Source: an uncultured Saprospiraceae bacterium
GTDB taxonomy: Bacteria; Bacteroidota; Bacteroidia; Chitinophagales; Saprospiraceae
Length of the DNA: 36,179 bases
Reading direction: 5' to 3'
NCBI GenBank assembly: GCA_947311465.1
Contig: CAMZLN010000066.1
Coordinates: 1-36,179 of the forward strand
Below the pieces are notes generated by a model. It was not told the origin of the DNA. It did no database searches and saw only the letters and a program-made list of their open reading frames with translations. The position numbers were made by a program, and so were the translations under genes. Each line of letters opens with the position of its first letter. Position 1 is the stretch's first letter. Positions 1 to 36,179 of this stretch are shown piece by piece.

Positions 1-677
1 ATACTTGCATTTACGGAAATAGATTCAATTTCTGGTCTGGGAACCATACATTTTCTAATTCGTACGTCTCCAAGATGTAATACATTTTTAAAAATTTCTG
101 TATCTACATCATCTTCGTAATCACTAATATTGGTTGATTCTATAAAATGTTCTAAATCTAATTTAGAAATAGACATATCATCTTGTTCTATGGGCTGTTT
201 CAAAACATGTTTTAAAATAAAATTTGAAACTCTATTCATAAACATGGCCGGAGCATATAGCAGTAATTCCAAAAAACGTAGTGGATAGGCTAAAATAAAA
301 AGCATATCTTTTGCCCTAGCTTTAAATATAGATTTTGGAAAAAATTCTCCAAAAATTAATACAATTAGTGTGATGAGAAGTGTTTTGGTTATAGATGAGA
401 ACAGTTCTGTTTGAATATTGAAATATTCCAAAATAAAGTTATCTAATGGAGCACTTATTAACGCAGTAAAGACAACCAATGCAATATTATTTCCAACGAG
501 CATTGTGCTTAAGAACGCACCTGGATTTTGATAAAATTTTGAGATAATTTTCGCCCTTTTGCCTTTATTGTCTTTTAATAATTTTATCCAAATTTTATTG
601 GTGGACACAAACGCAATTTCCGTTCCAGAGAAAAGTGCAGAAAACATTAAAAAAAGAATAATCGTAAATGTTAGCAT
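1..677 (-). CDS. CNNM/hemolysin-type membrane protein (DUF21 + CBS), partial at window edge
   Basis: Reverse-strand reading from ATG at 677 gives MLTFTIILFLMFSALFSGTEIAFVSTNKIWIKLLK...LSTMLVGNNIALVVFTALI...GEFFPKSIFKARAKD..., the DUF21 pattern. It stays open to the window edge, so it is absent from the ORF track. It directly follows lptC. Confidence 0.85.
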   Translation of the reverse strand, partial: MLTFTIILFLMFSALFSGTEIAFVSTNKIWIKLLKDNKGKRAKIISKFYQNPGAFLSTMLVGNNIALVVFTALISAPLDNFILEYFNIQTELFSSITKTLLITLIVLIFGEFFPKSIFKARAKDMLFILAYPLRFLELLLYAPAMFMNRVSNFILKHVLKQPIEQDDMSISKLDLEHFIESTNISDYEDDVDTEIFKNVLHLGDVRIRKCMVPRPEIESISVNAS

Positions 678-1238
678 TTATTTTTTAGTCGGTTGTTTTG
701 TATTAAAATTTTGTACATTCAAATCTCCTTGCGGGGCTAAAATTTTCCATTTAGTAAAATCTTGTTCTGCTTCAAATCCATAGCCATAAATCACATCAGT
801 AGTTGTAGTGATTTTCACAAATCTATTGGTAGATACTTTTTTTGTCTTTTCACTCCACACCAACTCGTCCGTTTCAAGCTTTTCTCCTCTTCCACTGATC
901 CAAACTACAGAATCTCGAAGTATAGTTTCTTTTTTATTATCATATTGAACTGCAAATTTTGCCGTCAACTTACTCCCTATTTTTCTCCCATTGAAAAATT
1001 CTACTTTTAAGCCATCTGGAAACTCTTTTCTTCGCAAATTACGATCTATATACGTCAACATGGTTGTTCCTGTTACCTTTATTTTAACAATTGCGGAATC
1101 ACTATAGATCATAGATACATCTTTGGCAACTTCGATGGATAAATCAATATTATCAGCCGAAACAACATCAGTAGCCTTTTTGGGTTTGCATCCAAATGTA
1201 ATTAATAATATCAAGAAAAACATCAATTTATTCATCAA
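678..1238 (-). CDS. lptC: LPS export ABC transporter periplasmic protein LptC (lipoprotein-like N-terminus)
   Basis: 186 aa, lipobox-like ITFGC, LptC-like C-terminal strand pattern (DELVWSEKTKKVSTNRFVKITTTTDVIYGYGFEAEQDFTKWKI). Adjacent to the CNNM gene, a common Bacteroidota order. Confidence 0.8.
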   Translation of the reverse strand: MMNKLMFFLILLITFGCKPKKATDVVSADNIDLSIEVAKDVSMIYSDSAIVKIKVTGTTMLTYIDRNLRRKEFPDGLKVEFFNGRKIGSKLTAKFAVQYDNKKETILRDSVVWISGRGEKLETDELVWSEKTKKVSTNRFVKITTTTDVIYGYGFEAEQDFTKWKILAPQGDLNVQNFNTKQPTKK

Positions 1239-1259
1239 TTCGCTGCAAGATTAGAAAAA

Positions 1260-3356
1260 TTATCTCAATACTGTGATATCCCCTTCATAAAGTAATTCTA
1301 CACCATCCACAAAGAGTATAGTGGCGTGAAAAGTATATACGCCTTGTTGTACATTTTTCCCATCTACAGTTCCATCCCATCCTACACGAGCGACTCCCAT
1401 CGGTAAATCTTTTCCTGTAAATATTAATCCTCCCCAACGGTCATAAACACTTAATTCTACAATCCGTACTGCGGCACGTTCTCCATAAATGGTAAAATAA
1501 TCATTGACTCCATCATAATCTGGGTGAAAAACATTGGGTATATGTATGGGACGCTTATCGTTGACAAAAACGGTAATTCTATCTTGAGATACACAGCCAT
1601 CCACATCTACAACATCTATTGTGTACGTTGTAGTGCCAGGAGGTATAATTTCTGTATTAGGACAACTACTACATTCCATAAGTGTATCTGGCGACCAAGT
1701 ATATTCCACGAACCTTCCTGAAGGACTAAGTGTAGAGTGCAATTGTGCTTCATATCCTAAATCTACGGTGATATCTGGACCCGCATCAATAATCAATGGA
1801 GGAGGTGTGGCGATGGAAACGGGAATTTCTGCGACACATCCCAATCGATCATAAGCATCAATTGTATAATCTCCTGCTGGCAGATGAGAAAATGTTGTTC
1901 CAAATTGATACACTTCATTATCTATACTAAATTTATACCATGGATTTCCCAAGTCACCTTGAATAGTAATCAACCCAGAAGAATCTCCATTACAAGTTAC
2001 ATCTTCTACTTCAATTAAATTAATTCTTAAATTATCAACATCGGGACTACAACATTCTAGCACATTGTATTCAATTACTTCTGTAATTAAACAGCCCAAG
2101 TCGCTTTCTACGGTTAATACCACTGACTTTACTCCAAAGGAATTGTACGTTATATCAAAGGGACCTTGTCCCGATCCTGTTTGAGGATCCGCATCTTCTC
2201 CAAAATACCATTCCCAACTTACTATATTTCCTAATGCAAATGATGAACTATCACTAATTTGTACTGTTTCAAGGCATTTTATTTCTGGTGGATTAAATCC
2301 GAAATTTGCTATTGGGCCCAAAAATGTTCCAGAACCGCCCCATTCTACGTTGAATCCATGATCTGCAATAGTGAAATTATTGACCATCAAAGCATAACTT
2401 TTCCCCTTTTCCATTGTGATAGGAGATATGAAATTATCGTTATCATTAGCACAACCAGGTGGCTCACTTATATCTTCTGCATCAAAACTCATCCCTGTGG
2501 ACCCATGACATGGACTAGGATAATTGGATTCGTTTTCCCCCGCAGCCATACATCTCAGTATTATTTTTTCAGAGCAATCATTAATTCCATTGGGTAATTC
2601 AAACACAATAAAATCCAAATCGTCAATATCACTAGAAGGCGTTAATGTCATTGTCAAAGATCCTGGTTCATCACAAGTCCACTTCATCCAGACGGAATTG
2701 GATTCTAAATTAACTCCTCCGATCCCTCCTTCAAAGCATGATCCTGATGGAATTTCTTGAGTATCACTTCCTACTCCCGTTACACTTTCTACTACAAATG
2801 AAGATTTATCACATAATATAGATCCATCAATGCAATCAGAACTTGCATTGGCAGGTGGATTATAATTATTGATACAAAGTTGAAAACTTCCTGTATTGTC
2901 TTCGTATCCATCTATTCGGATATAATAAGTTCCACCGACGATTAGTCCACCTTGATATAATTCAATAACATTTGAACCAGAAGAAGCTTGAGTACATTCC
3001 AATTCGTCGATAGTACCACCGCAAGTTCCATAATAAAGTGCAGCTTCGGGTCTATCCAAGCTTCCACCAGATGCGACAATTGCTTTACCATTGACGGTGA
3101 TTCTTACATCAATTGCTGTGGCAACAAATGAAATCCAAACATCATTTATCTGACCATTCCAACAAGTAGCTTTTCCGTATCCAGAATCTGTTGCATTGAC
3201 ATTTGTAAATTCTCCTTTTTTTGAGCACCAATTTTTGGGATTCTGAATTTTTATCGCTGTTTCACAAAGATCGTTTCCTACTTGGCTCAACAAGTTCGTA
3301 TTTGTAAAAAGTATAGTTACAAAGATAAAGGAAATATAGAGTAGTATTTTTTTCAT
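1260..3356 (-). CDS. Secreted protein with PKD-like region and T9SS type B (gliding-motility-associated, CHU_C) C-terminal domain
   Basis: The ORF track starts at 3419, but MKKILLYISFIFVTILF at 3356 is the more likely signal-peptide start. C-terminus PNVFHPDYDGVNDYFTIYGE...LSVYDRWGGLIFTGKDLP...GWDGTVDGKNVQQGVYTFHATI is CHU_C-like. Confidence 0.85.
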   Translation of the reverse strand: MKKILLYISFIFVTILFTNTNLLSQVGNDLCETAIKIQNPKNWCSKKGEFTNVNATDSGYGKATCWNGQINDVWISFVATAIDVRITVNGKAIVASGGSLDRPEAALYYGTCGGTIDELECTQASSGSNVIELYQGGLIVGGTYYIRIDGYEDNTGSFQLCINNYNPPANASSDCIDGSILCDKSSFVVESVTGVGSDTQEIPSGSCFEGGIGGVNLESNSVWMKWTCDEPGSLTMTLTPSSDIDDLDFIVFELPNGINDCSEKIILRCMAAGENESNYPSPCHGSTGMSFDAEDISEPPGCANDNDNFISPITMEKGKSYALMVNNFTIADHGFNVEWGGSGTFLGPIANFGFNPPEIKCLETVQISDSSSFALGNIVSWEWYFGEDADPQTGSGQGPFDITYNSFGVKSVVLTVESDLGCLITEVIEYNVLECCSPDVDNLRINLIEVEDVTCNGDSSGLITIQGDLGNPWYKFSIDNEVYQFGTTFSHLPAGDYTIDAYDRLGCVAEIPVSIATPPPLIIDAGPDITVDLGYEAQLHSTLSPSGRFVEYTWSPDTLMECSSCPNTEIIPPGTTTYTIDVVDVDGCVSQDRITVFVNDKRPIHIPNVFHPDYDGVNDYFTIYGERAAVRIVELSVYDRWGGLIFTGKDLPMGVARVGWDGTVDGKNVQQGVYTFHATILFVDGVELLYEGDITVLR

Positions 3357-3539
3357 AGTTCTGATTTTCAATAGGAAAACGTATTTTTTCAATGTAATAT
3401 TTTGATTGAGAATATACAATTAACGACATTTTCCGTTATCGCTTTAAACAAATTTACAAAATTGTTTAGATGCATACTACAAAGATAAAGAATTATAACT
3501 TACCTTTAACACTATTTTGGTGAACAAACACTAAAAATC

Positions 3540-4292
3540 ATGAAAAAACACATACCCAATATTATTACATTATTAAATTTATTTTTTGGTTGCTTTGCGA
3601 TAATGATGTTGATTGCAGGAAAATTTAATCTAGCCATTTTATATATTGGGTTGGCATCTATTATGGATTTTGGAGATGGATTAACGGCCCGAGCTTTCAA
3701 GGTCCAATCCAATATTGGGAAAGAATTAGATTCTCTTGCAGATATGGTTTCCTTTGGCTTTATACCAGGTTTGATATTATTTATGTTGTTTCAAATTGGA
3801 TTTCATGAAAATAAATCTATTTTCAGTCAATCATTATCAGCATTCGGCTCAACATTATTAGAGACTCCTTATTTATATGGATTTACAGGTTTTTTAGTCA
3901 CACTATTTTCTGCTTTGAGATTAGCCAAATTTAATTTAGATACTCGGCAATCCGAAAGCTTTATTGGATTAAATACTCCGTCCAATACTTTTTTAATCGT
4001 TGGCTTTTTGTTTATTTACATTGAAAATACATTTGGACTAAGAGTATTAATGACCAATCCAATATTTTTAACCATTGCGTCCATTGTATTATCCATTCTT
4101 TTAGTTTCTGAACTTCCCATGTTTAGTTTAAAATTTAAAAAATTGCAATGGAAAGACAATGAGATAAAAATTTCCTTTCTTTTACTATCTATTTTACTTT
4201 TTATTTTATTTAAAGGACCTGCAATTGCATTAATTATGCTTACATATATTACTTTTGCAATAATCTCTAATTTATTTAAAAAACGAGTATGA
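3540..4292 (+). CDS. pssA: CDP-diacylglycerol--serine O-phosphatidyltransferase
   Basis: CDP-alcohol phosphatidyltransferase motif region (ASIMDFGDGLTARAFKVQSNIGKELDSLADMVSFGFIPG) plus multiple TM segments. Confidence 0.92.
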   Translation: MKKHIPNIITLLNLFFGCFAIMMLIAGKFNLAILYIGLASIMDFGDGLTARAFKVQSNIGKELDSLADMVSFGFIPGLILFMLFQIGFHENKSIFSQSLSAFGSTLLETPYLYGFTGFLVTLFSALRLAKFNLDTRQSESFIGLNTPSNTFLIVGFLFIYIENTFGLRVLMTNPIFLTIASIVLSILLVSELPMFSLKFKKLQWKDNEIKISFLLLSILLFILFKGPAIALIMLTYITFAIISNLFKKRV

Positions 4293-4540
4293 AATTCAAG
4301 GCGCTTATTAATATTATGCCACATAAAGAATTATTGGATCCACAAGGAAAAACAGTAAAGAAAAACATGAGTCATATTGATATTGACCATGTAGATGATA
4401 TTCGCATTGGCAAACGAGTGGAAATGATTTTAGATGCAAAAGATACAATTGATGCAACTAATAAGGTAGAAACTGCTTGTAAAAAACTACTTGCAAATGT
4501 CATTATGGAATCTTATGAATATTCTATTTCTGAAATATAA
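4289..4540 (+). CDS. purS: Phosphoribosylformylglycinamidine synthase subunit PurS
   Basis: 83 aa, PurS pattern (DPQGKTVKKNM...VDDIRIGKRVEMILDA...ACKKLLANVIMESYEYSI). ATGA overlap with pssA. Confidence 0.9.
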   Translation: MKFKALINIMPHKELLDPQGKTVKKNMSHIDIDHVDDIRIGKRVEMILDAKDTIDATNKVETACKKLLANVIMESYEYSISEI

Positions 4541-4543
4541 TTC

Positions 4544-5200
4544 ATGTTGTATCTTGTCCCCACACCTATTGGAAATTTAGAAGATATCACTTTGCGTGCT
4601 ATTCGAATTCTGAAAGAAGTTGATTTAATTCTGGCAGAAGATACTCGTACTTCTGGTAAGTTGTTAAAGCATTATGAAATTGAGACAAACATGAGATCTC
4701 ATCACACACATAATGAACATCATACATTGGATCAAATTATTGAGCAATTAAAATCGGGTGTAAATATCGCTTTAATCACAGATGCTGGTTCTCCAGGAAT
4801 TTCTGATCCAGGCTATCTTTTGGTGCGGTCGGCAGTTCAAGAAAAAATACAAATTGTACCTTTGCCAGGAGCTACTGCTTTTGTCCCTGCCCTTACCGCT
4901 TCAGGTATTCCATGTGATAAATTCCATTTTGAAGGTTTTTTACCTCATAAAAAAGGACGACAAACTCGATTAAAATATTTGGCTACGGTCCCCAATACTT
5001 TTGTTTTATATGAATCTCCATTTCGATTGATTAAATGTCTTAAACAGATATTAGAATTTTGTGGAGATAGACCTGCTGCAGTTGGACGGGAAATATCGAA
5101 AATGTATGAGGAGATTGCTACGGGTAGTATTTCTGAATTGATTGACGAATTTGAGAAAAGAGATAAGGTGAAGGGAGAGATTGTAGTTGTAGTGGGGTAG
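4544..5200 (+). CDS. rsmI: 16S rRNA (cytidine(1402)-2'-O)-methyltransferase
   Basis: LYLVPTPIGNLEDITLRAIRILKEVDLILAEDTRTSGKLLKHY...ALITDAGSPGISDPGYLLVR is characteristic of RsmI. Confidence 0.95.
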   Translation: MLYLVPTPIGNLEDITLRAIRILKEVDLILAEDTRTSGKLLKHYEIETNMRSHHTHNEHHTLDQIIEQLKSGVNIALITDAGSPGISDPGYLLVRSAVQEKIQIVPLPGATAFVPALTASGIPCDKFHFEGFLPHKKGRQTRLKYLATVPNTFVLYESPFRLIKCLKQILEFCGDRPAAVGREISKMYEEIATGSISELIDEFEKRDKVKGEIVVVVG

Positions 5201-5285
5201 AATCTCATCCTGAAAAAACTATGTCGTCCTGAAAAAACCTTACAGTTAAAAAATAAATCCTAAAATAGCTTTTCATCATTTTTTT

Positions 5286-5314
5286 TTGAAATTCAAAAAA
5301 AAGATGTACATTTG
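5286..5314 (+). promoter_or_regulatory. Predicted Bacteroidota-type promoter (TTG-N18-TACATTTG)
   Basis: TTG at 5286-5288 and TACATTTG at 5307-5314, matching the TTG/TAnnTTTG consensus with an 18-nt spacer. Confidence 0.6.
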
Positions 5315-5321
5315 CACAAAA

Positions 5322-5669
5322 TGATTGTATTATCAACATTGATTGATATCTAGATAATTTATTAGCGTGTTAATGAGTGCTCACCACATGTCTTTGTGCT
5401 GGGCGCTTGTTTGTTTAGGCTCTTTTTTGTTTTTTTATCTTAGCGAAAAATCGCTACCGTAAATAGTAGAAAATATCTTATTTGCATATTAAATTTGTTC
5501 TAATTATAATTTATGAGCAATGAACATGAAACTTTATGGTTCTAGACAAATCCTTTTTTATGGGAAATAATAATTCAAAACGAGATGAGAAGGCTTCTTA
5601 TCTTTTGAATTTTTCTCTTCTAATAGGATTGTCAAAGAACAAACATTATATAATATTAAAGAAATAATT
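5322..5669 (+). ncRNA. Putative structured 5' leader / small RNA upstream of the 613-aa gene
   Basis: Hairpins at 5375-5408 (13 of 14 pairs, 6-nt loop), 5441-5456 (TAGCGA-AAAA-TCGCTA) and 5573-5610 followed by TTTT. T-rich stretch at 5421-5437. No ORF in this interval. Confidence 0.4.
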
Positions 5670-7511
5670 ATGAGCAAAGTTCACTCTATACATATTCCTG
5701 TAATGGGTCTCGGATTTACAATGGATACACCGGCAAAGGTGGCTCAATATGGAATCGATTCAGTAATCTCGATTGGAGATGATATTCTTATTGAAAAGTT
5801 GAGAAAAGCCTATTGCGAAAATCTCAAAATACCTTACGAAGAAATACATACTAAAATTGAAGATTTTCGAGCTAAAAGGATTACAGCTTATCTTAATTTA
5901 ATGAATGAATTGGTGGTGAAGCGGTTTGAAGAACTCAAAACTTCAACGATGGAATCAGGAAGTGAAATGAAAAAATATTTCGACATGTTACCAGATTCAT
6001 TGTCAATCAAAAAGGAGTTTTCTGACTTTCTTAATAAAATTCCAAGCCTAGATGACGTAAAAAACTGGGCGAAAGATAATTTCTCAATGGGAAGTATTGA
6101 TGTCAATATTATGACAAAAGTAGATCAAGCGCATTATGATGAAAATGGAGAAAAACTACCTATTATGCATAATGATGCCTTTGCAGGAATTAGAGGCTTC
6201 GCAAATAGCGTTTTAGATTCTTCTTTGGTGTTTTCAGCAGGTATGAATCCTAGGTTGTATGGATACGCTGAAGAATTTGATGGCTTTTATCCCGATGAAG
6301 CAGGTCATATCAAGAAAAAAATAGTCTTGAAGGTAAGTGATTATCGTTCTGCGATTATTCAAGGTAAATTTTTAGCAAAAAAAGGACTTTGGGTTTCTGA
6401 ATTTCGAATAGAATCTGGGCTTAATTGTGGGGGTCATGCCTTTGCCACTGATGGCTTTTTATTCGGTCCTATTTTAGATGAGTTTAAAGAGAAGAAAGAA
6501 GATCTTAAAATTGAAGTTTTTGAAATACTAAAAACTGCTTTGGAAAAGAAAGGTCGTATTATTCCTACGAATATCTTGGATTTAAAAATAACAGCTCAAG
6601 GAGGCGTTGGAACTGCCGAAGAACATGAGTTTTTATTGGATCATTATAAAGTAGACTCTGTGGGATGGGGAACACCTTTCTTATTAGTTCCAGAAGCAAC
6701 TTTAGTGGATCAAGATACTATGAATAAGTTGGCTGCTGCCAAAGAAGATGATTTATACATGAGTGGTATTTCTCCTTTGGGAATCCCGTTTAATAGTTTA
6801 CGAAATAATACGAAAGATCAAGAAAAGGAAGCGTTGATTGCAAGTGGCCGCCCAGGAAGTCCATGTCCTAGAAGATTTTTAACATACAATACAGAATTTA
6901 CGGACAAACCAATTTGTGCTGCTTCTCGCCAATATCAACGTTTAAAGATAAAAGAATTGCAGACATTAAATTTGGATGAAAATTCTTATAAAGAACAATT
7001 TGATAAAATAGTCGATAAAGCTTGTCTATGTGTAGGTCTAGGTACTTCCGCAGTGATGGTTACAAATGCAGAAAATACGGTTGAGAAAGAAGCGGTTTTA
7101 GTTTGTCCTGGTCCCAATATGGCTTATTTTTCAAAAGAAGTATCTTTAGAGAAAATGATAGGACACATTTATGGTCGAAATAATATAATTTCAAGAACAG
7201 ATCGTCCGAATATGTTTGTAAAGGAATTGAAATTATATGTGGATTACTTAAAAGGCAAAATGGATGAGGCTAGATGGAATATGAATAGAAAAAATGAAAA
7301 ATATTTGACTAAGTTTGTCGCAAACATGAAAGATGGGGTTGAATATTACCAAAACCTTTTTAGTAATGTAAAGAATAAATTCATTGATTCAAAAGAACAG
7401 ATTCTTTCTGAATTAGATCTAAGTAAAAAAGTATTGACACTTTTAGCTTATGAAATTGACAGTATGGTGGCGGAAAGCAAAAAAGAGTTACAAGTTACAG
7501 TAAAAAAATAG
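5670..7511 (+). CDS. Conserved-looking protein of unclear function; possible TIM-barrel, FMN/nitronate-monooxygenase-like region with Cys motifs
   Basis: 613 aa. PVMGLGFTMDTPAKVAQYGIDSV at the N-terminus; ITAQGGVGTAEEHEFLLDHYKVDSVGWGTPFLLVPEAT resembles phosphate-binding turns of FMN TIM barrels; cysteines in NCGGH, GSPCPRRF, PICAASRQYQ, ACLCVGLG, VCPGPN. Family not recognised with certainty. Confidence 0.6.
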   Translation: MSKVHSIHIPVMGLGFTMDTPAKVAQYGIDSVISIGDDILIEKLRKAYCENLKIPYEEIHTKIEDFRAKRITAYLNLMNELVVKRFEELKTSTMESGSEMKKYFDMLPDSLSIKKEFSDFLNKIPSLDDVKNWAKDNFSMGSIDVNIMTKVDQAHYDENGEKLPIMHNDAFAGIRGFANSVLDSSLVFSAGMNPRLYGYAEEFDGFYPDEAGHIKKKIVLKVSDYRSAIIQGKFLAKKGLWVSEFRIESGLNCGGHAFATDGFLFGPILDEFKEKKEDLKIEVFEILKTALEKKGRIIPTNILDLKITAQGGVGTAEEHEFLLDHYKVDSVGWGTPFLLVPEATLVDQDTMNKLAAAKEDDLYMSGISPLGIPFNSLRNNTKDQEKEALIASGRPGSPCPRRFLTYNTEFTDKPICAASRQYQRLKIKELQTLNLDENSYKEQFDKIVDKACLCVGLGTSAVMVTNAENTVEKEAVLVCPGPNMAYFSKEVSLEKMIGHIYGRNNIISRTDRPNMFVKELKLYVDYLKGKMDEARWNMNRKNEKYLTKFVANMKDGVEYYQNLFSNVKNKFIDSKEQILSELDLSKKVLTLLAYEIDSMVAESKKELQVTVKK

Positions 7512-7526
7512 TGTTACTCTATGGTG

Positions 7527-7562
7527 ATGGGTCTTTCAGTTTGGAAGACCCATTGTTCTTTA
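7527..7562 (+). terminator. Rho-independent-like terminator after the 613-aa gene
   Basis: Perfect inverted repeat ATGGGTCTT...AAGACCCAT (9-bp stem, 9-nt loop) followed by TGTTCTTT. Confidence 0.8.
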
Positions 7563-7575
7563 AACCCAATTCGAT

Positions 7576-8247
7576 TTACAAAATAAGTTGATATTCTATG
7601 ATTTGATTTTCAATCAGAATTCGCTTTTCTTCATTTAAAAGAATCGAATCATTTTTATAGCCAATCACTCTGATTAAATTTTCCTGATTGGGTATTACTT
7701 CAAAAATGCGATTATTGGATGTGTTTTTAGTAAACTTAAAATAATCTAGTGTTTTAGGTAATGCACTTAAAATATTGTTTTCGCAAAATTCATGACCGTT
7801 AAAATTCATAGGAGTATCATAGGAGTAAATTTTGACAGAATCGAAATCAAAATCACTAAGTTGAATATCAACAAATGGTTTTGATGATTGTGTTCTCAAC
7901 GAAACATCTTGTTTTAAACCATTTAAAACAACCCTATCTACCGCAGTTTTTATTGGAATAATTTTAAGACTAAGAAATCCAGAAAATTCATTCGATAACT
8001 GATCATCTTTTATGAAATCATATGCTCTTTTTCCATTCTGATTAGTATATAAAGTATCCAACAAACACTCATCAATATAAAGCCCAATTAATGAATTTGG
8101 AACAGGATTTCCATTTTCATCGTCAACGGATATTGATAATTCAACGATACCAGTACTATTTTTCTCTTCGCATTGAAAACTTTGATTTAAAATCACAAAA
8201 GAACTGAACAGAAAATAATAAAATATTTTTTTAGAAAACATAGGCAA
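7576..8247 (-). CDS. Hypothetical secreted protein
   Basis: 223 aa with hydrophobic N-terminus and Ig/CNA-B-like segment (VELSISVDDENGNPVPNSLIGLYID). Confidence 0.55.
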   Translation of the reverse strand: MPMFSKKIFYYFLFSSFVILNQSFQCEEKNSTGIVELSISVDDENGNPVPNSLIGLYIDECLLDTLYTNQNGKRAYDFIKDDQLSNEFSGFLSLKIIPIKTAVDRVVLNGLKQDVSLRTQSSKPFVDIQLSDFDFDSVKIYSYDTPMNFNGHEFCENNILSALPKTLDYFKFTKNTSNNRIFEVIPNQENLIRVIGYKNDSILLNEEKRILIENQIIEYQLIL

Positions 8248-9010
8248 TTTTTATACTAAATGAAAGTGATTGTTGGTGGTTGAATTCATTTATTGGCTTA
8301 TAGCTATTTTGTAATGTTGATAATATTGAATCCGTTTGGGGTATTCTGTTTTTTTGTTCTAAACTAAAAGGATGAAACTCTTTGTCACAACTATCATGTT
8401 CTAGTGATTTAAAATCAACTGTTGGTTTACTTAAATTGTAAAAATAATCTAAATAAATATCAAGTCTTATTCTATTCTGTAGCGCAATATCTAGTCCAAT
8501 TCTTGGTCCATACCCAACAAGTAGCGTTTGAAAAGATAAAGTTCTTTCTTCTATTTCCAAACATCTGCACACATCACCAGATGTTGATTCAGCAGACTTA
8601 GAACAAATCCTTCTAGAAATATCAAAATTAGTTGTACCAACAACCCCTTTGAACCCAATGTAAAACTTTTTTGAAGATGCTAAATATACTTTTGCAATTG
8701 CTGAAATATATCCATTAATTTTGTGTGTATTTAGACTAATATATGCAGGATCGTTACTAAACACCGTGGTATCATTTTGGTATTTCATGTAGAAGTAATA
8801 ATTCAGCTCTGATTCAAAAGCAATTCTTTTAATAGGTCTGTATTCAAAAGACACCTGCCCAGAACTAATGGATTTCAAAAAACGGAAAAGATCAAGCTTT
8901 ATAGAATAGGTATAATCTTTCTGAATACTGGACGGCAAAGGCTGGATTGTATCTTGCGAAAATCCGGAAATATAAAAAAGTGAGAAAATAGCAATATAGA
9001 TATACTTCAT
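8231..9010 (-). CDS. Hypothetical outer-membrane beta-barrel-like protein
   Basis: 259 aa, signal peptide MKYIYIAIFSLFYISGFSQ, alternating strands, C-terminal SLSFSIKIAYVF ending in an aromatic residue. Overlaps the downstream ORF by 17 bp. Confidence 0.55.
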   Translation of the reverse strand: MKYIYIAIFSLFYISGFSQDTIQPLPSSIQKDYTYSIKLDLFRFLKSISSGQVSFEYRPIKRIAFESELNYYFYMKYQNDTTVFSNDPAYISLNTHKINGYISAIAKVYLASSKKFYIGFKGVVGTTNFDISRRICSKSAESTSGDVCRCLEIEERTLSFQTLLVGYGPRIGLDIALQNRIRLDIYLDYFYNLSKPTVDFKSLEHDSCDKEFHPFSLEQKNRIPQTDSILSTLQNSYKPINEFNHQQSLSFSIKIAYVF

Positions 9011-9195
9011 TACATGATTATTAGTTTACTGCAACAAAGTACATGTTTAATTTATCATTTTTTAAATTTTAACTGTTTTTAACAAAAAAATCTGCTAGAA
9101 AAATTTAATAAACTATTCTGATCTGTTTTCTTTGGCACAAGTTCAAAAGTTGGGGATTTCGGTTAAAATAGTTAACTTAGAACGAGCAAAAATAA

Positions 9196-9357
9196 AAAGT
9201 TATCGAACTATCTTCACTTTTATTACCGTCCAAGCTATTAGAACATTTTGAAGTAAAAGAAATTCATGAATTAGGTGATTGTAAGACTAAAGCATGTTTT
9301 ATAAGCTTGCCCTTGAAGGAAAGAATACACTTCCATCGAAGGCTCTTAGTGGCTTAA
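9196..9357 (+). pseudogene. Possible decayed N-terminal fragment of an ISAon1-type transposase
   Basis: Open fragment KVIELSSLLLPSKLLEHFEVKEIHELGDCKTKACFISLPLKERIHFHRRLLVA* resembles the N-terminal region of ISAon1-type transposases (LLP..LL.HFE...LPLR.K.H.RRR). No start codon, no remaining transposase. Confidence 0.4.
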
Positions 9358-9435
9358 AATTTTAAAAAACATGAACTATGTATGTACTAACAGTGAAAAT
9401 AAATAAAGACACCTATAGAATTACCTTTTACTTAC

Positions 9436-10005
9436 TTACACAATGATCACCAACAAACTTCGCGGCCCCTGCGCCCCAATGACCAAGCACTGTTCAATGT
9501 CCGCAGTCTTTGACGGTCCAGCTATAAATACCCCAAAATCAGAATCAGAATGAGTTTCTAGTCTTCGATAAGCATCATGCATATCCCCAACTATATTTCT
9601 TTTATCAAGGATTATCACCAAATGTTCTGCAATAAAAGGAATGACTCGATGGGGAAGATGTTGATTATCCACCCAAATCGCCCCGTTTTCAACCACACCA
9701 AATGCTCCCTGAACAATAGCTAAATCCAAAGGATGAATATCTCGTGGAGCAATGTTTTTAGTTTCAATTCCTTCAATGTCAATTTCAGGAATCGTATTTA
9801 CTATACGTTGATGATTTGAAAAATGAGTTTGAATTACTTCTTCAATAGATTGATTTTCTGCGATATGAACAACTGTAGCGGCACTGGTTTTTGATGCTTC
9901 AATGAAGCTCAATAATGAATCATTATTTCCAAAATTTGGAATTTTCGGAAGATCAATATTTTCAGGCTTATTTGATTTTATTCTATTAATTATTTGATTT
10001 TTCAT
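9436..10005 (-). CDS. lutC: Lactate utilization protein C (LUD domain)
   Basis: 189 aa LUD-type protein (IHPLDLAIVQGAFGVVENGAIWVDN...EHLVIILDKRNIV...FIAGPSKTADIEQCLVIGAQGPRSL). Confidence 0.88.
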   Translation of the reverse strand: MKNQIINRIKSNKPENIDLPKIPNFGNNDSLLSFIEASKTSAATVVHIAENQSIEEVIQTHFSNHQRIVNTIPEIDIEGIETKNIAPRDIHPLDLAIVQGAFGVVENGAIWVDNQHLPHRVIPFIAEHLVIILDKRNIVGDMHDAYRRLETHSDSDFGVFIAGPSKTADIEQCLVIGAQGPRSLLVIIV

Positions 10006-10020
10006 ATTTATTTTGGCTTG

Positions 10021-10047
10021 TATTTTCTAGTTTTTCACAGTTTCTAA
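10021..10047 (+). repeat. Dispersed extragenic repeat, copy 1 (diverged)
   Basis: TATTTTCTAGTTTTTCACAGTTTCTAA, similar to ATTTATTTTTTCACAGTTCCTAAA. Confidence 0.4.
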
Positions 10048-10107
10048 GTTAACAATTCCCCAAAAACGATATTAATTTGAGAGAAAAAGAAATTTTGACT
10101 TGCTTTT

Positions 10108-11469
10108 TCACCCACCACTTTTTTTCACCCATTCCCTAAAACTCTCCTTAGCTGCAGGTGGCATCGCTCTATTTTTTGCCCATTTATTTGGAGAAATATT
10201 AAACATCGATTTAGGTAATTTTCTTAAAGAAAACCGCATCATTTTAGTATAAAATTTAAATTTTTTCTCATTTTTTAAAATAGAAGCAGTTATTTTCATT
10301 GATTTCTCCTTCATTTTACCCAAATGACCTTCCTTGCCAATTACTTGTCTCCATTTATACAGCTGATGGGCAATATCAATTTTTACAGGACAAACATCTT
10401 CACATGACCCACATAATGTAGAAGCGAACGGTAAATCACTATGTTTTTTCAAATCAGTATTAGGGGCTAAAATAGAACCAATAGGTCCAGGAATTGTAAA
10501 TTGATAACTATGTCCTCCGCTGCGTCGATAAATAGGGCAAGTATTCATACAAGCACCACAGCGAATACATTTCAATGATGAATAAAAATCCTTTTGAGCT
10601 AGTTTTTCCGAACGACCATTGTCCACAATCACAATATGCATTTCCCCCGTCGGTTTTGGTTTTTTATGGTGAGAAGTATAAACCGTGATGGCTTGTCCTG
10701 TAGCGCTTCTTGCCAAAACCCTCGTAAAAACGCCCAGATGTTCCCGTTTAGGAATGATTTTCTCCAATCCCATACAGTGTATTTGTATGGGAGCGATGTG
10801 CGTGCCCATATCTGCATTTCCTTCATTGGTACAAACGACTACTTCACCTGTTTCTGCGACCGCAAAATTCACACCTGTAATTGCCCCTTCGCAAACGAGA
10901 AATTTTTCACGAAGATGTAATCGAGCTGCATTGGTCAAATAATCAGGATCTGCATTTCCTTTTTCTGTATTCAATTGCTCGTGAAACAATTCCCCAACTT
11001 CTTCTTTTTTGATATGAATGGCAGGAAGTACAATGTGACTTGGTGGTTCATTTCTCATTTGAATAATGCGTTCCCCCAAATCTGTATCCATCACTTCAAT
11101 GCCATTAGATTCCAAATAAGGATTGAGATGACACTCTTCAGTGAGCATAGATTTACTCTTTACAACTTTTGTAATTTTGTGTTTTTTAAGAATACCGTGC
11201 ACAATTTTATTATGTGCTTCCCCATCTTCTGCCCAGTGGATATGAACACCATTAGCAAGAGCATTTTTTTCAAATTCTAATAAATAGTTATCTAGATTTC
11301 CTAAGACATGCGCTTTAATTTGACTAGCAATATCACGCAATTGTTCCCATTCTGCTACTTTATTTATTGCAATATCCCGTTTGCTACGAATAAACCACAA
11401 CGCTTGGTCGTGCCAATCTGTACGTTCCGTATTAGCTATAAATATTTCTGCTTTTTTTGCGTGGTTCAT
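10108..11469 (-). CDS. lutB: Lactate utilization iron-sulfur protein B
   Basis: 453 aa with CIRCGACMNTCPIYRRSGGHSY and CGSCEDVCPVKI ferredoxin-like clusters plus a LUD domain (GVNFAVAETGEVVVCTNEGN). Confidence 0.92.
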   Translation of the reverse strand: MNHAKKAEIFIANTERTDWHDQALWFIRSKRDIAINKVAEWEQLRDIASQIKAHVLGNLDNYLLEFEKNALANGVHIHWAEDGEAHNKIVHGILKKHKITKVVKSKSMLTEECHLNPYLESNGIEVMDTDLGERIIQMRNEPPSHIVLPAIHIKKEEVGELFHEQLNTEKGNADPDYLTNAARLHLREKFLVCEGAITGVNFAVAETGEVVVCTNEGNADMGTHIAPIQIHCMGLEKIIPKREHLGVFTRVLARSATGQAITVYTSHHKKPKPTGEMHIVIVDNGRSEKLAQKDFYSSLKCIRCGACMNTCPIYRRSGGHSYQFTIPGPIGSILAPNTDLKKHSDLPFASTLCGSCEDVCPVKIDIAHQLYKWRQVIGKEGHLGKMKEKSMKITASILKNEKKFKFYTKMMRFSLRKLPKSMFNISPNKWAKNRAMPPAAKESFREWVKKSGG

Positions 11470-11551
11470 CTTGAAATAAATTGAATAATGAAATCATGAA
11501 TCGTAAAAGTAATCAATTCGTTATTTGTAATTAAATTATTCGTCCACGATT

Positions 11552-11911
11552 CTACACCACATAACTTTGCCGCTTGACCAAAGAAAAATAATCCCCTTGA
11601 ATTTCCAAATACCCATAATCATAGCAAAAATAATAAATAGAGCCTTTCTTAGTTGTATAAATATTAGTGAAGTAAGATAAATTAAATCCCTTATCCAATA
11701 GAACTTTTTTATGAACTTTAGCTTTTCCTTCGGGATTGAGCAATTCCAAAATTTTTCTATTTTTTTTAAGAATCTGATTAATATCCTTAATCATTGTATT
11801 TGAAATTGCATTAATTCTATTGTTATAACTTGTTCTACATGTATCGGAACAATATTTCTTATCTTTTCGTCCTATAAAGGATTCTTGGCATTCAATACAA
11901 ATTTTTTTCAT
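11552..11911 (-). CDS. Small zinc-ribbon-containing protein of unknown function
   Basis: 119 aa, CIECQESFIGRKDKKYCSDTC (CxxC...CxxxC) N-terminal ribbon. Confidence 0.65.
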   Translation of the reverse strand: MKKICIECQESFIGRKDKKYCSDTCRTSYNNRINAISNTMIKDINQILKKNRKILELLNPEGKAKVHKKVLLDKGFNLSYFTNIYTTKKGSIYYFCYDYGYLEIQGDYFSLVKRQSYVV

Positions 11912-12158
11912 AGATTAAAGTTTTTACTCATTGATGCAAATTAGTTTTTAGATCAAGTTTTTCTGTCACACCTCTATATCAATAGAATAGCAGTTTTCTA
12001 AAGCTGCAACAATATAATGTTTTTATATGAAAAAGTATAAATCTCCATTCAATTTTAAGAATTTTAAAAAATAGTAATAAGAATCATTAACTATTATGTA
12101 CTTTGGTATCTCCAAATTCCGTTACCATTAAAAAATTTTCAAACGCAAAACCAAAACT

Positions 12159-14402
12159 ATGTATAAATCCATTTTTTTGCTCCTATTTCTATTGAGTGTA
12201 CAATTTAGTTTTTCACAAGATAATGACAATGTTCCAATGCGTGTGATACACGCAACTGCTGTACCACAAGATGTCGCTGTTCAGAATATTTTCGTTGATG
12301 AAAATAATACTAAATGGGTTGCCAATTCAAAAGGAATTTATAGAATAAATTCAGTTGATAACGCTACCAAAAAAACATCTACGCCAGGTGAATGGTCCTT
12401 GCTTAGACAATATGGAGGGAATTCCAACTTGGTTATTCAAAAATATGAATTAGAAAAATTATCATCAGCCCAAAGCTTTGAAAAGGCTAAGGGTGAAGGA
12501 AAAATCACGACAACTTATTATGATGCTAAGAGAAAACATCTTTGGGTAGGAACAGATGACTCAGGGCTTTATAAATATAAAATTGGAAAGGAAGTTAAGT
12601 TATTAAAACGCTTTAATACATCAAATTCCGATTTAAAATCAAATCATATTAATTCTGTTGTGGTTGATAAATACAAAAGAGTTTGGGTAGGTACAGATAA
12701 AGGAGTTCTGTTTGGACGTGATGATCACTGGAAATTATATGAAGATGATTCAAAAATTTTATCAGTTTTACCTTTGGGTTTAGATGTTTGGATTTTAGGT
12801 CAAGAAATTCTTTGGAAAGTTGATGAAAATGGGCGTTGGTATCCAGGAGATATTGACCCAAAATTATCAAAGGGTACTATTAAAAGTATGACATTTGATA
12901 GTGATGCGAAATTATGGGTTGCTTCGGATATTATTACACGATATGATGTGGTTAAAAATAAAGTAGAACGTTTTGACCGATCAAATGGATTTATGGCAAA
13001 ACATATTAATTGTATAAAATTGGATAAGGATAATGCTCTATGGGTAGGTACTGACCAAGGTTTATTTCTAATTGATAAAGAATCTGCAATGACTGTCAGC
13101 TTGATGGTTAGCAAATCTCTAAGTTGTTCAGGATTTAAAGATGATGCTGCGCTACAAGTAAATATTATGGGTGGAGTTCCACCTTACGTGTACAAGTGGG
13201 ATAATGAATATATCGGAGCAAATCCTACCAATGTTGGTCCAGGCTATTACAAGGTTATGGTGACTGATTCATTGGGGCAAAAACGTGAAGTAAGTGCTGA
13301 AATTATAGACAACCGTCTTAAAGTACTAGTGGAAAAGGAAGGTAGAGAATCAAGCCCTAACGCACTTGACGGTACGGCCAAATTAAACATAGAAGGCGGT
13401 GAAAAACCATACAAAATTGCTTGGGATAATGGAGAGAAAAAAGAAAAGGCGAAGCGCCTTTCCGCAGGACAACATCAAGTTACTATTTCTGATGCTTCAG
13501 GTTGTTCAACCACGATGACCGTAAATATCGCTGGACAAGCGATTGCTGCAACAGCAACGAAATTGAATATATTAGTGGAACAAGGTAAAGCATTGAATTG
13601 TGCTGGAAAGAAAACAGCAAGTATTGATGTAATTGCTCAAGGAGGAAAGCCACCTTATAAATATGAATGGAGTCACGGATTAGAAGGAAAAAGCCCATCT
13701 GGAATTGGAAGTGGAACATATTCAGTAACCGTTACCGATGCCGCCAATCATAAAGCACTTGGCTCCGTTACGATTAATGCACCAAAATCACTTTCTGCTT
13801 TTGCGGTACAAACTAGTCCTGCAAGTAGAAGAAAAAGAAATGGTGTAGCATCCGTAACCGTTTATGGTGGAACTGCAGGTTATAAATATCTATGGGACAA
13901 TGGAGCTACTACAAAAGAAGCTAAAAAATTGACTAAAGGAAAACATTCTGTAACAGTTACAGACATGAATGGGTGTATTGCTGTAGCGAATGTCAATCTT
14001 TCTAAAAAAGAAGTTGCCGTTCTGGCTTTAAACTCTGGCAAATTGCGAAAAGGTCAAATTTATAGATTAGATAAGTTATATTTTCCAGCAGACAGTACAG
14101 ATATGACAGTAGAATCTTTGTCATCGATGGATGAATTATTGTCTTTTTTACATAAAAATTCAAAGGTTAAAATAGAAGTTGGTGGACATACCAATAATAT
14201 CCCTAAAGATGAATATTGTGATCGTTTGTCAACCGCTAGAGCGAAATCTGTTGCTAAATATTTGATTAGTAAAGGAATAGAAGGAAATAGAGTTTTCTAT
14301 AAAGGTTATGGTAAGCGTAAGCCAATTGCTTCTAATAATACATCTAGTGGTAGAGCAAAGAATCAACGTGTTGAAATTAAAATTTTGGAAACAGGGAATT
14401 AA
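12159..14402 (+). CDS. Two-component-regulator-propeller + SprB-repeat + OmpA C-terminal domain protein
   Basis: 747 aa. Propeller repeats (LWVGTDDSGLYKY, VWVGTDKGVLFG, LWVGTDQGLFLI); four SprB-like repeats (GG.PPY.Y.WDN...Y.VTVTD..GC); OmpA-like C-terminus (VKIEVGGHTNN...LSTARAKSVAKYLISKGI...NQRVEIKI). Confidence 0.85.
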   Translation: MYKSIFLLLFLLSVQFSFSQDNDNVPMRVIHATAVPQDVAVQNIFVDENNTKWVANSKGIYRINSVDNATKKTSTPGEWSLLRQYGGNSNLVIQKYELEKLSSAQSFEKAKGEGKITTTYYDAKRKHLWVGTDDSGLYKYKIGKEVKLLKRFNTSNSDLKSNHINSVVVDKYKRVWVGTDKGVLFGRDDHWKLYEDDSKILSVLPLGLDVWILGQEILWKVDENGRWYPGDIDPKLSKGTIKSMTFDSDAKLWVASDIITRYDVVKNKVERFDRSNGFMAKHINCIKLDKDNALWVGTDQGLFLIDKESAMTVSLMVSKSLSCSGFKDDAALQVNIMGGVPPYVYKWDNEYIGANPTNVGPGYYKVMVTDSLGQKREVSAEIIDNRLKVLVEKEGRESSPNALDGTAKLNIEGGEKPYKIAWDNGEKKEKAKRLSAGQHQVTISDASGCSTTMTVNIAGQAIAATATKLNILVEQGKALNCAGKKTASIDVIAQGGKPPYKYEWSHGLEGKSPSGIGSGTYSVTVTDAANHKALGSVTINAPKSLSAFAVQTSPASRRKRNGVASVTVYGGTAGYKYLWDNGATTKEAKKLTKGKHSVTVTDMNGCIAVANVNLSKKEVAVLALNSGKLRKGQIYRLDKLYFPADSTDMTVESLSSMDELLSFLHKNSKVKIEVGGHTNNIPKDEYCDRLSTARAKSVAKYLISKGIEGNRVFYKGYGKRKPIASNNTSSGRAKNQRVEIKILETGN

Positions 14403-14426
14403 GAATTAAAATATAGGTTAAAATTT

Positions 14427-14467
14427 ATGGGCTATTTAGGTATCAATTGATAACCTAAATAACCCAT
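14427..14467. terminator. Bidirectional terminator-like palindrome between convergent genes
   Basis: ATGGGCTATTTAGGTATCAATTGATAACCTAAATAACCCAT, near-perfect 41-nt palindrome between a + gene end (14402) and a - gene end (14673). Confidence 0.6.
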
Positions 14468-14645
14468 ATAATTAAAATTGCATGTTTTTATAATTAAGGA
14501 GTTGTGTAGAAATAAATGTTCAGAATTTAAGTTTTTATTTTATCCATATTTATCCATAATTTGGAGTTTGAAATAGGAGTTTATCTAGATAAGTGACATT
14601 TTTCAAACTACCAAATAGGGGTAAAAGAATTAGTTAAAAATGAAC

Positions 14646-14669
14646 ATTTATTTTTTCACAGTTCCTAAA
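14646..14669 (+). repeat. Dispersed extragenic repeat, copy 2
   Basis: ATTTATTTTTTCACAGTTCCTAAA. Confidence 0.55.
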
Positions 14670-14672
14670 GTT

Positions 14673-15740
14673 CTATTTATTAAAAGCTGCCCATTTATCA
14701 TTTACAACAGCTTCTGCATCTAATAAAGCCAATACTTCATCAGCAATATTTTCGCTTAATTCTAAAAATGTTGTAAATCCCACGCATGACGCATTGATTT
14801 CACCTAATATATAAATATCTTTCTTTGTTTTTTTATCAGTATCAAGAATGAAATCAGCAGTCCAAATTAATGGTAAATCATAGTTTCCTAAACGTTGTTG
14901 AATAAGTGGTAGCGATTTCACAACCAATTCCACTAATTCAGGCCACATTTCAGGTGTGTCATAGCGATATTTTGCCCCAGAAAAAAGAGTTGCAGAGAAA
15001 GCATCTTTTGTATCTGCTGGCTTTTTATGAACGATATTAACTACTTTATTTCTTAGCATTAATACACGAATTTCACCTTCTACAATTCTTTCTAAAAAAG
15101 GCATGTCTAATATCATTCCATTTTCCCCTTCTAGATATTGGATACAAAATTCTAGAAATTCTAGTAATGATTTTTCTTCTGTATGATTGTCCTTGGCTTC
15201 TGTAAGTTTAAGTTTCGCGTCTAAAGGAATTTTTCCTTTGTATTTATCTGCATTTAGGACTTCAACTCTCCAAATGCCTTCTCCAGCTGAACCACGATTT
15301 TGCTTTATGACCCGAACCCCATTTTTTAATGTTTTGGGCAGCATCTCTTTCATGGTTTCATATTCATAATATGTGTAAACATCTTCAGGAACTAAACTAG
15401 TGCCTTTGAGTCGTTCAACAGAATTTTTAGCACCATAAGCAATCATTGCATCTGGATGTGGCAATCCTTCAACTCCATTGTTAACCAACTCTTTTAACAT
15501 TTGAAAATAACCTACTTCATTTGGTAAGTTTCCTGGATTTACACGACTAATATAAGCATCCGCTTTATTTACGGTATAACGGTAAATTTCTCCTCTATCT
15601 TCATCGGTATAAAAAATAATTTCAGCTGTCCACCCTCTGCTTTGAAGAGAATCAATTATGGGTTTAGAATCTTTTCTAAATCCATAGGTTCCTTTATCAG
15701 ATCCTCCTCGTGCTTCAAAAATAATGATGTGTTTTTTCAT
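14673..15740 (-). CDS. Cj0069-family ATP-grasp-like protein
   Basis: 355 aa; VIKQNRGSAGEGIWRVEV, IVEGEIRVLMLRNKVVNIVHKKP and WTADFILDTDKK...ILGEINASCVGF give ATP-grasp signatures. Confidence 0.75.
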   Translation of the reverse strand: MKKHIIIFEARGGSDKGTYGFRKDSKPIIDSLQSRGWTAEIIFYTDEDRGEIYRYTVNKADAYISRVNPGNLPNEVGYFQMLKELVNNGVEGLPHPDAMIAYGAKNSVERLKGTSLVPEDVYTYYEYETMKEMLPKTLKNGVRVIKQNRGSAGEGIWRVEVLNADKYKGKIPLDAKLKLTEAKDNHTEEKSLLEFLEFCIQYLEGENGMILDMPFLERIVEGEIRVLMLRNKVVNIVHKKPADTKDAFSATLFSGAKYRYDTPEMWPELVELVVKSLPLIQQRLGNYDLPLIWTADFILDTDKKTKKDIYILGEINASCVGFTTFLELSENIADEVLALLDAEAVVNDKWAAFNK

Positions 15741-15893
15741 GCTAAATTTTTTAGATTTTTAGAATATATTTAAAAATCCAAATCTATAAAATATAGATTA
15801 CAAATGAGTTGACTAGAGTCATATGTCAATATGATTGTAATTAGTAGTTAATATGAAAAAAATCATATTTTAGGGCTAACATTATTTTTGGAC

Positions 15894-15936
15894 TGACTTT
15901 TTGTCATGCCTTTTTGTTTAATTAGGACAAAATGTC
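15894..15936 (+). promoter_or_regulatory. Two palindromic candidate activator sites (GAC-N5-GTC) upstream of Hsp20
   Basis: TGACTTTTTGTCA (15894-15906) and GACAAAATGTC (15926-15936), centres 31 bp apart. Confidence 0.5.
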
Positions 15937-15963
15937 TATGTTTTCCATTAAAAATATTCAAAA

Positions 15964-15979
15964 TGGCAGAAAAATAGCA
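15964..15979 (+). promoter_or_regulatory. Sigma54-like (-24/-12) promoter for Hsp20
   Basis: TGGCAGAAAAATAGCA: GG-N10-GC spacing, two mismatches from TGGCAC-N5-TTGCA. Confidence 0.5.
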
Positions 15980-16076
15980 ATGGAATAGCATTTGATAAAG
16001 ATTAAGTAGGTGAACATATTACCACCTGCTTAGATGAAAGTTATTAAATTAAATTAATAAACCAAAATATATAATT

Positions 16077-16523
16077 ATGAATTACGTCAGAAGATCACCT
16101 AGATTAAGTCAAACAGGATTTTTCCCAGTTGCAGCTATTCTAAATGAATTGGCACATGGTAAACCTACAATTACTGAACAGGACAATGTAAACACATTTA
16201 CTCCGTTAGTAAATATCATTGAAACGAAAGATGACTTTAGAATTGAAATGATTATTCCAGGGTGGAGCAAAAAAGAAATTAATGTACAACTAGAAAATGC
16301 TCAATTAAAGATAAGTGGGGAAAGAGATTTTGTTGAAAAAGAAGGAGAGACTTATTTGAGAAAAGAGTTTGATTTGAGTAAATTTAATCGTTCATTTCAG
16401 ATTCCAGATTCTGTAAATTTATCTAAAGTAAAAGCAAATTTCAAGAATGGAATCTTGATCATTAATTTAGCAAAGAAGGAGGAGTCAAAAGAATTGCCAC
16501 CAAGAAAAATCGAAATTGGATAA
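16077..16523 (+). CDS. Hsp20/alpha-crystallin family small heat shock protein
   Basis: 148 aa; PLVNIIETKDDFRIEMIIPGWSKKEINVQLENAQLKISGE...FQIPDSVNLSKVKANFKNGILIINLAKKE. Confidence 0.95.
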   Translation: MNYVRRSPRLSQTGFFPVAAILNELAHGKPTITEQDNVNTFTPLVNIIETKDDFRIEMIIPGWSKKEINVQLENAQLKISGERDFVEKEGETYLRKEFDLSKFNRSFQIPDSVNLSKVKANFKNGILIINLAKKEESKELPPRKIEIG

Positions 16524-16591
16524 TTGAGAATATTTATTTATTCTGAATTTTCAATTTCTAAATTTTTGAAAGAAAAGTTTAGGTTAATTTT

Positions 16592-16623
16592 AAAAGTGAT
16601 ATCAATTTGGTATCACTTTTTTG
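16592..16623 (+). terminator. Rho-independent-like terminator after Hsp20
   Basis: AAAAGTGATA...TATCACTTTT perfect 10-bp stem followed by T residues. Confidence 0.8.
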
Positions 16624-16731
16624 TTGTACAAATCGAGTTTATAGCGTTATGTTACTATAAAAAAGTGTCCTATGCATAAAACATTACAATCTGTAGTAGA
16701 AATTAATACAATAGAAATTGAAGACTAACTC

Positions 16732-18153
16732 TTATTTACGAATTTTTAACCGATCACCAGGATTTGGTAATTTAAAAAGAGTAAAATCATTATCCTTCAT
16801 TAATGTTCTTAAAGTCGTTTTTGGATACTTACGTAGGACATCTCTGATGGAATCTGAATTTTTCATTGTATAATACTCAAAATTGGAATCATAGATTTTA
16901 TCCAAAATCTTTAGTTTCATGTGAATATCTTTGTATTTATCAATGACTACCTTTTTTACTTCCTGCTGTGGTATTGAAACCCCAACACTTGCAATTACGG
17001 ATGTGGTATTATTTGAACCAACAGGCTGAAATATGACTAATTTTTGTCCAATACTAATTTGATTGGTTGGTAAGTTATTCCAAGCACGGATATTGTAAAT
17101 ATTGCAATCAAAAAGTTTTGATAATTTATAGATATCATCACCAGATTGTACAGTATATTCTGATTTTGTAAAGAAATTCATTGGATTATACCCTCTAAAC
17201 ATACCATCGTATAAGGATACATGACTTAATAAATATTCACAGTCAGGATTATTGACATATTTGCTTAAAATATCTGTAGCACGTTTTGGGATGATTAGAT
17301 AATTCCCAACATAACTTCGGGGAATTTTATTTTGCTTGTATGAAGGATTTAATGCCTGCAATGTATAAATAGGTACACCCGTAATCGCAGAAATTTGTGT
17401 GAAAGTCATTTCATGATATACTTTTATACTTTCAATAACTTGCATGTCCATATCTGGATAAGTAGGCTGTAGATCATGATAATAATAGTAATTTACTAAA
17501 TAACTAGCGGCTATGAAAGCTGAAACATAATTTCTCGTTTCCCTAGGTAAATACTTCTTTATTTTCCAATAATCATGGCTTTTTCCTTTACGAATAGCCT
17601 TGCGCACTCTTCCCGGACCACCATTATATGCAGCCAATGCTAGATCCCAGTTTCCAAATTTGCTATGTAAAACGGAAAGATATTCTAAAGCGGATTGAGT
17701 TGCTTTGTTTGGGTCTAATCGTTCATCGACTAAACTATTTATATTCAGATTATATTCTCTTGCCGTTGGAGCCATAAATTGCCATAAGCCTTTGGCACTT
17801 GACCTAGATTCTGCAAATGGTATCAAGGCTGATTCTACTACTGCTAGATATTTTAAATCTTTAGGCATATTTCTTTCTTCCAAATATTTTTCAAACATTG
17901 GAAAATAGGTAACTATTCGACCTAAAATTGCAGATGCTTTTTGGCGATCTTTAACGGTATAGGTTTTTAAATAACTTTTTACGGTAGAATTGTATTTGGA
18001 TTGAACACAAAGATTCAAATTATTTAATCTGAATTGAATCTCTGAATCAGAAAGTTCATCTATTGGAGTATTTGGATCCGTAAAATTTAACGAATTTGCA
18101 ATTGCAATTTGACTCAAGAGTAGAAAAAAAATAATTTTTGTGATAAATTGCAT
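16732..18153 (-). CDS. MltD-like lytic transglycosylase with LysM domains
   Basis: 473 aa; SLT signature (ESALIPFAESRSSAKGLWQFMAPTAREYNL...ALAAYNGGPGRVRKAI) and C-terminal LysM (YTVQSGDDIYKLSKLFDCNIYNIRAWNNL). Confidence 0.92.
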   Translation of the reverse strand: MQFITKIIFFLLLSQIAIANSLNFTDPNTPIDELSDSEIQFRLNNLNLCVQSKYNSTVKSYLKTYTVKDRQKASAILGRIVTYFPMFEKYLEERNMPKDLKYLAVVESALIPFAESRSSAKGLWQFMAPTAREYNLNINSLVDERLDPNKATQSALEYLSVLHSKFGNWDLALAAYNGGPGRVRKAIRKGKSHDYWKIKKYLPRETRNYVSAFIAASYLVNYYYYHDLQPTYPDMDMQVIESIKVYHEMTFTQISAITGVPIYTLQALNPSYKQNKIPRSYVGNYLIIPKRATDILSKYVNNPDCEYLLSHVSLYDGMFRGYNPMNFFTKSEYTVQSGDDIYKLSKLFDCNIYNIRAWNNLPTNQISIGQKLVIFQPVGSNNTTSVIASVGVSIPQQEVKKVVIDKYKDIHMKLKILDKIYDSNFEYYTMKNSDSIRDVLRKYPKTTLRTLMKDNDFTLFKLPNPGDRLKIRK

Positions 18154-18185
18154 GGTTTATGTGTTTTGTGTCTAGTGATTCAATA

Positions 18186-18231
18186 AGGAACTGTGAAAAA
18201 ATAAATCTATATTTATTTTGTCACCGTTCCT
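18186..18231. repeat. Dispersed extragenic repeat, inverted pair (palindromic copy 3)
   Basis: AGGAACTGTGAAAAAATAAAT-CTAT-ATTTATTTTGTCACCGTTCCT: 21-bp arms with two mismatches, 4-nt loop. Confidence 0.65.
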
Positions 18232-18246
18232 AAACTAATTCGGAAC

Positions 18247-18270
18247 ATTTATTTCTTCGTAATTCCTAAA
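18247..18270 (+). repeat. Dispersed extragenic repeat, copy 4
   Basis: ATTTATTTCTTCGTAATTCCTAAA, 16 bp after the inverted pair. Confidence 0.5.
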
Positions 18271-18336
18271 AAGTGCAAAAATGCAGAAAATTTATCAAAT
18301 TAAAAAATTTGACATGTGTAATTATTTGTATATTTT

Positions 18337-20970
18337 CTATAATTCTTCTCCAAAGTCGTCTTCCTCATCACTAGTTTCTTGATCTGTTGAATCTTGCTCA
18401 ATCTCATCTCCAAATTGATCTGGATCCATTCCTTCTATGGTTTCATCAAAATCAGTATCCCCATTTTCTTGTTGATAGATTTCACAATCCAATTCTATAC
18501 CAATATCTCCTTTGGGAATAGGGAATCTTACTTTAGTATCAAATTTCAATTCTTCATCATCTTCTAGACTTTGCAATAATTTTGCAAAAATGGGGCGTGC
18601 CATTTTTGCGCCACTACCATGCCTAAGTGATTTGAATCTAATCCATTGCTCTTCTCCACCAACCCATGTCCCACAAACCAATCTAGGGGTCAATCCCATA
18701 AACCATCCATCTACGGAGCTATTGGTTGTTCCTGTTTTTCCTCCAATTTCACTTTTTATCTTATCAAATCCAGGAAGACCTTGATGCATTACTTTCTTTA
18801 ACATTTGAATCATTACATAATTGACTCTTGGCTCTAGTGCAGGTTTATTATCAGGGTATTCTGTATAAATTACTCGATCATATTTATCTACAATCTTTGT
18901 GAGAAAAATAGGTTTTGTACTTGTCCCATTGTTTGCAAAGGAGGTGTACGCTCCTGTCATTTCTGTGACGGCAAGTTCTGCTGATCCCAAACATATTGAA
19001 GGGGAAGGTGGCACTTTTTCTTTCGGAATCCCCATATTTGATGCTAGTTCTCTTACACTTTCTGGATCACCAAGTTGTTTCATCAAATAAACAGATACTG
19101 TATTTTTTGAATATTGCAGTCCTTTAAAAAGGGTGAAAGGTTCTCCTGAATATTCATTATTTGCATTATTGGGAGTCCAATCTTTCTTTAAATGAAAATT
19201 GCCTTCGCCCGCATGTATTGTATATGGAATATCATCAACGACAAAACAAGGAGACATTCCTAATTGGGCAATCGCAGTTGAATAAATCAGTGGTTTAAAG
19301 GTAGATCCTACTTGTCTATTAGAAGTGACATGATCATATTTGAAATATTTATGATTGATTCCTCCTACCCATGATTTGATTTCTCCAGTCACTGGGTCAA
19401 CGGACATTGATCCAACTTGTAAAAAATTTCTGTGATATTTTAATGAATCCATAGGAGTCATTAAGGTATCTTTTTCTAAAGATTCATTGTCGTATGTAAA
19501 CACCTTCATTTGTGTTTTTTTAGCGAATGATTCTTCTAAAGTTTTTTTGAAAGTGCGCCATTGATTTTTGACGATTTTCCAATCTTTACTTTTTAAAAGC
19601 GTGTTGTATTTCTTTTCGAAGTTTTTTGAAATTAATTTCTTCTTTCTTAATTTTTTAAGATAACCTTTGTCTTTATCCGCATTTAACAAACGTAGAATAT
19701 CAATATCTCTAAGAGGTATTTCGTAATCTTTTTTTATTTGCTTAGTTAAATCACTGAAATATTTTTTTCGTATTGCTTTCGCACGATCAGTAGATCGAAT
19801 TAATCTATCTAATACTTTTTCACGAATGACCATTTCTTCATCAGTAGTACCCAAATCTTCTGGATCATTTGGATTGGGTGGAATTCGATATTCCCAAGGA
19901 TCATCTTTTTTCCATTCTTTATTAAAAAATTTTTGAAGCTTTTTCATGTGTATGAGCATTGCTTCTTCGTGATGTTTTTGAATGATAGGATCTATGGTAG
20001 TATAAACTTTTAATCCATCTCTGTAAATATCATAAGGTTTTCCATCAGATTTCTTATCAGCTACATTTTTCAAAACATGTTTTAAATGCTTTCTCAATTC
20101 CATTCTGAAATATGGGGCAAGTCCTGTAGTATGAGATTCTTTATGAAAACTGGACATATCAAGGGGCAATACACGCAGGGAATCATATTGCATTTGAGAA
20201 ATATACTCTTTCTTTTTCATCTGATGAAGAACAACTTCTCGTCGCTTCAATGCCCTTTTAGGAGCTCTTAAAGGATTGTATCTGGCTGGATTTTTCAACA
20301 TACCTACAAGCATGGCAGATTGCTCTAGCGAAAGATTATCTGGGGTTTCATTGAAATATATTTCCGAAGCAGCTCGAATCCCATAAGCTCCATATAAAAA
20401 ACTAAATTTGTTGAGATACATCGCAATGATTTCCTCTTTTGTATAATTTTTTTCTAGTCGTACCGCAATGATCCATTCCTTGAATTTTTGAAAGATTCTT
20501 TGAACAATATTCTTTGACGCAGTTCCTGTAAATAATAATTTCGCTAATTGTTGAGTAATTGTACTGGCTCCTCCATCTTTTCCAAAACGTGCAACAGCTC
20601 TAGCTAAACCTTTCATGTCAATACCAGAATGCTTGTAATATCTTTCATCTTCGGTGGATAAAAGTGCATTTATTAAATGGGGTGATAAATCTTCGTAAGT
20701 AACGGTTACACGATTTTCGATATAGTATTTTCCAATAACGCTTCCATCATTTGCAAAAACTTGAGTTGCTTGGTCGTATTTTGGATTTTCTAGTTCTTCG
20801 AACGAAGGTAGTTTTGTGAAGGAGGTAATAATAAATATTAACGGAATACTCAAAATGAATAATCCCGTTAATATCCAAAGATATTTTATATATTTCCGAT
20901 GTTTGGTTATGGTAATATCGTCTCCATCACCATTTTTTCCTCTAAAAAAATGTTTTATTTTTTCTAGCAT
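18337..20970 (-). CDS. Penicillin-binding protein 1A (bifunctional transglycosylase/transpeptidase)
   Basis: 877 aa; GT51 motifs (ALLSTEDERYYKHSGID, STITQQLAKLLF, KEWIIAVRLEKNYTKEEIIAMYLNKFSFLYGAYGI) and transpeptidase motifs (GSTFKPLIYSTA, SKNTVSVYL, GGKTGTTNSSVDGWFMG). Confidence 0.96.
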   Translation of the reverse strand: MLEKIKHFFRGKNGDGDDITITKHRKYIKYLWILTGLFILSIPLIFIITSFTKLPSFEELENPKYDQATQVFANDGSVIGKYYIENRVTVTYEDLSPHLINALLSTEDERYYKHSGIDMKGLARAVARFGKDGGASTITQQLAKLLFTGTASKNIVQRIFQKFKEWIIAVRLEKNYTKEEIIAMYLNKFSFLYGAYGIRAASEIYFNETPDNLSLEQSAMLVGMLKNPARYNPLRAPKRALKRREVVLHQMKKKEYISQMQYDSLRVLPLDMSSFHKESHTTGLAPYFRMELRKHLKHVLKNVADKKSDGKPYDIYRDGLKVYTTIDPIIQKHHEEAMLIHMKKLQKFFNKEWKKDDPWEYRIPPNPNDPEDLGTTDEEMVIREKVLDRLIRSTDRAKAIRKKYFSDLTKQIKKDYEIPLRDIDILRLLNADKDKGYLKKLRKKKLISKNFEKKYNTLLKSKDWKIVKNQWRTFKKTLEESFAKKTQMKVFTYDNESLEKDTLMTPMDSLKYHRNFLQVGSMSVDPVTGEIKSWVGGINHKYFKYDHVTSNRQVGSTFKPLIYSTAIAQLGMSPCFVVDDIPYTIHAGEGNFHLKKDWTPNNANNEYSGEPFTLFKGLQYSKNTVSVYLMKQLGDPESVRELASNMGIPKEKVPPSPSICLGSAELAVTEMTGAYTSFANNGTSTKPIFLTKIVDKYDRVIYTEYPDNKPALEPRVNYVMIQMLKKVMHQGLPGFDKIKSEIGGKTGTTNSSVDGWFMGLTPRLVCGTWVGGEEQWIRFKSLRHGSGAKMARPIFAKLLQSLEDDEELKFDTKVRFPIPKGDIGIELDCEIYQQENGDTDFDETIEGMDPDQFGDEIEQDSTDQETSDEEDDFGEEL

Positions 20971-21079
20971 GTTTTCTCATTTTACTTTGCTAAATATTTT
21001 GAAAAATAATAAGTAGTTGAATATAATTATACGGTCAGTAACTTAATTCTTCAAAATCGAACCAAGTTACAGAATAAAG

Positions 21080-21197
21080 ACATTATAAAGAAATATAATA
21101 TTCTAAACTTTCTTGAATCAATGAATTATTCGCTGTTTGATTTAAAATGACGGTCCCAATCTCAGAAATCATTGCGAAGTTGATGATTTGATTTTGA
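21080..21197 (-). pseudogene. aroB: Duplicated 3' end of aroB (C-terminal fragment)
   Basis: Ungapped alignment to 25613-25730 with about 9 differences. In-frame translation QNQIINFAMISEIGTVILNQTANNSLIQESLEYYISL* versus native ENQIINFTMISEIGTIILNQTANNSLIQESLEYYISL*. Confidence 0.9.
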
Positions 21198-21203
21198 AGG
21201 TGG

Positions 21204-22742
21204 TTATTGTTTTATAAATTTATGAATTTTGAATTTCCCATCTTTATGAATAAGTTTTAGAAAATAATTCCCAGTTAGTAATGAATTTACATTTATTGTT
21301 TCTTTTAATAAATCTTGTTTAACAATATTGCCTGTAATATTAATTATTTGGTACATGTAAAACGAATTGTTATTTATATTTAATGTATTGTGGCATGGAT
21401 TTGGAAAGATATTTTGATGACTCTCTAAATTTGCTAATTCTATGTCCAAAATATTTACTTCATCGCAATTGGATGAGATAAAACATCCATTTTCATCAAT
21501 TGATAATATCCAAATATCATAATGTTGTGTTAGAGTTGAATCCCAATAAGGAGATTCCCCAAGTAAAACAAAAGATCCATTTTGCCTTTCAACTATTTTA
21601 TTAAATATTGAATGTTTATATTTTCCACCTCTATTTGGTTCTGATTTTTCTCCTTCTCGTAGTTTATTTTTGTAAATTTTCAACCATTGTAGTTCGAGGG
21701 TAGTGTTAAAACAAAGGACAAATCCAGATAATTTCCAGTCTACTTTATCTTTTTCAAAAACATCCTGGACGGTACCTGATAGTACAATATTGCCTTTTTT
21801 TGTGATAATCATTTGATTTGCGATGTAAGTTCTACCTATTTGGGTGATATCAAGTGGAATATATAGTTTTGATAATAAGATAGAGTCTAATTGACTGTCA
21901 ACTTTTGTTATAGCTCCATAGTCAACATTATATCCGTCAATTTCGGATGGTTCTACATGAGATGTAAAATAATAATTCCCATTTTTGCCAATAATTTTTG
22001 ATGGTATAAAATCATCATTGATTCCACTAAACTTAAATAACCGCTTTTTTATTACTTCACCATCAGTATTATTAACTGAAATTAATGTTTGGGTTGGTCC
22101 ACTAACTGCACTATTTTGTACAACGAAAGAAATATTCTCACTATTTTTTGTTGATAAACCTACTAATCTAGGATGAAGTGCATTTTTGATACTATAGGTT
22201 TTTTCCCATTCTTTTTGGTTTGAGAGTTGATTTAGTTTTATTACGATACCTTTGATTTGTTTTGAAGGATAATAAACTCTAGTTCCATATAAATAATATT
22301 TTTTTTCAAAGACATAAATACCTTCGGGATTTAGCACTTCATTGTCTATGGATGCGAAAATAATTTCATCAATTGTTTCAAAATTTAAGGATAATACTTT
22401 TAAAACAAAATTCCTACCGTTATTGACTTTTTGGGTGCTAGAACCTACAAGTATGATGTTTTTGCCATCGTAAATTAATGGAGAGTCAAATCCCGGGAAA
22501 AAATTTTCAATTAATTTTGTATGAATAATATTACCATTATTATCAATTTTTGTTAATTGACATGCTCCTGATTCTAGATAAAGAATAGATGCGACAATAA
22601 AAAAATCATCAAAACTTATAATTGCACTAGACAAATTAATTGTTGCATTTTCTCCTAGTGGGTACAGCTTATTGAAATTGTTTTGAGAATAACAATAAGT
22701 TGTACCTAGAAGTAATGAAATAAATAAGATAATTTTATTCAT
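21204..22742 (-). CDS. Secreted protein with T9SS type A C-terminal sorting domain
   Basis: 512 aa; signal peptide MNKIILFISLLLGTTYCYSQ; C-terminus NIFPNPCHNTLNINNN...ITGNIVKQDLL...LLTGNYFLKLIHKDGKFKIHKFIKQ. Confidence 0.85.
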   Translation of the reverse strand: MNKIILFISLLLGTTYCYSQNNFNKLYPLGENATINLSSAIISFDDFFIVASILYLESGACQLTKIDNNGNIIHTKLIENFFPGFDSPLIYDGKNIILVGSSTQKVNNGRNFVLKVLSLNFETIDEIIFASIDNEVLNPEGIYVFEKKYYLYGTRVYYPSKQIKGIVIKLNQLSNQKEWEKTYSIKNALHPRLVGLSTKNSENISFVVQNSAVSGPTQTLISVNNTDGEVIKKRLFKFSGINDDFIPSKIIGKNGNYYFTSHVEPSEIDGYNVDYGAITKVDSQLDSILLSKLYIPLDITQIGRTYIANQMIITKKGNIVLSGTVQDVFEKDKVDWKLSGFVLCFNTTLELQWLKIYKNKLREGEKSEPNRGGKYKHSIFNKIVERQNGSFVLLGESPYWDSTLTQHYDIWILSIDENGCFISSNCDEVNILDIELANLESHQNIFPNPCHNTLNINNNSFYMYQIINITGNIVKQDLLKETINVNSLLTGNYFLKLIHKDGKFKIHKFIKQ

Positions 22743-22765
22743 TTGTACTATTTTATAGCTAATTT

Positions 22766-25525
22766 TTATTCGATTAATATTTTCTTTGAATAAATATTTG
22801 TTTTGTCTTTTATAATATGAATGTAATATACACCTTGTTTGAATTGAGTTGCATTGATTTTTAAAACATTCTGAGAGCTTTTTTGTTGTAAAATTTTGTT
22901 ACCAAAAGAATCAGTTATTGTTATTTCGATTGTGTTTGCATCATTAAATTTAATGGTAAAGTAGTTATTCGCAGGGTTAGGAAATATTTTTGGATTGCCT
23001 ATTTTAGAAATTGAAGTAAACTTGAAATTGTCATCAACTTCATCACCATCTTTTGGCTCAAGTAATATTTTTGTTAATGAATAATATAGGGAAAGTGCTA
23101 TCCCAGAATTTTCATTAGACTTTAATGCAATTGATTGTATTTCGTTTAATTCTGCCAGAGTAGGAGTGAACAGTACTTTATTATTTAGTCGTTTTAAGTT
23201 GATTTTTTGTAAAGTGACAAACTCTTTGTTCTCTATTGTTGCTAGATATTTTTTTGCTTCAACTAAATCTCCTTCTAATAGATATGTACTGTAAATCAAT
23301 AATTGATTATTGCCATTAGATTTAATTAGTTTACGTACTTTAGTAAAATTACCAGCTTTGATTTCTGCAGTTACTATTTTTTGAAATGAAAACTCATCAT
23401 TAGGTGGAGCTACAATATAGTCACAAGGATTAGATGGGTCATTAAAGTATGAAAACTTTCTTGTAACATTAGGTGTACTTAATATTGCATCTTTACAATC
23501 AGTATCCCTATCATCCGGTTCCCAATATTCAAAATTGTTTGGATATCCTGAAATTGAAGTAACACTTGAATTGGTATTACCAGTATGCGTAAAACAATTA
23601 TTTACTGGCCTCATTCCAGGCTTGATTTGTATTGGATTTACATTTCCATGTATTCGAATATCGGATTTTGTTGTATTGAAGCAATTATCTCTGAAGATTA
23701 GTCCGCCATTATTATTCCATAAACGGATTCCATATTTTGTATTGGAGAATCTGTTATTTTGAATAAAATTTGAACCGAATCCATTTGCTACATTAAATAT
23801 GCCATAATATCCTTCAAATTTATTATCTGTTATTGTGTAATTATTTTCGCCTCTAATTTCAATATTTTTAAAGGAATAATTGAACTTATTGTTTTCGATA
23901 TTGTGTTTTCCAATTGATAAGGCACTTGAGAATATATTTCTATTTGTTGAATAAAATATATTGTCATATATGTTGGAAGGAAGAACAGCATGTGTACTTG
24001 TTAGCATTATGTCCTTAGATCCTCCATGGAACTCATTATTTCCTATTAAACTGAAATCAGCATCTTCTCCAATGATGCATCTGTCTTGGATATTAAAAAA
24101 CTTACAGCCAATAACATGTAAGTCACTACAATTCCAATTTGTAATTCCCCATTTCCCGCCATATTGGGTACAATTGACTATTGTACTTTTGTTAATTCTT
24201 GGTTGATAGGCAATAAACTCAGCCAATCTATTACAATTTCTAAAAATAGTATTTTGTGCATCTAATTTTCCATTCCCATAATTAGTTTTTTCAGGCCATG
24301 GAAGAGCTGGAAACATAGAGACTGCAGCATTATTAGTATTTTCTATTGTTGCATCTATAAATTTTACATCATAAAAATTAAATGCAGGATCAAAATTTCC
24401 ACCAGTAACTTTAATACCTGACCATTTGTTGCAATTAGAAGTAATTTTTCCTCCATTTACTATTAATTTTGCATTTTTATGGACTATTATTTTTTTATTA
24501 GGTGCCATAATACATGTACCGTATACATTAAATGTTGCACCAGGCATAATTTCGACATCATGGTGAAAAATTTCTGTTGAATATATTGCATAGGAATTTT
24601 CAAATTTCGAATCCCAAAGTTCTTTTCTTGCTGTTTTTAAAAAATAATACATTCTTTTCGCTTGTCCTTCTGTAAATTCTGTAGCACAAGCATGAAAATA
24701 TCCCATGTAATTTTCTTCTGGATATAACCAATTCCAATTGCTATTACAATTTTCACAATTTGAATTTTTATCCTTTTCAAGACAGTCATATTCTATCAAT
24801 GGTCTTATGCAAGGTGGTGTATCGCAAACAAAATCACCATTTTTACAACATTCTGATTCTGTTAACCCATTTTGGTGACAATGATTTCCATTACATTCAT
24901 CATCATCATCATCTTCTCCCCATATATGATATAAACCTAAATAGTGCCCAAGTTCATGAGTTAATGTTTTTAAATAATAAGGTGCACTTCCAAATTCTGA
25001 TGTTGAACCGAATGCCCAATACGAAATTGTAATTCCATCTAGTATACTTGTAGTTGGAGGGAGTACTGCACTACCACCCTGACCTAAAGGACCGTTTTTA
25101 ATAATCCATATATTTAAATATTTTTTCTTATCCCATGATGTTGTAGTATGTAAATTCCATTTATGTCCTGGAGGATTGGTATCAGTATATTGAGAATAAA
25201 TTCTTTCAATTCCAGAAGTGCAATTTCCATCTGGATCAATATTTGCGAGAACTAATTTTATCTTTGTATTATATCCTCCATAAAGACCTTTTAAGTGATC
25301 ATTTGTTTCTTTAATTGCAGCGTGTACTTGTGCATCTGGTATATTTTCGGGACCATTCAGATGAATTATATGAACTATTGTTGGAATAACGTATTGGGAT
25401 GTTTCTGCGTCAGTTTTTTCTTCACATTTTGTAGTATTGTTAAGATTAGAAGAATTGTAATTTTGATTGTATTCAAATCCACATTGAAATTGGGCAAATA
25501 GATATAAGGGCATGATGCTTAACAT
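22766..25525 (-). CDS. M43-type (pappalysin-like) zinc metalloprotease with beta-helix region and T9SS type A sorting domain; N-terminus possibly frameshifted
   Basis: 919 aa; HELGHYLGLYH (HExxHxxGxxH), Asn-rich right-handed beta-helix-like stretch, C-terminus IFPNPANNYFTIKF...QFKQGVYYIHIIKDKTNIYSKKILIE. A likely start at 25565 is out of frame (see findings). Confidence 0.85.
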   Translation of the reverse strand: MLSIMPLYLFAQFQCGFEYNQNYNSSNLNNTTKCEEKTDAETSQYVIPTIVHIIHLNGPENIPDAQVHAAIKETNDHLKGLYGGYNTKIKLVLANIDPDGNCTSGIERIYSQYTDTNPPGHKWNLHTTTSWDKKKYLNIWIIKNGPLGQGGSAVLPPTTSILDGITISYWAFGSTSEFGSAPYYLKTLTHELGHYLGLYHIWGEDDDDDECNGNHCHQNGLTESECCKNGDFVCDTPPCIRPLIEYDCLEKDKNSNCENCNSNWNWLYPEENYMGYFHACATEFTEGQAKRMYYFLKTARKELWDSKFENSYAIYSTEIFHHDVEIMPGATFNVYGTCIMAPNKKIIVHKNAKLIVNGGKITSNCNKWSGIKVTGGNFDPAFNFYDVKFIDATIENTNNAAVSMFPALPWPEKTNYGNGKLDAQNTIFRNCNRLAEFIAYQPRINKSTIVNCTQYGGKWGITNWNCSDLHVIGCKFFNIQDRCIIGEDADFSLIGNNEFHGGSKDIMLTSTHAVLPSNIYDNIFYSTNRNIFSSALSIGKHNIENNKFNYSFKNIEIRGENNYTITDNKFEGYYGIFNVANGFGSNFIQNNRFSNTKYGIRLWNNNGGLIFRDNCFNTTKSDIRIHGNVNPIQIKPGMRPVNNCFTHTGNTNSSVTSISGYPNNFEYWEPDDRDTDCKDAILSTPNVTRKFSYFNDPSNPCDYIVAPPNDEFSFQKIVTAEIKAGNFTKVRKLIKSNGNNQLLIYSTYLLEGDLVEAKKYLATIENKEFVTLQKINLKRLNNKVLFTPTLAELNEIQSIALKSNENSGIALSLYYSLTKILLEPKDGDEVDDNFKFTSISKIGNPKIFPNPANNYFTIKFNDANTIEITITDSFGNKILQQKSSQNVLKINATQFKQGVYYIHIIKDKTNIYSKKILIE

Positions 25526-25594
25526 TAATAATACCCCCCGAAATTATTTTTTTTCGTAAAAACATGATTTAAAAATTTTGTTTGATTAATGATG

Positions 25595-25602
25595 CAAATA
25601 TA
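25595..25602 (-). promoter_or_regulatory. Predicted -7 element TATATTTG for the metalloprotease gene
   Basis: Reverse strand TATATTTG matches TAnnTTTG. No clear TTG -33 element. Confidence 0.35.
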
Positions 25603-25615
25603 TAAATAAAAAACA

Positions 25616-26665
25616 TTATAAAGAAATATAATATTCTAAACTTTCTTGAATCAGTGAATTATTCGCTGTTTGATTTAAAATGATGGTCCCAATTTCTGAA
25701 ATCATGGTGAAATTGATGATTTGGTTTTCGTTCTTTTTATCCTTGGTCATTAAATGTAAATAGGTCGAAAAATTTGATTTTTTCAATTTATATTTTCCAT
25801 AGTGGTTAATGATGTATGTGGATATTTTATCTAATGACTGAGCCGAAAGTCCAACTACTTTGTGCGATAAAAAGGATTCACAAATCAATCCAATCGCAAC
25901 GGCTTCTCCATGCAAAAGAGAAATTCCATTACTTAATGCATGACTTTCTATCGCATGTCCTATGGTATGACCGAAATTTAAAGATTTTCGCAATCCCATT
26001 TCAAAGGGATCTTTATGAACTACAGATTTTTTTATTTCTAAGGACGGTATGATGTATTTTTCCCAATCTGTAACTTCTGATATTTTTTTTATATTTTGAA
26101 GTTCTATCCAATCATCTTTGGATGCGATTAATCCGTGTTTGATTAATTCTGCGAATCCACTACGAATTTCTCTAATGGATAAAGTCTTTAAAAAATCTGC
26201 TGATACACAAACTTGACTTGGATTTTTAAAAAGCCCAACGGCATTTTTTAAATTCATAAAATCAATACCTAATTTACCACCAATGGATGCATCAACTTGA
26301 GAGAGTAGGGTGGTTGGAATTTGAATAAAATCCATTCCTCGATAGAATGTGGATGCTGTAAATCCACCCATATCTCCTATCACACCACCACCAAGATTAA
26401 TCATACAAGATTTTCTATCTGCTCCGTTTTTGACCATTTCTGACCAAATAAATTGACAAGTCTCTATGTTTTTATGAATTTCTCCAGATTGTATTTCTAT
26501 GAGATGGAAATCCAAATTCGAGATATTATTTTCGAAAATTGGTAAGCAATGTTCTTTTGTGTTTTGATCTGCAAGCACAAAAATAGATGAATACTTTTTT
26601 AGTTGTATCTCCTTCCAAAAATCTCCAATTTGTATCTTGTAGGTATCTAAATCTATAACTTTCAT
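25616..26665 (-). CDS. aroB: 3-dehydroquinate synthase
   Basis: 349 aa; GGGVIGDMGGFTASTFYRGMDFIQIPTTLLSQVDASIGGKLGIDF...SGFAELIKHGLI...LNFGHTIGHAIE. Confidence 0.97.
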   Translation of the reverse strand: MKVIDLDTYKIQIGDFWKEIQLKKYSSIFVLADQNTKEHCLPIFENNISNLDFHLIEIQSGEIHKNIETCQFIWSEMVKNGADRKSCMINLGGGVIGDMGGFTASTFYRGMDFIQIPTTLLSQVDASIGGKLGIDFMNLKNAVGLFKNPSQVCVSADFLKTLSIREIRSGFAELIKHGLIASKDDWIELQNIKKISEVTDWEKYIIPSLEIKKSVVHKDPFEMGLRKSLNFGHTIGHAIESHALSNGISLLHGEAVAIGLICESFLSHKVVGLSAQSLDKISTYIINHYGKYKLKKSNFSTYLHLMTKDKKNENQIINFTMISEIGTIILNQTANNSLIQESLEYYISL

Positions 26666-26687
26666 AACTCTTTATAACTTCGTAACT

Positions 26688-26972
26688 CTATAACTCATTT
26701 ACACTCCACGCCATAGGTTTACCATCAAAAAGAAGTTTTGTTGCTTTCCAAGTTGATTTAAATAATTCAGAATGTCGATATTTTTCTAAATCAGATGCAT
26801 CTTTCCAAAAACTGTAGGTAAAAAATACATTGGGATGATCTACATCTTGCCATAACTCTAAATGTTCGCATCCTTCAAATCCACGTATTTTCTCTTTTTT
26901 CGATTCAAAAATAGCTTTAAATGTTTCGATTTCGGAACTTTTGAAAGTTAATTTTACTATTCTTTTTATCAT
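26688..26972 (-). CDS. Antibiotic biosynthesis monooxygenase (ABM) domain protein
   Basis: 94 aa ABM-like fold pattern (FKAIFESKKEKIRGFEGCEHLELWQDVDHPNVFFTYSFWKDASDLEKYRHSELFKSTWKATKLLFDGKPMAWSV). Confidence 0.8.
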   Translation of the reverse strand: MIKRIVKLTFKSSEIETFKAIFESKKEKIRGFEGCEHLELWQDVDHPNVFFTYSFWKDASDLEKYRHSELFKSTWKATKLLFDGKPMAWSVNEL

Positions 26973-26976
26973 ATAA

Positions 26977-27024
26977 AAAAGGTTGTGAGTTATTGGTTGT
27001 AAAAGGTTGTGAGTTATTGGTTGT
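26977..27024. repeat. Perfect tandem repeat, 2 x 24 bp
   Basis: AAAAGGTTGTGAGTTATTGGTTGT twice in direct succession. Confidence 0.9.
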
Positions 27025-27042
27025 GAAAAGGTTATAGGTTAT

Positions 27043-27150
27043 GCACCTTGTATCCTTGCACCTTGAATCATTGTACACCTTGAATCATTGCACCTTGCAC
27101 CTTTGCACCATTGTACCATTGTACCATTTCATCATTTCATCATTTCATTT
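27043..27150. repeat. Low-complexity degenerate repeat tract (GCACCTTG / TTGTACCA / TTTCATCA units)
   Basis: Repeated GCACCTTG, CACCTTGAATCATTG (x2), CATTGTAC and CATTTCAT units, running into the 3' end of the SAM hydrolase gene. Confidence 0.75.
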
Positions 27151-27920
27151 TTATCATAAAAATCAATTTGAATCGTATCCTCAGGACGAATATCCAGTAA
27201 TGTAGAAGCATTTCCCATGCTGACCCCAATTTCTAAATATCCAGCAGAATTGAATAGGGCTAAGACTTCACCAATATTAACACTCAAATAATGTTCGCTA
27301 AGTATTGTAATTGGCGATTTTCGTTTTACATAAATTGCAAATAAGCGATTGCTTCTGGCGCTATCAAAAAGTTCCTTTTTGATATTTACAATGGCATTTC
27401 CAAAATCATCAATAAGTATCACTGTGCCACGCATGTGATTTTTTCCAAGGACAGGTTGAAGCGCAAATCGAATTTCAACTGCTTCTTGCTTAGATCCTAT
27501 TTTTTCTATTGATTTTCCAGATGTAAGGAAATTGACGGCCTTTGAAGCGACATAAGGCAATGGGAAAACTTCATCATCCCCTTTGTCTAAAACGTATATT
27601 TCTGTAGGTAATTCATCGAAAAGCATTGAAAAAAGCCCATTGTCGGGTCCAATGAAGAAATGTTCATTGTGTTTAACTACTACAAATTGAATGTCCTTAC
27701 TGTAACGCTCTTTTACACTGACAATATGGATTGTTCCTTTTGGAAAATATGGATAGGCATGTTTTAAAATGTAGGATGCCTGAACTATATCATGCTTATT
27801 GACGTTATGAGAAATATCTATAATGTTTAAATCAGCATTTTGTGTCAATAGCGCACCCTTTACTATTGCAACATAGTTGTCCATGATACCAAAATCTGTC
27901 ATAAATGTAATTATGGGCAT
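27132..27920 (-). CDS. SAM hydrolase / SAM-dependent hydroxide adenosyltransferase (DUF62)
   Basis: 262 aa; MPIITFMTDFGIMDNYVAIVKGALL...IIDISHNVNKHDI.QASYILKHAYPYFPKGTIHIVSV...FIGPDNGLFSMLF. Confidence 0.93.
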   Translation of the reverse strand: MPIITFMTDFGIMDNYVAIVKGALLTQNADLNIIDISHNVNKHDIVQASYILKHAYPYFPKGTIHIVSVKERYSKDIQFVVVKHNEHFFIGPDNGLFSMLFDELPTEIYVLDKGDDEVFPLPYVASKAVNFLTSGKSIEKIGSKQEAVEIRFALQPVLGKNHMRGTVILIDDFGNAIVNIKKELFDSARSNRLFAIYVKRKSPITILSEHYLSVNIGEVLALFNSAGYLEIGVSMGNASTLLDIRPEDTIQIDFYDKNEMMK

Positions 27921-28063
27921 AATTCTTGAGTCTTATATTGACAATGTATTCTCATGTTTTTTCAGTAAAATCGGAAAATTACATATATTTAAACTATAAA
28001 AGCTGGATATTGTTTTATTTTTCTGAAATTATTGACATTTAATTAATTCTAAAATATTAAAAT

Positions 28064-29074
28064 TTGAAGACCCAATTGAGTGAAATCGTACTTACCGTCG
28101 AAGATATTAATCTTGTTAATTTATTTGGAGCTAAAAACTCTAAGTTGAATATTATTAAAAACGCATTTCCAAATGTGAATATTACGGCTAGGGGAAATAA
28201 TATAAAAATACAAGGGGATAAAAAAATATCTCAAAAAGTGAAATCTGTTTTTGAAAAGATGATTCGCTTAATTAAAGACGATAATGAATTGTCTATCCAA
28301 GTAATTCAATCTATGGTAGATGGTGATAATCCTTTTGAAAGTCGAATAAGCAATGGGTCGTCGGATAATAAAGTGATTGTGCATGCTAAAAATGGGCGTA
28401 CAATTAAACCAAAAACCAAAAATCAAAAAAAGTTATTCGAAGCTTCTGAAATTGACGATATCGTATTCGCAGTTGGTCCTGCAGGTACAGGTAAAACTTA
28501 TGTGGCTGTAGCAATTGCCTTGAGAGCATTGAAAAATAAGCTGGTAAAGAAAATTATTCTTACAAGACCAGCAGTCGAAGCAGGGGAGAGTCTTGGATTT
28601 TTACCTGGTGACTTGAAAGATAAAGTTGATCCTTATCTGAGACCTTTATATGATGCACTTTTTGATATGCTTCCAAAGGACAAATTGGAGTTCTTTATGG
28701 CAAATGGTGTCATTGAAGTCGCTCCTTTGGCTTTTATGAGAGGGCGTACCTTGGATCATGCTTTCATTATCTTGGATGAAGCTCAAAATACAACTTCAAT
28801 GCAATTGAAAATGTTTTTGACACGTTTGGGACCTTCCGCTAAATGTATAATTACAGGTGATTTATCCCAAATTGATTTACCAAGACATCAAAAATCTGGG
28901 CTGCGTACTGCTATCCAAATCTTGAAAGGAACAAATGGTATATCTATCATGGAACTTACGGATGAAGATGTGGTAAGACACCGTTTGGTAAAGAAAATTA
29001 TCTTAGCATATAATAAGGAAAGTGAAAGAAAACGAAGGGAACGTGAAGATAATGAAAAAGATACTGGGGAGTGA
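28064..29074 (+). CDS. PhoH family protein (ATPase)
   Basis: 336 aa; GPAGTGKTYVAVAIALRALK, ILTRPAVEAGESLGFLPGDLKDKVDPYLRPLYDAL, ILDEAQNTTSMQLKMFLTRLG, ITGDLSQIDLP. Start may be an upstream alternative to the called codon. Confidence 0.95.
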   Translation: MKTQLSEIVLTVEDINLVNLFGAKNSKLNIIKNAFPNVNITARGNNIKIQGDKKISQKVKSVFEKMIRLIKDDNELSIQVIQSMVDGDNPFESRISNGSSDNKVIVHAKNGRTIKPKTKNQKKLFEASEIDDIVFAVGPAGTGKTYVAVAIALRALKNKLVKKIILTRPAVEAGESLGFLPGDLKDKVDPYLRPLYDALFDMLPKDKLEFFMANGVIEVAPLAFMRGRTLDHAFIILDEAQNTTSMQLKMFLTRLGPSAKCIITGDLSQIDLPRHQKSGLRTAIQILKGTNGISIMELTDEDVVRHRLVKKIILAYNKESERKRREREDNEKDTGE

Positions 29075-29084
29075 TTTTTTTTGA

Positions 29085-29164
29085 GACGGCACGACGGCAC
29101 GACGGCAAGATGTCAAGATGTCACGACAGCAAGACGGCAAGATGGCAAGACGGCAAGACGGCAA
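29085..29164. repeat. 8-bp tandem array, 10 units (consensus GACGGCAA)
   Basis: Units gacggcac gacggcac gacggcaa gatgtcaa gatgtcac gacagcaa gacggcaa gatggcaa gacggcaa gacggcaa, with degenerate continuation to ~29215. Confidence 0.9.
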
Positions 29165-29259
29165 GATATTAAGACTTTCGACGGCAAGACCTTTGACCGC
29201 AAGATGTTAAGACTTTGCTTGCTAGGTTTTGGACAATAGATAATACTTTTAAAATTATT

Positions 29260-29283
29260 AATTATTTTTTCATAGTTTCTAAA
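29260..29283 (+). repeat. Dispersed extragenic repeat, copy 5 (diverged)
   Basis: AATTATTTTTTCATAGTTTCTAAA. Confidence 0.4.
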
Positions 29284-29376
29284 TGTTAAATCAATAGTAT
29301 ACAGATTATTGATACTATTTTTAACTTTGGCAATAATTTTACTTTTACTGCGAATAAACTATTGAAAAAATAATAA

Positions 29377-31623
29377 ATGAAAAATATAGATTCAAAAGGA
29401 CATGTAACGGGCAAGTCTATCTATTTAGATGATATTCCAACAATACAAGGCACTCTATATGCTGCGGTCTATTCTTCGCCTAGCGCTCATGGAATTATTC
29501 AATCTGTTGATTATTCCAAGGCATTGGCTCTTTTTGGCGTTGAAAAAATATTGACATTTGATGATATTAAAGGTGAAAATCAAATTGGTGGAATATTTCC
29601 TGATGAAGAACTCTTAGCTGAAAAAGAAGTCCATTTTCAAGGACAACCCATCGCTGTCGTAATTGCAAAATCTGAATCTATTGCTTTTAAAGCTAGAAAA
29701 TTAATAGAAATTGATATTCTTGAAAAAGAAGTTATCATTGATGCTAGAGAAGCTCAAAAAAAAGGGCAGTTGATTATGCCACCTCGAATTTTTAAAAGCG
29801 GAAACCTTGACTTGGCTTGGTCTGTTTGTGAATATATATTTGAAGGAAGGGCAAGTTCAAATGGACAAGAACATCTTTACTTAGAAACCCAAGGGGCTTA
29901 CGCAATACCTTTAGAAAACGGGAATATCAAAATATCTTCATCTACTCAAGGTCCAACGGCTGTTCAAAGAGCAGCGGCGAAGGTTTTAGACGTGGGTATG
30001 CACAATATTGAAGTAGATGTCGTTCGGCTAGGTGGTGGATTTGGTGGAAAAGAAGATCAAGCTACTCCTTGGGCAATTATGGCAGCAATGGGCGTTCAAA
30101 TATTGAATAAACCTGTCAAATTGATTTTGAGCAGAATGGATGATATGAAAATGACTGGAAAACGTCATCCCTATGATTCAGATTATAAAATTGGACTATC
30201 AAAAGATTTTAAGATATTAGCTTACGAAGTACATTTTTATCAAAATGCAGGTGCTGCGGCTGATTTGTCTCCAGCAGTTTTAGGACGAACATTATTTCAT
30301 GCCACCAATGCTTATCATATTCCAAATACACGATTAACGGCTTATAGTTGTAAAACTAATTTACCGCCCAATACTGCATTTCGTGGATTCGGTGGACCAC
30401 AGGGAATGTTCGTTATTGAAGCCGCATTGGCTCATGCTGCAAAAAAATTGAAGATTTCAACCCATATTTTACAAAAGAAAAATTTATTAAAAACGGGAGA
30501 TGAATTCCCTTACGGGCAAATTGCCGAAGGTGTTGTTCTAAATAAACTTTGGTCTGATTTAGATTCTAAATTTGATTTAAAAGCAGTTGAAAATCGTATT
30601 CATAATTTTAATCAAGAAAACACCTATTCCAAAAAAGGATTTTCATTGATGCCTATTGCTTTTGGAATATCATTTACAAAAACACCAATGAATCAGGCTC
30701 GTGCTTTGGTGCATATTTATAGTGATGGTACCGTTGGGATCAGTACAGGTGCCGTTGAAATGGGGCAAGGGGTCAATACTAAAATGCTTCAGATAGCAGC
30801 TTCTTCGTTTGGTATTCATCCAAATAAAGTCAAATTAGAGACCACCAATACTACACGTGTAGCCAATACATCTCCAACGGCGGCAAGTGCCACCGCAGAC
30901 TTGAATGGAAAGGCTTTGCTCAAAGCTTGTACTGCTTTATTGGAAAGATTAAAAAATAGCGTTGCGATCAAATTTGATGTAAATATAGATAATGTTAGTT
31001 TTGAAAATGATTTAGTTTACATTGATAATGTTCCAACTGAAATGACTTGGGAACAATTGGTGGATCAAGCATTTTTAGAACGTGTGTGCTTAACTGAAAA
31101 TGGTCATTATGCTACGCCAATTATTAATTTTGATATGGAAACCCAAAAAGGACATCCTTTTGCTTATCATGTTTTTGGATTGGCATTGACAGAAGTTACC
31201 GTAGATTGTCTTCGTGGTACTTATGAATTTGATGCTGTGAAAATTATCCATGATTTTGGAAAATCTATGAACCCTTCTGTTGATATGGGGCAAATCGAAG
31301 GAGGGCTCGTTCAAGGAATGGGATGGATGACTTTGGAAGAAATTAGATATAATAAGGAAGGTAGATTGCTTTCTAATACGCTTTCTGCTTATAAAATACC
31401 TGATATTTATGCTGTTCCTAAGGAAATTATTGTGTATCCAGTGGAAACAGAAGGTAGTGAAATGGCCATTTTGAAATCCAAGGCAGTGGGTGAACCCCCG
31501 TTGATGTACGGGATTGGGGCGTATTTTGCGATTGATAAGGCGGTAATGGCTTTTAATCCTAATGCTAAGTTGGAAATGAGTGCTCCTTTTACGGCGGAGA
31601 AGGTTTTGATGGGACTTTATTAA
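29377..31623 (+). CDS. xdhB: Xanthine dehydrogenase molybdopterin-binding subunit
   Basis: 748 aa; DSKGHVTGKSIYLDDIP, RLGGGFGGKEDQATPWAIMAA, FRGFGGPQGMFVIEAA, GAVEMGQGVNTKMLQIAA, KSKAVGEPPLMYGIGAYFAI. Confidence 0.93.
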   Translation: MKNIDSKGHVTGKSIYLDDIPTIQGTLYAAVYSSPSAHGIIQSVDYSKALALFGVEKILTFDDIKGENQIGGIFPDEELLAEKEVHFQGQPIAVVIAKSESIAFKARKLIEIDILEKEVIIDAREAQKKGQLIMPPRIFKSGNLDLAWSVCEYIFEGRASSNGQEHLYLETQGAYAIPLENGNIKISSSTQGPTAVQRAAAKVLDVGMHNIEVDVVRLGGGFGGKEDQATPWAIMAAMGVQILNKPVKLILSRMDDMKMTGKRHPYDSDYKIGLSKDFKILAYEVHFYQNAGAAADLSPAVLGRTLFHATNAYHIPNTRLTAYSCKTNLPPNTAFRGFGGPQGMFVIEAALAHAAKKLKISTHILQKKNLLKTGDEFPYGQIAEGVVLNKLWSDLDSKFDLKAVENRIHNFNQENTYSKKGFSLMPIAFGISFTKTPMNQARALVHIYSDGTVGISTGAVEMGQGVNTKMLQIAASSFGIHPNKVKLETTNTTRVANTSPTAASATADLNGKALLKACTALLERLKNSVAIKFDVNIDNVSFENDLVYIDNVPTEMTWEQLVDQAFLERVCLTENGHYATPIINFDMETQKGHPFAYHVFGLALTEVTVDCLRGTYEFDAVKIIHDFGKSMNPSVDMGQIEGGLVQGMGWMTLEEIRYNKEGRLLSNTLSAYKIPDIYAVPKEIIVYPVETEGSEMAILKSKAVGEPPLMYGIGAYFAIDKAVMAFNPNAKLEMSAPFTAEKVLMGLY

Positions 31624-31726
31624 TTGTTAATTATAAATGATTAATTGTTAATTACTCAACCAGATTCCTATTCTTGTTTCAGGTTCAAGAAATTTAGGGA
31701 GTCTAATTTTTGAATAATCACAGATA

Positions 31727-32215
31727 ATGAAACTTACAAGTACAAAATCAAATATCATTCGGGGTGGACTTATCTATATGCTGGGTGACACTATTGCTGC
31801 TGTTATACAAACAGAATTTGACTGGATTAGGGTTTTAGGTATTCTATTTATCGGAGCAACTATCTACGCTTTAGAGATTCCAAATTATTTTAAATGGATT
31901 GATAAAAAAGTAATTAATGATGGTAGTTTCAAAGCATCTATTCTTAGAGCAAGTATGGCGATGTTGTATTTCAATCCCTTATGGATTGCACGTCATATTT
32001 TATTTATTAAATTAATTTCAAGGGAATATAATCAAATTGGAATGAATCTATTGTCTATTGGTTGGAAATCCTTTTTATATAATATTCCCATTTCCTTGGT
32101 AGCAAATTATTTGATTCAAAACAAAATCCCCTTGAAGCATCGTTTCTTGGCAAGTGCCATTTTCTCTGGATTAATGGCAATATATTATTCATTGAGTGCA
32201 ACATGGTTTAAATAA
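31727..32215 (+). CDS. Small multi-TM protein, possible remote Mpv17/PMP22-like
   Basis: 162 aa; GDTIAAVIQTEFDWIRVLGILFIGATIYALEIPNYFKWIDKKV resembles Mpv17 spacing. TAATG overlap with xdhC. Confidence 0.55.
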   Translation: MKLTSTKSNIIRGGLIYMLGDTIAAVIQTEFDWIRVLGILFIGATIYALEIPNYFKWIDKKVINDGSFKASILRASMAMLYFNPLWIARHILFIKLISREYNQIGMNLLSIGWKSFLYNIPISLVANYLIQNKIPLKHRFLASAIFSGLMAIYYSLSATWFK

Positions 32216-33147
32216 TGGAAATTTGGTTAAAAATTAAATGTGCACTTGAATCTGGGAATCGAGTAGCTTTATTATATGTGTTGGAAAGCATAGGAAGTAG
32301 TCCTGGTCGGCAAGGATTTAAAATGATGGTATCACAAAACGGATATTTATTTGGATCTATTGGGGGTGGAATGATGGAGTACAATCTGGTAGAATCTTGT
32401 AAAAAATGGCTTCAAGAAGAACAAAATTCGCCTATTTTAAAACGTCAAATACATCGAAAAAATACAAGTGATTCGTCAGGGTTGATATGCTCTGGAGAAC
32501 AAATAGTAGGGATATACTCTTTAGGAAAGAAAGATCTTCCTCAAATAGATGATTTTATCCAATCCACGCAAAATGGAACTTATGGAATATTGGTTGCAAC
32601 AGAAAAAGAAATAAAATTAATTCCCAAGGCGACGCTTTCTGAAAAATTCACTACGAATATCTCAAAAGACCGGTGGCATGTTCAAGAAGATTTGGGATAT
32701 CACCTTGTATTACATATCATAGGGGGTGGGCATGTAAGCCAAGCACTTGCAAAATTTGCTCCTGATTTGGGATTTAAAGTAATCGTTTATGATGATCGAA
32801 ATAATTTGAATACATTTTCAAAATATGCCAAAATTCAACTTATTTCTGATTATGAAAGTATCGGCAAATATATCCCACAAGGCAATCGTCATTATATAGT
32901 CGTTATGTCTTTTGGATATCAATCTGATTTGAAAATCATTCAGCAACTCCTGCCTTTTGACTATAAATATATAGGATTGATGGGAAGTAAAAATAAAATT
33001 CGGATGTTGAAAAAAGAATTGATAGCTCAAAACAATTCAAATCTTGAGAAATTGCATGCCCCAATTGGAATCCAGATTTCTAGTCAGACTCCAACTGAGA
33101 TTGCAATTAGTATTATGGGGGAGATGATTTTAGTGAAAAATAAATAG
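32215..33147 (+). CDS. xdhC: XdhC/CoxI family protein (molybdenum cofactor insertion)
   Basis: 310 aa; ESIGSSPGRQGFKMMVSQNGYLFGSIGGGMMEYNLVE, HIIGGGHVSQALAKFAPDLGFKVIVYDDR, YIGLMGSKNKI...HAPIGIQISSQTPTEIAISIMGEM. Confidence 0.92.
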   Translation: MEIWLKIKCALESGNRVALLYVLESIGSSPGRQGFKMMVSQNGYLFGSIGGGMMEYNLVESCKKWLQEEQNSPILKRQIHRKNTSDSSGLICSGEQIVGIYSLGKKDLPQIDDFIQSTQNGTYGILVATEKEIKLIPKATLSEKFTTNISKDRWHVQEDLGYHLVLHIIGGGHVSQALAKFAPDLGFKVIVYDDRNNLNTFSKYAKIQLISDYESIGKYIPQGNRHYIVVMSFGYQSDLKIIQQLLPFDYKYIGLMGSKNKIRMLKKELIAQNNSNLEKLHAPIGIQISSQTPTEIAISIMGEMILVKNK

Positions 33148-33183
33148 TGGCTGGATGGAAACTCACACACTAAATAATAAATT

Positions 33184-33540
33184 CTATTTTAAATCGCCCT
33201 TAATTTCAGGTATAAAAGGATCCCCTTTTGTTGCATTCCATTTTAATATAAATCTTTCGCTATCATCTACCGAATAAGCTTGTACAAATTCCCATCCATT
33301 TGCCACCAAAAAATTCAAGGCATCAATCAGGGTATTAAACTCTTTATCAGATCCATCTTTTTCAATGATTAATTGATTACTCGTTGTCAATCGGACTTTA
33401 GAATATTGACCAAAATCCATTGTGACTTTACATTTATTTCCTAAAAAAGGAAAACTTGATATTTCGCAAAATGAATCCGTTTGAGCATAAGACAAGGAAA
33501 TGAATAAAGAAAAGACAAAAAACAGTAAATACTTTTTCAT
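33184..33540 (-). CDS. Small hypothetical secreted protein
   Basis: 118 aa, signal peptide MKKYLLFFVFSLFISLSYAQ. Confidence 0.65.
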   Translation of the reverse strand: MKKYLLFFVFSLFISLSYAQTDSFCEISSFPFLGNKCKVTMDFGQYSKVRLTTSNQLIIEKDGSDKEFNTLIDALNFLVANGWEFVQAYSVDDSERFILKWNATKGDPFIPEIKGDLK

Positions 33541-33748
33541 AATAAGTGAAGTTTGATGAGCTATTAAATTAGGGGGGAATTTATATTATGTCAAGTAATT
33601 TTCTGTTTTTAACATTATTTTAACCTAGATTTCAAGTAAAATAGTCTATTCTCTCAACGTTTCCTCTCTTTATTGCGAATTTTTATAAAAAAATACTATT
33701 TTTGTCAGCTGCGAGAAATTTATTTATAAAACAAAACAAAAATCAATT

Positions 33749-35938
33749 ATGTCTAAAACAATTATTTCAATTATACCAGTATTTGGTGTTATCGCCTTAC
33801 TGTTTACATTTTGGAAATCTAGTTGGGTTTCTAAACAAGATGAAGGTAGCGATAAAATGAAAGGTATCGCAAAAGCTATCTCTGATGGGGCAATGGCTTT
33901 TTTAAGAGCAGAATATAAGCAATTGGCAATTTTCGTTGTAATAGCAGCGGCTATTTTAGGTTTCTCTGCACAGCAGGATACATCGTCACCATTAATTGCG
34001 GTGTCATTTATTATTGGAGCAATTTGTTCAGGATTGGCTGGAATCATAGGGATGAAAGTAGCTACAAAAGCTAATGTAAGAACAACTCAAGCGGCTAGAA
34101 CAAGTTTAGGGAAAGCTTTGGAAGTAGCTTTTGCTGGTGGAGCAGTTATGGGACTTGGAGTTGTAGGACTGGGTATGCTAGGACTAGGATCTCTTTTCTT
34201 TATATTTTCTAATATTGATGGTTGGAGCACAATGCAAGTTATTACTGTATTGACAGGATTTTCATTTGGAGCGTCTTCTATCGCATTATTTGCCAGAGTA
34301 GGTGGTGGAATCTATACAAAAGCTGCCGATGTAGGAGCTGATTTGGTAGGTAAGGTAGAAGCAGGTATTCCTGAAGATCATCCTTTGAACCCGGCAACTA
34401 TTGCGGATAACGTAGGTGATAATGTAGGTGACGTTGCGGGTATGGGAGCCGATTTATTTGAATCTTATGTTGGATCTATCATTGCTACAATGGTATTGGG
34501 TGCAGGTTTTATTGGAATTGTTGGGTATGAAAATACCAATAGTTACGATGGTCTTAATGCCGTAATTTTACCTTTAATGTTAGCTTCAGTAGGAATTATC
34601 ACGTCAATCATTGGTACTTTCTTTGTAAAAGTAAAAGAAGGTGGTGATCCACAGAAAGCGTTAAACTTAGGAGAATTTTTATCTTCGGGCTTGATGCTGT
34701 TGGCTACTTATTTTATCGTTACTCAAGTATTGCCAGCTTCATGGTCTGTATTAGGAATAACTTACACATCTTTAGGAGTATTTTGGGCAGTATTGTTTGG
34801 ATTAGGTGCGGGATTATTGATAGGTATGATTACTGAATATTATACAGGAACAGGAACGAAGCCAGTTCAAAGAGTAGTTGATCAATCCGTAACAGGAGCA
34901 GCGACAAATATTATTGCTGGATTAGGATTAGGAATGCGTTCGACTGCTATTCCAATCGTGATTTTAGTAATCGCAATTTTAGGTGCGCATTATTTTGCAG
35001 GATTATATGGTATTGCGATTGCAGCAGTTGGTATGCTTTCGAATACAGGGATTCAATTGGCAGTTGATGCTTATGGCCCTATTTCTGATAATGCAGGGGG
35101 AATCGCTGAAATGGCTGAATTACCAAAAGAAGTAAGAAAACGTACTGATAAGTTAGATGCAGTAGGAAATACAACAGCTGCAATCGGAAAGGGATTTGCC
35201 ATTGGTTCTGCTGCTTTGACAGCGTTAGCATTATTTGCTGCATTTGCTCAAACAGTGAGTCCAGATGCACCACTTGTAATTAATATTACAGACCCAATAG
35301 TAATGGCTGGTCTTTTCTTGGGTGGTATGCTTCCATTTTTATTCTCTGCAATGTCAATGGATGCAGTAGGTAAGGCAGCAATGGATATGATTCAAGAAGT
35401 GAGAAGACAATTCAGAACTATACCAGAATTGAAAAATGCTTTGAGTCTAATGAGAAAGTATGATGGAAAAGATATGGCTGAATGGTCAGATGCCGATAGA
35501 GTTACTTTTGAAAAAGCAGATGGTAAAGCAGATTATAATAAGTGTATTGAAATTTCAACAGATGCATCTATTCGTGAAATGAGAATGCCAGGTGTTGTTG
35601 CAATACTAGCTCCTATCGTAGTTGGGTTTGGTGGTAATTATCTGTTTGATGCTGGTCCAGAAATGTTGGGTGGTTTATTAGTTGGTGTGACAGTAACAGG
35701 TGTCATGATGGCTATCTTCCAATCAAATGCAGGTGGAGCATGGGATAATGCTAAGAAAATGTTTGAAGATGATGTGACTATTAATGGAGAAATTCACAAG
35801 AAAGGATCTGAGGCGCACAAGGCAGCAGTAGTTGGTGATACAGTTGGTGATCCATTTAAGGATACATCGGGCCCATCATTGAATATCTTATTGAAATTGA
35901 TTTCAGTGGTTGCGTTGGTGATTGCTCCTTTTTTATAG
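33749..35938 (+). CDS. hppA: Membrane-bound (sodium- or proton-translocating) pyrophosphatase
   Basis: 729 aa; [56 protein letters not shown] and C-terminal [22 protein letters not shown]. Confidence 0.97.
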
Positions 35939-35965
35939 GAATCAAGTAAAGCAAAATATAAAATT

Positions 35966-35997
35966 AAGCTCTCTTATCTTAGATAGGGGAGCTTTTT
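35966..35997 (+). terminator. Rho-independent-like terminator after hppA
   Basis: AAGCTCTCTTATCTTAGATAGGGGAGCTT hairpin followed by TTTT. Confidence 0.85.
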
Positions 35998-36179
35998 TGT
36001 TAAACAATACTCCGTTAGGAATTAGACGTTATTTTAGAGAAGCTCATAATAAAACACTATTATTGATTTATTTTTATAAATTTAGGTCATTTTTCAGAGT
36101 TTGATTTTAATAGTTAAATAAAATTTCTTAAAAGAATTGAATCTAAATTTATGGGATGAGAAAAGGATAAAAAATTAAA

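Follow-up and report, generated by a model that had tools for sequence, protein, structure and literature searches.

We found that the leader of a metalloprotease gene in an uncultured Saprospiraceae bacterium is thrown out of frame by a run of six guanines within its signal peptide, and this run is probably the switch of a phase-variable contingency locus that was assembled in its OFF state. The gene lies in the window, the stretch of 36,179 nucleotides that we analysed, which is the entire contig C66 of a draft genome (3.04 Mb, 339 contigs, 83.5% complete). Its product belongs to the M43 (PAPP-A) peptidases, as both the PF05572 profile and the HExxHxxGxxH zinc motif are present, and the Pfam search of the protein returned M43, NosD and a T9SS tail, and no outer-membrane protein family (Table 1). 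With less assurance, we also favor the broader view that Saprospirales-like Bacteroidota of the environment possess a combinatorial repertoire of the opa type, in which modular T9SS proteases and other enzymes are built on a shared beta-helix, each has a separate leader repeat (unit of 1 to 11 bases) that seems to have arisen independently, and each cell shows a different surface subset.

Table 1. Features of the metalloprotease gene and its surroundings in the window.
Feature	Position	Strand	Basis
Putative -7 promoter element TATATTTG, perfect match to TAnnTTTG	25595..25602	-	sequence against Bacteroidota consensus
ATG, putative true start, n-region MFLRKK	25563..25565	-	sequence and tract-length table
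OFF-state frame: 30-aa peptide MFLRKKIISGGIINVKHHALISICPISMWI and stop codon	25473..25565	-	tract-length table
A8 run; frame not restored by one-base changes	25547..25554	-	tract-length table
G6 tract at the signal peptide's n/h boundary; 5 or 8 Gs keep the frame, 6 lose it (OFF)	25534..25539	-	sequence and tract-length table
Called ORF, 919 aa, internal Met start, without charged n-region	22766..25525	-	ORF list
Peptidase M43 domain, zinc motif HELGHYLGLYH	24638..25141	-	Pfam PF05572, E 3e-14
Conserved right-handed beta-helix (NosD-like), which defines the clan	23579..24580	-	PF05048, alignment A1, family search
T9SS C-terminal sorting domain (Por_Secre_tail)	22772..22987	-	PF18962, E 9.9e-12, over curated cut-off
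Gene that follows 23 bases downstream; also T9SS cargo, signal peptide intact, may share a transcript with the protease gene	21204..22742	-	ORF list and Pfam

On the minus strand the leader reads, 5′ to 3′, ATGTTTTTACG-A8-TAATTTC-G6-TATTATTAATG, and the called ORF starts at the last ATG. The tract and its frame status are established by a table of tract lengths: read from ATG 25565, the assembled A8G6 arrangement ends after 30 codons, and A8G5 and A8G8 give MFLRKKIISG(G)VLLMLSIMPLYLFAQFQ, which is a normal signal peptide and continues into the complete protein. Among the lengths tabulated only G5 or G8 recovers both the reading frame and the Sec signal peptide, which is missing in the assembled frame, and the frame of an otherwise intact gene toggles with tract length. 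When G6 is kept, A7, A9 and A10 each reach a stop within 13 codons. Upstream of Met 25525 the called frame runs for 6 codons (FRGVLL) to a stop, giving a 925-aa open frame, and the leader that begins at this Met is short and has no K/R n-region. The initial annotation had already claimed the loss of the ATG 25565 frame at G6, its recovery with one G fewer, the failure of a one-base change in A8 to rescue it and the lack of a charged n-region in the called ORF, and all four points are borne out. Its wording of a “-1 shift” is right for the DNA, where one base must be lost (or two gained), and wrong for the ribosome, which a -1 slip leads into the wrong frame and which would have to slip by +1 or -2.

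The restored leader is predicted to be a standard Bacteroidota signal peptide, like those that most T9SS-tailed genes of the genome have. A PF18962 search gave 114 T9SS-tail matches in that genome; 98 T9SS-tailed genes were taken, 4 of them cut by a contig end, and a simple filter recognized an in-frame standard signal peptide in 80 of the 94 left. Two further beta-helix/T9SS genes of the genome, on contigs C195 and C29, show a G7 in the corresponding n/h position; neither is in frame as assembled, and 5 or 8 Gs would put each of them in frame. The signal-peptide G tracts of this assembly are thus out of frame in 3 of 3 cases. The C195 and C29 genes encode paralogous proteins of 1337 and 1370 aa with the clan beta-helix and T9SS tail, and the long N-terminal domain of each has no Pfam match and differs from other clan N-termini. 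A standard restored leader, together with an equally placed G tract in two further genes of the genome and in other genera, is in our judgement an arrangement beyond chance.

Does the same arrangement recur in related bacteria? The nearest homologues in other genera share the beta-helix, and most of them the T9SS tail, while the N-terminal domain varies (M43, other HExxH proteins, a subtilase in G007:C104 with PF00082, and others). With the A1 beta-helix profile, clan members are recovered from 137 of the 395 genomes in the taxonomic family, and the clan is also present in other families of the same order; a contig search with the window protein as query found no relative. The leaders of these homologues contain a G7 (G001:C114), the 8-mer AAACCGAC ×4.1 (G009:C55), the 11-mer CGCATGCAAGT ×3 (G009:C331) and TTTC ×7.8 (G009:C247), all OFF, and the 8-mer GTCAAACC ×11.8, which is in frame (ON; G009:C56). 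The initial annotation had raised a start at the shorter Met in homologues as the competing reading; where this could be checked they do not start there, and have full or repeat-disrupted signal peptides instead. In three homologues (G009:C207, L201; G007:C57, L202; G007:C104, L203) the leader is broken and contains no long repeat, consistent with decay or short-tract slips.

We then picked 80 clan members by beta-helix score alone, blind to repeats, and applied strict repeat criteria to a leader window of -60 to +170 around the start of the open frame. Leader repeats were present in 36 of the 80, in 18.2 kb in total, whereas the gene bodies of the same members held 22 repeats in 226.3 kb (21 of the 22 homopolymers), a density about 20 times lower. 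With the first 11 members added, the earlier-found relatives outside the repeat-blind set, a leader repeat occurs in 44 of 91 same-family relatives and a strict one is absent from the other 47. The types range over G6-11, C8-16, dinucleotides and 4-, 5-, 8- and 11-mers, for example GAGCGTTTACC ×10.6 in G185, ACCAACGC ×9.5 in G273, TCAGTGCC ×11.8 in G277:C7, CACAT ×16.8 in G416, CTAC ×10 in G140, CT ×17 in G128, G10 in G075, G157 and G300, G11 in G217 and C16 in G210. The 24 multi-base leader repeats among the 91 have units of 2, 4, 5, 8 or 11 bases, never a multiple of 3 (0/24). Recurrence, position bias and unit-length bias are thus established in the clan. A tally by ATG and by the frame around the repeat gave 6 ON, 30 OFF and 8 that are ambiguous or at a contig end; an OFF to ON ratio of 30:6 exceeds the random-third expectation, and some members may be dead genes. 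As a control, M43 proteins outside the clan had a leader repeat in 2 of 27 cases against 26 of 60 in the clan (Fisher p = 0.001). A family-wide blind scan for a G6 with hydrophobic codons after it returned largely unrelated matches, with no clear excess over a reversed control, and therefore the G-tract signal peptide is a trait of the clan and not a general feature.

Copy-number differences between related genes are likewise established; they were seen from gene to gene and from species to species, and not among cells. Two paralogues of one genome that are 68% identical (G277:C7 and C12) have different octamers at the same site, in 11.8 copies (OFF) and 6.5 copies (ON), and two homologues that are 61% identical (G300:C164 and G217:C119) have G10 and G11. 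We rejected L363 as evidence of movement: at 92% identity its octamer number is only 2, as opposed to 11.8, but it lies at the end of a contig and the DNA upstream of it is unrelated. In a trio of clan members 91-93% identical (G310:C51, L315; G333:C1, L316; G363:C3, L317) one is open to the start and in two the open frame begins about 240 codons in; the frame lesions of G310 and G333 fall within the gene, at sites that lack a strict repeat, and were left out of the counts.

From these sequences we infer slippage in living cells, its reversibility, an effect on secretion and a biological role. Slipped-strand mispairing during replication would add or remove Gs one at a time. With 3n+2 of them (5 or 8) MFLRKKIISG(G)VLLMLSIMPLYLFAQ, equally MFLRKKIISG(G)VLLMLSIMPLYLFAQFQCG running into the gene, would be in frame, and the protease/beta-helix protein would be exported by Sec, then by T9SS, and reach the surface or the medium; at other lengths translation would end after about 13-30 codons. 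The clan consists of modular T9SS cargo, with a variable and often protease-like N-terminus on a conserved beta-helix and T9SS tail, and since the repeat differs from gene to gene each member could switch independently, so that the population displays a changing subset. The window has the non-triplet repeat of a simple-sequence-repeat contingency locus, its G6 lying in the 5′ coding region. However, about G8 or more goes with frequent slippage, a supportive and not strictly defining criterion, and the tract is G6 in the window, G7 in the paralogues of its own genome and G8-G11 in relatives. Because G6 is short, the window copy may be slow-switching or locked OFF. The phase-variable secretion that the initial annotation put forward is well supported for the gene clan by the recurrent leader repeats, and the short G6 counts against it at the window locus.

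What else could have left this leader out of frame? A one-off inactivating slip, by which a gene now dying out lost its signal peptide recently and does not switch back and forth at this locus, is unlikely, although an OFF copy in decay may be what the window holds. The recent slip suggested earlier gains from the shortness of G6, from the closest homologue (G009:C207), whose leader has an in-frame TAG and no repeat, and from the majority of OFF over ON members. Set against these are the remaining 919 codons, which are intact, and the avoidance of multiples of 3 by the repeat units; moreover, the two other G-tract leaders of the same genome and the dozens of leaders with repeats in relatives would have to be coincidence.

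A sequencing or assembly indel, with G5 as the real tract and constitutive secretion of the product, is in our view quite improbable. In its favor stand the draft state of the genome (339 contigs, 83.5% complete) and the poly-G runs of 18 or more at the ends of contigs C161, C191 and C303, which are probably sequencing artefact, not biology. In the same assembly, however, all 31 internal coding G/C6-8 tracts lie in intact ORFs and 0 of 31 has an internal frameshift; therefore general miscalling of such tracts is unsupported as a source of the indel that the initial annotation had listed, and the 4-, 5-, 8- and 11-base repeats of relatives are not prone to errors of such kind. A single miscall at the C66 tract is still conceivable.

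A still smaller chance attaches to translation from Met 25525, as called, or Met 25513, with a short hydrophobic leader sufficing for export. Both ATGs are in frame, but neither start provides a charged n-region, only 11-12 residues precede the expected AQ cleavage site, and most T9SS cargo of the same genome has a longer leader with K or R. The charged n-region is found instead at ATG 25565, together with TATATTTG at 25602-25595, which fits TAnnTTTG, the Bacteroidota -7 element consensus; this putative element would place the transcript start just 5′ of that ATG. Programmed frameshifting, also proposed earlier, or RNA-polymerase slippage on the G run, yielding some in-frame product from the G6 gene, is hardly credible: homopolymers can cause transcript slippage and a low level is possible, but repeat unit and length vary by gene, the 4-, 8- and 11-mers of relatives are unrelated and share no slippery site, six members simply read in frame, and an ordinary -1 ribosomal slip enters the wrong frame.

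Phase variation by slippage at the G6 tract, the reading we prefer, has its closest parallel in Neisseria opa, where CTCTT/CTTCT pentamers in the signal-sequence coding region set the frame of each of several loci (PMC13183285, PMC5953494). As in opa, the repeat lies in or beside the signal peptide, a genome encodes many paralogous surface proteins and each of them has a repeat of its own, slippage would change the frame, and several copies are OFF at once. Unlike opa, the clan belongs to another phylum and consists of protease/beta-helix T9SS cargo instead of an outer-membrane protein, exported by another route; its repeat unit varies by gene (1, 2, 4, 5, 8 or 11 bases) where opa has one shared pentamer, and its switching is a prediction. 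A homopolymer G tract inside the coding sequence as ON/OFF frame switch is also found in Neisseria pilC and other poly-G loci, but the known tracts are G9 or longer, typically 9-10, as against G6 in the window (PMC5953494). By analogy, then, the window gene would work like opa, and is neither an opa gene nor an Opa family member.

Phase variation in Bacteroidota is usually attributed to DNA inversion, as at the capsule promoters of Bacteroides. The clan would share with these systems of the same phylum a stochastic switching of surface components, but they depend on invertases and promoter inversion, whereas coding simple repeats need no recombinase. In its Sec signal peptide, M43 domain and Por_Secre_tail the window protein resembles T9SS-secreted M43 and other Bacteroidota metalloproteases, and differs from ordinary T9SS M43 proteases, whose leaders are stable, in the beta-helix and repeat-bearing leader that the clan adds. 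Frame-switching repeats are known mainly from host-adapted pathogens. A literature search, with many subscription papers outside its coverage, returned nothing that describes phase variation by repeats for T9SS cargo or within Saprospiraceae, and a passage in PMC4060949, citing earlier work, reports that genomes with long simple repeats tend to belong to organisms dependent on a eukaryotic host. If real, secreted proteases switched by repeats in uncultured Bacteroidota of the environment would be a new setting for contingency loci and would account for some “truncated” secreted proteins in metagenome annotations. They also raise the question “Which pressure, whether phage, predator, host, competitor or prey, selects T9SS-cargo switching?”

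Three other loci of simple repeats in the same genome as the window deserve mention. On the minus strand of C15 (452-487; L233) an intergenic CTTA ×9 adjoins a terminator-like inverted repeat. A T9SS gene on the plus strand of C241 (8876-9100; L178) has an A8 directly after its ATG, and A7 would bring MKKILIYSFLLFSFSLFA into frame; a TAA also lies inside the gene. Finally, a plus-strand gene of C255 (G000, L175) that ends at 12251 has CTTA ×8.8 in its signal peptide, at about 9862-9897, and is out of frame. Its product is T9SS-tailed, contains HEIGH and is outside the beta-helix clan, and judging from this gene switching may extend beyond the clan.
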